A DNA stretch of 64,000 nucleotides from Limnobacter sp. MED105 (GTDB lineage Bacteria; Pseudomonadota; Gammaproteobacteria; Burkholderiales; Burkholderiaceae_B): contig NZ_ABCT01000005.1 of assembly GCF_000170915.1 (NCBI RefSeq), positions 62,001 to 126,000 on the forward strand. The letters are read 5' to 3'. Each line of letters begins with the position of its first letter. Position 1 is the stretch's first letter. The position numbers and the translations under genes were made by a program. The notes beneath the pieces were generated by a model. It made no database searches. It had not been told where the DNA came from and worked only from the letters and a program-made list of their open reading frames with translations. Of this stretch, positions 1 to 64,000 are shown in pieces.

Positions 1-28
1 CCTGACAACATAAAAAAAGGACTGGGTT

Positions 29-622
29 GTGGCTAGAGTACTGAAAGAACAAAAACATGATGATGGAAGGCGTGGCGACATTGTTCGCGCAGCCGCCAAG
101 CTTTTTCGTGACAAGGGTTACGATGGCGCCAGCATGCGGGCGATTGCCAATGCAGTGGGCATGCAATGTGGCAGCCCTTTTTATCATTTTGCCAGCAAGC
201 AAGACATTCTGGTGGCGGTGGTTGAGGAAGGCTTGCGCCAGGGGCTTGAGAAAACGCGCGCTGTTGTCAAACCCAATTTACCGGCAGATGTGCAGTTTCG
301 CGCTTTGGTGAAAGTGCACCTCAGCATCATTCTTGAAGACGGAAACGACTTCATTCCAGTGATGCTTTACAACTGGCGTTGCCTGGACGAGGTACATCAA
401 CGCAGACTGATTGCCACCAAAGATGAATATGATGCAATTTGGCAAAATGCGGTCAATGGTTTGCACAATGCGGGTTTTCTGGGTGGGGACACCAAGTTTG
501 CGCGCTTGATGGTGTTGGGTGCCATGAACTTCATGGTGACTTGGTACAAGCCCAAGAAAGGCGACAATCTGGATACGCTTTCTGACAAAGTGGTTGCCTT
601 TTTTCTGTCTCAACACGCCTGA
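29..622 (+). CDS. TetR/AcrR-family transcriptional regulator
   Basis: A 197-residue protein of typical TetR length. Residues about 14-60 form the N-terminal helix-turn-helix domain (an AAAKLFRDKGYDGASMRAIA stretch, then a recognition helix ending in FYHFASKQDIL). The C-terminal two thirds is the variable ligand-binding domain and does not reveal the effector. It starts at a GTG with an A-rich purine stretch (AAAAAAAGG, positions 12-20) just upstream. The next gene lies on the opposite strand, so this gene is alone or ends an operon that begins outside the window. TetR proteins usually repress a neighbouring operon; the target is not visible. Regulation of the nearby AtuA-like gene is possible but is only inference from proximity. 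Confidence 0.85.
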   Translation: MARVLKEQKHDDGRRGDIVRAAAKLFRDKGYDGASMRAIANAVGMQCGSPFYHFASKQDILVAVVEEGLRQGLEKTRAVVKPNLPADVQFRALVKVHLSIILEDGNDFIPVMLYNWRCLDEVHQRRLIATKDEYDAIWQNAVNGLHNAGFLGGDTKFARLMVLGAMNFMVTWYKPKKGDNLDTLSDKVVAFFLSQHA

Positions 623-636
623 AGTTTGCCAATGAG

Positions 637-676
637 AAAAAGCCCTTGCTTGCGTTTAAGCAGCAAGGGCTTTTTT
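637..676. terminator. bidirectional rho-independent terminator
   Basis: A perfect 10-bp inverted repeat (641-650 and 662-671, AGCCCTTGCT) with an 11-nt loop, preceded by an A-run and followed by a T-run. It lies between convergent genes and can serve both. Confidence 0.85.
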
Positions 677-692
677 ATTGCAGGGCTTGCGA

Positions 693-1454
693 TTAACGCA
701 ACAAGCCTGTCAGTGACGCTGGGCGTGAAGCAATCACGTTCTGAATCAGGCTTGAGGTCATGGCGGTAATGGCACCCAACTGACCGGCATTCATCATGCT
801 GGCTGTTGCGCTCAAATTGCCGGCCAGGTTGGCAGTGGCCAAGCCTGTAATGTCCAGTGAACCTGTGCTTGCCATGTCTGCGGCCAGGTTTGCACCAGAG
901 GTCATGTTGGCCACGTTTTGCACGGTGCCCAATACACCACCAGTCACACCTTCAACCACAGTACCTGCTGTTTGATACACGCCGTCAACGGTGTTAAGTA
1001 CCTGGCCCAACTGCTCGCCGCTCAAATTAACTGTGGCGCTCAAGCTGGCATTGGCACTTGCCATGGCTTGGCCTGCGTTGTCCTGGCCAGCTTCGGCCGA
1101 CTCACCCACGTTGTCACCGGTCGCAGCGGTTTGGTCGCCAGCTTCGGGTTGTTCCATCTCCGGGGCTTCAGCAGTAGGTGCAGGTTCGTTGGTGGGTGCT
1201 GGTTCAGCCACGGGTGTTGGTTGTGGAGCTGCTTCTGGGGCAGGCTGGGCTGCTGGTGGTTGCTGGCGCTGAAACAGGCTTACCTTGATTTCGCCTTGTG
1301 CCTGACCTTGAGCAGACGCTTGCTGACCTGAATGTGCAGCAGCGAACAAAGCGCCCCAGCCATTCAAGGTAGCAATGTCAGAAGCCTGAGCTGTCATGGG
1401 CATTGCGAAAGAGGAAGCGATAGCTGCAACGATTGCGATCTGTTTGACTTGCAT
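693..1454 (-). CDS. exported Ala/Pro/Glu-rich protein of unknown function
   Basis: A 253-residue protein I do not recognise. Residues 1-24 are a clear Sec signal peptide (KQIAIVAAIASSFAMPMTAQA). The mature part begins with a short region containing GWGALFAAAHSGQQ. A low-complexity linker of roughly residues 65-110 follows, made almost entirely of Pro, Ala, Glu and Thr. The C-terminal half is Ala/Gly/Ser/Asn-rich with weakly repeating segments of the type ANLAADMAS and ANLAGNLSAT. There is no cysteine in the mature protein and no lipobox. A good Shine-Dalgarno (AGGAG) precedes the ATG. The composition suggests an envelope or surface protein with a flexible linker; no enzymatic function can be claimed. 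Confidence 0.75.
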   Translation of the reverse strand: MQVKQIAIVAAIASSFAMPMTAQASDIATLNGWGALFAAAHSGQQASAQGQAQGEIKVSLFQRQQPPAAQPAPEAAPQPTPVAEPAPTNEPAPTAEAPEMEQPEAGDQTAATGDNVGESAEAGQDNAGQAMASANASLSATVNLSGEQLGQVLNTVDGVYQTAGTVVEGVTGGVLGTVQNVANMTSGANLAADMASTGSLDITGLATANLAGNLSATASMMNAGQLGAITAMTSSLIQNVIASRPASLTGLLR

Positions 1455-1594
1455 GGTGTTCTCCTGTGTGTTGGGTGTAGTAGGCGCTCTCTGGATCTCG
1501 CCTCACACTTTCACTAACGGAGACACCGTGTAGGAAAAAGATAACTAGCTAGGGGGTCCGCCCAACGTGGTGTACCCCTTCAAACAGGTGAAGA

Positions 1595-3382
1595 TTATTC
1601 GGTTATTTTCATGTTTAGCAGCACTTGGGCCATGCCTTTACCCAGTGGATCATTTCTCATCGAGGTCATTCCTCCGCCGTCCAGCGCTTCTTTCATAACG
1701 AGATTAAAAGCTTGAACTTGAGGTAGCTCGAAAGTGTGAATCTCGCCTTTCACCAAATGCGCCAGGTAGTTTTTTACATTCTCGGGGCGCAGCAAATGCT
1801 GCAGCAAAGCCCAATATTCAGGCTTTCGGGCCACAATACCCACGTTGCTGGTGTCGCCTTTGTCGCCGCTGCGACCGTGTGCGATTTCAATCAAGGGTTT
1901 GCCCAATAGCTCGCGGGGCACTGTGACTTTTTCAAATGACCTTTCAGTAATCGGGTGCGTTTCAACGCGTGCTTTGGGGTGTTCCGGCTCCAGGTATTGA
2001 ACAGGCTCGCCGCCTACTTGAACCACAGCGGTTTGCATGTGTTTGGGCACAAAGCAGCTGAACATCTTCACCAGGGGCGTTACATTGGGGCGTCCCATGC
2101 CAAAGTTTCCGCTCGTGCCTGGTGCATAGCTGGTACCAGCTGGCGCAATTTCGCGGGAGAAAATTGCAGCGGCCTTCTTGTCGCTGTGTGTAATTGCGAT
2201 GCGCATCATGGCCTCGTGGCCCAACTGCACTTGGGCATGCGGGCCCAAATCGGTTTCGCTGCCAATAATTTCGATGGACGTGCGCGTGTAGTCTGCCAAA
2301 CCCTGGCGCTTGAACATGGCGCGCGTGCGTTCCAGAATGGCTTCGCCTGTACGCCTTGCCTTGGCATGTGCATCAAACCCCACGATCGACAGCATGCCAA
2401 TGCACCGAAATCCTTCGGGATAAGTAGCGCATACTTTGTACAAGTCGCTGGGGGCTTTGCCAGTGGCTCCATAAATCCGTACCCGGTTTGAACCGGTTTC
2501 TTCAATGTTCACTGTGGTGAAATCGCACACCACATCGGGCAGCGCATAGTTGGCCGGATCATGAATTTCGTAAAGCAATTGCTCTGTGGCTACGGCTTTG
2601 TTCACCAAGCCACCAGTGCCTTCTGGTTTGCTTAATTCAAAGCTGCCATCGGCAGAAACTTCAACAATCGGGTAACCAATGTTGGCCCAGTCGGGCACTT
2701 GTTGCCAGTCTGTGAAAAGTCCGCCGGTGGCTTGGGCTCCGCACTCTACGATGTGGCCGGCCAGGCTCCCTTGGGCAAGCGGGTTCAAGTCAGTGGTTTG
2801 CCACTTGAATTCATGCACCAGTGCGCCCAACACCATCGCGCTGTCGACCACACGGCCGGTAATCACAATGTCAGCACCCGCATCCAGCGCTGCAGCAATT
2901 GGAAACGCACCCAGGTAGGCATTGGCTGTGAGAAAAAACGGCGGTGCTGCCTGATTCGAATGTTGGTCTCTCAACTCAACGCCATCTTTGCGCAGCTGGC
3001 CCAGTGTGCCAGTCGCATCATCTCCGCTGACCACACCAATCCGAATCGTGTGACCCGCTTCCGTCATGGCTTGCTGCAAGGCCGCCGCACAGCCTGCGGG
3101 GTTGAGTCCGCCGGCATTCGCAATAATCCTGATGCCTTTGGATTTGGCCACGGGCAAGGCCTTCTTCATCAGATCAATGAAGTCCAGTGCATAACCATGC
3201 TCCGGGTTTTTCATGCGCATGCCAGCCATAATGGCCAAAGTAAGCTCGGCGAGGTAATCGTAGGTGATGTATTGAATCCCCGGGACCTTCAGCAGTTGCT
3301 CGGTACCCTGGCTACTGTCGCCCCAAAAGCCGCAGGCGCCGCCGATTTTGATGGTGTTTGGGGTTGGCATGCTCATGGTCAC
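1595..3382 (-). CDS. AtuA-type acyclic terpene utilisation protein (DUF1446 family)
   Basis: A 595-residue protein with the AtuA/DUF1446 fold: the N-terminal motif KIGGACGFWGDSSQG, the GADIVITGRVVDSA segment in the middle, and a C-terminal AtuA-like ferredoxin-fold domain from about residue 485 (LIEIAHGRSGDKGDTSNVGI). Family members occur in citronellol/geraniol and leucine-type acyl-CoA degradation clusters, but their exact reaction is not well established. The usual partner genes (biotin carboxylase, carboxyltransferase) are absent, so this is an orphan copy. The reading frame opens with GTG-ACC-ATG, so translation may start at the GTG (3382) or at the ATG 6 nt later; neither has a strong Shine-Dalgarno. 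It has its own promoter with an overlapping palindrome. Confidence 0.8.
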   Translation of the reverse strand: MTMSMPTPNTIKIGGACGFWGDSSQGTEQLLKVPGIQYITYDYLAELTLAIMAGMRMKNPEHGYALDFIDLMKKALPVAKSKGIRIIANAGGLNPAGCAAALQQAMTEAGHTIRIGVVSGDDATGTLGQLRKDGVELRDQHSNQAAPPFFLTANAYLGAFPIAAALDAGADIVITGRVVDSAMVLGALVHEFKWQTTDLNPLAQGSLAGHIVECGAQATGGLFTDWQQVPDWANIGYPIVEVSADGSFELSKPEGTGGLVNKAVATEQLLYEIHDPANYALPDVVCDFTTVNIEETGSNRVRIYGATGKAPSDLYKVCATYPEGFRCIGMLSIVGFDAHAKARRTGEAILERTRAMFKRQGLADYTRTSIEIIGSETDLGPHAQVQLGHEAMMRIAITHSDKKAAAIFSREIAPAGTSYAPGTSGNFGMGRPNVTPLVKMFSCFVPKHMQTAVVQVGGEPVQYLEPEHPKARVETHPITERSFEKVTVPRELLGKPLIEIAHGRSGDKGDTSNVGIVARKPEYWALLQHLLRPENVKNYLAHLVKGEIHTFELPQVQAFNLVMKEALDGGGMTSMRNDPLGKGMAQVLLNMKITE

Positions 3383-3405
3383 TTGTCGATGGTATTGGGA
3401 GGTCC

Positions 3406-3447
3406 ATCATAACAAAGCCACTTGCAATAAATCAAACGATCGTTTGA
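3406..3447 (-). promoter_or_regulatory. promoter of the AtuA-like gene with overlapping TetR-type operator
   Basis: On the minus strand a TTGATT -35 (3430-3435) and a TATGAT -10 (3406-3411) are separated by 18 bp. The -35 runs into a perfect 16-bp palindrome, TCAAACGATCGTTTGA (3432-3447), which has the size and shape of a TetR-family operator. A repressor bound there would block RNA polymerase. The regulator's identity is inference. Confidence 0.65.
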
Positions 3448-3457
3448 ATTATTCAAA

Positions 3458-3487
3458 TTGCAGACCACTTCTCAACCCGCGTATCTT
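3458..3487 (+). promoter_or_regulatory. probable promoter of the helicase gene
   Basis: TTGCAG (3458-3463) and TATCTT (3482-3487) are separated by 18 bp and would give a transcript starting just before the first ATG at 3502. It is divergent from the AtuA-like promoter, whose palindrome lies immediately upstream, so both genes might respond to one regulator. Confidence 0.4.
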
Positions 3488-3501
3488 ATCGCGTAGGCAG
3501 C

Positions 3502-6192
3502 ATGGCACAATCGAACATCGATTTAACTTTGCAGTACACCATGTCTGAATTTCGAGGCATTCCACCCGGTCCCAATGTGGGCACCCAACTCAAGGCCTTG
3601 CGTCGCAAGAAGAAAGCTGGAGAAAAAGCAAGTCAGCAAGCCTTGATTCAGTCGGAAATTCAATCCAGCAGCGCAGTGGCCAACAATGCTGAATTGACCA
3701 TGCCACCGTTGCGAGAACTGAACCTTGAGCGCGTGAAGGCCTGGTTCCATGCACAAGGCTGGGAGCCTTTTGATTATCAGCTCCAGGTGTGGAATGCCTT
3801 CCAGAAAGGGCACAGTGGTTTACTGCATGCCACTACCGGTGCAGGTAAAACCCTGGCAGTGTGGCTGGGTGCCTTGTTAAGACTGGCGCAGACTCCAGCG
3901 CCGCGGGGCGCAGCAACACGTGTCATGTGGATAACGCCCATGCGTGCCTTGGCTGCAGACAGCACCAAGGCTTTGCAAAAATCGCTTTCCGCATTGGCGG
4001 GCGATTGCGACGTGGCCCTGCAAACCGGTGACACCGATTCAGCTGCGCGAGCGGCCATTTTGCGCAAACCACCTTTTGCATTGGTCACGACGCCTGAAAG
4101 CCTGACCCTGATGTTCACACGCGCCAGTAGCCAACCCAATTTAAGCAAGCTGCAAGTGTTGGTCGTTGATGAATGGCACGAGCTGATCGGTAACAAACGT
4201 GGCGTGCAACTGCAGCTGGCCATCGCGCGCCTGGCGCGTATTAACCCCGGCTTGCAGGTGTGGGGTTTAAGTGCCACCTTGGGTAATTTGCAGGTGGCCA
4301 TGGATGTGCTGTTGCACCCAGTGAAAAACCACAGCAAGTCCACTTTGGTTCAAGGCAAGTTACCCAAACAGTTGATGATCGATAGCCTGATTCCAGACAC
4401 CTTTGAGCGTTTTCCATGGGGTGGGCATTTGGGCCTGAATCAGCTTGAGTTTGTGGCGCGCGAAATTGACCAGTCTGCATCTACCCTGGTCTTCACCAAT
4501 ACGCGTTCCCAAGCCGAAATTTGGTATCAGGCTTTGCTCGAAGCTCGGCCCGACTACGCCGGTTTACTGGCTTTACACCATGGCTCGCTGGACAAAACCG
4601 TGCGCGACTGGGTTGAACAGGGTTTGAAAAGCGGCAGTTTGAAGGCGGTGGTGTGCACCTCGTCACTTGATTTGGGTGTCGATTTTTTGCCCGTAGAACG
4701 CGTAATTCAAATTGGTTCGCCCAAAGGTGTTGCCCGTCTGCTTCAACGTGCAGGCCGTTCTGGCCACGCACCCGGCAGACCCTCCCGAATTACCGTGGTA
4801 CCCACCCATGCACTTGAGCTTGTTGAGGCCGCCGCGGCCCGCCATGCGGCTCAACTAAAACAGATCGAATCGCGCTTTAGCCCGCAGGCACCGCTGGACG
4901 TGTTGGTGCAGCACTTGGTTACCGTGGCCATGGGCACGGGATTCAAGCCTGATGAATTGTTTGCTGAAGTTCGCACCACGATTGCCTATGAAAATTTGAG
5001 TCGTACCCAGTTCGATTGGGCTTTGATATTTGTAGAAAAGGGTGGTGAAAGCCTGGCTGCCTATCCGGACTATCAAAGGGTGGCCGCTGATGAAGAAGGC
5101 ATTTACCGAGTGCCGCGGCGTGATATTGCGCGCAGGCATGCCATGTCGGTGGGCACCATTGTCTCCGATGCGGCCATGCACGTGGCGTGGATGACTGGTG
5201 GTCGCCTTGGTACCATTGAGGAGGGGTTTATTGCACGCCTGAAAACCGGCGATTGTTTTAGTTTCGCAGGCCGTGTGCTTGAATTGGTGAAGGTGCGTGA
5301 CATGACCGCCTATGTGCGCAAAGCCAATCGCAAAAAGGCCACGGTGCCGCAGTGGCAGGGCGGTAAAATGCCCTTGAGCAGCGAACTTGCCCATGCATCG
5401 CTGCAAATGCTGGAGTTGGCACACCAGTCCATTTCTTCTGGAAAAAAGATCGCCTTGCCGGAATTGCACGCGCTGGAAAGTTTGCTGGCTTTGCAAATGC
5501 GCTGGAGTGCTTTGCCCAACACGGGCAATCTGCTGATCGAAGAGATGCACAGCAAAGAAGGTCACCATCTGTTTGTATATCCATTTGAGGGACGCACAGT
5601 GCACATTGGCTTGGCCAGCCTTCTGGCGTGGCGCGCTTCGCGCAATAAACCAGGCACGTTTTCCATTGCCATGAATGATTATGGGTTTGAGTTGTTGAGC
5701 GCCGAGCCTGTGAACTGGCATGAATGGGTAGCGGGCGACCTTGCCCAGGCCCCTTTGTTTTCAACAGACCATCTTTTTGAAGATGTGCTGGCCTGTTTGA
5801 ATGCTTCCGAACTTGCCCAGCGACGTTTTCGAGAAATTGCGAGAATTGCTGGACTGGTTTTTCAGGGCTACCCCGGGGCCGGAAAAAGTGCGAAGCAATT
5901 ACAAGCCTCCAGCGGCTTGTTTTTTGAGGTGTTCAAAAAGCACGATCAACAAAACTTGTTGCTCGATCAGGCCCAGCGTGAGGCGCTTGAACAAGAACTT
6001 GATTTGAAGCGGATGGAGTCTGCTCTTCGTGCAATTCAGTGCAAAACGCTGGCTTTTAAATTGATTGATCGCCCCACACCCTTTGCGTTTCCACTGCTGA
6101 TTGAGCGATTGCGCGAAACTGTCAGTACTGAAAAACTAAGTGACCGGGTGGCGCGCATGGTGGCTGAGTTGGAGAAAGCTGCTCAGGCCTAA
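3502..6192 (+). CDS. Lhr-type, ligase-associated DNA damage response DEXH-box helicase
   Basis: An 896-residue superfamily-2 helicase. Walker A is TTGAGKT (residues 111-117), the DExH box is DEWH (223-226), motif III is SAT (257-259) and motif VI is QRAGRSGH (415-422). A long Lhr-core winged-helix and DUF4145-like C-terminal region follows. In proteobacteria this family (TIGR04121 type) is encoded with an exonuclease, an ATP-dependent DNA ligase and the PdeM phosphoesterase; here only the phosphoesterase follows. The first 70 residues are a Lys/Gln-rich extension before homology begins. The 3502 start has only a weak Shine-Dalgarno, and the in-frame ATG at 3541 is an alternative. The predicted role is 3'-5' ATP-driven unwinding in DNA repair. 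Confidence 0.9.
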
Positions 6193-6226
6193 AAGATTAA
6201 AAACTACGACTCAGGTTATTTTCACC

Positions 6227-6877
6227 GTGCATTTGTTGTCAGCAAATTATTCGACTCATTCAATTGAAACACCTTTTGGTGCGCTTCAGCTGTCGCACCA
6301 CAAAGTGGTGTTTTCGCCAGCGCATCAAGCCATGTTTGTTGCTGATATTCACTTGGGCAAGGCAGCAACATTTCGAAGCCTTGGTGTGCCTGTGCCGGCC
6401 GGCACTACGCAGGAGAACCTGGATAAGCTTTCAGGATGCATTGCAGAATTCAAACCGCTTTCGGTTTATTTTCTGGGCGATTTGCTGCACGCCAAGGCAG
6501 CGCACAACGCAGAGTTACTGGAAAAGTTGCAGCAATGGCGCCAGCAGCACAGCAATATTCAAATGACCTTGATTCGAGGCAACCACGACAGCAAGGCGGG
6601 CGATCCACCTGTAAGTTTGAACATTGCCGTGGTCGAAGAGCCTTTCATGTTGGGTGGTTTTGCTTTGTGCCATCACCCGCAAACAGTGCCCAGCGCTTTG
6701 GTATTGGCCGGGCATGAGCACCCCGTGGTGGTGTTAAACGGCAAGGGTAGAAGCCGAGCCCGGTTGCCATGCTTCTACCTGAAAACAGACCAGCTCATCT
6801 TGCCTTCATTTGGTGCTTTCACCGGCGGGTATTCAGTGAATCCCCAGGCCGGTGAAGCAGTATTTCCAGTGGTCTGA
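6227..6877 (+). CDS. pdeM: ligase-associated DNA damage response endonuclease PdeM (metallophosphoesterase)
   Basis: A calcineurin-like phosphoesterase of about 216 residues with the binuclear-metal motifs in order: FVADIHLGKAA (D-x-H), FLGDLLH (GD), RGNHDSK (GNHD), CHHP and AGHEHP. Homologues are manganese-dependent DNA endonucleases encoded with the Lhr-type helicase. The frame is open from an ATG at 6140, but that stretch only overlaps the end of the helicase and its translation does not look like protein. The GTG at 6227, 35 bp after the helicase stop, fits the family N-terminus better. The start is therefore uncertain, while the gene call is firm. It is probably co-transcribed with the helicase. 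Confidence 0.85.
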   Translation: MHLLSANYSTHSIETPFGALQLSHHKVVFSPAHQAMFVADIHLGKAATFRSLGVPVPAGTTQENLDKLSGCIAEFKPLSVYFLGDLLHAKAAHNAELLEKLQQWRQQHSNIQMTLIRGNHDSKAGDPPVSLNIAVVEEPFMLGGFALCHHPQTVPSALVLAGHEHPVVVLNGKGRSRARLPCFYLKTDQLILPSFGAFTGGYSVNPQAGEAVFPVV

Positions 6878-6881
6878 AACT

Positions 6882-7334
6882 TTACTTGCCTTTGTTCAAA
6901 CCCAGCGCGCCGCCGCCCAAGGCCACAATCATCAGCAGGCCACCCGCCACACTGATATTTTTCATGAACATCAGTTGCTGCACATAGGCTTGTTCAGCAG
7001 GCATGGCCCAGTAGTTGTGAAACAGCACCGAGGCCGCCAAGGTGAAGCCAGCCAGCAGCAACGCTGCAATTCTTACCTGGAAGCCGACGATCAAGGCCAG
7101 CCCCGCGCCAATTTCAACCGCAATGGTCAGCATAGTAAGTACTTCTGGAAAAGGCAGACCCACAGAACCGATGTACCCGGCCGTGCCTTCAAATCCCCCA
7201 ATCTTGTCGAATCCAGCCAGAACAAACATGGCGGCCAATAGAACCCGGCCAATCAGGGCGATGGTGGGGGCTGAGGTATTCAAGGCGTTGTCCAGCACAT
7301 TGGTACCTGCGTGTGTTGTGTTTGCTGTAGTCAT
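6882..7334 (-). CDS. DoxX family membrane protein
   Basis: A 150-residue protein with four hydrophobic segments, at about residues 26-44, 63-85, 88-106 and 128-144. The family pattern is present: GRVLLAAMFVLAGFDKIGG in the first segment, then VEIGAGLALIVGF. DoxX relatives are inner-membrane proteins with loosely defined roles in redox or quinone-linked metabolism; the substrate cannot be read from the sequence. The gene is convergent with the phosphoesterase, four bases separating the stops, and divergent from the TetR gene of the fatty-acid operon. The N-terminal 25 residues are polar and may be cytoplasmic. Confidence 0.85.
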   Translation of the reverse strand: MTTANTTHAGTNVLDNALNTSAPTIALIGRVLLAAMFVLAGFDKIGGFEGTAGYIGSVGLPFPEVLTMLTIAVEIGAGLALIVGFQVRIAALLLAGFTLAASVLFHNYWAMPAEQAYVQQLMFMKNISVAGGLLMIVALGGGALGLNKGK

Positions 7335-7431
7335 TTCAATTCTCCGTAGTGGGTTGGCGATTCACTGAATCGATGGGTGAATCATGCGCGCCCAAGCGGA
7401 CTAAATCGAGCAGGGGTTTTTGCACTGTTTA

Positions 7432-7446
7432 TTCAAATTATTTGAA
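7432..7446. promoter_or_regulatory. palindrome in the doxX-tetR divergent region
   Basis: Arms TTCAAAT and ATTTGAA flank one central base in the 227-bp divergent spacer. This is operator-like, but there is no direct evidence for a bound factor. Its half-site resembles the TCAAACGAT-type half-site found upstream of the AtuA-like gene. Confidence 0.35.
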
Positions 7447-7538
7447 CAATAAAATCGCGTTTGTATTACCCTAGAGTAAATTCTCTAACCTGGCCCATTC
7501 CCTTTTTCCTGAAGAAATAGCGTACACTCATAAAAAAA

Positions 7539-7548
7539 CGAACGTTCG
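7539..7548. promoter_or_regulatory. probable autoregulatory operator of the fatty-acid TetR regulator
   Basis: A perfect 10-bp palindrome, CGAACGTTCG, ends 13 bp before the ATG of the TetR gene. GAACGTTC-type sequences are common TetR-family sites, and the position is right for autorepression and for control of the fad operon downstream. Confidence 0.5.
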
Positions 7549-7561
7549 GTCTATTTTCTAT

Positions 7562-8176
7562 ATGCGCAAAGGTGAACAAACCCGAGCCGCCATTGTTGAG
7601 GCGGCGCTCGAAATCGCGTCCACACAGGGACTCGAGGGTTTAACCATTGGCTCTATTGCAGAAAAAATGGCCATGAGCAAAAGTGGTGTGTTTGCCCACT
7701 TTGGCTCGCGTGAAGAACTTCAAATTGCCGTACTGCAAGAGTACGAGACCCAATTCATCAACGCCGTGTTGTTTCCCTGCCTGAAAGAGCCCCGTGGATT
7801 GCCGCGCTTGCGTGCAATTTTCATGCGCTGGCTTGACCGAATCGGCAAGGAAATCGACAGTGGTTGCATCTACATTTCAGGCGCGACAGAATACGACGAC
7901 AGGCCAGGGGCGGTTCGCGATGTCCTGGTGAAAATGCATCGCGACTGGCAAAAAGAAATGCACCGTGCCACGGCACAGGCCATCGAAGAAAATCATTTAC
8001 CAGCCAATCAGGCCCATGCGGATCAACTCGTTTTCGAGATGGTTGGCCTGATTCTGGCAGCGCACCAGCAAGGTCGCCTGATGGGCGACGCCTTGTCTGT
8101 GAAGCGAGCCAGTCAAGGCTTCGAACGCATGATTCAGCATTACCAGCAAACCCAGTCAGAAATTCTGAGCCAGTAG
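7562..8176 (+). CDS. TetR-family regulator of the beta-oxidation operon
   Basis: A 204-residue TetR protein. The HTH domain spans about residues 5-52 (EAALEIASTQGLEGLTIGSI, then KSGVFAHFGSREELQ). The C-terminal part resembles the ligand domains of TetR regulators that respond to acyl-CoA or fatty acids (WLDRIGKEIDSGCIYISGA). It is the first gene of a same-strand series, 16 bp upstream of the acyl-CoA dehydrogenase, a context that strongly suggests it represses fatty-acid degradation until an acyl ligand binds. The palindrome in its leader supports autoregulation. The ligand is inferred from context only. Confidence 0.85.
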   Translation: MRKGEQTRAAIVEAALEIASTQGLEGLTIGSIAEKMAMSKSGVFAHFGSREELQIAVLQEYETQFINAVLFPCLKEPRGLPRLRAIFMRWLDRIGKEIDSGCIYISGATEYDDRPGAVRDVLVKMHRDWQKEMHRATAQAIEENHLPANQAHADQLVFEMVGLILAAHQQGRLMGDALSVKRASQGFERMIQHYQQTQSEILSQ

Positions 8177-8192
8177 TACCAGGAGACCTTAA

Positions 8193-9983
8193 ATGAGCCA
8201 ATACACGCCCCCAATCCGCGACATGCAATTCGTTTTGCACGAAATGCTTAACGCAGAAGCCACTTTCAAAGCCATTCCCGCGTTTGAAGAAATTGACGCC
8301 GACACGGTGAACCAGATCATCGAAGAAGGCGGCAAGTTCTGTGCGGAAGTGCTGCAACCCCTGAACGCCGTGGGCGACTCTGAAGGTTGTACCTTGAACA
8401 AGGCTGACCATTCCCTGAAAACCCCAACAGGCTTCAAAGAGGCCTATCAGCAGTTCGTGGAAGCCGGCTGGGCCTCGCTAAGCTGCGACCCCAACTACGG
8501 TGGCCAGGGCTTGCCAGTCACTGTGAACCAGGCGTTCTACGAAATGATGAACAGCGCCAACCAAGCCTGGACCATGTACCCCGGCCTGACGCACGGCGCC
8601 TATGATTGTCTGCACGAGCACGGCAGCCAGGAACAGAAAGACCTGTACTTGCCCAAACTGACCAGCGGCGAGTGGACCGGCACCATGTGCCTGACCGAAC
8701 CCCATTGCGGCACCGACCTGGGCATGTTGCGCAGCAAGGCCGAGCCCCAGGCCGATGGCAGCTACAAAATTACCGGCGCGAAAATTTTTATCAGCTCTGG
8801 TGAACACGACATGGCTGAAAACATCATTCACCTGGTGTTGGCACGTCTGCCCGATGCGCCCGTTGGCACCAAAGGCATTTCGCTGTTCCTGGTACCCAAA
8901 TTCATTCCGAATGCAGACGGTTCAATTGGTGAGCGCAACCCGATTTTCTGTGGCGCGATTGAACACAAAATGGGCATTCACGGCAACGCCACTTGCCAGA
9001 TGAACCTGGACGGTGCAACAGGCTGGCTGATTGGCCAACCCCATCGTGGTTTGGCCGCCATGTTCGTGATGATGAACGCGGCCCGTTTGGGCGTGGGCAT
9101 GCAGTCCCTCGGCCTGACCGAAGTGGCCTATCAAAACGCTGTGGTGTACGCCAAAGACCGTATTCAAGGCCGTTCATTAACCGGCCCCAAGTCTGCAGAC
9201 AAGCCTGCAGATTCCATTCTGGTTCACCCCGATGTACGCAAAATGTTGCTGACCACCCGTGCCTACGCCGAAGGTGGCCGCGCACTGTGCATGTGGACTG
9301 CGCTGGAGCTGGACAAAGAACTGAGCCACCCCGATGAGGCCGTACGCAAGGAAGCTTCTGAAATGGTTGCCCTGGCCACGCCAATCGTGAAAGCCTTCAT
9401 CACCGACAACGCCTGGGAAGCCACTTCACACTGCATGCAAGTGTATGGCGGCCATGGCTACATTGCCGAGTGGGGCATGGAGCAGTATGTTCGCGACAGC
9501 CGCATCAACATGATTTACGAAGGCACCAACACCATTCAGTCACTCGACCTGCTAGGTCGCAAAGTGCTGGGCGACGGTGGTGCCAAGTTGATGAAGTTCG
9601 GCAAAATGGTGCGCGCCTTGTGCGAAGCGGAAGCCAATAACCCAGCCATGAAAGAGTTCATTGAACCCTTGGCCGACCTGGGCGACAAGGTCAGCAAACT
9701 GACCATGGAAATTGGCGGTAAGGCCATGCAAAACCCCGATGAAGTGGGTGCTGCTGCCGTGGATTATCTGCGTGTTGTAGGTCACCTGTTCTACGCCTAC
9801 TTCTTTGCGAAAGCGGCAAAAATCGCCTTGGAAAAACAGTCCGGTGGCGACAAGTTCTACACCGCCAAACTGCACACAGCCCGTTTCTACTTCCAGAAAA
9901 TGTTGCCCGAAACCGCCATGTTGATTCGCAAGGCGCGTGCCGGTTCCAGCAGCCTGATGGAAATGGAAGCTGACCTGTTCTAA
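8193..9983 (+). CDS. acyl-CoA dehydrogenase (long form)
   Basis: A 596-residue FAD-dependent dehydrogenase that catalyses the first step of beta-oxidation, acyl-CoA to trans-2-enoyl-CoA. The FAD-binding beta domain contains MCLTEPHCGTDLG. The C-terminal helical domain carries MQVYGGHGYIAEWGMEQYVRD and IYEGTNTIQSLDLLGRK, whose Glu is the usual catalytic base. It is longer than the roughly 380-residue short-chain enzymes because of an N-terminal extension and an additional C-terminal acyl-CoA dehydrogenase domain ending in FYFQKMLPETAMLIRKARAG. An excellent Shine-Dalgarno (CAGGAGAC) precedes the ATG. It is part of the tetR-fadE-fadB-fadA unit. Chain length is probably medium to long, by family resemblance. 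Confidence 0.93.
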   Translation: MSQYTPPIRDMQFVLHEMLNAEATFKAIPAFEEIDADTVNQIIEEGGKFCAEVLQPLNAVGDSEGCTLNKADHSLKTPTGFKEAYQQFVEAGWASLSCDPNYGGQGLPVTVNQAFYEMMNSANQAWTMYPGLTHGAYDCLHEHGSQEQKDLYLPKLTSGEWTGTMCLTEPHCGTDLGMLRSKAEPQADGSYKITGAKIFISSGEHDMAENIIHLVLARLPDAPVGTKGISLFLVPKFIPNADGSIGERNPIFCGAIEHKMGIHGNATCQMNLDGATGWLIGQPHRGLAAMFVMMNAARLGVGMQSLGLTEVAYQNAVVYAKDRIQGRSLTGPKSADKPADSILVHPDVRKMLLTTRAYAEGGRALCMWTALELDKELSHPDEAVRKEASEMVALATPIVKAFITDNAWEATSHCMQVYGGHGYIAEWGMEQYVRDSRINMIYEGTNTIQSLDLLGRKVLGDGGAKLMKFGKMVRALCEAEANNPAMKEFIEPLADLGDKVSKLTMEIGGKAMQNPDEVGAAAVDYLRVVGHLFYAYFFAKAAKIALEKQSGGDKFYTAKLHTARFYFQKMLPETAMLIRKARAGSSSLMEMEADLF

Positions 9984-10002
9984 GAAACCTGTCCCGTAGT
10001 AC

Positions 10003-10027
10003 CCCGCGGCCTGCAAATGGCCGCGGG
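10003..10027 (+). other. GC-rich intercistronic hairpin between acyl-CoA dehydrogenase and fadB
   Basis: A perfect 9-bp repeat, CCCGCGGCC/GGCCGCGGG, with a 7-nt loop and no T-run. It is probably an mRNA stability or processing element rather than a terminator, because the gene order continues with good ribosome-binding sites. Confidence 0.6.
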
Positions 10028-10059
10028 CGTTCAAACCAATTAACTCGAAGGAGACACGC

Positions 10060-12465
10060 GTGTCCAATTTCATCGTTCGCAAAGTCGCCGTGCTCGGCGC
10101 TGGCGTGATGGGTGCACAAATTGCAGCCCACTGTGCCAATGCCAAAGTGCCCGTGGTGCTGTTTGATCTGCCCGCCAAGGAAGGCCCCAAGAATGGCATC
10201 GTCGACAAAGCCATTTTGAACCTGACCAAACTGAAGCCCGCACCTTTTGGCGCGAAAGATGTTGCGCAATACGTGCAAGCCGCCAACTACGAAGAGCACC
10301 TTGAGTTGTTGCAGGGTTGCGATTTGGTGATCGAAGCCATCGCCGAACGCATGGACTGGAAACACGACCTGTACAAAAAAGTGGCGCCGCACATCAACGC
10401 CACTGCAATTTTTGCGACCAATACCTCTGGCCTGAGCATTTCCAAGCTGAGCGAAGGTTTTGATGCAGATTTGAAAGCCCGCTTCTGTGGCGTTCACTTC
10501 TTCAACCCACCCCGCTACATGCACCTGTGCGAACTCATTCCATTGAGCACCACACGTCAGGACATTCTGGACAACCTGGAAACTTTCCTGACCACCACCT
10601 TGGGCAAAGGCATTATCACAGCGAAGGACACACCCAACTTTGTGGCCAACCGTGTGGGCGTGGCTGGCATGTTGGCGACCATGGCTGAAGCGCAGAAGTA
10701 CGGCATTCCATTCGACATCGTTGATCAACTGACCGGTTCCAAACTGGGCCGTGCAAAATCAGCCACATTCCGCACCGCCGACGTGGTGGGTCTCGACACC
10801 ATGGGCCATGTGATTGCAACCATGCAAAACACATTGCCCAACGACCCGTTTGCACCCAGCTATGCAACACCTGCCGTGTTGAAAACCCTGGTTGAAAAAG
10901 GCGCGCTCGGCCAGAAAACCAAAGGTGGCTTCTTCAAGAAAGAAGGCAAGCAGATCATGGTGTTCGATGCCAACACCAGCGGCTATGTGCCTTCTGAAGG
11001 CAAGGCCGACGAAGCAGTGCTGAAGATTTTGAAGAACCGCAATGTGGCCGAACGCATGGCCGCACTGCGCGCTTCCGAGCACCCACAAGCCAAATTCCTG
11101 TGGGCAATTTTCCGCGACGCCTTCCATTACATCGCATTCCACCTGAATGAAATTGCAGACACAGCACGTGAAGTCGACTTCTCACTGCGTTGGGGATACG
11201 GCTGGACGGAAGGTCCATTCGAGACATGGCAAGCCGCAGGCTGGAAGCAGGTTGCAGAATGGGTCAAGGCCGATATTGATGCAGGCGAAGCACTGTGCAA
11301 TGCACCGCTGCCCGCCTGGGTTTTTGAAGGCCCCGTGGCCGACAACGGTGGTGTTTACAGCACCGCCGGCGCATTCAGCCCAGCCACCAATTCATTCGTG
11401 CCCCGCAAAGATTTGCCGGTGTACAAGCGTCAAATTTTCCGCGCCAAAGTGTTGGGCGAAACAACCGTGACGGGTCACAACGGTGGCACCACGATCAAAG
11501 AAAACGACGCGGTTCGCATTTGGACTGCACCTGGTCATGATGACGTGTTGATCTTGTCCATCAAAACGAAAATGCACGCGATTGGCCCCGATGTAATCAC
11601 TGGCACCCACGAAGCCATTGCCTTGGCCGAGAAAAGCTACAAGGGTTTGGTGTTGTGGAGCCCGGATGAGCCCTTCTCCGCAGGTGCTGACCTGCAAGCC
11701 ATGTTGCCCGCATTCATGCAGGGCGGTGGCAAGGCCATCGAACCCATGGTGGCTGAATTCCAGAAAGGCACTGCGGCGCTGAAATACGCACAGGTTCCCA
11801 CTGTGGCCGCTGTAACTGGCTTGGCTTTGGGTGGTGGTTGCGAATTTGCAATTCACTGTGCTGCACGTGTGGCCAACCTGGAAAGCTACATGGGCCTGGT
11901 GGAAGTGGGCGTAGGCCTGATCCCCGGCGGCGGTGGCTTGAAAGAAATCGCTGTCAACGCCGGCTTGGCAGCTCAAAAAGCGGGTTCAGCCGATGTATTG
12001 GCTTTCCTGAAAGACGGCTTCATGACCGCTGCAACCGCCAAGGTGGGCACATCGGCCATGGAATGTCGCGACCTGGGCTTCATCAAGGAATCTGACACAA
12101 TCGTTTTCAACAGCCATGAACTGTTGTATGTCGCCATTTCACGCGCACGCGCCATGTTCGACGGCGGCTATCGCCCACCCCACAAAATCAAGGGTGTGCC
12201 AGCCGCAGGCAAATCAGGCTACGCCACGATCAAGGCGCAGCTGGTCAACATGCGCGACGGTGGTTTCATCTCTGCTTACGACTTCCACTTGGGCTGTGTG
12301 ATTGCCGAAGTGGTGTGCGGTGGCGAAATTGAAACAGGCTCCTTGGTGGATGAAGAATGGTTCCTGAACCTGGAACGCAAGCACTTCGTGAAGTTGCTCG
12401 ACAACCCCAAGACACAAGAACGAATCATGGGCATGCTGCAAACCGGCAAGCCAGTGCGTAACTAA
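10060..12465 (+). CDS. fadB: 3-hydroxyacyl-CoA dehydrogenase / enoyl-CoA hydratase fusion
   Basis: An 801-residue two-domain enzyme for the second and third steps of beta-oxidation. The N-terminal NAD domain begins VLGAGVMGAQIAAHCANA and contains the VNTP-like segment of the HAD family (KDTPNFVANRVG) and the HFFNPPRYM motif. The crotonase domain lies at about residues 490-700 (EPFSAGADLQAM and TGLALGGGCEFAIHC oxyanion-hole segments, then GLIPGGGG). The order is HAD first and hydratase last, opposite to E. coli FadB and usual for this group in Burkholderiales. The GTG start has an AAGGAGA Shine-Dalgarno. It lies 15 bp upstream of the thiolase with which it would form a trifunctional-like complex. 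Confidence 0.93.
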   Translation: MSNFIVRKVAVLGAGVMGAQIAAHCANAKVPVVLFDLPAKEGPKNGIVDKAILNLTKLKPAPFGAKDVAQYVQAANYEEHLELLQGCDLVIEAIAERMDWKHDLYKKVAPHINATAIFATNTSGLSISKLSEGFDADLKARFCGVHFFNPPRYMHLCELIPLSTTRQDILDNLETFLTTTLGKGIITAKDTPNFVANRVGVAGMLATMAEAQKYGIPFDIVDQLTGSKLGRAKSATFRTADVVGLDTMGHVIATMQNTLPNDPFAPSYATPAVLKTLVEKGALGQKTKGGFFKKEGKQIMVFDANTSGYVPSEGKADEAVLKILKNRNVAERMAALRASEHPQAKFLWAIFRDAFHYIAFHLNEIADTAREVDFSLRWGYGWTEGPFETWQAAGWKQVAEWVKADIDAGEALCNAPLPAWVFEGPVADNGGVYSTAGAFSPATNSFVPRKDLPVYKRQIFRAKVLGETTVTGHNGGTTIKENDAVRIWTAPGHDDVLILSIKTKMHAIGPDVITGTHEAIALAEKSYKGLVLWSPDEPFSAGADLQAMLPAFMQGGGKAIEPMVAEFQKGTAALKYAQVPTVAAVTGLALGGGCEFAIHCAARVANLESYMGLVEVGVGLIPGGGGLKEIAVNAGLAAQKAGSADVLAFLKDGFMTAATAKVGTSAMECRDLGFIKESDTIVFNSHELLYVAISRARAMFDGGYRPPHKIKGVPAAGKSGYATIKAQLVNMRDGGFISAYDFHLGCVIAEVVCGGEIETGSLVDEEWFLNLERKHFVKLLDNPKTQERIMGMLQTGKPVRN

Positions 12466-12480
12466 TTAAGGAGAGCAAAC

Positions 12481-13680
12481 ATGGCTCAAACTTGTAAAGA
12501 TGTTTACATCGTCGCTGCAACGCGTACCCCAATCGGCAAGGCCCCGCGTGGCGTGTTCAAAGACACTCGCCCCGATGACCTGCTGGTGCACGCCATTGCC
12601 AGCGCCATGGCCCAGGTGCCAACGCTCGACCCCGCATCCATTAATGATGCAATCGTGGGTTGTGCATTCCCCGAAGGCGAGCAGGGCATGAACATGGCCC
12701 GTATCGCTGTGTTGCTGGCAGGTCTGCCCAACACCGTGGGCGGCGTGACCATCAACCGCTTCTGTGCATCGGGCATTACCGCGGTTTCAATGGCCGCCAA
12801 TGCAATCGCCATGGGCGAAGCCGAAGTCATGATTGCCGCTGGTGCTGAAAGCATGAGCATGGTACCCATGAGCGGCAACAAGCCCAGCTTTAACAACGCA
12901 ATTTTCCAGAAAGACGAAAACCTGGGTATTGCCTACGGCATGGGCATGACTGCTGAAAAAGTAGCGCAGCAGTGGGGCATCAGCCGCGATGCACAAGACG
13001 AATTCGCCTTGAACAGCCACAAAAAAGCAATCGCCGCTCAACAGGCTGGCGAGTTCAACGATGAAATCACACCATTCACCGTGGTTAAAGCCACACCTGA
13101 TTTGGGTTCTGGTGAAATCAAGACCAGCACCAAAGAAGTGAAGCTGGACGAAGGTCCCCGTGCCGATTCATCCATTGAAGGCCTCACCAAGCTTCGCCCG
13201 GTGTTTGCTGCAAAAGGTTCTGTGACCGCTGGCAACAGCTCGCAAATGAGCGACGGCGCGGGCGCACTTATTTTGGCTTCTGAAGAAGCTGTGAAGCGCT
13301 ACAACCTGACCCCCTTGGCCAAGTGGCGCGGCTTTGCGGTGCGCGGTGTGCCTCCAGAAATTATGGGCATCGGCCCCAAGGAAGCGATTCCCGCCGTGTT
13401 GAAAACCGCAGGTTTGAAAACCAGCGACATCGACTGGTTTGAATTGAACGAGGCGTTTGCTGCGCAATCGCTGGCTGTAATGAAAGACCTGGAGCTCGAC
13501 CCCGCAAAAGTGAACCCCATGGGCGGCGCAATCGCCTTGGGTCACCCGCTGGGTGCAACTGGTGCAATTCGTGCAGCCACCGTGGTGCATGCACTGCGTC
13601 GCCACAACCTGAAATACGGTATGGTAACCATGTGTATCGGCACCGGCATGGGTGCAGCAGGCATCTTCGAACGCGTGTAA
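12481..13680 (+). CDS. fadA: acetyl-CoA C-acyltransferase (3-ketoacyl-CoA thiolase)
   Basis: A 399-residue thiolase for the last step of beta-oxidation. The acyl-accepting Cys is in [19 protein letters not shown] (about residue 91). The catalytic His is in [15 protein letters not shown], and the second Cys is in [16 protein letters not shown] near the C-terminus. The length is normal for the family. AAGGAG lies just before the ATG, 15 bp after fadB. It is followed by a terminator-like hairpin, so the core operon appears to end here. Confidence 0.95.
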
Positions 13681-13696
13681 TTTCGGCGCGAATAAA

Positions 13697-13732
13697 AGCG
13701 GGTGTGGGTGCAAACCTTCACCCGTTTTTTTT
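13697..13732 (+). terminator. rho-independent terminator after fadA
   Basis: A CGGGTG/CACCCG stem (13699-13704 and 13719-13724) encloses a smaller GGT/ACC hairpin and is followed by eight T. It separates the core fad operon from the following hydratase and thioesterase. Confidence 0.75.
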
Positions 13733-13767
13733 AGTTCTAACAACAAAAACAGACAGGGAATACGGCA

Positions 13768-14535
13768 GTGGATATTCAAACAGAAACCAGCAATGGCTTG
13801 ATGACCATCACCATCAATCGGCCAGAACGCAAGAACTCTTTCACCAACGCCATGTACACCGCGCTGGCGGATGCATTTCGTGATGCCACGCACAGCAGTG
13901 GCGTGAAAGTGGTGTTGCTCAAAGGCCATGAAGGCTGTTTTTCTGCGGGCAACGACCTGGGCGATTTTCTGAACAACCCACCCACCGATCTCGACGCACC
14001 GGTGTTTCGTTTTCTGCGCATGATTTCCGTATTCCCCAAGCCCGTGGTCGCGCAGGTTCAAGGTTTGGCGATCGGCATTGGCACCACTGTGCTGTTGCAT
14101 TGTGATTTGGTGTACGCGGCAAGCACAGCGAAGTTTTCCATGCCCTTTGTGAAATTGGGCTTGTGCCCGGAAGCAGCGTCCAGCCTGTTGTTACCCATTT
14201 CCGCCGGCTATCAAAAAGCGGCCGAGCTGCTGTTGCTGGGCGATATCTTCACCGCCTTGAAAGCTTATGACACCGGCATTGTTTCCGACGTGCTTGAACC
14301 AGAAACTCTGGATGCACACGTGCAAGCGCAAGTGAAAAAGCTGCTCGACCTGCCACTCACCAGTTTGCTGACCACCAAGCGTCTGATGAAGTCTGTGAAC
14401 AAATCAGCAATTTCAGAGAAAATGGCCGAAGAAGGGCATTTGTTCATGAGCATGATTCCGCAAGCCCCGGCGCAAGAAGCGTTCAAGGCCTTTGGCGAAA
14501 AACGCGCGCCAAATTTCAAGCAGTTCGAAAACTAA
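13768..14535 (+). CDS. enoyl-CoA hydratase/isomerase family protein
   Basis: A 255-residue crotonase. Oxyanion-hole segments are CFSAGNDLGDFL and VQGLAIGIGTTVLLHCDLVYA. The usual second catalytic Glu position is KLGLCPEAASS, which resembles the enoyl-CoA isomerase (ECI/PaaG-like) subgroup more than classic hydratases. It may therefore be a delta3-delta2 enoyl-CoA isomerase acting on unsaturated fatty acids; this is inference. It starts at GTG after a short purine stretch (ACAGGGAA). It follows the fadA terminator and is 24 bp upstream of the thioesterase. Confidence 0.88.
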   Translation: MDIQTETSNGLMTITINRPERKNSFTNAMYTALADAFRDATHSSGVKVVLLKGHEGCFSAGNDLGDFLNNPPTDLDAPVFRFLRMISVFPKPVVAQVQGLAIGIGTTVLLHCDLVYAASTAKFSMPFVKLGLCPEAASSLLLPISAGYQKAAELLLLGDIFTALKAYDTGIVSDVLEPETLDAHVQAQVKKLLDLPLTSLLTTKRLMKSVNKSAISEKMAEEGHLFMSMIPQAPAQEAFKAFGEKRAPNFKQFEN

Positions 14536-14559
14536 TCCAATCCGCACCAAAGGCTCAGC

Positions 14560-15360
14560 ATGACCGTTGCACTTTCCGAAATTCTGTCCAGCCGCCGCCT
14601 GAGCGGTGACACAGTCACGTTCACCGCCACAGAGGACTGGATGCAAGGCCGCACCATGTTCGGTGGGTTTTTGTCAGCCCTTGCTGTAGTCGCCATGCGC
14701 GACACCTTGGGCATCGACATGCCTTTGCGTGCATTGCAAACCAATTTTGTGGGCCCCGTGCCCGCTGGTGATGTGGTGTACCGCACGCGTTTGCTTCGGC
14801 AAGGCAAAAGTGTCAGTCAAGTGCAATGCGAAATTTACAGCGATGAAACACTGGCTGGTTTGGTGGTGGGTGTATTCGGTGCTCCGCGTGAAACCGCGCT
14901 CCCGGTATTAACCCCGAAGCACCAACCCTTGCCCAAAGCGGTCGGCGATGTTCCCGCCTTGCCCTTTATTCCAAAAATTACACCCAACTTTTTGCAGCAT
15001 GTTGAAATGCGCTGGGCCTTGGGCAGCATTCCTTACATGGGTAATCCGTTTTGGGAAAGCGGCATTTACATTCGTGCCACCGACAAAAATCTGAGCCCTG
15101 AAGTGCTGATTGTGATGCTCAGTGATGGTCCACCCACGCCCTGCCTAAGTCACTTTAAAGGCCCTGTCATGGCCAGCTCAGTGAGTTGGTCACTTGAGTT
15201 GCCGCCCATTCCTGCCAATATTGACAGTGAGGGCTGGTTTCAAATCGACATGGAAACCAAAGCCGGCTCCGACGGCTACGTGAATCAAAGCGCCAAGCTG
15301 TGGACTCCCGATGGTCAACTGGCCTCGCTGGGTTATCAAGTGGTCGCGGTTTACGGTTAA
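14560..15360 (+). CDS. acyl-CoA thioesterase family protein (double hot-dog)
   Basis: A 266-residue protein of the TesB-like/4HBT_3 thioesterase family. The N-terminal hot-dog includes WMQGRTMFGGFLSALAVVAM and LQTNFVGPVPAGDVVYRTRL. The C-terminal hot-dog carries LSDGPPTPCLSHFKGPVMAS and ends with AKLWTPDGQLASLGYQVVAVYG. Such proteins hydrolyse acyl-CoA to free acid and CoA. Its place behind the crotonase suggests removal of poorly oxidised acyl-CoAs, which is inference. The next gene starts 79 bp downstream with a different type of product. Confidence 0.82.
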   Translation: MTVALSEILSSRRLSGDTVTFTATEDWMQGRTMFGGFLSALAVVAMRDTLGIDMPLRALQTNFVGPVPAGDVVYRTRLLRQGKSVSQVQCEIYSDETLAGLVVGVFGAPRETALPVLTPKHQPLPKAVGDVPALPFIPKITPNFLQHVEMRWALGSIPYMGNPFWESGIYIRATDKNLSPEVLIVMLSDGPPTPCLSHFKGPVMASSVSWSLELPPIPANIDSEGWFQIDMETKAGSDGYVNQSAKLWTPDGQLASLGYQVVAVYG

Positions 15361-15439
15361 ACGTTCAGGGCTGATTTGCGTGTTCACTGAACTTTCGTTT
15401 TTTCTGAGCTGTCGAAATCACGAAGGAGACAGTTGAACC

Positions 15440-15784
15440 ATGAAACATGCACTGCACACAGTCGGAATGTTTGTTCTGTTTTTCCTGGTTTCGCCAGTCA
15501 AAGCAGAGTCTTTGCGGTGTTCACAGGGCAGTGCCTATGAAGGCGACAGCAGAGTGTCCGTGCTCTACAAATGCGGGCAGCCGGCTTTGAAAGATACTTT
15601 TTGTGATCCGGTTTATTTTCCCGGTACCCTGCAACCTGTTCCCTCTCCGTTTGCGCAATCGGTGGTGCCTTGCCTGCCAGTCGAACTGTGGGTGTACGAC
15701 AGGGGGCAGGGGAATCTGATTGCCACTGTTCGCTTTCGCGGGGGAGTGGTCCAGTCCATTTCATATGGGCGACAACCACAATAA
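15440..15784 (+). CDS. small exported DUF2845-like protein
   Basis: A 114-residue protein with a Sec signal peptide at residues 1-23 (VGMFVLFFLVSPVKA). The mature part of about 90 residues has four cysteines (positions about 27, 44, 54 and 74) that could form disulphides. The pattern SLRCSQGSAYEGDSRVSVLY followed by KCGQP is typical of DUF2845-type periplasmic proteins, and the protein ends GVVQSISYG. Function is unknown. It has AAGGAGA upstream of its ATG. The neighbour 66 bp downstream is the membrane-anchored sugar dehydrogenase, with which it may be co-transcribed. Confidence 0.75.
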   Translation: MKHALHTVGMFVLFFLVSPVKAESLRCSQGSAYEGDSRVSVLYKCGQPALKDTFCDPVYFPGTLQPVPSPFAQSVVPCLPVELWVYDRGQGNLIATVRFRGGVVQSISYGRQPQ

Positions 15785-15850
15785 TTCTGTGAAATTATTT
15801 CTATCAACGAATCAGGCTGGGTACGCGCCGGTCGCCTTGGGCATGCTTTC

Positions 15851-17416
15851 ATGAATCACGCAAATAAACGGTTTTCGGTTTTTCTGGTTTGGCTCTTGGT
15901 GTGGCTGGTGGGATCCCTGCTGGGTACCTTGGTGCAATCTCAAGTCAATTTACAGGCGCTTCAAGGGTTGGGCGTGGCCATTCCATTGGGCACGCGGTTT
16001 TACACCACTGTGCACGATCTCGGGAACTTCTCGCCGGTTTATGCAGTCATTTTCGGGTGCAGTTTTGCGGTATCTCAGGCCGTCGCATTGCTGTTTACGC
16101 GTTTCACCGGCACTGCATGGCGTACCTTTTGGTGTGTTTTCGGTGCTGTCCTGGGCCTGTGGGTAACTTTCAAAGTGGTCGACATGATTGCACCAATGCC
16201 AATACTTATTTCATCCACCCGCACCGCTGGCGGCATGTTCTCCATGCTCGCAGCTGCAGCCGTGTCGGGTGCCTTGTTCGCTAAATGGTCTTCTCGCAAA
16301 CTGTCGGCCAGTCCAGCAATTCTCGCCTTACTCATTGCCGGTGTTGCGCTGCCACCCGAACAGGCTCAGGCTCAATCTGGCAAACCTTACAGGATCGAGA
16401 CTTTCGCCAATGGCCTGGATAGCCCTTGGTCCATGGCCTTTTTGCCAGACGGCCGCGCGCTGATCACTGAAAAGCCTGGCCAGCTGCGCTTGGTAGCGGC
16501 CGATGGCAAATTGGTCAACACCCCAATCACGGGTGTACCGAAAGTGTTTTATGGAGGTCAGGCGGGTTTGTTTGATGTTTTGCCTGCCCACGATTTTGCG
16601 CAAAGCCAGCAAATTTTTCTCAGTTATGCTTGCGGCACTCGCAGTGCAAACCATCTTTGTGTCGCCAGTGCCAAGTTTGGTGAAAATAGTCTTGCGAATG
16701 TCAAAGAAATTTTCCGTTCCCAAATGGCAAAATCAGGCAGTGCCCACTACGGTGGGCGCATGGCATGGCTGCCCGACAATACCTTGATCGTGACGCTGGG
16801 TGATGGTTACAGCTACCGCGAGGAGGCGCAGAATTTATCGAATCACCTCGGGAAAATTGTTCGGCTCAATGCCGACGGCTCTGTGCCCAAAGACAATCCG
16901 TTCGTAGGGCAGCAAGGTGCCAAGCCTGAAATTTACAGCTATGGTCATCGCAATGTTCAGGGCTTGGCCTACGATGCCGTCAACAAACGATTGATCGCCC
17001 ACGAGCACGGCCCGCGTGGTGGTGACGAAGTGAACGTAATTACTCCGGGTACCAATTACGGCTGGCCCAAAGCCACCTACGGTATCGATTACACCGGCGC
17101 CCAAATTTCGCCCTACAAAGAATACGAGGGTACCCAGCAACCCGCAATCTACTGGGTGCCGTCCATCGCGCCCTCCGGCATCACCGTCTACGACGGCGAC
17201 ATGTTCCCACAGTGGAAAGGCAACTTGTTGGTGGGTGCACTCAAGGCCCAGCAAGTGAGTCGGGTAATGTTAAAAGGCAACAAAGCTTCTGAGGAAGAAG
17301 TATTGTTCAAAGAGGTGGGGGCGCGTTTTAGAGACATTCGCACAGGCCCCGATGGTGCAATTTACCTGTTGACTGACAGCTCGGATGGTAAGGTGCTTCG
17401 CGTCACTGCGCGGTAA
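15851..17416 (+). CDS. PQQ-type soluble aldose sugar dehydrogenase domain with polytopic membrane N-terminus
   Basis: A 521-residue fusion. Residues 10-28, 61-83, 90-113 and 126-145 are four likely membrane helices. A fifth hydrophobic stretch (154-170) ends in Ala/Gln residues that look like a signal-peptidase site. From about residue 177 the protein matches the YliI/sorbosone dehydrogenase six-blade propeller: GLDSPWSMAFLPDGRALITE, HYGGRMAWLPDNTL, GHRNVQGLAYD and HEHGPRGGDEVN. Relatives oxidise aldoses in the periplasm using PQQ and normally carry only a signal peptide. Either the propeller stays membrane-tethered, or the fifth segment is a retained signal sequence. No PQQ biosynthesis gene is in the window. 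Confidence 0.85.
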   Translation: MNHANKRFSVFLVWLLVWLVGSLLGTLVQSQVNLQALQGLGVAIPLGTRFYTTVHDLGNFSPVYAVIFGCSFAVSQAVALLFTRFTGTAWRTFWCVFGAVLGLWVTFKVVDMIAPMPILISSTRTAGGMFSMLAAAAVSGALFAKWSSRKLSASPAILALLIAGVALPPEQAQAQSGKPYRIETFANGLDSPWSMAFLPDGRALITEKPGQLRLVAADGKLVNTPITGVPKVFYGGQAGLFDVLPAHDFAQSQQIFLSYACGTRSANHLCVASAKFGENSLANVKEIFRSQMAKSGSAHYGGRMAWLPDNTLIVTLGDGYSYREEAQNLSNHLGKIVRLNADGSVPKDNPFVGQQGAKPEIYSYGHRNVQGLAYDAVNKRLIAHEHGPRGGDEVNVITPGTNYGWPKATYGIDYTGAQISPYKEYEGTQQPAIYWVPSIAPSGITVYDGDMFPQWKGNLLVGALKAQQVSRVMLKGNKASEEEVLFKEVGARFRDIRTGPDGAIYLLTDSSDGKVLRVTAR

Positions 17417-17483
17417 GCCTCAACGAGCAGTTGTGTTTACCTGCTCCCTTGTTTGGGCTAGTCTTGTGCAACAAGGGGGCACC

Positions 17484-17744
17484 ATGGAAATTGTTTTTAA
17501 AGCAGGCAATATTATCGAGGCGCACATTGTTGCCGGTATGTTGAACGCCTGTGAAATACCCACTTATGTGGGTGGCCATTTCCTGCAGGGTGCAGTTGGC
17601 GATCTTTCCCCCACCGGCTTTGCCAATGTTTTTGTTGCCTCCGAGCATTTCGATCAGGCGGCGGCATTGGTTGCCGACTACGAAAAAAACGACCTGTGTT
17701 CTGGCGATTTGGTCACGTCTCCACGTTTCGTCCATTCGTTCTAG
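17484..17744 (+). CDS. DUF2007 domain protein
   Basis: An 86-residue protein beginning MEIVFKAGNIIEAHIVAGML, the standard opening of DUF2007 (putative signal-transducing) proteins, with GDLSPTGFANVFVASEHFDQ further on. The function of the family is not known. The reading frame extends upstream to 17385 inside the previous gene, but the ATG at 17484 is preceded by an AAGGGGG ribosome-binding site and matches the family N-terminus. It lies 68 bp after the sugar dehydrogenase and 9 bp before the GlsB-like gene, so the three may share a transcript. Confidence 0.82.
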   Translation: MEIVFKAGNIIEAHIVAGMLNACEIPTYVGGHFLQGAVGDLSPTGFANVFVASEHFDQAAALVADYEKNDLCSGDLVTSPRFVHSF

Positions 17745-17753
17745 GAGAATAAA

Positions 17754-17999
17754 ATGAGTCTGTTGGTCTTTTTGTTGGTGGGTATTGTTGCGGGCTGGTT
17801 GGCTGGCAAGTTGGTTCGGGGTGGTGGTTTCGGTTTGATCGGCGATCTGGTCGTTGGTGTCATCGGTGCTTTTGTGGGTGGCTTTCTCTTCAACTCACTG
17901 GGGGTGTCCAGTGGCGGTGGTCTGCTGGGAAGCATCGTGGTTGCCACTGTTGGTGCAGTGGTGTTGTTGATGTTGATTCGCTTGATCAAGCGGGCTTGA
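17754..17999 (+). CDS. GlsB/YeaQ/YmgE family stress-response membrane protein
   Basis: An 81-residue, very hydrophobic protein with three membrane segments (about residues 2-18, 26-45 and 56-76) rich in glycine. It has the family features: GIVAGWLAGKLVRGGGFGLI, then DLVVGVIGAFVGGFLF. These small inner-membrane proteins (transglycosylase-associated family) are often induced in stationary phase or under stress. An AGGAG Shine-Dalgarno lies 6 bp before the ATG. It follows the DUF2007 gene by 9 bp. Confidence 0.9.
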   Translation: MSLLVFLLVGIVAGWLAGKLVRGGGFGLIGDLVVGVIGAFVGGFLFNSLGVSSGGGLLGSIVVATVGAVVLLMLIRLIKRA

Positions 18000-18082
18000 C
18001 CTCGGCTTAACCGTCTGCACACTTCGGGGCGTGGTTTGGCGCTATACTTCGTTCCCGATCTGCCCCTTTCCTCAGGAACCTC

Positions 18083-18370
18083 ATGGCGCTCAAATCCACC
18101 GATATGGCTAAAAATATGGCCAAAAAACTTGATGGTTCACTGAAATCTGAAAGTCTTCCCGACCGTTTCGGTCAAGCTTCAAAAGTGCAAAACACCAAAC
18201 GCGAGCGCGCTGCAGAAATTCCTGCCAGCAAGCTGGTGCCGGTTAATTACCGTCTGCCCGCCGATTTGGTAAGTCGCCTGCGCGAACACGCGGTGAGTAC
18301 CGATGAAGGTATTAATCAGGTGGTTGCAACTGCCTTGAATGACTGGCTGAACACCCAAACAAAAAAATAA
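18083..18370 (+). CDS. small basic protein with ribbon-helix-helix-like C-terminus
   Basis: A 95-residue protein that I cannot name. Residues 1-50 are polar, Lys/Ser-rich and probably disordered. Residues 50-92 have the pattern of a ribbon-helix-helix/Arc-type DNA-binding fold: a short strand (VPVNYRLP), a helix (DLVSRLREHAV) and a second helix (INQVVATALNDWLN). The start is well supported by CAGGAA six bases upstream of the ATG. No toxin gene lies beside it, so a toxin-antitoxin role is not supported. A TATACT box at 18043-18048 may be its -10. It could be a small transcription factor, but the fold assignment is tentative. Confidence 0.65.
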   Translation: MALKSTDMAKNMAKKLDGSLKSESLPDRFGQASKVQNTKRERAAEIPASKLVPVNYRLPADLVSRLREHAVSTDEGINQVVATALNDWLNTQTKK

Positions 18371-18743
18371 TGTGTGCTTGCCAAGAATGAAAGCCCGCTT
18401 TCTGCCTGTTTTTTGTCAGGAAAGTCAGCGTATTTTTCCTTCCGATTAATATCGATTTGCAAATTAATTTTCTAATAATCCATTCCTTCGTTGCCTCTTT
18501 CGGGGGTATTTAGTTTTGTTCCGGAACGGTATTGTTTTTTCAGTGTCGATGACGCTGCATTTTTTCATTTGAACTTCTCTCCGAATGGCTCATGCTGTGG
18601 TTTCTGCGTATATGGAAAACCACAATTGCTGCACGTCACGGGCATGCTGATACTCCATCCACCTGCGCGAATATGTGTGGAAATTCAATAAGAAAAACAG
18701 CTGTCGCAGTTGACATTCTGATACCAATCACAAGGAGAGTTCC
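18371..18743 (+). promoter_or_regulatory. 373-bp non-coding leader upstream of tctC with two inverted repeats
   Basis: No convincing gene is present. The region is AT-rich around 18440-18485. It contains a perfect 10-bp palindrome GTTCCGGAAC (18528-18537) and an inverted repeat GTGGTTT/AAACCAC (18597-18603 and 18617-18623, 13-nt loop). Either could bind the regulator of the tricarboxylate transporter or form a leader structure. A small GAAAG/CTTTC hairpin at the start of the region may end the upstream transcript. Confidence 0.45.
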
Positions 18744-19721
18744 GTGAAGAAATCGATTAAATCCGTATTGGCAGTTGCCCTGTTGGGCTTGATGGGTTCC
18801 GTGCAAGCCCAGGATGCTTACCCATCCAAAGTCATCACCATGTTGATTCCATTTGCAGCGGGTGGCCCAACTGACACGGTTGGTCGTTTGATTGCACAGT
18901 CCATGTCCAAAGATCTCGGTCAACAGGTGATTGTTGAAAACCTGGGCGGTGCTGGTGGCACCCTGGCTGCCGGCAAAGCAGCCCGTTCAGCACCTGATGG
19001 CTACAACATTTTCTTGCATCACATTGGCCAGTCTACTGCGCCTTCGCTCTACCGCAAATTGTCTTACAACGCATCGACCGACTTTGAAACCATTGGTTTG
19101 GTCACTGACGTGCCCATGACCATTGTGGCCCGTGGCAACATGCCTGCGAAAAACATGCAGGAATTGCTGGCTTACATCAAAACAAACAAAGACAAAGTAA
19201 CTTACGCGAATGCAGGTATTGGTTCTGCTTCTCACCTGTGCGGTATGTTGTTCCAGACTGCTGTGGGCGTAGACCTCACAACCGTGCCTTACAAAGGCAC
19301 TGGCCCAGCCATGAACGATTTGTTGGGCGGTCAGGTCGACTTCATGTGTGACCAAACCACCAACACCACCAGCCAAATCAAGGGCGGAAAAATCAAGGCC
19401 TACGCTGTAACCACCAAAAAGCCAGTTGCCTCCCTGCCCGATTTGCCAACGCTGGACAAAGCAGGCTTGCCCGGCTTTGAAGTGGGTGTATGGCACGGTT
19501 TGTATGCTCCCAAAGGCACACCCAAGCCCATCATCGATCGCTTGAGCAAGTCTTTGCAAACTGCCTTGAAAGATCCCGCTGTCGTGTCACGTTTTGCTGA
19601 ATTGGGCACCGAGCCAGTGCCTCAAGATCAGGCCACACCTGCTGCACACCGCAAGCATCTGGATGCTGAAATTGCACGCTGGAAGCCAATTATCGACAAA
19701 GCTGGTCAGTACGCTGACTGA
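18744..19721 (+). CDS. tctC: tripartite tricarboxylate transporter substrate-binding protein (TctC/Bug family)
   Basis: A 325-residue periplasmic binding protein. Residues 1-22 are a signal peptide ending in QAQ. The mature protein opens with YPSKVITMLIPFAAGGPTD, the Bug/TctC hallmark, and contains GGAGGTLAAGKAARSAPDGY and VPYKGTGPAMNDLLGGQVDF. It captures a carboxylate (often a di- or tricarboxylate, but the family is broad) for the TctAB membrane pair encoded directly downstream. The GTG start has AAGGAG at correct spacing. In Burkholderiales many orphan Bug genes exist; here the complete system is present. Confidence 0.93.
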   Translation: MKKSIKSVLAVALLGLMGSVQAQDAYPSKVITMLIPFAAGGPTDTVGRLIAQSMSKDLGQQVIVENLGGAGGTLAAGKAARSAPDGYNIFLHHIGQSTAPSLYRKLSYNASTDFETIGLVTDVPMTIVARGNMPAKNMQELLAYIKTNKDKVTYANAGIGSASHLCGMLFQTAVGVDLTTVPYKGTGPAMNDLLGGQVDFMCDQTTNTTSQIKGGKIKAYAVTTKKPVASLPDLPTLDKAGLPGFEVGVWHGLYAPKGTPKPIIDRLSKSLQTALKDPAVVSRFAELGTEPVPQDQATPAAHRKHLDAEIARWKPIIDKAGQYAD

Positions 19722-19740
19722 TCTATTCTGAGAACCTAAA

Positions 19741-20193
19741 ATGCCAAAAGATTTAAGAGACTTTTGGGCTGGGCTGCTGTACCTGATTATCGGTGCAGCA
19801 GCTTTGTACATGGCTGCTGACTATGAAATGGGCACAGCCATCAGCATGGGCCCTGGCTATTTCCCCAAAGTATTAAGTGGTTTGCTCATTTTGATCGGCG
19901 CTGCCTCATTGATTCGCTCCTTCATAGTTGAAGGCGAACCTTTGAAAGGCTTTGCCTTCTCGAAAATTTTATACGTCACCATTTCCATCGTGGTTTTTGC
20001 CGTGTTGGTGGAAGGTGCAGGTCTTGCAATTGCAGTCATGGCGGTGTTCGGTATTTCTGCGATGGCCAGCAAATTTTTCAATTGGAAGTTCACCCTTGTG
20101 ATTGCTTTTGGCGCCGCTATTTTTTGTAGCCTCGTGTTCGTCAAAGGCCTGGGTATTCCGCTGCCCATTTTTGGGTCTTGGTTTGGAATGTAA
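19741..20193 (+). CDS. tctB: tripartite tricarboxylate transporter small membrane subunit
   Basis: A 150-residue protein with four membrane segments, at about residues 10-27, 42-58, 79-97 and 100-145. It has the family motif MGPGYFPKVLSGLLILIGA, which follows the first helix and a short polar loop. It is the small integral subunit that partners TctA in sodium- or proton-coupled carboxylate uptake. It lies 19 bp after tctC and 2 bp before tctA, an order typical of tctCBA operons. Confidence 0.9.
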   Translation: MPKDLRDFWAGLLYLIIGAAALYMAADYEMGTAISMGPGYFPKVLSGLLILIGAASLIRSFIVEGEPLKGFAFSKILYVTISIVVFAVLVEGAGLAIAVMAVFGISAMASKFFNWKFTLVIAFGAAIFCSLVFVKGLGIPLPIFGSWFGM

Positions 20194-20195
20194 AC

Positions 20196-21698
20196 ATGGA
20201 ACTTCTTGCTAATCTTTCAATTGGTCTTGAAACAGCCTTCACGATCAATAACCTGCTGTTCTGCCTGATTGGTGTATTTTTGGGCACCGCAATCGGCGTA
20301 TTGCCCGGCTTGGGTCCCACAGCCACCATTGCCATGCTGCTGCCAATTACCTTCGGTTTGCCGCCAGTGTCATCGCTCATCATGTTGTCCGGAATTTATT
20401 ACGGCGCGCAATATGGGGGGTCCACCACGGCTATCCTTGTTAACCTGCCAGGTGAATCGTCCTCGGTGGTCACTGCGCTTGATGGCTACCAAATGGCTCG
20501 TCAAGGCAAAGCGGGCAAGGCTTTGGCCACTGCAGCAATCGGCTCTTTCGTAGCTGGTACATTCGCAACTGTGTTGCTGGCTTTGTTTGCACCACCTTTG
20601 GCTGAAATCGCCTTGCAGTTTGGTGCTGCCGAGTACTTCTCACTCATGGTGGTAGGTTTGGTCGCCTCCGTAGTGCTGGCCAGCGGTTCTTTGCTGCAAG
20701 CCTTTGGCATGATCGTGCTTGGATTGCTCATGGGCATGGCTGGTACCGATGTGAATTCGGGCATGGAACGCTACACCTTCGATACACCCTACATGGCCGA
20801 GGGCATTAACTTTGTGATTCTGGCCATGGGTATGTTTGGCTTGGGCGAAATCATCAAGAACCTCGAAGAAGAACACCTGCGCTCTGCCATGGTGTCCAAG
20901 GTTCAAGGGTTGCTTCCCAACAAGGAAGACCTCAAGCGTATGGCCTGGCCTATCGTTCGCGGCACTGGTTTGGGTTCCTTGCTCGGTATTTTGCCCGGTG
21001 GTGGCGCCATGTTGGCCTCGTTCGCTTCTTACTCCATCGAGAAGAAAATCTCGAAAACACCCGAGCAGTTTGGCAAGGGTGCTATTGAGGGTGTTGCCGG
21101 CCCCGAGTCGGCCAACAATGCGGGCGCACAAACTTCGTTCATTCCTCTGCTGACCCTGGGTATTCCGTCCAACCCGGTCATGGCCCTGATGATCGGCGCC
21201 ATGATCATTCAAGGCATTACCCCGGGTCCCGCGGTCATGACCGAGCAGCCAGCCTTGTTCTGGGGCATTATTGTTTCCATGTGGATCGGTAACCTGTTCC
21301 TCGTGGTCCTGAATCTGCCCTTGATCGGTATCTGGGTGAAAATGATCTCCGTGCCGTATCACTTCCTGTACCCCATGATTCTGGTGTTCTGTTGTATCGG
21401 GGTATTCAGCTTGGGTAACAAGCTGTTCGATGTGTACCTGTTGGCAGGTTTCGGTGTCTTGGGCTACATTTTCTCGAAATTGAGGTGCGAGCCTGCGCCT
21501 TTGTTGCTGGGCTTTATTTTGGGTCCAATGATGGAGGAGTACTTACGCAGGGCTTTGTTGCTCTCGCGTGGCGATTTCTCGGTGTTGGTGACACGCCCAA
21601 TCAGTGCAACCATGCTGGCCATTGCAACCATTGCCCTGATCGTGGTGTTCATGCCTTCTATTCGCAAAAAGCGGGAAGAAGCATTCCACGAAGAATAA
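20196..21698 (+). CDS. tctA: tripartite tricarboxylate transporter permease
   Basis: A 500-residue polytopic protein of about 11-12 helices. TctA signatures are visible: [21 protein letters not shown], the [20 protein letters not shown] loop, and the second-half repeat [16 protein letters not shown] with [15 protein letters not shown]. It is the main permease of the TctABC system. The frame extends to a TTG at 20178 inside tctB, but the ATG at 20196 directly after the tctB stop is the natural start and implies translational coupling. It is followed by a strong terminator. Confidence 0.93.
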
Positions 21699-21723
21699 GT
21701 CTGAAACAGACGCACCGTGATTT

Positions 21724-21760
21724 AGGGCCACTGAAGCATTGTTTCAGTGGCCCTTGTTTC
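21724..21760 (+). terminator. rho-independent terminator after tctA
   Basis: A perfect 12-bp stem, AGGGCCACTGAA/TTCAGTGGCCCT, with a 7-nt loop and a T-rich tail. It separates the tct operon from the GntR gene. Confidence 0.9.
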
Positions 21761-21843
21761 TTCCATGCATGTCTTCAGTATGAATTGAGTTGCATTGTGT
21801 TGTATTATCCATGTCGTAGCCCAGTAGCATTTGGACAGTACGA

Positions 21844-22719
21844 ATGGACAGTCAGTTTCCCGCCGCATCCCCAGAAGAATCGAATTTCGGTGACAGCAAA
21901 TTAGACCCGAATCAGGTCGTTCCCCTTTACCACCAAATTTATCTGATACTGCGAGAGCGCATTATCGAAGGTCACTACGACACCAAGCCATTGCCCGGTG
22001 AATTGGTGCTGGCCGAGCAGTTCAATGTGTCCAGGGTCACCATGCGTCGAGCACTTCAAGACTTGGTCAAAGAGGGTTTGGTTGCGAGGGGGCGAGGCAA
22101 GGGCACATTCGTCAAGCCGCGCACCGAGTCACGCAATTCTTCGGTGGGGCAAAGCCAGTTGCTGAGTGCATCGGCTATGCGTCTGCAGGCCAGCGGCGAT
22201 TCTTCCGATTTACAACTCATCACCTCCAAGCGCATTTTGCCGCCACCCGATATCGCGACGCTTTTGCACTTGCCCAGCGATGCCATTGTCGAAAAACTGA
22301 TTCGCATTCGTCAGCTTGATGGTCAGCCCGTGGCCCACTTAACCAGTTTTATTCCTCAAGATTTGTCAGGGCGCATTTGCCGTCGCCGTCTGCGGGAGTT
22401 TCCAATACTGGTGCTGCTTGAGGAAGCTGGGGTCAAAGTGGCCAAAGCCCGTCAAACCATTTCTGCGAGGCTCGCCGATGCCTCGGTGGCGTATGCCTTG
22501 GGTGTCCCCGTGGGTGCACCGTTATTGGCTATTTCGAGAGTGGCTTATGACGAAAATGGCAGACCTGTGCAGGTGCTTAAAGGCCTGTATCGCCCCGATC
22601 GGTACGATTACCGAATTGAATTGTCGCGCAAGCAGGCCAAGGGTCAAAGCTCCTGGCAGCATGTGAATGAAGTCGAGTTTGCATTTGAAATGCATCAACA
22701 AGACCTCACGCACTTCTAA
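21844..22719 (+). CDS. GntR-family (HutC-type) transcriptional regulator
   Basis: A 291-residue regulator. Residues about 18-90 form the GntR winged helix (QVVPLYHQIYLILRERI, LPGELVLAEQFNVSRVTMRR, GLVARGRGKGTFV). The rest is a UTRA ligand-binding domain (VEKLIRIRQLDGQPVAHLTS, then PLLAISRVAYDENGRPVQVL). UTRA regulators respond to small metabolites. Its position directly after the tctCBA operon, on the same strand, suggests control of carboxylate uptake, but the ligand is unknown. It has its own leader after the tctA terminator. It converges with yciA, with 11 bp between the stops. Confidence 0.88.
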   Translation: MDSQFPAASPEESNFGDSKLDPNQVVPLYHQIYLILRERIIEGHYDTKPLPGELVLAEQFNVSRVTMRRALQDLVKEGLVARGRGKGTFVKPRTESRNSSVGQSQLLSASAMRLQASGDSSDLQLITSKRILPPPDIATLLHLPSDAIVEKLIRIRQLDGQPVAHLTSFIPQDLSGRICRRRLREFPILVLLEEAGVKVAKARQTISARLADASVAYALGVPVGAPLLAISRVAYDENGRPVQVLKGLYRPDRYDYRIELSRKQAKGQSSWQHVNEVEFAFEMHQQDLTHF

Positions 22720-22730
22720 AGCGGGTTTTG

Positions 22731-23135
22731 TTATTTAAGTGGGTCCACAGGGCGGGAATTCCGGTTCTCGTCTACCGCCACATAGGTGACATACGCCTCA
22801 GTTACTTTGGCTACATCATCTGGTTTCAAGCGACGTTGGGCAAATACCTCCACATAAATTTGCATCGAGGTTCTGCCCACTTTCACCACTTCGGCATAAA
22901 AACTGCACAAATCACCCACAAACACGGGTTCCTTGAAAATAAATTCGTTCACCGCCACGGTCACAATTCTGCCTTTGGCATGTGCTGTGGCGGGTACAGA
23001 ACCAGCCAGATCCACTTGCGCCATAATCCATCCGCCAAACACGTCGCCCGACGCGTTGGAGTCTTTCGGCATCGGAATAACCCGGATCACGGGTTCTCGG
23101 TCGACGGGTAACAAAATTGGTTTGGGTGTGTTCAT
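22731..23135 (-). CDS. acyl-CoA thioesterase, YciA type
   Basis: A 134-residue single hot-dog thioesterase. The catalytic-region motif DSNASGDVFGGWIMAQVDLA is present, followed by VTVAVNEFIFKEPVFVGDLC and a C-terminal EAYVTYVAVDENRNSRPV. YciA enzymes hydrolyse a broad range of acyl-CoAs as hexamers and are thought to help balance CoA pools and acyl supply. The length is standard. It is monocistronic: convergent with the GntR gene and divergent from the next gene. Confidence 0.9.
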   Translation of the reverse strand: MNTPKPILLPVDREPVIRVIPMPKDSNASGDVFGGWIMAQVDLAGSVPATAHAKGRIVTVAVNEFIFKEPVFVGDLCSFYAEVVKVGRTSMQIYVEVFAQRRLKPDDVAKVTEAYVTYVAVDENRNSRPVDPLK

Positions 23136-23180
23136 GTTCAGGCGCTTTGTTGTTGGTTTAGCCGTTGATTGTAACGCTGG

Positions 23181-23211
23181 GCGCCTAGAGTCTGCATTTC
23201 ATTCTAGGTGC
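23181..23211. repeat. inverted repeat in the yciA divergent spacer
   Basis: GCGCCTAGA/TCTAGGTGC (23181-23189 and 23203-23211) matches at eight of nine positions with a 13-nt loop. It is a possible regulatory site, with no known factor. Confidence 0.35.
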
Positions 23212-23280
23212 TCGCTACCAACCCAATTTCATGAAACAGACGATAATGGTTTTTTATTGAGTCCATGAGTTGAGGAAGTG

Positions 23281-23682
23281 ATGGCTGCAGGTTGGGTAAC
23301 GGTGTTGCAAATGGTGCCTTGGGGCGAGGTCATTAAAAATGCGCCCAAGGTCGCCGATGGTGCGGTCAAGCTGTGGAACAGCGTGTCCAAGAAAAAGGTT
23401 TACGATGAAAACGGCAGTGAGGTGACCGATGTGCTTGTGGCCACTGATATTGCCGCAGTCGAACAACTGGAGCACCGCCTTTATGCCGCGGAACAAACCA
23501 TTTCCGATTTGCAGGCCCAGGTGGTTCAATCCGCTGAGGTGATCAAAGAATTGGCCAGTCAAAATACACAGCTGGTGGCACAAATTGAATCCAACCGCAA
23601 AGCCGTCACTGTGCTGGGTGTGGCTTTGGCCTTGGCAATTTTGGCTGGCTCGGTTCAGGCGGTGATTCTGTTCAGCGCCTGA
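23281..23682 (+). CDS. coiled-coil, C-terminally membrane-anchored protein of unknown function
   Basis: A 133-residue protein that I do not recognise. An amphipathic N-terminal part (WGEVIKNAPKVADGAVKLWN) is followed by a short polar linker. A predicted coiled coil spans about residues 55-107 (heptads with Leu, Ala and Val, many Gln and Glu). A single membrane helix is at about 109-131 (VTVLGVALALAILAGSVQAV). The protein ends two residues later, so it is tail-anchored, with the bulk probably cytoplasmic. GTG at 23278 and ATG at 23281 are both possible; GAGG at 23271-23274 favours the ATG. It is convergent with the SDR gene. Confidence 0.7.
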   Translation: MAAGWVTVLQMVPWGEVIKNAPKVADGAVKLWNSVSKKKVYDENGSEVTDVLVATDIAAVEQLEHRLYAAEQTISDLQAQVVQSAEVIKELASQNTQLVAQIESNRKAVTVLGVALALAILAGSVQAVILFSA

Positions 23683-23700
23683 ACCTGGGTATGGCGGCTC

Positions 23701-24519
23701 TCAGGCTGATTTCTTGCCGCCGTGTTCATCGTCCAGTGCGTCTTTGGCCATTTTGTCGATAACAGCTGGTACGAAAGGTTTCAGCTTCAGTCCCAAACGT
23801 CCTTTCGCGGTCATCACCCATTCGCGTTTGCGTTCAACCATCGCGTCCACAATCTCGTTGATGCATTGCTCAACAGTCATGGCACCTTTTTCGCGCAGGC
23901 CCGAAACACCGGCCCGTTCGCCATTCGGGTTCAAGCCGTTGCGGCGAATTTCGGTGTCCACCACACCCGGGAAAATGGCGCATACATCTACGCCAGTGCC
24001 CATCAGCTCAATGCGTAATGCTTCCATAAAACCACTCATTGCAAACTTGCTGGTGCAATAGGTGGTGCGGGCAGGTACGCCAGTTTTACCGGCTAGGCTG
24101 GAAACGCCGACAATCAAACCTTTGGATTTTTTGATGTGAGGCAGGGCCTTGTGAGTAATCCAAACCATACTCATCACGTTCACGCGGAACAGTCGCTCAA
24201 AGGTGCCCAAATCGGTGATGTCTTCAAACCAGGCGTGCATTGAAACACCCGCATTGTTCACAATCATGTCAATGCCGCCAAAGGCTTTCACAGACTCTTC
24301 CACCAGGTTCTCGCATTGGGCCTGTTCCATCACGTCACAGGCCACACAGTGCACCTGGCCGCCCGCCGCCTCAACCTGCTTTCCAACTTCCTGCAGTTTT
24401 TCCAGTCGGCGTGCTGCCAACACCAGTTTGTTGCCCGGGGCCAGTTTGATGGCCAACGCGGCACCAATGCCCTCGGATGCACCGGTAATTACGATCACTT
24501 TGTTCTGAATACTTGCCAT
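23701..24519 (-). CDS. SDR family NAD(P)-dependent oxidoreductase
   Basis: A 272-residue classical short-chain dehydrogenase. The Rossmann motif is VIVITGASEGIGAALA (TGxxxGIG), NNAG is present as MIVNNAGVSM, and the active site is S...YCTSK (the usual YxxxK; here Y-C-T-S-K after GVPARTT). The C-terminal segment with ALDDEHGGKKSA is unremarkable. The substrate is unknown. The frame extends upstream to 24573, but the ATG at 24519 has an AGGAG ribosome-binding site and the extra residues do not resemble the family. It is divergent from the ABC exporter gene. Confidence 0.9.
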   Translation of the reverse strand: MASIQNKVIVITGASEGIGAALAIKLAPGNKLVLAARRLEKLQEVGKQVEAAGGQVHCVACDVMEQAQCENLVEESVKAFGGIDMIVNNAGVSMHAWFEDITDLGTFERLFRVNVMSMVWITHKALPHIKKSKGLIVGVSSLAGKTGVPARTTYCTSKFAMSGFMEALRIELMGTGVDVCAIFPGVVDTEIRRNGLNPNGERAGVSGLREKGAMTVEQCINEIVDAMVERKREWVMTAKGRLGLKLKPFVPAVIDKMAKDALDDEHGGKKSA

Positions 24520-24603
24520 TTGAAATTGTCTCCTGCGTTTTTGATTGGCTGGGCGAATGGTAGCATTGCCCATCGCCTCTTTTTTTGTACCGAGAAGTAT
24601 CGC

Positions 24604-26442
24604 ATGCGCAGAACCGCACCGGTGGAATCCGCCCCGCCAAGACCCCGAAAACGAAGCGACTGGGGCACCATTGCCCAGCTTTTGCCTTACCTTTGGGAAT
24701 ACAAATGGCGAGTCATGTTCGCGATCGCCTGCCTGGTGCTTGCCAAAGTCGCCAACATGGGCGTGCCTTTGGTACTCAAGGAGATCATTGATGAGTTAAC
24801 GCCGCTTTTGCAAAGCAACGCCTTGCTGGCTGCTGCCTCCATGCCAATCGTGTTGTTGGTCGCGTATGGCTTGTTGCGCTTATCCACCACCGTGTTTACC
24901 GAACTGCGCGAATTCCTGTTTGCCCGGGTAACTCAAAATGCAGTCCGGGCCATTGCCATTCAGGTATTCGATTACCTGCATGCACTTTCACTGCGTTTTC
25001 ATTTGAATCGGCAAACCGGTGGAGTGACCCGAGACATCGAGCGGGGGTCCCGGGCCATTTCAAGCCTGGTCAGCTACACCCTTTACAGCATTCTCCCCAC
25101 GCTCATCGAGATTGTGCTGGTGGTGGGCTATTTGTTCATCAATTACGACATCTGGTTCTCGGTCATCACGGCAGTTGCGCTAACCCTGTACATTTTCTTC
25201 ACCGTGAAAATAACAGAGTGGCGACTGCATTTCCGCCGCACCATGAACGATCTCGACTCCAAAGCGAATGTGCGGGCAGTGGATTCGCTGATCAATTACG
25301 AGACCGTGAAGTACTTCGGCAACGAAGCATTTGAATCGAAGCGTTACAACAAAAGTATGGCAGCCTGGCAAGAGGCTGCCATTCGCTCACAAAAATCCCT
25401 CACCCTTCTGAACACTGGTCAAAGCGCGATCATTGCGATTGCTGTCACGCTGGTGTTGTGGCGGGCAACAGCCGGTGTGCTCGATGGCTCCATGACTTTG
25501 GGTGATTTGGTACTGGTCAACGCCTTCATGATTCAGTTGTACATTCCGCTGAATTTTTTGGGTGTGATCTACCGTGAAATCAAGCAAAGCCTGGCTGACA
25601 TTGAACGCATGTTTGGCTTGATGGACGAAAACCTTGAAGTCAAAGACAAGCCCGGTGCCCCTGATTTGAAAGTGAACGGTGGCGCGATTGAATTTCGCAA
25701 CGTGAACTTTGCCTACGACGAACGCAGAATGGTGTTGAAAAACATGTCGTTCACTGTGCCTGCAGGCCACACCGTGGCGGTGGTGGGGCACAGTGGCGCG
25801 GGCAAGTCTACCTTGTCACGCTTGCTGTATCGTTTTTACGAAGTCACCGACGGCGCCATCCTCATCGACGGCCAGGACATTCGCGATGTGGCGCAAATTT
25901 CACTGCGCAAGAACATCGGCATTGTTCCCCAAGACACCGTGCTGTTCAACGACACCATTGCCTATAACATTGCTTATGGCAGACCTGATGCCACACAGGC
26001 TGAAATTGAGGCTGCCGCCAAGGCTGCTCACATACATGAATTCATTGTGAATCAGCCCGATGGTTACAAAACACAGGTGGGTGAGCGAGGGCTGAAACTC
26101 TCCGGCGGGGAAAAACAGCGCGTGGCGATCGCCCGCACCATCCTGAAAAACCCGGCCATCCTGATATTCGATGAGGCCACTTCAGCCCTGGACTCCAAGT
26201 CCGAGCGTGCCATTCAGCAAGAGCTGCAAACGTTGTCGCGCAACCGCACAACGCTCATCATTGCCCACCGCTTAAGCACGGTGGTGCATGCTCACCAAAT
26301 TCTGGTGATTAGTCAGGGTGAGGTCATTGAAAGTGGCAGCCATGAATCACTACTTGACAAGAATGGTGAATACGCCCGAATGTGGCTGATTCAACAGCAC
26401 AGTCAACCCAACGCGTCTGCCCATGGAAACCAAATGGCTTGA
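24604..26442 (+). CDS. ABC transporter, Atm1/ABCB7-type exporter (permease fused to ATPase)
   Basis: A 612-residue half-transporter. The N-terminal membrane domain has six helices (from about residue 40 to 320) with GGVTRDIERGSRAISSLVSY and NYETVKYFGNEAFE, both characteristic of the Atm1/HMT1 group. The C-terminal ATPase has Walker A GHSGAGKST, signature LSGGEKQRVAIAR, Walker B ILIFDEATSALD and a switch His (IIAHRLSTVV). Atm1 homologues export glutathione-linked metal or sulphur compounds. The frame extends to 24316 through the divergent SDR gene, but the real start is the ATG at 24604. Its end overlaps the LysR gene by 20 bp. Confidence 0.92.
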   Translation: MRRTAPVESAPPRPRKRSDWGTIAQLLPYLWEYKWRVMFAIACLVLAKVANMGVPLVLKEIIDELTPLLQSNALLAAASMPIVLLVAYGLLRLSTTVFTELREFLFARVTQNAVRAIAIQVFDYLHALSLRFHLNRQTGGVTRDIERGSRAISSLVSYTLYSILPTLIEIVLVVGYLFINYDIWFSVITAVALTLYIFFTVKITEWRLHFRRTMNDLDSKANVRAVDSLINYETVKYFGNEAFESKRYNKSMAAWQEAAIRSQKSLTLLNTGQSAIIAIAVTLVLWRATAGVLDGSMTLGDLVLVNAFMIQLYIPLNFLGVIYREIKQSLADIERMFGLMDENLEVKDKPGAPDLKVNGGAIEFRNVNFAYDERRMVLKNMSFTVPAGHTVAVVGHSGAGKSTLSRLLYRFYEVTDGAILIDGQDIRDVAQISLRKNIGIVPQDTVLFNDTIAYNIAYGRPDATQAEIEAAAKAAHIHEFIVNQPDGYKTQVGERGLKLSGGEKQRVAIARTILKNPAILIFDEATSALDSKSERAIQQELQTLSRNRTTLIIAHRLSTVVHAHQILVISQGEVIESGSHESLLDKNGEYARMWLIQQHSQPNASAHGNQMA

Positions 26443-27334
26443 AGATTTCATTACGCTGGCCCAAACCAAGAACTTCTCAAAAGCGGCCAACTTGCGGTGC
26501 GTCACACAGCCCGCTTTCTCGCGGCGTATACAGGCGCTTGAGGGCTGGCTGGGCTGTGAATTGATCGACCGGGGCTCTTACCCCACACGCTTGAGCCCAC
26601 AAGGCGAGGTGTTCTACGAGCAGGCGCTCACCATGCTGGAGCAAATTCGGCAAGCCCGCACCATTGTTCGCGGTGGCAGCTTGCAAAGCCGGCAGCCCAT
26701 TCGCCTGGTGGTGCCGCACACCTTGGCCTGTAGCAAAGCGCCACATTGGGTTCGCAGTTTGAAAACCAAGCTGGTCGACCGACTGCCTGACCTGAGTTTT
26801 CAATTGACAGCCAGTAATGTGCACGATGCAGTGCTGTACTTCACCGACGGTGCCAGCGATTTTCTGATCTGCTACCACCACAGTCGAGAACCGATTGAAC
26901 TCGATCCCAGCAAGTTTGAAGTGCGGGTGTTGGGTATTGAACGATTTGCACCTTACAGCGCAGCAAGCGCTGAGGGCAATCCGATTTATTCCCTAGACCC
27001 GCTGGCGCCTTTGCCTGTGCCTTACCTGTCGTATTCCAAGCATGCTTACCTGTCGAAGATGACTGATATTGCGATGGAAGCGGGGCCGCTGTTCCTGAAA
27101 AAATCGCTGTTTGAAACAGACATGTCTGAAAGCTTGAAATCGATGTGCGAAGCGGGTTTGGGTGTGGCCTGGTTGCCTGAAAGCGCGGTGGTACCCGGTT
27201 CTGGTCTTTGCAAAATCCCGGGGCCGTATTACACCGACATGGAAATTCGCCTGTATCGCCGCATTCACCGCCACACCGAGAATTCCGCTGCCCACGAACA
27301 GGTGGATTTAATTTGGCATTATTGGCCAGACTGA
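26423..27334 (+). CDS. LysR-family transcriptional regulator
   Basis: A 303-residue LysR protein. The winged helix spans residues 1-60 (METKWLEDFITLAQTKNFS, AANLRCVTQPAFSRRIQALE). The ligand-binding domain follows, with the C-terminal GLGVAWLPESAVVPGSG. The gene starts inside the end of the ABC exporter gene (20-bp overlap) and is followed 136 bp later by aspA on the same strand. LysR regulators usually act on an adjacent gene; the aspartase/aspartate-uptake genes are the best candidates, but nothing proves this. The family is too broad to name an effector. Confidence 0.88.
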   Translation: METKWLEDFITLAQTKNFSKAANLRCVTQPAFSRRIQALEGWLGCELIDRGSYPTRLSPQGEVFYEQALTMLEQIRQARTIVRGGSLQSRQPIRLVVPHTLACSKAPHWVRSLKTKLVDRLPDLSFQLTASNVHDAVLYFTDGASDFLICYHHSREPIELDPSKFEVRVLGIERFAPYSAASAEGNPIYSLDPLAPLPVPYLSYSKHAYLSKMTDIAMEAGPLFLKKSLFETDMSESLKSMCEAGLGVAWLPESAVVPGSGLCKIPGPYYTDMEIRLYRRIHRHTENSAAHEQVDLIWHYWPD

Positions 27335-27349
27335 TCCCTCTCTGTGGAT

Positions 27350-27369
27350 AACCCTTATTAGGGTTTCTT
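27350..27369 (+). terminator. possible short terminator after the LysR gene
   Basis: An AACCCT/AGGGTT hairpin (6 bp, TATT loop), with only a mixed T-rich tail. This is a weak call. Confidence 0.35.
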
Positions 27370-27469
27370 TGGATATGCGGGAAATGCATGGTTTAATGCT
27401 GATTAAGTATTGGAGTGCAGGCCACTAAAGATTTAGCATGGCCCACATTCAAATTCGTCAGGGGATGAC

Positions 27470-28888
27470 ATGGTCAAGCAGCACTCAGAGCATCGCGTGG
27501 AAAAAGATCTTCTTGGTGAAAAGAAGATTCCCGCCGAAGCCTACTGGGGTGTACACACCAGTCGAGCCCTCGACAATTACCAAATTACCGGATTCGCGCT
27601 GTTCAACGCGCCCGAGCTGATCAACGCACTGGCCGCAGTCAAATGGGCGGCCACCAAGGCCAATGCAGACCTGGATACTATTCCCCTCGACTTGGCCAAA
27701 GCCATTACCCAAGCTTGCAAGGAAATTCGTACCGGCAAGCTTCATGACCAGTTTGTGGTAGATGTCATTCAGGGTGGGGCAGGTACTTCCACCAACATGA
27801 ATGCCAACGAGGTGATCGCCAACCGTGCCATCGAAATTCTGGGTGGTAAAAAAGGCGATTACAAAATGGTGCATCCCATCGAGCATGTCAATGCTTCGCA
27901 AAGCACCAACGATGTATACCCCACCGCGGTAAAAATTGGTCTGATCAACGCCATCTCAGGCTTGTTGCTTGCCATGGACGAACTCAAAGAAGCATTTGGC
28001 GAAAAGGCTTTCGAGTTCCGGAAAATCCTGAAAATTGGCCGCACCCAGTTGCAAGACGCCGTGCCCATGACTTTGGGCCAGGAGTTTGCAACCTTCTCGG
28101 TCATGTTGGGTGAAGACATGGCGCGCCTGCGCGAAGCGACCAGCCTGATTTCTGAAATCAATCTGGGTGCCACTGCCATTGGTACTGGCATCAACACCGA
28201 TCCGGAGTACGCAGCGCGCGCGCGTCATTATCTGGAAGAAATTACCCAATTGGGCCTCGTAACCGCCGCAGACCTTGTAGAGGCTACCCAGGACACGGGC
28301 TCATTTGTTCAACTTTCCGGGGTGCTCAAGCGGGTGGCCGTGAAGTTGTCCAAAATGTGCAACGATTTACGTCTGTTGTCCTCTGGCCCCCAAGCCGGCC
28401 TGAACGAAATCAACCTGCCGCCACGCGCTGCGGGTTCGTCCATCATGCCTGGCAAGGTGAACCCGGTGATCCCCGAAGTGGTCAACCAGGTCGCGTTTGA
28501 GGTGATCGGAAACGACGTCACCGTGACCATGGCAGCCGAGGCCGGACAACTGCAATTGAATGCATTTGAGCCCATCATTGCATGGAGCCTGTTCAAGAGT
28601 ATTTATCACTTAACCGCCGCTTGTAAAACGCTGACGAAAAATTGCGTATTAGGGATTACCGCAAATGAATCACTTTTGCGTCAAAGGGTCGAGGAATCAG
28701 CCAGTTTGGCCACCTCACTGAACCCTTACATAGGCTATGATCAAGCATCTGAGATTGCAAAAACTGCACTGAAGACTGGCCGGAAGGTTTCCGAGCTTGT
28801 TCTCGAAAAAGGCTTACTGTCAGAGCAGCAGTTGAATGAAATACTCAGACCCGAGGTTCTCACCCGTCCTCGGAGAATAAAACTTTAG
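27470..28888 (+). CDS. aspA: aspartate ammonia-lyase
   Basis: A 472-residue member of the fumarase/aspartase superfamily that converts L-aspartate to fumarate and ammonia. Signatures are GGAGTSTNMNANEVIANRA near residues 103-121, HPIEHVNASQSTNDVYPTA, and the flexible catalytic loop GSSIMPGKVNPVIPE. The N-terminal EKDLLGEKKIPAEAYWGVHT and the AspA-type C-terminus separate it from class II fumarase, although the two are close. It lies between a LysR regulator and the glutamate/aspartate importer genes, which strongly supports the aspartase call. ATG at 27470 has GGGGA upstream. Confidence 0.9.
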   Translation: MVKQHSEHRVEKDLLGEKKIPAEAYWGVHTSRALDNYQITGFALFNAPELINALAAVKWAATKANADLDTIPLDLAKAITQACKEIRTGKLHDQFVVDVIQGGAGTSTNMNANEVIANRAIEILGGKKGDYKMVHPIEHVNASQSTNDVYPTAVKIGLINAISGLLLAMDELKEAFGEKAFEFRKILKIGRTQLQDAVPMTLGQEFATFSVMLGEDMARLREATSLISEINLGATAIGTGINTDPEYAARARHYLEEITQLGLVTAADLVEATQDTGSFVQLSGVLKRVAVKLSKMCNDLRLLSSGPQAGLNEINLPPRAAGSSIMPGKVNPVIPEVVNQVAFEVIGNDVTVTMAAEAGQLQLNAFEPIIAWSLFKSIYHLTAACKTLTKNCVLGITANESLLRQRVEESASLATSLNPYIGYDQASEIAKTALKTGRKVSELVLEKGLLSEQQLNEILRPEVLTRPRRIKL

Positions 28889-28965
28889 TACCGCCTCGAA
28901 CCTGGTTCGCATGGCGTAGGGTGTGTGCACAGTTTGTGCTTAATTTTTTCATTCAAGGAGCAAAA

Positions 28966-29865
28966 ATGAAAAGGAATCTCCTCGCAGCAGCGTTGGCCGT
29001 GGCCAGTGTAGCCGCTGTTCAGCCCGCAGTTGCCCAAGATCTCACGGGTACTTTGAAAAAGATTACCGAAACCAAAACCATTGTGGTTGGTTACCGTGAG
29101 TCCTCCGTTCCATTTTCATACCTGGACAACAACCAAAAACCCATCGGTTACCACATGGACATGTGTAACAAGGTTGTTGATGCAGTCAAAGCCAAGTTGA
29201 AAATGCCAAGCCTGAATGTGCAATTGCAACCGGTTACTTCTGCAAACCGCATTCCTTTGTTGCAAAACGGCACCATTGACATGGAATGTGGTTCTACCAC
29301 CAACTCCGTGGCGCGTCAGGAACAGGTTTCTTTCGCAAACAGCACCTTTATCACCAGCGTGAAAATCGTGGTGAAGAAAAACAGTGGCATCAAGTCGCTG
29401 GCTGATCTGGATGGACAGCCTATTGCAACAACTTCCGGTACTACTTCGGTTCAGTTGATCAAGCAAAACGAGAAGGGTGCGAATATCAACTTCAAGGAAA
29501 TTTACGGCAAAGACCATGCTGAAAGCTTCCTGTTGGTGGCCAACGACCGCGCCAAGGCTTTCGTGATGGACGACATTCTGATCGCTGGTTTGGTTGCTCA
29601 AAGCAAAAACCCCGATGAGTTCATGTTCCTGCCCGAAATTCTGCGTACAGAACCCTACGGCATCATGCTGCGCAAAGATGATCCTCAGTTCAAGGCTTTG
29701 CTCGATGAAACCGTAAACGGCATGATCAAGTCTGGCGAAGCTGAAAAGCTGTACACCAAGTGGTTCATGAACCCGATTCCTCCGAAGAACGTGAACCTGA
29801 ACTTCCCGATGTCTCCGTTGTTGAAGGAAGCATTCGCGAATCCAAACGACAAAGGCGTTAAATAA
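28966..29865 (+). CDS. gltI: glutamate/aspartate ABC transporter substrate-binding protein
   Basis: A 299-residue periplasmic binding protein of the amino-acid (SBP_bac_3) family. Residues 1-24 are a signal peptide ending AVAQD. Conserved parts are IVVGYRESSVPFSYLDNNQK, GTIDMECGSTTNSVARQEQV (typical of GltI) and FMDDILIAGL-like FVMDDILIAGLVAQ. It delivers acidic amino acids to the GltJK permease. The ATG at 28966 has an ideal AAGGAG; an upstream start at 28921 is only an extension of the frame. It is 77 bp downstream of aspA. Confidence 0.93.
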   Translation: MKRNLLAAALAVASVAAVQPAVAQDLTGTLKKITETKTIVVGYRESSVPFSYLDNNQKPIGYHMDMCNKVVDAVKAKLKMPSLNVQLQPVTSANRIPLLQNGTIDMECGSTTNSVARQEQVSFANSTFITSVKIVVKKNSGIKSLADLDGQPIATTSGTTSVQLIKQNEKGANINFKEIYGKDHAESFLLVANDRAKAFVMDDILIAGLVAQSKNPDEFMFLPEILRTEPYGIMLRKDDPQFKALLDETVNGMIKSGEAEKLYTKWFMNPIPPKNVNLNFPMSPLLKEAFANPNDKGVK

Positions 29866-29884
29866 CCAGCCCTAGTCAGTCACG

Positions 29885-29920
29885 GGCCGGCTGTGCGTTT
29901 TAAACGTGAGCCGGCCTTTT
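29885..29920 (+). terminator. intra-operon attenuating terminator between gltI and gltJ
   Basis: A GGCCGGCT/AGCCGGCC stem (29885-29892 and 29909-29916) with an inner CGTTT/AAACG hairpin and a following TTTT. It probably reduces read-through so that the binding protein is made in excess over the permease. Confidence 0.65.
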
Positions 29921-29960
29921 ACTTGTATTGGCCGAGAATATTGACTCGGGAGTATCCAAA

Positions 29961-30701
29961 ATGAATAGCGACCTGAATTGGCTGTTGTTTTTTCAGCCGA
30001 TCGTGGAAGGCGAAACCCTGGTTTGGTGGGAAATGTTATTTTCCGGCTTGCTGTGGACCCTTGCCACATCTGCAGTTGCGGGCGTCATTGCCTTCACTGT
30101 GGGTTCTTTGATGGGTGTATTGCGCACAGCCTCCAGCAAACCTCTGGCGTTTCTGGGCAATGCGTATGTGGAATTATTCCGCAACATCCCGTTGATTGTT
30201 CAATTTTTTCTCTGGTATTTTGTCGTGCCAGAGTTTATCCCGGCCCTGAAAGAGTGGTCGATTGAGCAAGACCCCACCTTCGTACAATTTCTAGCCTCTG
30301 TGGTTTGTCTGGGCTTGTTTACCGCGTCCCGGGTGGCTGAGCAGGTCAAGTCAGGCATCTTGTCGCTGTCTCGTGGGCAACGTGCAGCAGGCTATGCCCT
30401 GGGCTTGACCGAGGGTCAAACCTATCGCTTCGTGTTGTTGCCGATGGCTTACCGAATCATTGTGCCGCCCATGACCTCCGAGGCCATGAACCTGATTAAA
30501 AACTCATCGGTGGCATTAACCATTGGCCTGACCGAACTCACGTTCAGAACCCGTGAAATGGGTGAGGTTACCTTTGCGTTTTTTGAGGCCTACATTGCCG
30601 CCACGGTGCTGTACGTGATTGTGGCCATGTCGGTGAACCGTGTCATGGCTTTGGTCGAGCGCCGAACCGCGGTGCCCGGTTACATCACGGGGGGTAAATA
30701 A
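29961..30701 (+). CDS. gltJ: glutamate/aspartate ABC transporter permease
   Basis: A 246-residue inner-membrane permease of the HisM/GltJ type with about five or six helices. The EAA motif region is GYALGLTEGQTYRFVLLPMA, and the helix before it has LFRNIPLIVQFFLWYFVVP. It starts at the ATG at 29961 with CGGGAG upstream. Its stop overlaps the start of gltK by one base (TAATG), which implies translational coupling of the permease pair. It forms the channel with GltK. Confidence 0.92.
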   Translation: MNSDLNWLLFFQPIVEGETLVWWEMLFSGLLWTLATSAVAGVIAFTVGSLMGVLRTASSKPLAFLGNAYVELFRNIPLIVQFFLWYFVVPEFIPALKEWSIEQDPTFVQFLASVVCLGLFTASRVAEQVKSGILSLSRGQRAAGYALGLTEGQTYRFVLLPMAYRIIVPPMTSEAMNLIKNSSVALTIGLTELTFRTREMGEVTFAFFEAYIAATVLYVIVAMSVNRVMALVERRTAVPGYITGGK

Positions 30702-31387
30702 TGAACGACTTTGACTTCAGTGCAATCAGCACTTCATTGCCCTACCTCATGCAAGGTTTGGGCTACACGGTGCAGCTTACCGTAGTGGCGTGTCTGGGCG
30801 GTATTTTCTTCGGCACACTTTTGGCATTGGCGCGTTTGTCCAGCATCAAGCCATTGGCAATGATCGCAGCAGGTTACGTGAACCTCATGCGTTCCATTCC
30901 CTTGATTTTGGTGATCTTCTGGTTCTACTTTCTGGTGCCGGTGGTTCTGCAGTCCGTGATGGGTTACGAACGTCCGCCGCAAATTGGTCCCGACCGGTCT
31001 GCCTACATCACTTTCATCATGTTTGAAGCCGCATTTTTCTGTGAAATCATGCGGGCCGGTATTCAAAGTATTCCCAAAGGGCAGGTGGCTGCCGCGCAGG
31101 CGTTGGGTTTGAACTACCGCTTGACCATGGCAAAAATTGTGCTGCCACAGGCTTTCCGCAACATGCTTCCCGTGTTGTTGACCCAAACCATTATTTTGTT
31201 CCAGGACACCTCGCTGGTGTATGTGTTGTCTGTTACCGACTTCCTGGGTGCTGCGTCGAAAATTGCGCAGCGCGACAGCGCGTTGGTTGAGATGTACACC
31301 TTTGTGGCCCTGGTTTATCTGGCGATCTGTTTCAGCATGTCCATGCTGGTCAAGGCGCTCCAGAAAAAAACTCAAATCATTCGATAA
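30701..31387 (+). CDS. gltK: glutamate/aspartate ABC transporter permease
   Basis: A 228-residue permease paralogous to GltJ. The EAA motif is AAAQALGLNYRLTMAKIVLP, and the N-terminal half has the GLGYTVQLTVVACLGGIFFG helix and MRSIPLILVIFWFYFLVPV. The length is usual. It overlaps gltJ by one base and is 12 bp before gltL. Together with GltJ it forms the heterodimeric transmembrane domain of the aspartate/glutamate importer. Confidence 0.92.
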   Translation: MNDFDFSAISTSLPYLMQGLGYTVQLTVVACLGGIFFGTLLALARLSSIKPLAMIAAGYVNLMRSIPLILVIFWFYFLVPVVLQSVMGYERPPQIGPDRSAYITFIMFEAAFFCEIMRAGIQSIPKGQVAAAQALGLNYRLTMAKIVLPQAFRNMLPVLLTQTIILFQDTSLVYVLSVTDFLGAASKIAQRDSALVEMYTFVALVYLAICFSMSMLVKALQKKTQIIR

Positions 31388-31399
31388 CAGGAGAGCACT

Positions 31400-32128
31400 G
31401 TGATTGAAATCAATAAAGTAAGTAAGTGGTACGGTAGTTTCAAGGTGCTCACCAATTGCACAACCTCTGTTAAAAAAGGGGAAGTGGTGGTGGTGTGCGG
31501 TCCTTCGGGTTCTGGCAAATCAACCCTGATCAAAACAGTGAATATGCTGGAGCCTTTTCAGGAAGGCACGATCACGGTAGATGGCATCTCGGTGGGTGCC
31601 AAAGGCACCGATCTGCCCAAGTTGCGTTCACGCGTGGGCATGGTGTTCCAGAACTTTGAATTGTTCCCGCACCTGACTATCACCGAAAACCTGACCTTGG
31701 CGCAAATCAAAGTACTGGGTCGTTCGAAGGAAGAGGCTGTTGCCAAGGGTTTGGGTTTGTTGGATCGCGTGGGTTTGAAAGCCCAGGCCGAGAAATTTCC
31801 CGGGCAGTTGTCGGGTGGTCAGCAACAGCGTGTTGCGATTGCACGCGCATTGTCGATGGACCCAATTTGCATGTTGTTCGATGAGCCCACCTCCGCGCTC
31901 GATCCTGAAATGGTGAATGAGGTACTCGACGTGATGGTGGAATTGGCCCAAGAAGGCATGACCATGATGTGCGTAACCCATGAAATGGGTTTTGCACGCA
32001 AGGTTGCTGACCGGGTTATTTTCATGGATCAAGGCAATATTGTTGAAGACTGCACCAAAGAAGACTTTTTTGGCACACCACGCTCCGAGCGTGCGCAGTT
32101 GTTCCTGTCGAAAATTCTGGGTCACTGA
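31400..32128 (+). CDS. gltL: glutamate/aspartate ABC transporter ATP-binding protein
   Basis: A 242-residue ATPase. Walker A is [10 protein letters not shown]-loop [11 protein letters not shown], signature [15 protein letters not shown], Walker [16 protein letters not shown] and H-loop [15 protein letters not shown]. All motifs are intact, and the sequence is of the polar-amino-acid transporter subfamily. The GTG start is supported by AGGAGAG. It is the last gene of the aspA-gltIJKL series and is followed by a terminator hairpin. Confidence 0.94.
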
Positions 32129-32141
32129 TCCAGAGTTCAGT

Positions 32142-32175
32142 GCTGCCGGGGCTTTGTGCGCTGGCAGCGTTTTGT
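32142..32175 (+). terminator. terminator after gltL
   Basis: A GCTGCC/GGCAGC stem (32142-32147 and 32163-32168) with a 15-nt loop, followed by a GTTTTGTTT tail. Confidence 0.6.
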
Positions 32176-32227
32176 TTCAATGCCGACTATTAATGTTGGA
32201 ATTCTTTGAGCGCACGCCGCACGCCAA

Positions 32228-33034
32228 TTAGCGGTCACGTTTTTGCTGCATCAACTCCCGGGTCTTTGCATACTTGATGAAGCTGTTGAAACACCCAACA
32301 GCGATGTGTACAAAGCCTGGCCATCCATCCAGAAACCCTTTTCGCACCACGTAAAACTTGATGAACCGAACCACCGGCGACAGCACCAGTTTGCTGATCC
32401 CTGGCCATTTTCCGCGCGCAGCCAAAGTGTGTGCCTGAATACTGGTGTAGCGATTTTGCTTGTTCAGGTAGCTTTCAAGGCTTTCTGCAGACTCATGCAG
32501 CAAATCACCTTCAAGTTTTTCAAAGCGGGCGCTTGATGTGCTGCTTTCCACTTTCTCATGGACTGCATCGTTGCTCCAGTTTGCCATGCGTCGGTTGAAC
32601 AAGCGGCGCGAGTAGTCCGGGTAGCCTTCGCCATGGCGAAGATAGCGACCCAGAAAAAAGTTACAGCGGGGCATGTCAAACCCGGCAACATCGGTGGGTA
32701 AAAGCCCCTGTTCGGCTTGCTGAATGACTGCCCGTATATTGCGTTCCAACTCGGGTGTTACACGTTCGTCCGCATCCAGGCACAGCACCCAATCGTGTTT
32801 GGCTTGGGCCACGGCAAACTGTTTTTGTGGGCCAAATCCAAGCCAGTTTTGCTGCACCACCCGTGCGCTGAATTTTTCCGCGACTTCAACGGTGTTGTCA
32901 CTGCTGTTGGAGTCCACCACGACCAGGTCAGCGCAAAATTGCAGACTTTCCAAGGCTGCAGCGAGTTGTTTGCCGGCATTCAAGGTGATCAGCACGGCGG
33001 ACAAGGCAATGCGGTTGTTGGCTGCTGTGTTCAA
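32228..33034 (-). CDS. glycosyltransferase family 2, LPS-core type (WaaE/KdtX-like)
   Basis: A 268-residue GT-A enzyme. The N-terminal motif is LSAVLITLNAGKQLAAALES. It also has VVVDSNSSDNT, the metal-binding DADER (a DxD-type motif in WVLCLDADERVTPEL), and FLGRYLRHGEGYPDYSRRLF typical of WaaE/KdtX beta-1,4-glucosyltransferases that act on the LPS inner core. The only plausible start is a TTG preceded by AAGGA at 9-nt spacing. It is divergent from waaC. The donor sugar (glucose) is inferred from family resemblance. Confidence 0.85.
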   Translation of the reverse strand: MNTAANNRIALSAVLITLNAGKQLAAALESLQFCADLVVVDSNSSDNTVEVAEKFSARVVQQNWLGFGPQKQFAVAQAKHDWVLCLDADERVTPELERNIRAVIQQAEQGLLPTDVAGFDMPRCNFFLGRYLRHGEGYPDYSRRLFNRRMANWSNDAVHEKVESSTSSARFEKLEGDLLHESAESLESYLNKQNRYTSIQAHTLAARGKWPGISKLVLSPVVRFIKFYVVRKGFLDGWPGFVHIAVGCFNSFIKYAKTRELMQQKRDR

Positions 33035-33120
33035 ATTTATCGTTCCTTGGCTGAGCGGATTCGGAATGGTTACTCGCTTGCCGCTTACAATGATGCGGTT
33101 GCGATCACCCTAAGCGCTAG

Positions 33121-34086
33121 ATGAAGCGTATCTTAATTGTTAAGACCACTTCCATGGGCGATGTCATTCATGCCTTGCCGGTTTTGAATGATGTTCATGC
33201 CCACGATCCTTCCATTCAGATCGACTGGATGGTGGAGGAGCCATTTGCTGACCTCGTGCGTGGCAGTAGCCATATTCACGAGGTAGTCCCGGTTAATTTA
33301 CGCAAGTGGCGCAAGCAGGGACTTCGTTACACCTGGCAGCAATGGAAACTGTTGAGAAACAGATTGGCTGACAGGCAATACGATGCCATTGTTGATTTGC
33401 AGGGTCTGATCAAAAGTGCAGTGCTGGCGCGCACGGCCAAGGGTACCCTGATGGGCCCTGGTTTTTCTTATGCCAAAGAAAGCCTGGCTTGTCTCTTTTA
33501 TTCCAAGCGGGCTGGCTGGGATCCGCAGGCCCATGCGGTCGAGCGTTTGCGAGAATTGGCAGCGGGGCTGTTGGGCTATCGTCTGCTTGGGAAGCCCGTT
33601 TTCTATGACGTTGTCCCTCAAAAGGTTCTTCCTGCCATTCCCCGCGGCGCGGAAATCTGGTTTTTACATGCCACGGCCCGTGATGAAAAAAAATGGCCAA
33701 TCGTCAAATGGCGAGAATTGGCACATCGATTCTCCGACCTCGGATATGCAGTCAAACTGCCTTGGGGCAGCGATGCTGAACAACAGCAGGCAGAAAAAAT
33801 TGCATCCGGTATAGCCCGGGTTGAAGTGCTGCCCCGAATGGCTTTGGGCGAATTGCGTCTCCGCCTGGAAAAGGCTGGTCTTGTGATTGGCGTGGACACC
33901 GGTATAACGCATTTGGCGGCCGCGCATTATTTACCCATGGTCGCTTTGTTTTTTGCCACGCCGGCCTGGCGATTCGCCCCGCGCTTTAACCCTCATGCTA
34001 TTAGTTTGGGTGATGTGGGTCGAGAGCCTGCTGTGGGCGAGGTGTTCGAGGCGGCAACGCGTTTGCTACGGGGAAATAAACTTTGA
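33121..34086 (+). CDS. waaC: lipopolysaccharide heptosyltransferase I
   Basis: A 321-residue GT9 enzyme that adds the first L-glycero-D-manno-heptose to Kdo2-lipid A. It begins MKRILIVKTTSMGDVIHALP, the WaaC hallmark, and contains IVDLQGLIKSAVLAR. The C-terminal GVDTGITHLAAAHYLP is the nucleotide-sugar-binding region. It starts at an ATG with little Shine-Dalgarno. The 3' end overlaps waaA by four bases (TTGA). The divergent GT2 gene upstream shares the 86-bp spacer. Confidence 0.92.
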   Translation: MKRILIVKTTSMGDVIHALPVLNDVHAHDPSIQIDWMVEEPFADLVRGSSHIHEVVPVNLRKWRKQGLRYTWQQWKLLRNRLADRQYDAIVDLQGLIKSAVLARTAKGTLMGPGFSYAKESLACLFYSKRAGWDPQAHAVERLRELAAGLLGYRLLGKPVFYDVVPQKVLPAIPRGAEIWFLHATARDEKKWPIVKWRELAHRFSDLGYAVKLPWGSDAEQQQAEKIASGIARVEVLPRMALGELRLRLEKAGLVIGVDTGITHLAAAHYLPMVALFFATPAWRFAPRFNPHAISLGDVGREPAVGEVFEAATRLLRGNKL

Positions 34087-35453
34087 GTGTATCGGCTCGC
34101 ATCTTTTTGTGGCTTTACAGCCTGATTCTTTTTTTGCTTCAGCCAGTTTTGGCTTTGTATTTGCTCAAACGCGGTATGCGACAACCCGAATATCGGCACG
34201 GATGGGGTCAGCGCTTTTTTGCGCGCTTGCCAGTGTTCAGGGCGGTATCTGCGGGTCAAAAACGGATCTGGGTGCATGCTGTGTCAGTGGGTGAGGCCCA
34301 TGCCGTTTCCCCTTTGGTGCAGCACTGGGCCAAAGTGTATCCCCAACACGAATGGGCAGTTTCTTGTACCACGCCAACCGGTTTGGCCACCTGCCGTCAG
34401 CTTTATTCAACATTGAATCAGGTTCAGTTTTTTTACCTGCCTTATGACTTGCCTTACTTGGTGGCCCGCACACTCAAGCAGGTGCGCGCACATTCGCTGT
34501 GGGTGGTTGAAACCGAATTGTGGCCCAATTTGCTGTTGGGGGCAGCCAAGGCCAAAGTGCACACTGCCTTGCTCAATGCCCGGGTTTCACCCAACACAGG
34601 TAAGCGCTTGGCGCAATTGGGGCTGGTGAGCAGGCCCGTATTGCAAAGTGTAGGCACCTTGATTGCCCAAACACAGGCCGATGCTGCTGTGTTCGAGAAA
34701 ATTGGTCGACCTGTTGATGCGGTGTGTGGCAACCTCAAGTTTGATGTGGCGCTGAAGCCCGATCTGGCAACCATGGGGCGCGACTGGCGAGAGGCCGCTC
34801 AGGCTGAGCAAGTGGTGTTGTTCGCCAGCAGTCGCGAGGGCGAGGAGGCTTTGTTACTCGATGCCTTGAACCGCTGTCAGTTTTTCAAACGCATGCCCAA
34901 GGCCAGCGTGTGGATTGTGCCACGCCACCCTCAACGTTTTGATGCGGTGTTTGAATTGATGGCTGAGGCAGCCACGCGCATGGGGGTGGCTCGTCCTGTA
35001 CGTCGAAGTGCCTCATTCAATGCGGGCAGCAATATCGCCTTGGCGGGTTTCGGCCAGGCTCGCCTGGTGTTGGGCGATTCCATGGGCGAAATGCCTGCTT
35101 ATTACAGCGTGGCTGATCTGGCGTTGCTGGGTGGTTCCTGGTTGCCTTTTGGTGGGCAAAACCTGATTGAGGCCTGCGCCTATGGTTGCCCGGTGTGGAT
35201 GGGTCCAAATACTTTCAATTTTGCCAAAGCTGCAGAGGATGCGCTGGCCGCGAGAGCGGCTCGCCGATTCGAGCATTTGCTGGCTGCCTGTGAATTTTAC
35301 TTGAGTGGTTTTCAAGGCTTCGATGAGGCCAAGAAAGCAGCCTTTGCGTATGCTCGAGGGCATCGTGGGGCTACCCAGCGTAGCTTCGATGTGCTGAACC
35401 TGCCAACACAATTGCCTGCGGCTGATAGGCTCAGTGAACCAAAAGCTGATTGA
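34083..35453 (+). CDS. waaA: 3-deoxy-D-manno-octulosonic acid (Kdo) transferase
   Basis: A 456-residue GT30 enzyme that adds Kdo to lipid IVA at the inner membrane. The N-terminal membrane anchor is at residues 5-24 (LWLYSLILFLLQPVLALYL). Family motifs are IWVHAVSVGEAHAVSPLVQH, WVVETELWPNLL, SREGEEALLLDALN, and PFGGQNLIEACAYGCPV. The start is a TTG overlapping the waaC stop; no better codon is available nearby. The 3' end runs 23 bp into the convergent tolC gene. It is normally essential together with the lipid A pathway. Confidence 0.92.
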   Translation: MSVSARIFLWLYSLILFLLQPVLALYLLKRGMRQPEYRHGWGQRFFARLPVFRAVSAGQKRIWVHAVSVGEAHAVSPLVQHWAKVYPQHEWAVSCTTPTGLATCRQLYSTLNQVQFFYLPYDLPYLVARTLKQVRAHSLWVVETELWPNLLLGAAKAKVHTALLNARVSPNTGKRLAQLGLVSRPVLQSVGTLIAQTQADAAVFEKIGRPVDAVCGNLKFDVALKPDLATMGRDWREAAQAEQVVLFASSREGEEALLLDALNRCQFFKRMPKASVWIVPRHPQRFDAVFELMAEAATRMGVARPVRRSASFNAGSNIALAGFGQARLVLGDSMGEMPAYYSVADLALLGGSWLPFGGQNLIEACAYGCPVWMGPNTFNFAKAAEDALAARAARRFEHLLAACEFYLSGFQGFDEAKKAAFAYARGHRGATQRSFDVLNLPTQLPAADRLSEPKAD

Positions 35454-36843
35454 TTTGCTGCACGCTTTCAGCATTCAACTGCCCCGCCACCGCTTGAAGC
35501 TCAAGCATATTGATCAGGCTGGTGTACTTGGCCTTTGACAGGTCGCGTTGCGTGGCATTGAACTGTTGCTGGGCATTCAATACGTCGACGTTGATCCGAA
35601 TCCCTACTTCGTAGGCAGTTTTGTTGGATTGCAGTGCCAGTTCACTTGAGGCCAGCGCAGTTTCAAGGGCTTTGACCTGTGCAAGGCTGGTTTGAACTCC
35701 CAAAAATGCCGACTTCGCAGCCTGCGTGGCGTTTCTGCTTGCGAGTTCTACATTGTTTGTCGCTTTTTCCAGCAGTGCTGCTTGTTGGCGCACCTGGCTT
35801 TGAGTACCGCCACCGCTGAAAATCGGTATGTTCATTACCAAGCCAATCGTGGTGCTATCCACACCCAGGTCGAAGGGGCGTCCACTATTGCCATCAAAAA
35901 TCTGCTGCTCGGTCTCAACCATTTGGGCGGTCAGGTCAAGAGTCGGCAGGTGACCATACCTGGCCTTGTTACTCTCGCCTTTGGCAATCAGTTTTGCCAG
36001 CCTCGCTTGCTGAGCTGTCAGATTATTGTTTCGTGCTTGCTGGGCCCACGCTTCCGCGGTGTTTGGCGTGGGCGCACTCAGTTGCGTGGTCGGTGTCAGT
36101 GTGGCCAGTTTATCCACTGGAATGCCCACAATGGTTTCTAGTTGTAGTTTGCGCTGAGCCAGCTGGTTCTGGGCAGCCAGTTCTTGAGCCACAGTCAGAT
36201 CGAATCGGGCTTGCGCCTCTTGTTGGTCGGTAACAGTGGCACTGCCCACCTCAAAATTGGCTTTAGCCAAAGCAAGTTGCTCTGTAATGGCGACCTTTTG
36301 ATCACGAATGCTGGCCAGGTCGTCTTGCGCAGTCAGTAAATCGAAATAGGCGCGGGTCAACCTTAAAACAAGGTCCTGTTCGGCCTGCTGAAAACTGAGC
36401 TTGGCCACTTCTCCGCTCAACTGGCTTTGTTTGTAAGTTTCCCAAGCCTGGGGGCGAAACAGTACCTGGTTCAGTACCAGGCTGTAGGTGCCGGGGTTGC
36501 GGCTGGCGTCAATCGACATACCAAACGCATCATAGGTGTTGTCCTGTTTTTCAATACGTGCTCCAAGATTGATGTTGGGCAGCAAAGCTGAAAATGCCTG
36601 GTTTTCAGTTTCAAGGTCGGCTTGCAATTGTGAAGCCGCCGCTCGAAAGGCAGGGTCATTCTGTTTGGCCAGGCCATACAGCGCCAGTAGGTTTTGGGGA
36701 GTTTCGTTTTGTGGCGTATGGGTTTGCGCCCGTGCCGAGTGGCTGGCAACTACAATAATCAGCAATACCAGCAAAGCGCTGAGCAGCAAGTATTTGAAGC
36801 CCGATGTGTGTCGTATCAGAACTGGTTGATCGGGCTGGGTCAT
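35431..36843 (-). CDS. TolC-family outer-membrane efflux channel
   Basis: A 470-residue protein with an N-terminal hydrophobic segment (residues 17-35) that ends in a signal cleavage site (SARAQ). The rest is the TolC repeat architecture: LLALYGLAKQNDPAFRAAAS at the start, helical coiled-coil segments, VLNQVLFRPQAWETYKQ, then the second repeat with LVMNIPIFSGGGTQSQVRQ and TAYEVGIRINVDVLNAQQQF. It is a trimeric outer-membrane duct for tripartite efflux or type I secretion. It sits behind pcm and a TetR regulator on the same strand; the inner-membrane pump is not in the window. Confidence 0.92.
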   Translation of the reverse strand: MTQPDQPVLIRHTSGFKYLLLSALLVLLIIVVASHSARAQTHTPQNETPQNLLALYGLAKQNDPAFRAAASQLQADLETENQAFSALLPNINLGARIEKQDNTYDAFGMSIDASRNPGTYSLVLNQVLFRPQAWETYKQSQLSGEVAKLSFQQAEQDLVLRLTRAYFDLLTAQDDLASIRDQKVAITEQLALAKANFEVGSATVTDQQEAQARFDLTVAQELAAQNQLAQRKLQLETIVGIPVDKLATLTPTTQLSAPTPNTAEAWAQQARNNNLTAQQARLAKLIAKGESNKARYGHLPTLDLTAQMVETEQQIFDGNSGRPFDLGVDSTTIGLVMNIPIFSGGGTQSQVRQQAALLEKATNNVELASRNATQAAKSAFLGVQTSLAQVKALETALASSELALQSNKTAYEVGIRINVDVLNAQQQFNATQRDLSKAKYTSLINMLELQAVAGQLNAESVQQINQLLVH

Positions 36844-36856
36844 GAGTCCCGTGTCC

Positions 36857-37525
36857 TTAGAATACGAATTCGCTGGCTTTGGGTGCGTTGGTCAACACCT
36901 TGGTCATGGTTTCAAACAAAGGCGTTGTAATCAGTTGGCCATCGCGGGATTTCCGAGCCAGCACCAACTGCATGGCTGGAGCCTGACCGATCACTGCCAT
37001 CAGGCGCCCCAGCGGATTGACTGCTTCAAGCAAGCCGGCAGGCATGATAGGAGTCGCGCCCGACAGCACAATGGCGTCAAACTGGCCAAGCGTTGGAGCC
37101 AGCTGAAATCCACAGCCCTCAAGCACCTTCACGCGTGTAATGCCATTTTTCTTCAAGTTGCTGCGAGCCAGTTCAGCAACAGCCGGGTTCAATTCGATGG
37201 TGGTGACATGGGCGCACTGTTGCGCCATCAGCGCGGCCATATAGCCTGTACCTGTGCCAATCTCCAAAACTTTTTCATGTGTGCCCAGTTCCAGCTCTTG
37301 AAGAATGCGGGCTTCCATTTTCGGACTGAACATGGCCTCGCCCGTGTCGGCGCCATTGACGCGAATGGGAAGGTCGCAATCGGTAAAGGCCAGTTTCTCC
37401 AGCCCGGAACACACAAAATTCTCGCGTTTGATAATTTCAAGCAAATCAAGCACCTTCTGGTTCAACACGTTCCAGGGGCGGATTTGTTGTTCAATCATGT
37501 TGAAACGGGCTTTCTCGAAGTCCAT
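36857..37525 (-). CDS. pcm: protein-L-isoaspartate O-methyltransferase
   Basis: A 222-residue SAM-dependent enzyme that repairs isoaspartyl residues. Motif I is KVLEIGTGTGYMAALMAQ. The N-terminal MIEQQIRPWNVLN and the LPIRVNGADTGEAMFSPKME segment are typical of the bacterial Pcm-related branch found beside tolC. VLSGATPIMPAG replaces the usual product-binding segment, so activity on isoaspartate is likely but not certain. It lies between the TetR gene and tolC (13 bp before tolC) in one transcription unit. Confidence 0.87.
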   Translation of the reverse strand: MDFEKARFNMIEQQIRPWNVLNQKVLDLLEIIKRENFVCSGLEKLAFTDCDLPIRVNGADTGEAMFSPKMEARILQELELGTHEKVLEIGTGTGYMAALMAQQCAHVTTIELNPAVAELARSNLKKNGITRVKVLEGCGFQLAPTLGQFDAIVLSGATPIMPAGLLEAVNPLGRLMAVIGQAPAMQLVLARKSRDGQLITTPLFETMTKVLTNAPKASEFVF

Positions 37526-37574
37526 GGCGGGTTCTCGCGTGGGGAAAATGGATAACTCGCTATTTTAGCAAATT

Positions 37575-38228
37575 TTATGCAACACGCGATGTCTGCGGGC
37601 AGGTCAAACCATTCAGCACCATTTGAATATGCGCTTCAATGTAGCGCATCGGGTTGGTTTCCACGCCGCAACAACCGTCCATGGTTCGCTTCCACAGCCC
37701 GAGTGTTACCAAGGGTGCGCACAGCACCTGTGCGGCGTACTCCGTGTCGATGTCGGTGAATTCTCCGCGGGAAATGCCACGTTTCAGCACAGATTCCAGG
37801 TAGTCCCACCAAGGGCGAACGACCTCGTCATAGAAAAAGCGCGCCAATTCGGGAAAGGCATTGGCCTCAGAAAGCACAATTTTTGTGATGCTGCTCAGCT
37901 TGGTTGATCCGTATTTCAGCCACCACAGGTGAATGGCTTCGCGAATCAGGGTGGCCGAGCTTTTCTCGGGTTCCAGCAGGCTTTTTGCTTCTTCCACAAT
38001 GGGTGAAACATGTTCCTTCACCACGGCTTTCAGCAATTCTTCCTTGTTGGAGTAATAAAGGTAGACCGTACCTTTGCTCACGCCTGCGCTTTTGGCCACG
38101 TCTTCAAGGCGGGCTCCAGCGAATCCTTTTTCGCTGAAAATGGTCAGTGCGGCATCGAGTAGTTCTTGTGGGCGCTCTTGTTTTCTACGCGTCCAACGGG
38201 GTTGAGCATTCGCCAGACATTGCTTCAT
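37575..38228 (-). CDS. TetR-family regulator, probably of the pcm-tolC unit
   Basis: A TetR/AcrR protein of about 217 residues. The HTH domain is at residues 18-65 (ALTIFSEKGFAGARLEDVAK, SKGTVYLYYSNKEELLKAVV), followed by a C-terminal domain of the AcrR-like group (SITKIVLSEANAFPELARFF). An earlier ATG (38276) exists, but the promoter described next would start transcription downstream of it, so 38228 is preferred. It is the first gene of the TetR-pcm-tolC series and probably represses efflux until an inducer binds. Confidence 0.82.
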   Translation of the reverse strand: MKQCLANAQPRWTRRKQERPQELLDAALTIFSEKGFAGARLEDVAKSAGVSKGTVYLYYSNKEELLKAVVKEHVSPIVEEAKSLLEPEKSSATLIREAIHLWWLKYGSTKLSSITKIVLSEANAFPELARFFYDEVVRPWWDYLESVLKRGISRGEFTDIDTEYAAQVLCAPLVTLGLWKRTMDGCCGVETNPMRYIEAHIQMVLNGLTCPQTSRVA

Positions 38229-38250
38229 AGGTGTACTTCTTTTTTTATGA

Positions 38251-38291
38251 TGGTTGATTGCACTATAGTGGTTCATTCTTCACCGAGTCAA
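38251..38291 (-). promoter_or_regulatory. promoter with operator-like repeats upstream of the TetR-pcm-tolC unit
   Basis: On the minus strand TTGACT (38286-38291) and TATAGT (38262-38267) are 18 bp apart. The -10 lies in a perfect 10-bp palindrome CACTATAGTG (38261-38270), flanked by near-identical 9-bp copies (TGGTTGATT at 38251, TGGTTCATT at 38269). This arrangement suits an autoregulating TetR repressor. Confidence 0.6.
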
Positions 38292-38370
38292 CGTGATCGG
38301 CCCAAATCGGTGCTTGTTGGGTTGTAGAATATGACGGTTTGGTAAATCTTGGAATTTCGGAGAATTCAGC

Positions 38371-39291
38371 ATGTCAATGGCCGATCGCGATGGCTTTATC
38401 TGGTTTGACGGCAAACTTGTGCCGTGGCGTGAAGCTCAAATTCACGTGCTTACCCACAGTTTGCATTATGGTTTGTCAGTGTTTGAAGGCGAACGTGCCT
38501 ATAAAACTGACAAAGGGCCTGCCATTTTCAGGTTGAAAGAGCACACCGACCGCCTGTTCAATTCGGCCCACATTTATCGCATGAACATGCCATACACCCG
38601 TGAGCAGATCATGGACGCCTGTTGCGAAGTAGTGCGCGCCAACAACCTCGATTCCTGTTATATCCGCCCAATCGCCTTCTACGGCTCTGAGAAAATGGGT
38701 GTATCACCCAAGGGTGCAGCAACCCATGTGGCAATTGCGGCCTGGCCTTGGGGCGCCTATCTGGGTGAAGAAGGTTTGCAGAAAGGCATTCGGGTAAAAA
38801 CATCGTCCTACGCACGCCACCATGTGAACGTGACCATGGCACGTGCCAAGTTTGCTGCCACTTACGCCAACTCAATTCTGGCCAATACCGAGGCAGTGCA
38901 AGACGGATACGACGAAGCGCTGCTGTTGGATGTGGATGGTTTTGTGGCCGAAGGCGCAGGCGAAAACGTATTCGTGATTAAAGATGGCTGTATTTTTGAG
39001 CCTGAAATCGCCTCGGCCCTGGTTGGCATTACCCGCTCAACCATTATTTCTCTGGCCCGTGAAATGGGACTGGAAGTGAAAAGCAAGCGCCTGACTCGCG
39101 ACGATATTTACATTGCTGATGAGTGTTTCTTCACGGGTACTGCCGCGGAGGTAACGCCTGTACGCGAACTGGACAACCGAACCATCGGTGCCGGCACACG
39201 TGGCCCAATCACTGAAGAATTGCAAAAGCGATATTTCGATGTGGTGTATGGTCGAAATGAAAAATACGAACACTGGCTGACCCGGGTGTAA
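38371..39291 (+). CDS. ilvE: branched-chain amino acid aminotransferase
   Basis: A 306-residue fold-type IV PLP aminotransferase for the last step of Leu, Ile and Val synthesis. The N-terminus is [20 protein letters not shown]. The segments [38 protein letters not shown] (the region of the PLP lysine), [12 protein letters not shown] and [20 protein letters not shown] are all family signatures. The ATG at 38371 is chosen, after CGGAGAA. It is followed 6 bp later by a zinc-finger gene and then waaF, a conserved order in Burkholderiales. Confidence 0.93.
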
Positions 39292-39297
39292 AACATC

Positions 39298-39501
39298 ATG
39301 ATCAGTGACAAAAAAGCAAAACACGAAACTGTGCAACTTGACGGCGACCAGCTGCCCGCGTTTTGTCCCAACCCGGCCATGCCGGTTTGGAACACACACC
39401 CCAAGGTGTACCTGGATGTGACCAAAACAGGCAAGGCGACCTGCCCTTATTGCGGCACGGTGTATACCTTGAAGCCTGGTGCAAAAGTACACGCACATTG
39501 A
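39298..39501 (+). CDS. CHCC-type zinc-finger protein
   Basis: A 67-residue protein with a zinc-binding signature in which a C and an H precede a CPYCGTVYTL pair (AFCPNPAMPVWNTHPKVYLD, then ATCPYCGTVY). The family is related to the NDUFS6-like zinc-finger of complex I; the bacterial role is not established. It lies between ilvE and waaF, and its stop overlaps the TTG of waaF (TTGA). Its size and position suggest a small accessory protein translated with its neighbours. Confidence 0.85.
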   Translation: MISDKKAKHETVQLDGDQLPAFCPNPAMPVWNTHPKVYLDVTKTGKATCPYCGTVYTLKPGAKVHAH

Positions 39502-40535
39502 AGGTTTTAATTGTTGCTCCCAATTGGATTGGCGATGCGGTCATGAGCCTGTCGCTGATCCAAGCCTTGCATCAAGACAACACCCTGCGGTTTGCTGACG
39601 GCCGCCCCTGTGAAATTCATGTGCTCGCTCCGCCGGTGACAGCACCTGTATACCAGTTCAGCCACGCTGTTCGTGCTGTGCAGGTTGAACCCTTTTCCCA
39701 TGGCAAATTACAGTGGCGCTTGCGCAAACAAGTGGGCGCCTCCCTTGCCGGGCGCGGCTTCGACATGGCGGTGGTTTTACCCAATTCCCTGAAATCAGCA
39801 CTGGTGCCCTGGTTTGCTGGCATACCAAAACGGGTTGGCTACAGCGGAGAACTACGCACGGCGGTGCTGACGCATGCTCTGTCCAAGCCTTCCAAAAAAG
39901 CCAAGCCACCCATGATCGAGTGGTACGGACAACTTGGGGCTTATTCCGCTGATGTACTTGAGTTTCCGGTGTTGAATGTTGAGGCGGGCATGCGCACTGA
40001 GGCATGTGCCGAGTTTGATCTCCAACCCGGTTTTTTGGCCATTGCGCCAGGTGCTGAGTTCGGTCCAGCCAAGCGCTGGCCAGCCGGGCATTTTGCTGAA
40101 GTGGCCACCGAGTTTTTGCTGCGCAACCCCGCCCAGAGGGCTGTGCTGTTTGGTGGCCCCAAGGATTCTGGTTTTTGTGGGGAAATTCTCGGTCTGCTGC
40201 CTCTGGATTTGCAAACCCGCGCCTGTAGCCTGGCGGGTAAAACAAGTTTGGCGCAGGCTGTCGCGTTGATGTCGGCGGCAAGCCAGTTGCTGACCAACGA
40301 TTCCGGCTTGATGCATGTGGCCGCTGCCCTGAATGTCCAGGTGCATGCCGTGTTCGGCTCCAGTAGCCCGCACCACACGCCGCCCTTGAGCAGCAAGGCC
40401 AAGGTGTATTACCTCAATCTGGAGTGTAGCCCCTGTTTTCAGCGGGAGTGCCCACTGGGCCACACCGATTGCCTGAAAAAGCTCCACCCGAAAATGGTGT
40501 CCGAACAGCTGGTGCCTGCTTCTCAGGGAGTATGA
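39498..40535 (+). CDS. waaF: lipopolysaccharide heptosyltransferase II
   Basis: A 345-residue GT9 enzyme that adds the second heptose to the LPS inner core. It begins LKVLIVAPNWIGDAVMSLSL and contains AIAPGAEFGPAKRWPAGHFA and LLTNDSGLMHVAAALNVQV, both typical of WaaF, plus a late Cys pair (CSPCFQRECPLGH). The start is a TTG at 39498 that overlaps the stop of the zinc-finger gene; the frame extends to 39363 but only through that gene. It is separated from waaC/waaA by five genes. Confidence 0.9.
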   Translation: MKVLIVAPNWIGDAVMSLSLIQALHQDNTLRFADGRPCEIHVLAPPVTAPVYQFSHAVRAVQVEPFSHGKLQWRLRKQVGASLAGRGFDMAVVLPNSLKSALVPWFAGIPKRVGYSGELRTAVLTHALSKPSKKAKPPMIEWYGQLGAYSADVLEFPVLNVEAGMRTEACAEFDLQPGFLAIAPGAEFGPAKRWPAGHFAEVATEFLLRNPAQRAVLFGGPKDSGFCGEILGLLPLDLQTRACSLAGKTSLAQAVALMSAASQLLTNDSGLMHVAAALNVQVHAVFGSSSPHHTPPLSSKAKVYYLNLECSPCFQRECPLGHTDCLKKLHPKMVSEQLVPASQGV

Positions 40536-40572
40536 TCTTACAAGCCCATTTTCAACGCACCCTGGCCTTACC

Positions 40573-41427
40573 ATGCGTGATTACATCCTGACAATTTCTT
40601 GCCCCGACACCACGGGCATTGTTTACAACGTCAGCAAATTTTTGTTTGACCAACAGTGCAACATTCTTGACTCTGCCCAATTTGGTGACGAGTCCACCAA
40701 TCTCTTTTTCCTGAGAGTGCATTTCTCATTGCCGCTTGAAAGCCAGTTGACCGAAGTGGAATTGCAGGCCAATTTCGCAAAGGTCGCAGCGCCTTTCGCC
40801 ATGAAATACCAGTTTTTTGATGCCCGTGTGAAGCCTCGCGTGTTGCTGATGGTATCCAAGTTCGGGCATTGCTTGAACGATCTGCTGTTTCGCTGGAAAA
40901 GTGGCCAGCTTCCTTGTGAAATTCCTGCCATTGTTTCCAATCATCAGGATTTTGCGTTGCTGGCAGCCTCGTATGGTGTGCCGTTCTACCACTTGCCCGT
41001 GAAAGCGGAGGCCAAGGAGCTTCAGGAAACACAAATTCGCCAAATTATTGAGCGCGAAAAAATTGACTTGGTGGTGCTGGCCCGTTACATGCAAATTTTG
41101 TCGCCTGAATTGTGCCGCGACATGTTGGGACGTGTGATTAATATTCATCACAGCTTTTTGCCCAGCTTCAAGGGCGCCAAGCCCTACCAACAGGCCTTTG
41201 ATCGGGGTGTCAAGTTGATTGGGGCAACAGCGCACTATGTGACCTCCGATCTGGATGAGGGGCCGATTATTGAACAAGACGTGGCGCGCGTTGACCATTC
41301 ATTAACCCCAGAGGAATTGACCGCCCGAGGGCGCGACACCGAATGCATGGTGTTGGCCCGTGCGGTGAAATGGCATTGTGAGCACCGCGTGGTTTTGAAC
41401 GGATCAAAAACAGTGGTGTTTCAGTGA
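40573..41427 (+). CDS. purU: formyltetrahydrofolate deformylase
   Basis: A 284-residue two-domain enzyme that releases formate from 10-formyltetrahydrofolate. The N-terminal ACT domain spans residues 1-85 (YILTISCPDTTGIVYNVSKF, LFFLRVHFSLP). The formyltransferase-fold domain has the catalytic region VINIHHSFLPSFKGAKPYQQ and the conserved D in TSDLDEGPIIEQD. The length is standard. It sits between waaF and the SnoaL-like gene with short gaps, and the pathway link is to purine/one-carbon balance. Confidence 0.92.
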   Translation: MRDYILTISCPDTTGIVYNVSKFLFDQQCNILDSAQFGDESTNLFFLRVHFSLPLESQLTEVELQANFAKVAAPFAMKYQFFDARVKPRVLLMVSKFGHCLNDLLFRWKSGQLPCEIPAIVSNHQDFALLAASYGVPFYHLPVKAEAKELQETQIRQIIEREKIDLVVLARYMQILSPELCRDMLGRVINIHHSFLPSFKGAKPYQQAFDRGVKLIGATAHYVTSDLDEGPIIEQDVARVDHSLTPEELTARGRDTECMVLARAVKWHCEHRVVLNGSKTVVFQ

Positions 41428-41480
41428 GCCCCGTTAAAAACATCATTCAAAACACATTAATACCCATTGGAGTGCGTTGA

Positions 41481-41936
41481 ATGTCCCGAGCCAAAGTTAT
41501 TCATTCTTCACCGCAAGACATCGAGCAAGCTTTTTACGAGGCACTCGAAGCGGCCGATCTGGAAGCCCTGATGGACCTTTGGGCTGATGATGAGCATGTG
41601 GTGTGCATTCACCCTGGCGGCCCACGTGTGGAGGGTTATCACGATGTACGTGACTCGTGGAAAGAAATTCTTTCTGCGGGCGCTCTGCAAATTCGTGTGG
41701 TGCCTGTGCACCGAGTAGAAGGCGTGATGGTGTCGGTGCACAACATTGTTGAGCAAGTGATGATGAGTAGCTCAAGAGGTGAACCCCATGTGGTGCAGGT
41801 GAATGCGACCAATGTGTATCACAAGGGACCGAATGGCTGGAAAATCGTGATGCATCACGCAAGCCCAGCCATGGATTCCGAAGAAATGGTCGAGGACGAC
41901 CTGTCCGACTTCGACCCGCAGCCTACGCTGCATTAA
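41481..41936 (+). CDS. SnoaL-like/nuclear transport factor 2 family protein
   Basis: A 151-residue protein of the NTF2-like superfamily. The first helix (QAFYEALEAADLEALMDLWA) is followed by DDEHVVCIHPGGPRVEGYHD, and the conserved WKIVMHHASPA closes the fold. It carries no obvious catalytic set, so it may be a ligand-binding or isomerase-like protein. The C-terminal 20 residues are acidic (MVEDDLSDFD). It lies 15 bp upstream of the YheT-like hydrolase. Function is unknown. Confidence 0.8.
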   Translation: MSRAKVIHSSPQDIEQAFYEALEAADLEALMDLWADDEHVVCIHPGGPRVEGYHDVRDSWKEILSAGALQIRVVPVHRVEGVMVSVHNIVEQVMMSSSRGEPHVVQVNATNVYHKGPNGWKIVMHHASPAMDSEEMVEDDLSDFDPQPTLH

Positions 41937-41951
41937 CCGGGCTTAGGCAGT

Positions 41952-42950
41952 ATGGTGTATCGTCCGCCCTGGTGGCTTCCCGATGGCCACTCTCAAACCA
42001 TCATGGCCGCTCGTTGGGCCAACAAACCCAGCGTGCACTATCACCGTGTGCGCTGGAACACGCCAGACGGCGATTTCATCGACCTTGATTTCACAGAATC
42101 TCCTGAACACGCGGCAAAACATCACACACTCTGGGTGCTGTTTCATGGGCTAGAGGGTTGCTCGCGCAGCCACTACAGCCTTGCCGTGATGAATCAGGCT
42201 CGCTTGGCAGGGGCCTTGGGGGTGGTTGTGCATTTTCGGGGCTGTTCGGGCGAAAACAATTGGATGCCGCGCGCCTATCATTCTGGCGATTCTGCCGAAA
42301 TGGACTGGATTTTGCGCCGCCTGCGCACTACCCTTCCTGGCGTAAGAAGCATGCATGTCACCGGTGTTTCATTGGGCGGCAATGTGTTGTTGAAGTGGTT
42401 GGGTGAGCAGCAGGAACAGGCTGGTGAAATAATCAGTTCCGCAGCGTCTGTGAGTGCGCCAGTTGATTTGCTGGCGGGTGCTGTGTCGCTCGCCAAAGGA
42501 TTCAACCTGGTGTACACGCGCATGTTTTTAGGTACTTTGATTCCAAAGTCAATTGACAAGGTCAAGCGCTTCCCCGAATTGGGCAAGGCTGAAGACATCG
42601 CCAATTGCAAAGACTTCTTCGACTTCGACAATCGTGTCACAGCACCCTGGCACGGGTTTCGGGATGCAGAACATTATTACGCCGTGTCCTCGGCCAAGCC
42701 TTTGTTGAAACACATTGCAGTGCCCACGTTGATGATTCACGCAAAAAATGATCCCTTTATGAGCGGTCAACATTTGCCGACACCGAATGAAGTTTCTTCG
42801 AAAGTAAAGTGCCTGTTTACCGAGCATGGCGGCCATGTGGGCTTTGCCAATGGTCGCAGCTTGCGCTTGGGGCTGGACTGGTTGCCCAAGCAGTGCGATG
42901 CTTTCTTTGCGCAGCACTCGGCGAAGCACACAGGAGCAAGTGGTGGATGA
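41952..42950 (+). CDS. YheT-family alpha/beta hydrolase
   Basis: A 332-residue serine hydrolase. The nucleophile elbow is GVSLGGN with Ser140, the oxyanion region is LFHGLEGCSRSHYS, the catalytic Asp is near KNDPFMSGQHLP and the His is in EHGGHVGFANG. The N-terminal YRPPWWLPDGHSQTIMA is the YheT signature. The natural substrate is unknown; the family is predicted to be an esterase. Its last 8 bp overlap the next gene. It heads a chain of overlapping genes to 45505. Confidence 0.88.
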   Translation: MVYRPPWWLPDGHSQTIMAARWANKPSVHYHRVRWNTPDGDFIDLDFTESPEHAAKHHTLWVLFHGLEGCSRSHYSLAVMNQARLAGALGVVVHFRGCSGENNWMPRAYHSGDSAEMDWILRRLRTTLPGVRSMHVTGVSLGGNVLLKWLGEQQEQAGEIISSAASVSAPVDLLAGAVSLAKGFNLVYTRMFLGTLIPKSIDKVKRFPELGKAEDIANCKDFFDFDNRVTAPWHGFRDAEHYYAVSSAKPLLKHIAVPTLMIHAKNDPFMSGQHLPTPNEVSSKVKCLFTEHGGHVGFANGRSLRLGLDWLPKQCDAFFAQHSAKHTGASGG

Positions 42951-43584
42951 TCTTGTTGAAAAAGCACTGGCACGTTGGCCCAATGTGCCGGCCATCGCCG
43001 GTTGGCTCAAGCTGAGCCTGCAGGGCGACTGGTTGCTCACCGGGCCGGTGCCGGAAGGATTGACAATCAGCCATCCGCGGATTTTGAATTTCATGGCGCG
43101 CAATTACGGCTGTGAGGCCGATGGCCGCTACTATTTTCAGAATGGCCCTCAAAAGGCTTATGTGCACCTGGCCTACACACCTTGGGTGTATCGAATTCAC
43201 CCGCTGGAGCACGGCGCTTTAATGTTGAGCACTCACACCGGCCTTGTGTGTTGGCCGTTGGGCATGTATCAGGATGAACAGGGTAGGGTGCTGATTGAGG
43301 GAGAGCACGGCATTGGTCTGTTGCACAGCAATGACATGGACCTTCTTGCTGAGGGTCTGCACGAAAGCAATAGCGAGCTGGTTCACGATGCCAGTTGGGC
43401 GGTGCCCGAAGTAGATCCCGATACCCTGATTGCGGCCCGCACCAAACTGCGTCGCGATAAAAGCACGTCCACGGGGCAACGCACTTGCACGTTGAAATTG
43501 GTGCCCATCGAATCAAGCACGGTGGCGCAACGTTTTCAATTCAACCCGAATCCCGAAGTTAACCAGCAGGATCCAAATTCGTGA
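42943..43584 (+). CDS. uncharacterised DUF2946-like conserved protein
   Basis: A 213-residue protein without a function I can name; I recall it as a Burkholderiales conserved protein of unknown type but am unsure of the family name. It has an N-terminal alpha region (LVEKALARWPNVPAIAGWLK), a middle with YYFQNGPQKAYVHLAY and TPWVYRIHPLEHGALMLSTH, and a polar C-terminal tail ending DPNS. There is no signal peptide and no membrane helix. The start is most likely the GTG at 42943, six bases after GGAG; the GTG at 42940 is possible. It overlaps YheT by 8 bp and its stop overlaps the protease start (GTGA). Confidence 0.7.
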   Translation: MDDLVEKALARWPNVPAIAGWLKLSLQGDWLLTGPVPEGLTISHPRILNFMARNYGCEADGRYYFQNGPQKAYVHLAYTPWVYRIHPLEHGALMLSTHTGLVCWPLGMYQDEQGRVLIEGEHGIGLLHSNDMDLLAEGLHESNSELVHDASWAVPEVDPDTLIAARTKLRRDKSTSTGQRTCTLKLVPIESSTVAQRFQFNPNPEVNQQDPNS

Positions 43585-44702
43585 AACCGAACCAGAATCA
43601 ACGCGGTGCGTCAGTCACCGCATTGCTTGCCTTTGTGTTGTTTGTGGCCTTGTTGTATGTGCTTTACAACCAGTCGAGCATCGAAAACCTGTTCACCAGT
43701 CGCCCCGAAAATGTCACACCACGCGTGGTGGAGGCACGGGGTGATCTCGCCGCTGGCGAAAAAAGCGTGGTTGAGCTGTTCGAGGTGTCCAAGGCCTCCG
43801 TGGCGTACATTTTTACGGAAAGCGTGCAGGGTCAACTGTTTTTCAGGCGTGTGGCTGAAGGTACAGGCTCAGGCTTCATTTGGGACGATGCCGGTCACAT
43901 TGTGACCAATGCCCATGTGGTGGAGGGTGCCAGTCGCATTCGCGTTCAGCTTGATGATTCGGAACCACTGCCGGCTCGTTTGGTGGGTATCGCCCCCTCG
44001 TACGATCTCGCAGTGATCCGTTTGGTGAACAAGCCCGCCAACTTGCGGCCTATCCCTGTGGGAACGTCTGGCGACTTGCTGGTGGGGCAATCGGTATTTG
44101 CAATTGGTAACCCCTTCGGTTTGTCCAAAACGCTCACAGCGGGCATCGTCAGCGCCCTTGGGCGTACCCTGCCTGTAAGCAACGGGCGCGAAATACCCGA
44201 TGTCATTCAAACCGATGCGGCCATCAACCCAGGCAACTCGGGGGGGCCTTTGCTGGATTCCGCTGGGCGCCTGATCGGTGTCAACACCGCCATTCTTTCT
44301 CAAAGCGGTACTTCGGCAGGCGTTGGCTTTGCAATTCCTGTTGATTTGGTCAATGAAATTGTGCCGCAATTGATTGAGCGTGGCACTTTACCCCGCCCCG
44401 GTATCGGAATTGCGGTGGCTGATGAGTCGCTGGCCCGCCGCCTGGGTATTCGTGGCATTGCAGTCATGGGTGTTGAGCCAGGTTCGCCTGCAGCCCAAGC
44501 TGGCTTGAAACCCTTTGATTTGCAGGCTGGTGTGGTGGGCGACATCATTATTGCCGTAGACCGCAAGCCAGTGGCCAATGTGTTGCAGCTGTCCAAAGCA
44601 CTGGAGGCGATCGGCGTAGGCGGCACTGCCAAGCTGCTTGTGATGCGGGGCGATGACACGCGAGAAGTGGCTGTCACCATCGTGGATCTGGAAGCACGTT
44701 AA
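43581..44702 (+). CDS. S1C (HtrA/DegS-like) membrane-anchored serine protease with PDZ domain
   Basis: A 373-residue periplasmic protease. There is one N-terminal membrane helix at residues 11-29, so it is anchored in the inner membrane. The trypsin-like domain has His112 (TNAHVVEG), Asp142 (SYDLAVIRL) and Ser220 (NPGNSGGPLL), a full triad. A single PDZ domain follows from about 275 (GIGIAVADESLARRLGIRGI), where DegP would have two. It therefore resembles DegS, a stress-sensing protease, but could also be a general quality-control enzyme. It begins at GTG and overlaps the previous gene by 4 bp and tcdA by 1 bp. Confidence 0.9.
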   Translation: MKPNQNQRGASVTALLAFVLFVALLYVLYNQSSIENLFTSRPENVTPRVVEARGDLAAGEKSVVELFEVSKASVAYIFTESVQGQLFFRRVAEGTGSGFIWDDAGHIVTNAHVVEGASRIRVQLDDSEPLPARLVGIAPSYDLAVIRLVNKPANLRPIPVGTSGDLLVGQSVFAIGNPFGLSKTLTAGIVSALGRTLPVSNGREIPDVIQTDAAINPGNSGGPLLDSAGRLIGVNTAILSQSGTSAGVGFAIPVDLVNEIVPQLIERGTLPRPGIGIAVADESLARRLGIRGIAVMGVEPGSPAAQAGLKPFDLQAGVVGDIIIAVDRKPVANVLQLSKALEAIGVGGTAKLLVMRGDDTREVAVTIVDLEAR

Positions 44703-45505
44703 TGGTTGAACCAACGGACGAGCACTCGGATCTGGATCGACGTTTTGGCGGAATAAGTCGCCTGTACGGTGATGGCACACATGCGTTTCTCAACCAGCTC
44801 GTTCATGCCATGGTGGTGGGTGTGGGTGGCGTGGGTTCCTGGGCAGTTGAGGCTTTGGCGCGCAGCGGGGTGGGGCGCATTACGCTGGTCGACATGGACC
44901 ACGTTGCTGAAAGCAACATCAATCGGCAAATTCAGGCCTGTGATGCCACCTTGGGGCGAGAAAAAATCAAGGCTTTGGCTGATCACATTCATGGCTATTT
45001 TCCGCAGTGCCAAGTTACCTTGGTGGATGCATTTCTGGAGCCAGACAATGCACAGGCGCTATTGACTGAATTTGCTGCTGCGGCTGGCGAATACAAAGTG
45101 GTGCTGGACTGTTGCGACAATGTGCGTGCGAAGGTGGCCATGGTGAATTGGGCCAAGCGTTTGAACCTTTCCGTGGTGTTGTCTGGCAGTGCTGGCGGAA
45201 AAACCAAACCCTGGCTGGTGCAACCGGCCGATTTGCGCGACACCACCAACGATCCCCTGCTTGCCAAGGTGAGGTACACACTGCGCCGCGAGCATGGATA
45301 CGCCAAAGACCCCAAGAAAAAACTGGGTGTGGCGGTTTTTTATTCAGCAGAGCAAGTCAAGCGCAGTGACACCTGCGAACCAGCGGCTGGCCTGAATTGC
45401 GCGGGTTACGGCTCGGTGGTCACAGTGACTGCCACCATGGGCATGCAAATGGCTGCGTGGGCCATCGCGAACTGCATGGATAAACGCCAGATAACTAACG
45501 CTTAA
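44702..45505 (+). CDS. tcdA: tRNA threonylcarbamoyladenosine dehydratase
   Basis: A 267-residue E1-like (ThiF/CsdL) enzyme that cyclises t6A37 to ct6A in tRNA. The nucleotide-binding motif is VGVGGVGSWAVEALARSGVG, followed by DMDHVAESNINRQIQA and VLDCCDNVRAKVAMVNWAKR. The N-terminal RRFGGISRLYGDG-like segment (RRFGGISRLYG) is a family mark. It is translationally coupled to the protease gene (TAATG) and overlaps the convergent msrA gene by 11 bp. Confidence 0.92.
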   Translation: MVEPTDEHSDLDRRFGGISRLYGDGTHAFLNQLVHAMVVGVGGVGSWAVEALARSGVGRITLVDMDHVAESNINRQIQACDATLGREKIKALADHIHGYFPQCQVTLVDAFLEPDNAQALLTEFAAAAGEYKVVLDCCDNVRAKVAMVNWAKRLNLSVVLSGSAGGKTKPWLVQPADLRDTTNDPLLAKVRYTLRREHGYAKDPKKKLGVAVFYSAEQVKRSDTCEPAAGLNCAGYGSVVTVTATMGMQMAAWAIANCMDKRQITNA

Positions 45506-46037
45506 ACAGGTCGCCGAACAGGTCTTCGGCTTTTTCAACCTTGGGCGCCACCACGTAGGCGCAGTAGGGTTGCATGGGGTTGTTCTCGAAATATTCCTGG
45601 TGGTATTTCTCAGCCGGAAAATAATTCAGCAACGGCGAAATCTCGGTCACCACTTTGTCTCGGAAAATTTTCCGTTTCTCCAAGTCTTCGACGAACGCCA
45701 CGGCTGTGTCGCGCTGCTCGGGCGTGTGAAAGAAAATAACCGAGCGGTATTGGGTTCCCACATCATTGCCTTGACGGTTCAAGGTGGTGGGGTCGTGGAT
45801 GGCAAAAAAGACCGCCAGAATTTTGCGAAACGAAATGATTTCGGGGTCGTAGTGCAGCCGAATCACCTCGGCATGCCCGGTTCTCCCGCCGCACACCTTG
45901 TCGTAATTGGGGTTGGGGTCGCTGCCCCCGCTGTAGCCCGATTCACACAACTCAATTCCCTTGAGTTGCCGGAAAACGGCTTCCGTACACCAGAAACAAC
46001 CCCCGCCCAAGGTTGCCTGTTCAATCTTGCTCGACAT
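45495..46037 (-). CDS. msrA: peptide-methionine (S)-S-oxide reductase
   Basis: A 180-residue MsrA. The catalytic motif GGCFWCTEAVF (residues 12-22) holds Cys14 in the canonical GCFW. GYSGGSDPNPNYDKVCGGRT and NYFPAEKYHQEYFENNPMQP are family signatures. It reduces methionine sulphoxide in proteins. The length is usual for the single-domain form, with no MsrB fusion. The start at 46037 is supported by good alignment of the N-terminus. It is convergent with tcdA and divergent from the yajC operon. Confidence 0.94.
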   Translation of the reverse strand: MSSKIEQATLGGGCFWCTEAVFRQLKGIELCESGYSGGSDPNPNYDKVCGGRTGHAEVIRLHYDPEIISFRKILAVFFAIHDPTTLNRQGNDVGTQYRSVIFFHTPEQRDTAVAFVEDLEKRKIFRDKVVTEISPLLNYFPAEKYHQEYFENNPMQPYCAYVVAPKVEKAEDLFGDLFKR

Positions 46038-46178
46038 AGATCAAAGCCTGTTTTTATTGTTCCCACAATCGCTAAGTGAATCTTTAAGTGGAACCCAAGT
46101 CAAGCCTTTTGGTCTGAATTTTAAGTGTCAAGCGTTGTATACTCGGCGCGAACCCATCACAACTTTAAGGAGATGACT

Positions 46179-46514
46179 GTGATTTCATCCGCGTTTGCGC
46201 AATCCGCAGCCGCTGGCCCGGAAAGTGGCCTTTTAAGCTTCTTGCCCCTCATTTTGATGTTTGGCGTACTTTATTTCTTGGCCATTCGTCCTCAAATGAA
46301 GCGTCAGAAAGAACACAAAGCCATGGTTGAAGCCCTGCAGAAAGGCGATGAAGTCATTGCCTCGGGTGGTTTGCTGGGCAAAATCAGCAAGATCAACGAG
46401 TCGTATATCACGCTGGAAGTGGCTGAAATGGGTGACAAGCCCGTTGAAGTTGTGCTGCAACGCGCTGCTGTACAAAGCCTGCTGCCCCGCGGCACCCTGA
46501 AAGAAACACGTTAA
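46179..46514 (+). CDS. yajC: preprotein translocase subunit YajC
   Basis: A 111-residue single-pass protein (membrane helix at about residues 18-36, SFLPLILMFGVLYFLAIRP) with the conserved RPQMKRQKEH and the KGDEVIASGGLLGKI segment. It assists the Sec translocase with SecDF. The ribosome-binding site decides the start: AAGGAG lies directly against an ATG at 46173 (no spacing) but six bases before the GTG at 46179, so the GTG is preferred and gives the usual ISSAFAQ N-terminus. A TATACT box at 46138-46143 is a likely -10. It is the first gene of yajC-secD-secF. Confidence 0.92.
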   Translation: MISSAFAQSAAAGPESGLLSFLPLILMFGVLYFLAIRPQMKRQKEHKAMVEALQKGDEVIASGGLLGKISKINESYITLEVAEMGDKPVEVVLQRAAVQSLLPRGTLKETR

Positions 46515-46523
46515 TTTGCTGTC

Positions 46524-48416
46524 ATGAATCGATACCCTGTCTGGAAGTACCTGATGATCGCCATTGTTTTGGTGCTGGGTGTGTTGTACACCCTGCCCAA
46601 TTTTTATGGCGAAGCGCCTGCTGTGCAGGTTTCAAGTGGCAAGTCCACATTGAAACTGTCTCCTGATCTGGCTGGTCAATTGTCCAGCCAGCTTGAGGCG
46701 CAGGGTATCAAGCCCGACGGGGTGTTTTTCGAAGAAACACTGGGCGGTGGAACGCTTAAACTCAGGTTCAACTCGTCTGAAGAGCAGCTTAAGGCCAGGG
46801 ACTTTCTTCAAAGCAAGCTCAACCCAGACCCGGCAGACCCCGACTACATTGTGGCCCTGAACTTGTTGTCTCGTTCACCCGACTGGTTAACCAACATCAA
46901 TGCCCTACCGATGTACCTGGGCCTCGATTTGCGAGGTGGTGTGCATTTCCTGTTGCAAGTGGACATGGACGCCGCGCTCGAAAAACGCAAAGACGCATTG
47001 CTGGCCAGTGCCAAGCAAACCCTGCGTGAAGAAGATTTGCGGTATGCCAGTGCGCCGCGCACGCCTGCTGGCTTTAACCTGACTTTCCGCGATGCAGAAG
47101 CTCGCAACAAGGCACAAGCTGCTTTGGCCAAGGAATACCCGGACTTGCAGTTGGCCACGCCTGAGAACAGCTCGGAATTTGCGCTTGTGGCAACGCTGGC
47201 ACCAGAAATTGAACAGCAGGCGCGTGAATATGCATTGCGGCAAAACATCACCACGCTGCACAACCGAATTAATGAACTGGGTGTGGCCGAGCCTGTGATT
47301 CAACGCCAGGGGGCAGACCGCATTGTGGTTCAGCTACCTGGTGTGCAAGACACGGCCAAGGCCAAAGACATTCTGGGCCGCACAGCTACGCTGGAAGTTC
47401 GGATGGTGGACGATAGCCCTGAAGCGCAATCAGCTTTGGCCAGCGGCATTGTGCCTTTTGGTCTGGAGCGATACACCGAACGCGGTGGCCGGGATTTGTT
47501 GCTGAAGTCGGAAGTGATTTTGACTGGTGATAACCTGACCGACGCGCAAGCCGGCTTTGACAACCAAACTCAAGAGCCCGCGGTGCATTTGACGCTGGAC
47601 AGCCAGGGTTCCCGTATTTTCCGGAATATCACTGCTGAAAATATCGGCAAGCGCATGGCGATTGTGCTGATCGAGAAAGGCAAGGGCGAGGTCGTAACTG
47701 CCCCTGTCATTCGCGGTGAAATTGGCGGTGGGCGCGTTCAAATTTCAGGCAGCATGAATACGGTTGAATCTGCTGACCTCGCCTTGTTGCTGCGTGCGGG
47801 TTCGCTGGCTGCGCCCATGGATATTATTGAAGAGCGCACCATTGGCCCAAGCCTGGGTGCCGACAATATTGACAAGGGTATTAACTCTACCTTGTACGGT
47901 TTTGTTGCTTTGGGCATCTTCATGATGCTGTATTACCTGTTGTTTGGTGTGTTTTCTGTGTTTGCCTTGGCAGTAAACGTGTTGCTGTTGTTTGCTTTGT
48001 TGTCGGTGTTGCAAGCCACCCTCACCTTGCCCGGTTTGGCTGCTGTTGCGCTTACCTTGGGTATGGCAATTGATGCCAACGTGCTGATCAACGAACGTAT
48101 TCGAGAAGAACTCCGGGACGGTGCACAGCCACAACAAGCCATTGCTGCTGGTTACGAGCGTGCATGGGCCACTATTCTTGATTCCAACATCACCACCTTG
48201 ATCGCTGGTTTGGCTTTGCTGATTTTCGGCTCAGGCCCAGTGCGTGGTTTTGCCGTGGTGCACTGCCTGGGAATTTTGACTTCAATTTTCAGTGCGGTTG
48301 TGGTGTCTCGTGGCGTGGTCAACCTGTGGTACGGCCGTAAAAAGAAATTGGACTCTGTCAGCATTGGGCAAATCTGGCGCCCCACTGACAGCACTGCTGT
48401 CGCAAAAAAAGCGTGA
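46524..48416 (+). CDS. secD: protein translocase subunit SecD
   Basis: A 630-residue membrane protein. It has one N-terminal helix (residues 7-26), a large periplasmic P1 domain, and five C-terminal helices. Signatures include LGLDLRGGVHFLLQVDMDAA, NELGVAEPVIQRQGADRIVV, and the AIDANVLINERIREELRDGA motif of the RND-type transmembrane core. It uses the proton gradient to pull exported proteins from the translocon. It starts 9 bp after yajC and is followed 34 bp later by secF. Confidence 0.95.
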   Translation: MNRYPVWKYLMIAIVLVLGVLYTLPNFYGEAPAVQVSSGKSTLKLSPDLAGQLSSQLEAQGIKPDGVFFEETLGGGTLKLRFNSSEEQLKARDFLQSKLNPDPADPDYIVALNLLSRSPDWLTNINALPMYLGLDLRGGVHFLLQVDMDAALEKRKDALLASAKQTLREEDLRYASAPRTPAGFNLTFRDAEARNKAQAALAKEYPDLQLATPENSSEFALVATLAPEIEQQAREYALRQNITTLHNRINELGVAEPVIQRQGADRIVVQLPGVQDTAKAKDILGRTATLEVRMVDDSPEAQSALASGIVPFGLERYTERGGRDLLLKSEVILTGDNLTDAQAGFDNQTQEPAVHLTLDSQGSRIFRNITAENIGKRMAIVLIEKGKGEVVTAPVIRGEIGGGRVQISGSMNTVESADLALLLRAGSLAAPMDIIEERTIGPSLGADNIDKGINSTLYGFVALGIFMMLYYLLFGVFSVFALAVNVLLLFALLSVLQATLTLPGLAAVALTLGMAIDANVLINERIREELRDGAQPQQAIAAGYERAWATILDSNITTLIAGLALLIFGSGPVRGFAVVHCLGILTSIFSAVVVSRGVVNLWYGRKKKLDSVSIGQIWRPTDSTAVAKKA

Positions 48417-48450
48417 CTCACACCAACCGAACCAAGTGAATTAAAAGCAA

Positions 48451-49404
48451 ATGGAACTATTCAGAATTACAAAAGACATTCCGTTCATGCGGCATGCCAA
48501 AATTTTCAATATCATCTCATTCCTCACTTTTGCGGCAGCGGTGTTTTTCCTGTCCACCAAAGGCTTGAACTTGAGCGTGGAATTCACGGGTGGCGTGCTG
48601 GTTGAGGCCCGTTATTCCCAGCCGGCTGAACTCGAGAAAATTCGCGAAGGTTTGCGCGCCACAGGAATTGACGAACCCCAGGTTCAAAACTTTGGTACCG
48701 CGCGTGATGTGTTGGTTCGCCTGGCGGTGAAAGATCTGCAGTCGGGCGTATTGGGTACTGAGGGCAAACTGAATCAGCAAGCAATGACCGAACAGGTGTT
48801 AAGTTTGGGCGGCCCAGATGTGCAGTTGATGCGGGTTGAATTTGTTGGGCCGCAAGTAGGTCGGGAGCTGGCTGAAAACGGCGTGATCGCATTGATGGTG
48901 GTCATCATCGGCATCATGATTTACCTGGCCCTTCGTTTCGAATGGAAGTTCGCAGTTTCAGCGATTGTGGCCAACTTGCACGACGTGGTCATCATTCTTG
49001 GTTTTTTTGCCTTCTTCGGCTGGGAGTTTTCCCTGTCGGTACTGGCCGCTGTGTTGGCAGTTTTGGGTTATTCGGTGAACGAATCGGTGGTGGTATTTGA
49101 TCGAATTCGGGAAACATTCAAGAAAGTTCGTCGGATGACAGTGTCAGAAACAATTGACAATGCAATTACCCGAACAATTTCACGCACCATTATCACGCAT
49201 GGATCTACCCAAATCATGGTGTGTTCTATGTTGTTTTTCGGTGGTCCCACTTTACATGGCTTTGCCTTGGCCTTAACTATCGGTATTCTGTTCGGTATCT
49301 ATTCGTCAGTATTGGTGGCCAGCCCCATGTTGATGTGGATGGGCCTGACCAGGGAAGACCTGGTGAAACCCGTGAAAAAAGACAAAGAATTTGAGACTCC
49401 GTAA
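48451..49404 (+). CDS. secF: protein translocase subunit SecF
   Basis: A 317-residue partner of SecD with six membrane helices. The first is FNIISFLTFAAAVFFLSTKG, followed by LSVEFTGGVLVEARY. The RND core has GYSVNESVVVFDRIRETFKK and ITHGSTQIMVCSMLFFGGPT. The length and layout are normal. A short spacer (24 bp) separates it from a gene starting with GTG that encodes a PilZ protein, which may be in the same transcript. Confidence 0.95.
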   Translation: MELFRITKDIPFMRHAKIFNIISFLTFAAAVFFLSTKGLNLSVEFTGGVLVEARYSQPAELEKIREGLRATGIDEPQVQNFGTARDVLVRLAVKDLQSGVLGTEGKLNQQAMTEQVLSLGGPDVQLMRVEFVGPQVGRELAENGVIALMVVIIGIMIYLALRFEWKFAVSAIVANLHDVVIILGFFAFFGWEFSLSVLAAVLAVLGYSVNESVVVFDRIRETFKKVRRMTVSETIDNAITRTISRTIITHGSTQIMVCSMLFFGGPTLHGFALALTIGILFGIYSSVLVASPMLMWMGLTREDLVKPVKKDKEFETP

Positions 49405-49428
49405 AGCGGAGTAAGCAAGCGAGGCAGT

Positions 49429-50361
49429 GTGGACAATCCCAAAGACCTTTCGCCACTGGCCAAAGGCGACATTGAAATAGGTAAAGCGCTGCCATTCGCG
49501 ATTTTTGACAGAAGTGGTGTATTGCTGCTGGCTGAAGGCCAAGCGGTGAACAGTCAGAAACAGCTTGATGAACTGGCTGCCAAGGGCCTATATCACAATC
49601 CCCGGTGGGCCTCCAACTTCGTTATTCAACCTGGCAAACCTCAGCTTGATTCAACGGCTTTGCCTAGAATGCTTCCGGCGAAGCAGGCGTTCGAGGACCC
49701 CTTCGAAACGGGCAGTCAACTGAAAATGTTCGCGCCCGGTCAGGCCAAAGATCCCTTCCACGTTCGTTTAATTGGCAGCATTCCTCAAGCAGCCATTTTG
49801 ATCACGCACCCCATGCGGGATGGTAAATGCGTATTTGCCAAAGAGGGGCAGGTTTGGGAATTTCAAGCCACCTACGGTTTGTCCATTTACCGCTTTAGTT
49901 CAATGATCGAAAAGGTATTGTTGTCGCCGCACCCACTGATTGTGATGTCATGGCCGCATGAAACTCACCTCGAGTCGCAGGCCATTCGCCGAGCCAGGCG
50001 GGTGAATTGTGATTTGCCCGCAACCATTCGTTTGAATGACAGTAAAGGTGGTTCAGTCGAGTCGATCACTGCGGTGATCGATAACATTTCCACAGGTGGG
50101 CTTGAGCTGTTGTTTTCCAAAGCGGTGTCGTTCAACATGGGGCAATCCATTTCTATTGCATTTCAAATTATCCTGGATGACCGCAAGTACCTGATTGAAT
50201 GCGACGCCGAGGTGGTCTCAAAACCGCGTGACTCTGGCCCCACTTCATCAAGCTACGGCTTTGCCTTAAAGTCCTTGGGCGATGAGCAGTTTGCAGTCAT
50301 TCACGCGTTTGTCAGCGATCGCCTGAATCACCGCCTGGGCCCACAACTTTATTCAAAGTAG
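49429..50361 (+). CDS. PilZ-domain protein (c-di-GMP binding, YcgR-like)
   Basis: A 310-residue protein. A C-terminal PilZ domain spans about residues 184-298, with the RxxxR region (RRARRVNCDLPATIRL) and the D/NxSxxG motif (VIDNISTGGLELL), so the c-di-GMP-binding residues are present. The N-terminal 170 residues include a YcgR-like flagellar-brake/PilZN domain (VRLIGSIPQAAILITHPM, FAKEGQVWEFQATYGLSIYR). The likely role is control of motility or pili. It starts at GTG and faces the minor-pilin operon tail to tail with 2 bp between the stops. Confidence 0.87.
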   Translation: MDNPKDLSPLAKGDIEIGKALPFAIFDRSGVLLLAEGQAVNSQKQLDELAAKGLYHNPRWASNFVIQPGKPQLDSTALPRMLPAKQAFEDPFETGSQLKMFAPGQAKDPFHVRLIGSIPQAAILITHPMRDGKCVFAKEGQVWEFQATYGLSIYRFSSMIEKVLLSPHPLIVMSWPHETHLESQAIRRARRVNCDLPATIRLNDSKGGSVESITAVIDNISTGGLELLFSKAVSFNMGQSISIAFQIILDDRKYLIECDAEVVSKPRDSGPTSSSYGFALKSLGDEQFAVIHAFVSDRLNHRLGPQLYSK

Positions 50362-50363
50362 CC

Positions 50364-50909
50364 TCACAGCGGGCTAACCAGAGTGTACACACTGACGTTT
50401 TCTGTTTGGTTGTCTCGTGTGTGCGCATCAATCCAACTGGCTTCAATGTGCACCCAAACCCCGTTGGTTTGCGTGTTTAAACTGGGCAAGGGCCGGATGC
50501 TGATGCATGAAGCAGCCCCCTGTGACCATGCTCGGGGCAAGGTGGCCTGGTTCACATTAATTGCGTTATTGGGTGCCCCCAAGGCCCTTGGTCCATTGCT
50601 GGTGCATTCGTAGCCTCTTGCACCCGCATAACTGTTCAAGTGGTCTTCCAGTCGCCCCGAGAACTGTTGCATCCGGGAAATGATTTGCCCACGTGGCGTG
50701 TCCCTGTCTAGGTCTGAAATATTGGCCAACAACACATTGCCAATTTCCGCAACCTGAGTCGCCGCGATTGAACGCACATGGGTCGAGTTTTTGGCACCAA
50801 AATTGGCGGTCCAGTTTTTGGCATACAACACCAAACCAATCGACAGCACCAGTATAGCTATCAAGGCATCAACCATTGCAAACCCGTTTTTTCTAGAATC
50901 CAACTTCAT
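50364..50909 (-). CDS. PilV-like minor pilin
   Basis: A 181-residue prepilin-like protein. A short basic leader ends in Gly followed by FAMVDALIAILVLSIGLVLY, a type IV pilin N-terminal helix. The residue at mature +5 is Asp instead of Glu. The globular part has four Cys-containing or Gln-rich segments (SGRLEDHLNSYAGARGYECT). The frame extends upstream to 51110, but the ATG at 50909 is the pilin start. It overlaps the PilX-like gene by 17 bp. It is the last gene of the operon. Confidence 0.8.
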   Translation of the reverse strand: MKLDSRKNGFAMVDALIAILVLSIGLVLYAKNWTANFGAKNSTHVRSIAATQVAEIGNVLLANISDLDRDTPRGQIISRMQQFSGRLEDHLNSYAGARGYECTSNGPRALGAPNNAINVNQATLPRAWSQGAASCISIRPLPSLNTQTNGVWVHIEASWIDAHTRDNQTENVSVYTLVSPL

Positions 50910-51615
50910 GTTTACCCTTTGATTTCGGAGGTGGTGGCCGGGGTTCTTCCCGGGGCGGTGGCTCTGAAGGAGGTGGGTGTTGAACCGGTGGCGCTGGTGG
51001 AGGTGGCGGTGGCGGATTGGGGTCAGGTGGCCTGGGCGGTGGAGGTGGGGGTGGCGGTGTTTGAATTGGATTGTAGGGCAGACCGTTGCTGTCTTCCCGG
51101 TTGAATACAAATGAGCGTTTAACGCAGCCTGAATCTACACCGTCACTTCCGGAACAATTCACGCTGGCCACAATTTCAAAAGTCGCCCGATAATTTTCAT
51201 CAGAAATGGCGTGGTCGCAATTGTAAGGAACCACAATGCCCCGAATCACGATGTCCTGCCGCACATCGACGGGTGTGTCAGGGCTGGCCAACTGTATTTG
51301 CGGGTTCAACGTTTCAGGCAAGGCAACCGTCAAAGAGCATTCGCCGATGATGCGGGTGTCGCCGCGGTGAGAATCGATTAATTGCTGAATGGCAGCATCG
51401 TTACCAAAGTTGTGGGTGTAGTGCCGAAGGCCGGCATAGGCCAGTTGACGGGCTTCTTCAATGTGCTGTTTGGAGTTGGACAAATAAAGATCAAGGCTTG
51501 TAGTGGTGATGTTTTGTAGACTGATGAGCCCGAACACAATCACCAACACTACACATACAAACACGCCGAGTGCGCCGGTTTGTAATTTCTCTTGCAAGCT
51601 GCGCCACTTTTTCAT
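50893..51615 (-). CDS. PilX-like minor pilin with proline-rich C-terminal tail
   Basis: A 240-residue protein. The N-terminal helix follows a Gly (TGALGVFVCVVLVIVFGLIS, residues 13-32) in the manner of a prepilin, but mature +5 is Phe and not Glu. Residues 40-175 resemble a PilX globular domain and include several Cys. The last third is unusual: residues 187-230 hold 31 prolines in 44 residues, followed by a basic end (KSKGKHEVGF). Such poly-Pro stretches need EF-P for translation. The tail might be a surface adhesin stalk or wall linker. It overlaps PilW by 4 bp (ATGA) and PilV by 17 bp. Confidence 0.78.
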   Translation of the reverse strand: MKKWRSLQEKLQTGALGVFVCVVLVIVFGLISLQNITTTSLDLYLSNSKQHIEEARQLAYAGLRHYTHNFGNDAAIQQLIDSHRGDTRIIGECSLTVALPETLNPQIQLASPDTPVDVRQDIVIRGIVVPYNCDHAISDENYRATFEIVASVNCSGSDGVDSGCVKRSFVFNREDSNGLPYNPIQTPPPPPPPPRPPDPNPPPPPPPAPPVQHPPPSEPPPREEPRPPPPKSKGKHEVGF

Positions 51616-52331
51616 GATCCAACCCTTACCCGCGTCGTGTTCAGCAGGTGAATGATCCTGGCCTCCTCGTACTGTCCCTCGGTCAGGTTGTTGCCAATTT
51701 TGGCTTTGAACATGGCAATCCAGAACATATTGGATTCCGGGTTGTTCTCAATCACCGAGTTGCAGTTCTGTTCATAATGCGCTGTGACCTGATTGGGCGT
51801 ATTGGCTTGAAACCTGCAAAAACGAATATTGGTGAATTCAAAGTCGTGCTTGTTGTTTAAATCAAGCCAGTCTGGGTTGTTGCCGCAGAATGAGCCATGG
51901 TCAAATTGCGCCATGTTGACGCCATTCAGTTGCCGTTGAGACAGCACGCCATTGATCAGACGAAAGCCCGTTAAGTTAATCACGTCATTGCCGCTGCGAC
52001 TAACCCGGGTAGGGATACTCAAGCAAAAGTTTTTGTTGGTGGCTTGGTATCCATTGCATTGCGCGGCCTGGTTTTGCAAGCTGCACAGTTGTATGCCTTT
52101 GGCCTCGACGTCCGGGTTTTGGTAACTGCCGCCCCGGTTCAGGTGAACCGTTACAATTTCACCAATCCGGTTGACCTGGTCAACCAGGTTTTCGGTATTC
52201 AAATCGTTCTGCGCACGCATGCTGACCCCCATTAACTTGAGTGCGCCAGTGATGCTGATTGCCAACAAGGCCATGCCAATCAGCAAACTGACTGAAGATG
52301 CGCCATGACAATTTGGTTTTTTGTCAGTCAT
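51612..52331 (-). CDS. PilW-like minor pilin
   Basis: A 239-residue protein. A short leader ends in HG and is followed by ASSVSLLIGMALLAISITGA, the hydrophobic pilin helix. The usual Glu at mature +5 is a Ser. The C-terminal region contains a long globular domain with several Cys (DFEFTNIRFCRFQANTPN and FCGNNPDW) and no membrane segments, as in PilW. It overlaps the FimT-like gene by 8 bp and the PilX-like gene by 4 bp, so translation is probably coupled. Confidence 0.75.
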   Translation of the reverse strand: MTDKKPNCHGASSVSLLIGMALLAISITGALKLMGVSMRAQNDLNTENLVDQVNRIGEIVTVHLNRGGSYQNPDVEAKGIQLCSLQNQAAQCNGYQATNKNFCLSIPTRVSRSGNDVINLTGFRLINGVLSQRQLNGVNMAQFDHGSFCGNNPDWLDLNNKHDFEFTNIRFCRFQANTPNQVTAHYEQNCNSVIENNPESNMFWIAMFKAKIGNNLTEGQYEEARIIHLLNTTRVRVGS

Positions 52332-52812
52332 AGCTCACCACTCCGTTGCCGATGCCCAAGTAGGTAATTTCTGCGCGTTTGTCACGGTAGTTCAGGGTTA
52401 GGCGTGTTTGGTTTTGTGTATCCAGTACACCCGACACGGCATTGAAATTCAGGTCCACTGCGCCAGCCAAGGTGACGTTACTCAAGGTGGCTGAAAATCC
52501 GCGGTTGTTTTGGCTGCCAGTTTGCGCGTACCACGCACTACAACCTTTCATAAACGAATCGTGTTGAACGGTTACATTTACGTTCACCGCACCATTGGCT
52601 GGCTGCAGATTCATCTTGACCGGGCATTCAGTGATTGCAGCCAAGTTACGGGCTTGGTCCACATAGGTGTCCAGCCGTGAAACTTTCACTTTTAGCGTTT
52701 GTTTGTTCAACACCGAGTTCATGCCGGGAATGACCGAAACCGCCAATACACCCACCACAGCAAGCCCAATCAGTATTTCCATCAACGTGAAACCCAGATT
52801 GGTCTTAGCCAT
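52324..52812 (-). CDS. FimT/GspH-type pseudopilin
   Basis: A 162-residue protein with a canonical prepilin N-terminus: NLG then FTLMEILIGLAVVGVLAVSV, with Glu at mature +5. The C-terminal part is the GspH/FimT beta domain (ITECPVKMNLQPANGAVNVN, then TLNYRDKRAEITYLGIGN). FimT-type proteins are minor components of the type IV pilus and may bind DNA. The frame extends upstream to 52893, but the ATG at 52812 is the pilin start. It overlaps the neighbouring genes by 8 bp on each side. Confidence 0.85.
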   Translation of the reverse strand: MAKTNLGFTLMEILIGLAVVGVLAVSVIPGMNSVLNKQTLKVKVSRLDTYVDQARNLAAITECPVKMNLQPANGAVNVNVTVQHDSFMKGCSAWYAQTGSQNNRGFSATLSNVTLAGAVDLNFNAVSGVLDTQNQTRLTLNYRDKRAEITYLGIGNGVVSYD

Positions 52813-53251
52813 GGGGAACACACCTGTCAGAGGTGTTTTGATTGGCGGCAGAACGGGCACCAAAACGTTGAATACCCATGTCGCTTTCAACAATCAGGGT
52901 TCTGCAGGCTTCGGGCAATTTCAGTGGGGCGCCAGCGCTGGGTGTAACTTCTGCGCGATAGCCACGAAAGTCAGAATTCGAAACAAGCACCCGGTATTTG
53001 GCTGAGGACGGCAAAATCAAGCGATTGGCATTGGGTGTACCGTTGCTTGAAACACCTTGGGCGTAGCGTCCGTAGCGTTGCCGGTGCAGTTGCTGGCTTA
53101 ATGCCAGTTCCACGCCAAACTCCCGCATGGTGCGAAAGTTTGATTTTTCCCAAGAGGCTTCATACCCTGCATAGCTGAGCGTCGCGAGTACTCCAACAAT
53201 TGCAATTGCAACCGTCAGTTCAATCAAGGTAAATCCGAGGCCCGCACGCAT
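52805..53251 (-). CDS. PilE-like type IV pilin (minor)
   Basis: A 148-residue prepilin. The leader MRAGLG is followed by FTLIELTVAIAIVGVLATLS, the classical helix with Glu at +5. The globular part is of PilE type (EFGVELALSQQLHRQRYGRY, then PEACRTLIVESDMGIQRFGA). It is the first gene of the minor-pilin operon. The frame extends to a TTG at 53257, but the ATG at 53251 is natural. It is probably a minor pilin that helps initiate assembly of the filament. Confidence 0.85.
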   Translation of the reverse strand: MRAGLGFTLIELTVAIAIVGVLATLSYAGYEASWEKSNFRTMREFGVELALSQQLHRQRYGRYAQGVSSNGTPNANRLILPSSAKYRVLVSNSDFRGYRAEVTPSAGAPLKLPEACRTLIVESDMGIQRFGARSAANQNTSDRCVPHG

Positions 53252-53313
53252 GGTCAAACACCAAAAATAACTGTATGTGCTTGAGTATGCGTGGGTATTT
53301 CGTGCTCATCATC

Positions 53314-53355
53314 CCCGAGGCAGGGTACTTACAAACGGTGGTGGTTTGCCTCGGG
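53314..53355. repeat. 9-bp perfect inverted repeat in the purB to pilin spacer
   Basis: CCCGAGGCA (53314-53322) and TGCCTCGGG (53347-53355) enclose a 24-nt loop that itself contains CAAAC/GTTTG. It lacks a T-run. It lies just after the purB stop and before the pilin operon; it may be a processing hairpin or a protein-binding site. Confidence 0.5.
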
Positions 53356-53363
53356 TGTGATTG

Positions 53364-54764
<1,401 letters not shown>

Positions 54765-54790
54765 TCAAAGCCTTGTATTGTAACCTGTCT

Positions 54791-54818
54791 CACCAGACTC
54801 TGTTCGGACAGAGTGGTG
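54791..54818. repeat. hairpin in the purB-GST divergent spacer
   Basis: ACTCTGT/ACAGAGT (54797-54803 and 54808-54814) with a TCGG loop, plus outer CACC/GGTG pairs. The near-perfect structure in a 191-bp divergent region could be an operator; no T-run follows. Confidence 0.4.
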
Positions 54819-54931
54819 TCCGTGGTGGTATTTTGGAATTCTGCTTGTTCAATTCGTAAAACTGTTAGACACTTTCAGGTCGTAAAAAACAAGACGCAAT
54901 CTCATCCAGGATTGTATTTAGGAGAACTGTG

Positions 54932-55543
54932 ATGAAACTAGTGGGATCCCTGACTAGCCCCTTCGTGCGCAAAATTCGCGTTCAGCTTCAAGAAAAAGAA
55001 ATTCCGTACGAGTTTGTTCTGGAAAACGTGTGGGATGAAAGTACCCGCATTGCCGACCACAATCCGCTTGGCAAAGTGCCTTGCCTGATTTTGGATGGCG
55101 GCCAGACCGTATTCGATTCTTTGGTCATTTCTGGCACGCTCGAGTACATGATGCCAACAGTGCCTTTGCTGCCCACCAACCCAAACATGCGTGCCTTGGT
55201 TCGTACCATGGAGTCTTTGGGGCAAGGTATCAGCCAAGCTGCGGTGGATATTATTCTGGAGAAGAAATTTCATGAAGGCGACAAAGTAAGCCAGGCATGG
55301 ATTGATCGTCAAACCCAGAAAATTCACAATGGTTTGGCTTGGGTTTCTCATCGAATTAAAACCACGCCTGGTTTTTACCTGACCGAGCAGTTCAGCCTTG
55401 CGGATATCACAGTGGGTTGTGCCCTGTTTTATCTTGATTTCCGCATGCCTGAGTTGAAATGGCGTGAACTGTATCCGGAATTGAATGAGTATTCCGAACG
55501 CATCGCCTGTCGTCCAAGTTTTGAGGACACCAAACCTCAGTAA
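54932..55543 (+). CDS. glutathione S-transferase family protein
   Basis: A 203-residue GST. The N-terminal thioredoxin-like domain has [20 protein letters not shown] and the conserved [20 protein letters not shown], with SxxI binding glutathione (DSLVIS). The C-terminal helical domain has the N-capping motif [20 protein letters not shown]. The substrate is unknown; the nearest type is the YibF-like group. A GGAG lies seven bases before the ATG at 54932 (a GTG lies three bases earlier). The 3' end overlaps mnmA by 7 bp. Confidence 0.9.
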
Positions 55544-56613
55544 CTGGCAATTACTCCGCCACCCAGGCACACGTCACCCCGGTAAAGCACAGCACTTTGA
55601 CCGGGAGTGACTGCAAACTGGCTTTCCGCAAAGTTCAGCTCGAATCCTTGTTCGGTCAGTTTGAAATCACAGGAAGAGTCTTCCTGCCGGTAACGGGCTT
55701 TGCAAGCCATGTGCTGTGGGTCTGACGGGGCATGGCCTGAAATGTAATGGGCCTGCTCCGCCACCAGTACTTTTTGGTGCAACCAAGGGTGATCATGCCC
55801 TTGTACCACATACAAGGTGTTGTTCTGCAAATCTTTGCGAGCTACAAACCACGGCTCACCGTTGCCTTCTTTCTGGCCGCCAATGCCAATGCCTTTGCGC
55901 TGGCCCAGCGTGTAAAAGCTCAAGCCCACATGCTCGCCAATTTGTTGGCCTTCATCGTTCAGAATGGGCCCAGGTGCAGTAGGCAGGTAGCGATTCAAAA
56001 ACTCACGGAACGGGCGTTCGCCAATGAAGCAAATGCCAGTGCTGTCTTTTTTGGTGGCGTTGGCCAAGCCCAGCTCAAGTGCAATTTTTCGAACTTCGGT
56101 TTTCTGGATTTCGCCCAGCGGAAACAGGGTTTTGCTGAGTTGCGCCTGGTTTAGCCGATGCAGGAAATACGATTGGTCTTTGCTGTGATCGACCGCTTTT
56201 AACAGTTGAAATTCGCCATTCAATTCCCGCACGCGGGCATAGTGACCGGTGGCAATGTAATCGGCCCCCAGGCTGTAGGCGTGGTCCAAAAAAGCTTTGA
56301 ACTTGATTTCACTGTTGCAAAGAATGTCGGGGTTGGGTGTGCGGCCAGCCGAGTATTCACTCAGAAAAACCGAAAATACCCGGTCTTTGTATTCGCTGGC
56401 GAAGTTCACGGCTTCAATGTCCACGCCCACTACGTCGGCCACGCTGGCAGCGTCCAGCCAGTCTTGCCGACTGGAACAATATTCCGAGTCGTCATCGTCT
56501 TCCCAGTTTTTCATGAAAAGACCAATCACGTTGTAACCCTGCTGCTTTAGCAGCCATGCCGACACCGAGGAATCAACCCCGCCCGACATGCCAATAACTA
56601 CTGTTTTTGCCAT
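55537..56613 (-). CDS. mnmA: tRNA 2-thiouridine(34) synthase
   Basis: A 358-residue enzyme that thiolates U34 of Lys, Glu and Gln tRNAs. The P-loop SGGVDSS is at residues 10-16. Two catalytic Cys are present: the one in [15 protein letters not shown] and the one in [20 protein letters not shown]. The N-terminal [20 protein letters not shown] and the C-terminal [20 protein letters not shown] are standard. It receives sulphur through the Tus relay. It is followed upstream on the same strand by a Nudix gene 5 bp away, a common pair. Confidence 0.95.
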
Positions 56614-56618
56614 GATAT

Positions 56619-57134
56619 TTACGATACGCCGGGAGGCATTGGCCCAGCAAGTACGCTGGGGTGCGTGTACACATGCTCAAGCGGCATAATAGGTTGCTTG
56701 CCCGCCTTCCAGTTCAGAAAGTCTTCAACGCAACGCATCACCAAGGGGCTGCGGTGTTGGTCTTGAGTGGCGCGCAGCTCCTCTGCAGTCATCCACAGGG
56801 TGCGGATAATGCCATCGTCCAGTGCCCGGTCGGTATGGTGTTTCACCACTTCAGCCGCGAAGGCAAAACGCAGGTAGGTGACGTCTTCCAGAGTGCGCGA
56901 GCTGGTATAGCGGCTCATGTAGATGCCCAGTAAACCAACAGGCTTTACTTCCCAGGCCGATTCTTCCAGCGCCTCGCGTGCAGCACCGAATTGTGGCGTT
57001 TCACCTGGGTCCAGGTGGCCTGCAGGTTGGTTCAGTTTGATGCCGTCGGTGGTGTGTTCTTCCACGATCAGGAATTTGCCCTGATGTTCAACAATGGCCG
57101 CGACTGTAACGCTGGGTTTCCAGACTTCTGACAT
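56619..57134 (-). CDS. Nudix hydrolase (NudJ-like)
   Basis: A 171-residue Nudix protein. The Nudix box [20 protein letters not shown] with its flanking residues is intact, and the N-terminal [20 protein letters not shown] and the motif [11 protein letters not shown] are typical of NudJ phosphatases that act on thiamine pyrophosphate and related compounds. The frame extends a little upstream to 57149 (GTG), but the ATG at 57134 fits the family better. It is co-directional with mnmA, 5 bp away. The biological substrate is not certain. Confidence 0.88.
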
Positions 57135-57206
57135 GGTTTTCAATCGCACTACCTAAACAGGGTGCGCCGAGGTTTGGGAGTTAAAAAACACGTTAGAATA
57201 GCAGGG

Positions 57207-57390
57207 TTAAGGTGCTTGTGCTCATTTTTTGAGCGCAGTTAAACGGGAAGCAGGTTCAAGCCTGCGCTGCCCCCGCAACGGTAAGTAAGTGCGGGTGTGT
57301 CATTTTGCCACTGGTAGTAAAGCTGTTCTAAACGCAGCAACTGGGAAGGCGACACATCAAAACTTACAAGCCCGGATACCGGCCTTGACC
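57207..57390 (+). ncRNA. cobalamin (B12) riboswitch
   Basis: The leader contains the conserved elements of the cobalamin aptamer in order: GGTGCTT at the 5' end, AAACGGGAA, GCTGCCCCCGCAAC (57275-57288), GTAA, CACTGG-like CCACTGG, TGGGAAGGC (57342-57350), and the final AAGCCCGGATACCGGCC. A TAGAAT box (57194-57199) is a likely -10. The region lies upstream of btuB, a well-known target. It should switch off btuB when B12 is abundant. Confidence 0.95.
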
Positions 57391-57595
57391 GTTCAGCCTG
57401 TCCCATTCAGGCGAGCGACTGGTGCTGCGGGGAGGCAGTGCGCAGGCGGCTAATTGCTTCTAATCGAACTTTTTTCCGTAACTTACCCTGGCGTATTGTC
57501 CGTGGTTTTGTTGCGCGCATGGTTCTTTCGCCTGTTCTTTGTCTTCTCCAGTGAATTTATTGCTGCACGGTGGGTGCGGTTTACTGGAGTTCAAG

Positions 57596-59521
57596 GTGTC
57601 TATTCGTTTTCAAAAATTACCAATCGTTTGTTTGTTGGCTGCTTCGCCAGCGCTTGCCCAGGAAGAATTGGCCTTTTATGCGCTGCCGCCTGTTTTCGTG
57701 TCCTCCACACACACTGCTGTGTCAGAAAAAGATCAACCATTTTCAACCACGGTGATTACCGCTGAGCAGATTCGCCAGTCTGGTTACACCACCGTACGTG
57801 ACGTGCTTTCCAAGCTGGCTTTGGTCAATGTGCGTACACCGCTGGACGGTAGTCGCAGTGCATCAGTTGATTTACGTGGCTTTGGAGAAACTGCGTCGGC
57901 CAACGTGGTGTTTGTGGTCGATGGCGTGAAGCTCAACGACAACGAGGGTGTTACGCCGCGTTATGGCAGCATACCTGTTAGTAGCATTGAAACCATTGAA
58001 GTAATTCGCGGTGGAAGCTCTGTTGCCTATGGCAGCGGTGCCAGTGGCGGTGTCATTCGAATTACCACTAAAAAAGGCAGGGGGCGTGAAGGTTTCGGTG
58101 GTGACGTATTTGCATCTTATGGTTCCTATGACACCAAAGAATTGGGCGCAACCCTGTACGGTGGTGCGAATGGTTTCTCACTTGTGTTCAACGGATCAAA
58201 AGAGTTTACGAACGGGTACCGCGACAACAGCGAAGCCAGCCGCGATTTGGGTAGCCTTGCGCTGGATTGGCAAGGCGATGTGTACAGTGCAGGCGCATCT
58301 TTCTCGGCTGAGGGGTCCAAGTCGCGTTTTCCCGGTTCATTGAACCGCGCGCAGTTCGAGCAGAACCCAAAGCAAACGAACAGCCCCAATGATTTCGGCT
58401 CTTTTGAGCGAAATACATTCCGGTTTTATGGTGAGGCGGATTACGGCAATTGGGGCACTGGTGTGCGTGTAAGTCGACGCACTCACGAAGCATTGGGATC
58501 GTTTGATTTTGGTACCTTCGTTTTTGACGCTCGTTCGGAATATGAACAAGATCAAATCAGTCCTTACCTCACTTTCACGCTGCCCCACAGCACGGGTGCC
58601 CATGTGATTCGGGTTGGTTACGACATTGAAAAAGCAGCTTTGCGTGGGTTCGATGCAGGTACGCTGGAATCCAATGCGATTTTTATTGAAGATGACTGGA
58701 CTGTGAATGATGTTCTGCGAATCAACGCGGGTAGTCGTTACGAGCGTTCCGAGCAGCAAAAGGCCAGTGGCCAGACACGCGATTATTCTCTGGTGGCGCA
58801 CCAGTTAGGCGCTTCATGGAAAGCTGCCGAAAATCTCACATTGTTCTCGAAATTGGCTCGCAGTTTCAGAATTCCGAATGCCAATGAAAACGGGTTTGCG
58901 GGTGTTGGCACCACACGTGTTCCATTTTTGAATCCTCAAATTGCTGACGAATTTGAAGTGGGTTTGAAAACAGGTTTGTGGAATGGTGAGTTCAGCTCGA
59001 CGCTGTTCGTGATGGATGTGGACAATGAATTGTTTTTCGACCCGACCATTGTGGACCCTACGATGTTCATCAACGGTTTGAACAGCAATTTGGACGAACT
59101 GCGCAGGCAAGGCGCAGAGCTGAAATGGAATGGCAGTATTCGGAAAGACCTGCGCATGATCGCGGCATACCAGTATTTGGATGCTGAGTTTAAATCAGGC
59201 TCGCTGAGTGGAGGCCGTGTTCCTCTGGTGGCTGCCCACAATTTGAAGGTGGCTACCGAATATGACTGGACATCGAGTGTGTCGACAGAGGCCATTTTGA
59301 ATATTCAGTCGGATCAACGTTCAGCCGCGAATACGGATCTGCAGATCCCGGGCTTTGGCGTGCTCGATTTGAACTGGAGATATCGTGCTGATTCGTACAG
59401 CGTGGTGTTCCAAGTTCAAAACGTGTTGGACAAGCAATACTACCGAACCCAGTTCGGCCCGAACGGCATTTATCCGGAAATCGGTCGTGCGTTTTTTGTC
59501 AATCTGAATGCCGAGTTTTAA
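57596..59521 (+). CDS. btuB: TonB-dependent vitamin B12 outer-membrane receptor
   Basis: A 641-residue TonB receptor. A signal peptide (LPIVCLLAASPALAQ) precedes a TonB-box-like PPVFVSS. The plug domain follows, with VFVVDGVKLNDNEGV and IEVIRGGSSVAYGSGASGGV. A 22-strand barrel ends with FFVNLNAEF and the C-terminal aromatic residue. It follows the B12 riboswitch and precedes btuF, so cobalamin is the likely ligand. The GTG start at 57596 has GGAG six bases before it; an upstream TTG at 57539 is in frame but not preferred. Confidence 0.92.
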   Translation: MSIRFQKLPIVCLLAASPALAQEELAFYALPPVFVSSTHTAVSEKDQPFSTTVITAEQIRQSGYTTVRDVLSKLALVNVRTPLDGSRSASVDLRGFGETASANVVFVVDGVKLNDNEGVTPRYGSIPVSSIETIEVIRGGSSVAYGSGASGGVIRITTKKGRGREGFGGDVFASYGSYDTKELGATLYGGANGFSLVFNGSKEFTNGYRDNSEASRDLGSLALDWQGDVYSAGASFSAEGSKSRFPGSLNRAQFEQNPKQTNSPNDFGSFERNTFRFYGEADYGNWGTGVRVSRRTHEALGSFDFGTFVFDARSEYEQDQISPYLTFTLPHSTGAHVIRVGYDIEKAALRGFDAGTLESNAIFIEDDWTVNDVLRINAGSRYERSEQQKASGQTRDYSLVAHQLGASWKAAENLTLFSKLARSFRIPNANENGFAGVGTTRVPFLNPQIADEFEVGLKTGLWNGEFSSTLFVMDVDNELFFDPTIVDPTMFINGLNSNLDELRRQGAELKWNGSIRKDLRMIAAYQYLDAEFKSGSLSGGRVPLVAAHNLKVATEYDWTSSVSTEAILNIQSDQRSAANTDLQIPGFGVLDLNWRYRADSYSVVFQVQNVLDKQYYRTQFGPNGIYPEIGRAFFVNLNAEF

Positions 59522-59526
59522 TTGTC

Positions 59527-60399
59527 ATGAAATGCATTCGTTTGCTCGCAGCGATTTGCCTGACCTGGCTTTCTGGCCCGGCAGTGGCTGCTGTCTGCGT
59601 CCACGACGACACCAATCAAACCGTCTGCGCACAGCAGGCTCAACGCGTGTTGGTGCTTGCCCCCCACTTGACTGAGATTGTGGATTTCGTGGGGGGGATG
59701 AGCAAGGTAATCGCGGTGGATGGTTCCAGCAATTTTCCGGAAAGCGTGAATACCTTGCCCAAGTTAGGAAACCCCTGGATGCTCAGCGCAGAATCCATTC
59801 TCGCCCGCAAGCCCGATTTGGTACTGGTGTGGCAATCGGGTATTTCAATGCAGGTCGTGGCACAACTTCGCAAAGCTGGCGTACCCGTATTTGTCAGCGA
59901 GCCCAAGAAAATTGAGCAGGTGGCCACTACTATGCGCCGGGTGTCGAAGCTGCTGGGCACAGAGCAGGGCAGTGCTTCCCGCATAGACGATTGGTTGCAG
60001 CAGTTCGAGGCCTTGCGCGCAGAGTACCGGGGTCGTACACAGGTGCCCGTGTTTTATCAGGTGTGGGGTCAGCCATTGATGACTTTGGGCGGGCAGCATG
60101 CCGTATCAGAAGTAATTGGCTTGTGCGGTGGCCGAAACGTATTTGGTGATTTGCCAAACCTTGCCGCGCAAGTCAGTGTGGAAGGGGTTTTAAAGCGCAA
60201 GCCTGAAGTGCTGCTGGCAAGTGGTTCTGGCCGGGATCATCAGGGTTTTGTAGTGCAATGGAGCGCCTGGCCGCAAATGCCCGCCGTAAAGCGCAACCAT
60301 GTGTACACCTTGCCGAACGATATTTTGGTGCGCAATGGCCCCCGTCTGATTCAAGCTGCCAAGCTGGTGTGCGCGCATGTTGAGCAGGCTCGCCGCTGA
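59527..60399 (+). CDS. btuF: cobalamin ABC transporter substrate-binding protein
   Basis: A 290-residue periplasmic binding protein of the BtuF/FepB-type (two lobes with one long helix). The signal peptide is at residues 1-21 (AAICLTWLSGPAVAA). The family segments are RVLVLAPHLTEIVDFVGGMS, LSAESILARKPDLVLVWQSG and the C-terminal PNDILVRNGPRLIQAAKLVC. It follows btuB by 5 bp and is under the same riboswitch. The permease and ATPase (BtuCD) are not here, so the protein must work with a transporter encoded elsewhere. Cobinamide or haem specificity cannot be excluded. Confidence 0.88.
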   Translation: MKCIRLLAAICLTWLSGPAVAAVCVHDDTNQTVCAQQAQRVLVLAPHLTEIVDFVGGMSKVIAVDGSSNFPESVNTLPKLGNPWMLSAESILARKPDLVLVWQSGISMQVVAQLRKAGVPVFVSEPKKIEQVATTMRRVSKLLGTEQGSASRIDDWLQQFEALRAEYRGRTQVPVFYQVWGQPLMTLGGQHAVSEVIGLCGGRNVFGDLPNLAAQVSVEGVLKRKPEVLLASGSGRDHQGFVVQWSAWPQMPAVKRNHVYTLPNDILVRNGPRLIQAAKLVCAHVEQARR

Positions 60400-60474
60400 A
60401 TTTTTGATTCAGAAGCAGCCCTTCGCTTCTCACCTTTTGCCAAATGATGCTTAGATCATTGACTCAACACAATC

Positions 60475-60498
60475 TCAAACGATTCAATTATCATTTGA
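60475..60498. repeat. imperfect inverted repeat upstream of pntAA
   Basis: TCAAACGAT (60475-60483) and ATCATTTGA (60490-60498) match at eight of nine positions around a 6-nt spacer, followed by a TTGACA at 60495-60500. The left arm is identical to the half-site of the palindrome upstream of the AtuA-like gene. Confidence 0.4.
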
Positions 60499-60633
60499 CA
60501 AGAATTATTGTCAGATGCTGGGTTGTGGTTATCCCTTAGATTGGGTGATACTACCGTGCTATAGTCCGCACCAGCAGTGTATTTGCAGTTCCTAAACATC
60601 AAATAAAAGCGCTTTCCCACAAGGAGAAGTTCC

Positions 60634-61761
60634 ATGAAAATCGGAATCCCGGCCGAGACAAGGTCCGGAGAAACGCGTGTAGCCGCAACACCTGAAACGG
60701 TGAAGAAGCTCATTTCTCAAAAACACGAAGTGTTTGTTCAAGCAGGTGCAGGTATTGCCAGCTCGATTACCGATCAGGCCTACAGCGATGTGGGTGCCAC
60801 AATCGTTGATCGCGCAATGGATGTGATCAGCAACTGCGACATGATCCTCAAGGTGCGTGCGCCAGCAGAAAACGAGTTGTCTGCTTACCGTGCAGGCCAA
60901 GTGGTGGTCGGCATGCTGAACCCCTTTGACAATGCTTCCCTGGAAGCCATGAATAAGGCTGGCCTGACTGCATTTGCGCTGGAAGCCGCGCCACGCACTA
61001 CTCGCGCGCAAAGCATGGACGTGTTGTCATCACAAGCCAACATTGCCGGTTACAAAGCCGTGATGATTGCGGCCAACGTTTACCAGCGTTTTATGCCCAT
61101 GTTGATGACCGCCGCCGGTACAGTCAAAGCCGCTCGCGTGTTGATTCTGGGTGTTGGTGTTGCAGGCTTGCAAGCGATTGCAACGGCCAAGCGTTTGGGT
61201 GCGGTAATTGAAGCATCTGACGTACGACCCGCCACGAAAGAACAGGTGGAATCGTTGGGTGCAAAGTTTGTGGATGTACCTTTTGAGTCAGACGAAGAAC
61301 GTGAAATTGCTCAAGGCGTGGGTGGTTATGCCCGCCCCATGCCCGAAAGCTGGATGAAGCGCCAGGCCGCTGCCGTTCATGAAAAGGCGATCAAAAGCGA
61401 CATCGTGATTACCACGGCATTGATTCCTGGCCGCAAGGCGCCCACATTGCTGCACGAAGACACCGTGCGTGCCATGAAGCCCGGTTCAGTCGTGATCGAC
61501 CTGGCTGTGGAGCAGGGCGGCAATTGCCCCTTGTCCAAACTGAACGAGATTGTCGACGTCAACGGCGTAAAAATCGTGGGTTATGCAAACCTGGCCGCCA
61601 TGGTGGCTGCGGATGCATCTGCGCTGTATGCCCGCAACGTGATCGATTTCCTGAAGCTTGTTTTCGACGGCGAAGGCACCTTCAAGATCGACATGGAAGA
61701 CGACATTGTTGCTGCGTGCCTGATGTGCACCGGCGGCGAACTCAAACGCAAAAACGCTTAA
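60634..61761 (+). CDS. pntAA: NAD(P) transhydrogenase subunit alpha part 1
   Basis: A 375-residue domain I (NAD-binding) of the proton-translocating transhydrogenase. The N-terminus is [20 protein letters not shown], the NAD site has [20 protein letters not shown], and the C-terminal catalytic segment has [17 protein letters not shown] and [20 protein letters not shown]. It lacks the membrane segment, which is encoded separately as pntAB, so this is the three-subunit (Rhodospirillum) form. AAGGAG lies at a good distance from the ATG. The 234-bp upstream spacer holds the promoter. Confidence 0.94.
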
Positions 61762-61774
61762 GGAAGGAGCCAAC

Positions 61775-62068
61775 ATGGACGCAATTAGCCCCACCGTGGT
61801 CAACCTGATTATTTTTGTACTCGCCATTTACGTGGGTTACCACGTGGTTTGGAACGTAACCCCCGCGCTGCACACCCCCTTGATGGCGGTGACCAACGCA
61901 ATTTCCGCAATCGTGATTGTGGGTGCCATGCTGGCAGCCGCGCTGACTGTAACGCCCCTGGGCAAGTTCATGGGTGTGCTGGCTGTGGCCTTGGCCGCTG
62001 TGAATGTGTTCGGTGGGTTTTTGGTCACCCGTCGCATGCTTGAAATGTTCAAGAAAAAGAACAAATAA
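61775..62068 (+). CDS. pntAB: NAD(P) transhydrogenase subunit alpha part 2
   Basis: A 97-residue protein with three membrane helices (about residues 7-28, 37-59 and 64-84), the small membrane part of the split alpha subunit. It begins [20 protein letters not shown] and contains [20 protein letters not shown]. In E. coli this piece is fused to PntA. It lies 13 bp after pntAA and 24 bp before pntB. Confidence 0.94.
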
Positions 62069-62092
62069 ACCAACAGCGATCTGGAGAAATTT

Positions 62093-63538
62093 ATGGAATT
62101 GAGTTTCAACGCAGTGACGCTGTTGTATCTGGTGGCGTCAATCTGTTTCATTCAGGCTCTGAAGGGCCTTTCACACCCCACAACTTCTCGTTTGGGGAAC
62201 ACCTTCGGCATGGTAGGTATGGCAATTGCAATTGCCACCACAATCGGTTTGATCTTCAAGCTGGCTGAAATTGCGGGGCAATCTGCGGTGACTGGCCTGG
62301 GCTGGGTGCTGGCTGGATTGGTTGTGGGCGGTGGCTTGGGTACTATCATGGCCAAGCGCGTCGAAATGACCAAGATGCCTGAGCTCGTGGCCTTCATGCA
62401 CAGCATGATTGGTTTGGCGGCTGTGGCGATTGCGGTTGCAGCTGTTGCTGAACCGGATGCCTTCGGCATCACGGCCAAAGGCAACTTCGACATTCCACTG
62501 GGCAACAAAATCGAGTTGTTCATTGGTACCTTCGTGGGTGCAATTACCTTCTCGGGTTCAGTGATCGCTTTCGGCAAGTTGAGTGGCAAGTACAAGTTCC
62601 GCCTGTTTCAAGGTGCACCTGTGCGCTTCACCGGTCAACATCAGCTCAATGCGGTGTTGGGCCTTGTGATGGTGGGCTGTGGCATCTGGTTTGCCGTGAC
62701 GCAAGACTGGACACCCTTCATCATCATGACGATTGCTGCCTTCATTCTGGGTGTAACACTGATTATTCCAATCGGCGGTGCCGATATGCCCGTGGTGGTG
62801 TCCATGCTGAACAGCTATTCCGGCTGGGCGGCAGCAGGTATTGGCTTTTCGCTGAACAACAGCATGTTGATCGTGGCAGGTTCGCTGGTGGGCTCCTCTG
62901 GCGCAATTTTGTCGTACATCATGTGTAAGGCCATGAACCGTTCATTCTTCAACGTGATTCTGGGTGGTTTTGGTGGCGAGGCTGATGCAGGTGCCGCAGG
63001 CGGTGGCCAGCAACGCACCGTGAAAAGCGGTTCTTCCGACGACGTGGCTTTCTTGCTGACCAACGCTGAAACCGTGGTGATTGTGCCCGGTTATGGCCTG
63101 GCCGTTGCCCGTGCGCAGCACGCCCTGAAAGAGCTGAGTGAGAAGCTGACGCACATGGGTGTTACGGTGAAGTACGCCATTCACCCAGTTGCAGGCCGTA
63201 TGCCCGGCCACATGAACGTGTTGCTGGCCGAGGCTGAAGTGCCTTACGACCAGGTGTTCGAGATGGAAGACATCAACAGCGAATTTGCGCAAACCGATGT
63301 GGTGTTGGTGCTGGGTGCGAACGACGTGGTGAACCCTGCGGCTAAAGACCCCAAGAGCCCGATTGCAGGCATGCCAATTCTGGAAGCCTACAAAGCCAAA
63401 ACCATTATCGTGAACAAGCGTTCAATGAACGCGGGTTACGCCGGCTTGGACAACGAGTTGTTCTACATGGACAAGACCATGATGGTGTTTGGCGATGCCA
63501 AGAAAGTAATCGAAGACATGGTGAAAGCGGTCGAGTAA
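62093..63538 (+). CDS. pntB: NAD(P) transhydrogenase subunit beta
   Basis: A 481-residue protein: about nine membrane helices in the N-terminal half and the NADP-binding domain III at about residues 310-481. The motifs GYGLAVARAQHALKELSEKL, HPVAGRMPGHMNVLLAEAEV and VLVLGANDVVNPAAKD are intact. It couples proton flow to hydride transfer between NADH and NADP. With pntAA and pntAB it makes a complete enzyme that supplies NADPH. It is followed by a terminator. Confidence 0.95.
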   Translation: MELSFNAVTLLYLVASICFIQALKGLSHPTTSRLGNTFGMVGMAIAIATTIGLIFKLAEIAGQSAVTGLGWVLAGLVVGGGLGTIMAKRVEMTKMPELVAFMHSMIGLAAVAIAVAAVAEPDAFGITAKGNFDIPLGNKIELFIGTFVGAITFSGSVIAFGKLSGKYKFRLFQGAPVRFTGQHQLNAVLGLVMVGCGIWFAVTQDWTPFIIMTIAAFILGVTLIIPIGGADMPVVVSMLNSYSGWAAAGIGFSLNNSMLIVAGSLVGSSGAILSYIMCKAMNRSFFNVILGGFGGEADAGAAGGGQQRTVKSGSSDDVAFLLTNAETVVIVPGYGLAVARAQHALKELSEKLTHMGVTVKYAIHPVAGRMPGHMNVLLAEAEVPYDQVFEMEDINSEFAQTDVVLVLGANDVVNPAAKDPKSPIAGMPILEAYKAKTIIVNKRSMNAGYAGLDNELFYMDKTMMVFGDAKKVIEDMVKAVE

Positions 63539-63562
63539 ATTCGACGCAATTGCCTTGTTTTT

Positions 63563-63600
63563 AAGAAGCCCGGTGAGAAATCATCGGGCTTTATTTTTTT
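63563..63600. terminator. bidirectional terminator after pntB
   Basis: AAGCCCGGTGA (63566-63576) and TCATCGGGCTT (63581-63591) pair over 11 bp (one G-U) with a GAAA tetraloop and are followed by TTATTTTTTT. It also overlaps the stop codon of the convergent hydrolase gene. Confidence 0.85.
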
Positions 63601-64000
63601 GCAATGTCGCAAATGCGTTGCACCACCAGTTCGGTGTGTTCCATGGGCAAGAAGTGCGTGGCATCGGCAATCACTTCAATGTGGGCCTTGGGCAAACGTT
63701 TTCGAATTCGCGCGTGTGCAGTGGCGGGAAACGTAGAGCCTTTGCCAGCTGCAAGAATATGGATGGGGCAGCCCGGGTCCCGAATCCAGCGTGCGGCATT
63801 GGGTTCGGTGTGTTGAAAGGTCAACGACTCCCAATGGGGTGGGCAGGCCAGTTCAACTTCATTGTTGCTGGTCGGCACAAAGCCATGTTCCACGTAGGCT
63901 TGTAACCACTCGTCGCTCCATGTTCCGAAAGCTTTTTTGCTGCGGTAATTCTCAAAAGCGTCTTGATGTGTCGGGAAACTTGCCCGCCTTCTCGCTGCTG
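63591..64000 (-). CDS. alpha/beta hydrolase, C-terminal part (runs off the window)
   Basis: The frame is open from 63591 to the window edge on the minus strand, so the start is missing. The visible 136 residues include RRRASFPTHQDAFENYRSKK, EWLQAYVEHGFVP and a core with PIHILAAGKGSTFPATAHAR. The end is DATHFLPMEHTELVVQRICD, in which the His is the catalytic His of the alpha/beta hydrolase fold. The nucleophile lies outside the window. The substrate is unknown. It shares the terminator with pntB. Confidence 0.78.
   Translation of the reverse strand, partial: AARRRASFPTHQDAFENYRSKKAFGTWSDEWLQAYVEHGFVPTSNNEVELACPPHWESLTFQHTEPNAARWIRDPGCPIHILAAGKGSTFPATAHARIRKRLPKAHIEVIADATHFLPMEHTELVVQRICDIAKK

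Follow-up and report, generated by a model that had tools for sequence, protein, structure and literature searches.

A PilX-like minor pilin of Limnobacter carries a polyproline tail that is conserved in presence and composition and variable in length

The polyproline tail of a PilX-like minor pilin of Limnobacter sp. MED105 is, as far as genomes have been sampled, a real and lineage-restricted elaboration of a known part. Judged by the sequences compared, the presence and the composition of the tail are conserved, its length is variable, and the peptide that ends the protein is conserved. It is quite possible, if short of probable, that the tail is a polyproline spacer of variable length which presents a short C-terminal peptide at the pilus tip, on a capping pilin.

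The gene lies in a stretch of 64,000 nucleotides that was analysed as a whole and is here called the window; all positions refer to it. It is the fourth of five genes of an overlapping minor-pilin operon between purB and a PilZ gene. The gene order is fimT-fimU-pilW-pilX-pilV, with purB upstream and, on the other side, the PilZ-domain gene followed by secF and secD. We take the open reading frame at 53364..54740 to be purB, and the names secF and secD are likewise presumed. The features are the following:

49429..50361, plus strand: PilZ-domain protein (PF07238, PF12945), convergent to the operon and bordering a variable site
50364..50909, minus strand: pilV-like minor pilin, mature residue 5 Asp; TIGR02523 at E 4.3e-6, below the cut-off
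50893..51615, minus strand: PilX-like (capping-type) minor prepilin of 240 residues, from relatives, predicted fold and a cleavage site placed by eye
50896..50925, minus strand: C-terminal decapeptide KSKGKHEVGF, encoded by DNA that also contains the pilV start and its likely ribosome-binding site
50926..51057, minus strand: polyproline tail, residues 187-230, 31 prolines in 44, from proline count, relatives and codon comparison
51058..51615, minus strand: pilin body, residues 1-186, with cysteines C93, C133, C154 and C164; AlphaFold2 model
51612..52331, minus strand: pilW-position minor pilin, mature residue 5 Ser; named by position, without a Pfam or NCBIfam match
52324..52812, minus strand: FimU/GspH-type minor pilin with Glu5, ATG start at 52812; family match (scanned as 52324-52815)
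52805..53257, minus strand: minor pilin of the FimT type with Glu5, first in the operon, starting at a TTG or at an ATG two codons later; family match
53364..54740, minus strand: presumed purB, the conserved other edge of the variable site

FimT and FimU match TIGR02532 above its cut-off, and with five overlapping genes, several of them for prepilins with G|F-type cleavage sites, the group qualifies as a type IV minor pilin operon. The same genome encodes PilB and a PilT-family ATPase, both above NCBIfam cut-offs, a PilC/GspF-like protein adjoining PilB (below cut-off) and a major pilin. An N_methyl scan of the genome, of a kind that misses the PilX, PilW and PilV types, did not turn up another FimT/FimU-like pair of type IVa. 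A further pilin cluster of this genome (L096:4534-9988) contains what we take to be an ATPase and a GspF-like protein next to a cation/proton antiporter-like gene.

The original prediction was made from the letters of the window alone, and all its countable details are correct: the open reading frame on the minus strand at 50893-51615, the 31 prolines in residues 187-230, the runs of eight and seven, and the end KSKGKHEVGF. The runs occupy residues 187-194 (eight), 201-207 (seven) and 227-230 (four), and 32 prolines fall within the final 60 residues. In all six frames of the 64 kb window, runs of more than four prolines occur only in this tail. The claim that the tail DNA (50926-51057) is G-rich on the plus strand also holds, with 75 G in 132 positions. 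An mRNA G-quadruplex is unsupported, as the pilX mRNA is C-rich, its template being the G-rich strand, and a pattern scan found no three-tetrad pattern in the tail DNA; two-tetrad patterns are present there and make up 27 of the 291 plus-strand starts in the whole window.

Sixteen genomes of the genus were compared, the window's own (G000) and 15 others (G001-G015), and the purB-PilZ site was read in 15, all but G010, whose contig ends there. Among named relatives the closest were Limnobacter sp. P1, Limnobacter sp. 130, a Limnobacter MAG (CACIAM 66H1), L. parvus YS8-69 and a MAG classified no further than Gammaproteobacteria. An operon of the near type, that is, of the window's own kind, was found in G000, G005, G006, G007, G012 and G013, and also in Limnobacter sp. 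P1 from another collection. The tail is present in all six near-type genomes, the window's included, and in P1, or 7 of 7 PilX proteins. By a count made by eye, which begins at the proline block and stops at the final proline, it has 44 residues in G000, G007 and G013, 48 in P1 (with a 4-residue insertion), 41 in G005, 24 in G012, where both long proline runs are lost, and 47 in one of two G006 copies (G006b), where the middle is rich in Tyr and Asn. Residues other than proline are also kept (SEPPPREEPR). The diverged operon of G004 encodes a PilX that is 28% identical overall and 23% over the body, and this protein too has a PPPPPPPP run, further proline clusters and the end KGHWDVGI. Runs of at least four prolines occur in all eight tails read; the related pilins of G015 and of the second G006 copy (G006a) lack a proline tail.

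Because independent relatives encode the tail in frame with other synonymous codons, it is confirmed to be real and not an assembly artefact. The original prediction had proposed a search for the tail in related genomes, where its absence or a frameshift would speak against it; the relatives carry it in frame. Sequencing error or frameshift is rejected on the same grounds. Recent microsatellite slippage as the whole story is rejected as well, given the mixed codons and the preponderance of third-position differences; the changes in tail length show some indel history.

Such a tail is unusual for PilX, as had been supposed. None of 32 PilX_N-family proteins has more than nine prolines per 44 residues, the longest run is four, and the last 60 residues contain one to eight. 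These proteins are one locus each of the best-scoring genomes among 92 matches listed, not a random sample; 29 come from other genera of the order and three from Limnobacter (G004, G003 and G001, the last below the family cut-off), and for one locus (L129), to which two frames fitted, the frame was chosen by its hydrophobic start. A family-level profile search found the pilin in 6 of 200 sampled genomes, all of the window's genus. At the order level, 8 of 399 sampled genomes matched at E 1e-3, two of them of Limnobacter and the other six over only 62-91 N-terminal positions. Searches of an open library found no description of such a tail, and the passages found in PMC12288463 concern other proteins.

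The variation among tails bears on a rival explanation, which we consider somewhat unlikely: that the tail is a tolerated disordered extension without a specific task, encoded by the 3' end of pilX between the pilin domain and the start of pilV, its composition and frame loosely kept and its end peptide kept through the DNA of the pilV start. A tolerated extension would accommodate the range in length from 24 to 48, the insertion in P1 and the Tyr/Asn-rich middle of G006b. It would also fit the closest pairs, in which change at the protein level is greater in the tail than in the body: 1 synonymous and 3 nonsynonymous differences in the tail against 8 and 0 in the body for P1-G013, 2 and 2 against 26 and 1 for G007-G013, and 3 and 1 against 26 and 1 for P1-G007. 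More distant pairs differ mostly synonymously, and this strong bias argues against a merely tolerated extension. The counts for the closest and the more distant pairs alike depend on the alignment, which has gaps in this low-complexity stretch. Relative to G000, the synonymous and nonsynonymous codon differences in the tail number 12 and 0 of 44 codons for G007, 19 and 1 of 40 for G005, 11 and 1 for P1, 11 and 2 for G013, and 8 and 2 of 24 for G012. The third-position excess has P 4.7e-5 for G007, 2.1e-4 for both P1 and G013, and 1.1e-6 for G005, and is not significant for G012 (P 0.12). The proline runs of at least four residues in every tail likewise speak against mere tolerance, as does their expense, since such runs are costly to translate and need EF-P. 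Our reading of these alignments is that the composition and the ends of the tail are kept, with some freedom in its exact sequence and in its length. A spacer would be expected to show this pattern, in which the ends stay fixed and the middle varies.

The fixed end is itself shared with the next gene. The overlap of pilX and pilV measures 17 bases, so that the last pilX residues overlap the first pilV codons, and the stretch with the likely pilV Shine-Dalgarno site, AAATCAAAGGGTAAAC before the ATG, reads as KSKGK in the pilX frame. The basic end that the original prediction had pointed out is thus present, but at least in part a by-product of the overlap with the pilV ribosome-binding site and start. 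The end GK[HQ]EVGF stays constant while the tail length runs from 24 (G012) to 48 (P1). In G000, P1, G007, G013, G005 and G012 the DNA of this end holds the likely pilV ribosome-binding site and ATG, and since the same DNA serves both, the conservation of the peptide is partly forced, as a tolerated extension would have it. G006b, however, has lost the pilV ATG, the nearest in-frame start being a TTG six bases further on, and still ends in KGKQEVGF. The most likely pilV start in G004 is an ATG beyond the pilX stop, though pilX itself contains an in-frame TTG; that the PilX of G004 is proline-tailed although the genes most likely do not overlap speaks against tolerance, and its peptide, KGHWDVGI, scores 20 against KGKHEVGF. 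The best non-relative scores 17 among 401 ends of long open frames (at least 150 codons, from the window and 18 loci, many of them not genes), and 111 of 79,800 pairs of frame ends, relatives included, score at least 20. This comparison provides moderate evidence in favour of a protein-level role of the end peptide, the match in G004 being short.

The same overlap could have a different meaning, namely that the proline runs act in translation, with EF-P-sensitive pausing before the pilX stop and pilV start setting the PilX:PilV ratio or linking tip synthesis to EF-P activity. Polyproline runs cost translation and need EF-P, so EF-P dependence of tail synthesis is to be expected; the tail, with its runs of eight, seven and four, has the marks of an EF-P client (runs of at least three prolines in a genome that encodes EF-P). 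The EF-P gene is adjacent to that of the EarP rhamnosyltransferase in G000, and EarP was found in all eight genomes tested (with a score below the NCBIfam cut-off and above the Pfam cut-off). A role in translation would gain from this pairing, from the position of the runs upstream of the overlap, and from the low tail dS in three pairs (0.35-0.39 against 1.1-1.4 in the body). In pairs with G005, however, tail dS is similar to body dS. G004 keeps its proline runs most likely without an overlap, G012 has lost the two long ones, and the retained non-proline residues (SEPPPREEPR) would be needless for pausing. We give this explanation a slim chance.

A spacer at the pilus tip presupposes that the protein is what the original prediction called it, PilX-like. 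The position of the gene in the operon, the lack of Glu5 and the predicted fold stand on the side of this name, but no PilX family model recognises the protein. PF14341 (PilX_N) does not match it at E 1 and has no match in the whole of G000 at E 0.001, and neither Pfam nor NCBIfam offers a usable family. A search of PDB sequences gave no match at E 1. A weak BimA match falls mostly on the proline tail and is of no use for an assignment. Cleavage of the prepilin is predicted, by eye, at G14|A15, giving a mature N-terminus ALGVF with Phe in place of Glu5. Available passages of PMC12040237 define a capping pilin by the missing Glu5. As the residue is also missing from the pilW-position protein (Ser5), its absence alone is not decisive for the window pilin.

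The AlphaFold2 model has an N-terminal helix and an antiparallel sheet, with a mean pLDDT of 68.9 and a pTM of 0.52. Residues 51-180 mostly lie at 69-90, residues 1-50 at only 42-64, and the tail drops below 50 at its end; across the five models the range is 45-69. Among ten aligned sequences C93, C154 and C164 of the body are invariant and C133 nearly so. Foldseek found no match of the model in the PDB at E 1e-3. In VIA-align, where Z below 8 is a middling range and hits are mostly unrelated folds from Z 4.6 down, the first three rows are ComZ (Z 7.5, rmsd 3.4 over 88), Streptococcus sanguinis PilA (Z 7.3, rmsd 3.7 over 110) and a chain of the XcpGHIJK pseudopilus model (Z 5.1, rmsd 10.1 over 110); no row among those shown is labelled GspK alone, though the protein may still belong to that family. 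Together, the gene order between pilW and pilV, the missing Glu5 and a predicted pilin fold of moderate confidence point to a PilX/GspK-type (capping) minor pilin that is not a member of PF14341. It shares the fimT-fimU-pilW-pilX-pilV order, the lack of Glu5 and, as predicted with moderate confidence, the pilin fold with PilX of P. aeruginosa and V. cholerae, GspK and ComGG, and differs from PilX/GspK-type capping pilins by the lack of a PF14341 match and by the polyproline tail, which is absent from the 32 PilX_N proteins.

The model that we propose is that of a capping minor pilin of the Limnobacter type IVa pilus with a proline-rich spacer before a conserved end peptide. According to the available parts of PMC10191384, pilus assembly begins with a minor-pilin complex capped by a subunit without Glu5. 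The window pilin, which lacks Glu5, would sit at the very tip, and because of this position we infer that the spacer would hold the end peptide off the tip. C-terminal polyproline forms an extended helix of 0.31 nm per residue; such a helix would hold the end peptide up to about 14 nm out. The tail would be rigid, would project and would bind a partner, the end peptide contacting a surface, a glycan or another tip protein. Its synthesis should need EF-P, encoded beside the EarP rhamnosyltransferase. In short form, it would do the job that elsewhere falls to an adhesive module on the capping pilin or to the non-pilin PilY1.

Extra segments on presumed tip pilins are known, so far as the available parts of these sources go, from S. 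sanguinis PilB and PilC (PMC10191384) and from Thermus thermophilus ComZ (PMC6561018), but these add folded adhesive or solenoid domains, whereas the window pilin adds a spacer and a short peptide. Closer in form is ComGG of Streptococcus pneumoniae, likewise a capping pilin with an extended low-complexity C-terminal tail. That tail is rich in lysine and glutamate, whereas the tail studied here is rich in proline and has a conserved terminal peptide. According to the passages available from PMC12040237, deletion of the lysine-rich ComGG tail leaves transformation intact; this dispensable tail is the strongest warning against the spacer reading, and it lends weight to a tolerated extension. Also to be counted against a spacer are the nonsynonymous tail changes in the closest pairs, the 24-residue tail of G012, the tailless pilins of G015 and G006a, and the moderate quality of the model.

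A tip function beside PilX has also been proposed for the adhesin PilY1/PilC, which is a separate, large non-pilin protein; in the parts of PMC7541494 available, PilX3 of Myxococcus xanthus is placed at the top, and PilY1 accumulation needs PilX3. PilY1 (PF05567) was found in 3 of the 16 genus genomes (G001, G003 and G004) and in none of the six near-type genomes, including G007, a single contig of 99% completeness. It is only a possibility that the tail replaces PilY1, since 7 of the 10 other genomes also lack PilY1 and in G004 it occurs together with a proline-tailed PilX; the association is weak (0/6 near-type against 3/10 others).

A further explanation is that the pilus is a DNA-uptake pilus, in which the basic tail end would bind DNA and the polyproline spacer would hold this DNA-binding peptide at the tip. 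For Legionella FimT, a C-terminal tail reportedly binds DNA, which offers a precedent. Besides the lack of PilY1 in near-type genomes, the presence of ComEC in all nine genomes tested favours DNA uptake, but ComEC also occurs in genomes without the near operon. The best structural neighbour of the body, ComZ at Z 7.5, is a DNA-binding tip pilin according to the available parts of PMC6561018. On the other hand, a motif scan found the FimT-type DNA-uptake motif G[RK]x[RK], taken from the available text of PMC12040237, in none of the five operon pilins. The end peptide also carries a Glu, the final twelve residues in G004 include only two lysines, and the positive residues are encoded where the pilV ribosome-binding site lies. 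The dispensable lysine-rich tail of ComGG (PMC12040237, in the parts available) argues in the same direction, and we regard DNA binding as improbable.

The operon that encodes the putative spacer occupies a variable minor-pilin site between conserved housekeeping genes, the purB-PilZ interval (window 50361-53364; L055-L061). The operon is missing in G001, G003, G008, G009 and G014, where the alignments of purB and of the PilZ gene end 11-45 bases apart. In G002, purB lies near secF, and neither the operon nor the PilZ gene was found. G006 carries a tandem pair of diverged copies, the operons of G004 and G015 are diverged, and G011 has an inverted, different pilin operon at the site. The latter operon includes a protein of 930 residues that starts like a prepilin and for which neither Pfam nor NCBIfam gave a usable match (L059:4201-6990), possibly a giant capping pilin. 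G009, in which the site is empty, has a minor-pilin operon elsewhere, with a 375-residue protein in the PilX position (L142:4219-5343).

The PilZ-domain neighbour at 49429-50361 is 82.6-94.5% identical in eight other genomes of the genus and 48-52% in G004, G008, G009, G014 and G015; despite the diverged PilZ gene, secF and purB close by remain 95-99% identical in G008 and G009. Going by these identities, the PilZ gene, on the border of the variable site, has perhaps been replaced. The near type is scattered over a tree built from secF, purB and mnmA, which leaves out G010 and G002 (fewer than 50% filled columns). There G006 is grouped with G001 (support 84/81) and G012 with G011 (98/98), and both G001 and G011 lack the near type. 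For P1, G007, G013 and G005, inheritance of the operon looks vertical, since its synonymous divergence is similar to that of the flanks.

We find it rather unlikely that Limnobacter swaps pilus tips as cassettes at this one site, and that lineages without PilY1 use an EF-P-gated polyproline rod with a conserved octapeptide as a minimal tip ligand, in which only a spacer and a short peptide would be left of an adhesin. The purB-PilZ site nevertheless offers a natural series of exchanged minor-pilin cassettes within one genus. The capping pilin determines both the initiation of a type IV pilus and the contacts of its tip. As the tail is compact and can be removed without touching the pilin fold, its part in tip adhesion is directly testable. 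If true, a conserved polyproline rod at the tip would be a new kind of tip extension, and would make pilus function dependent on EF-P.
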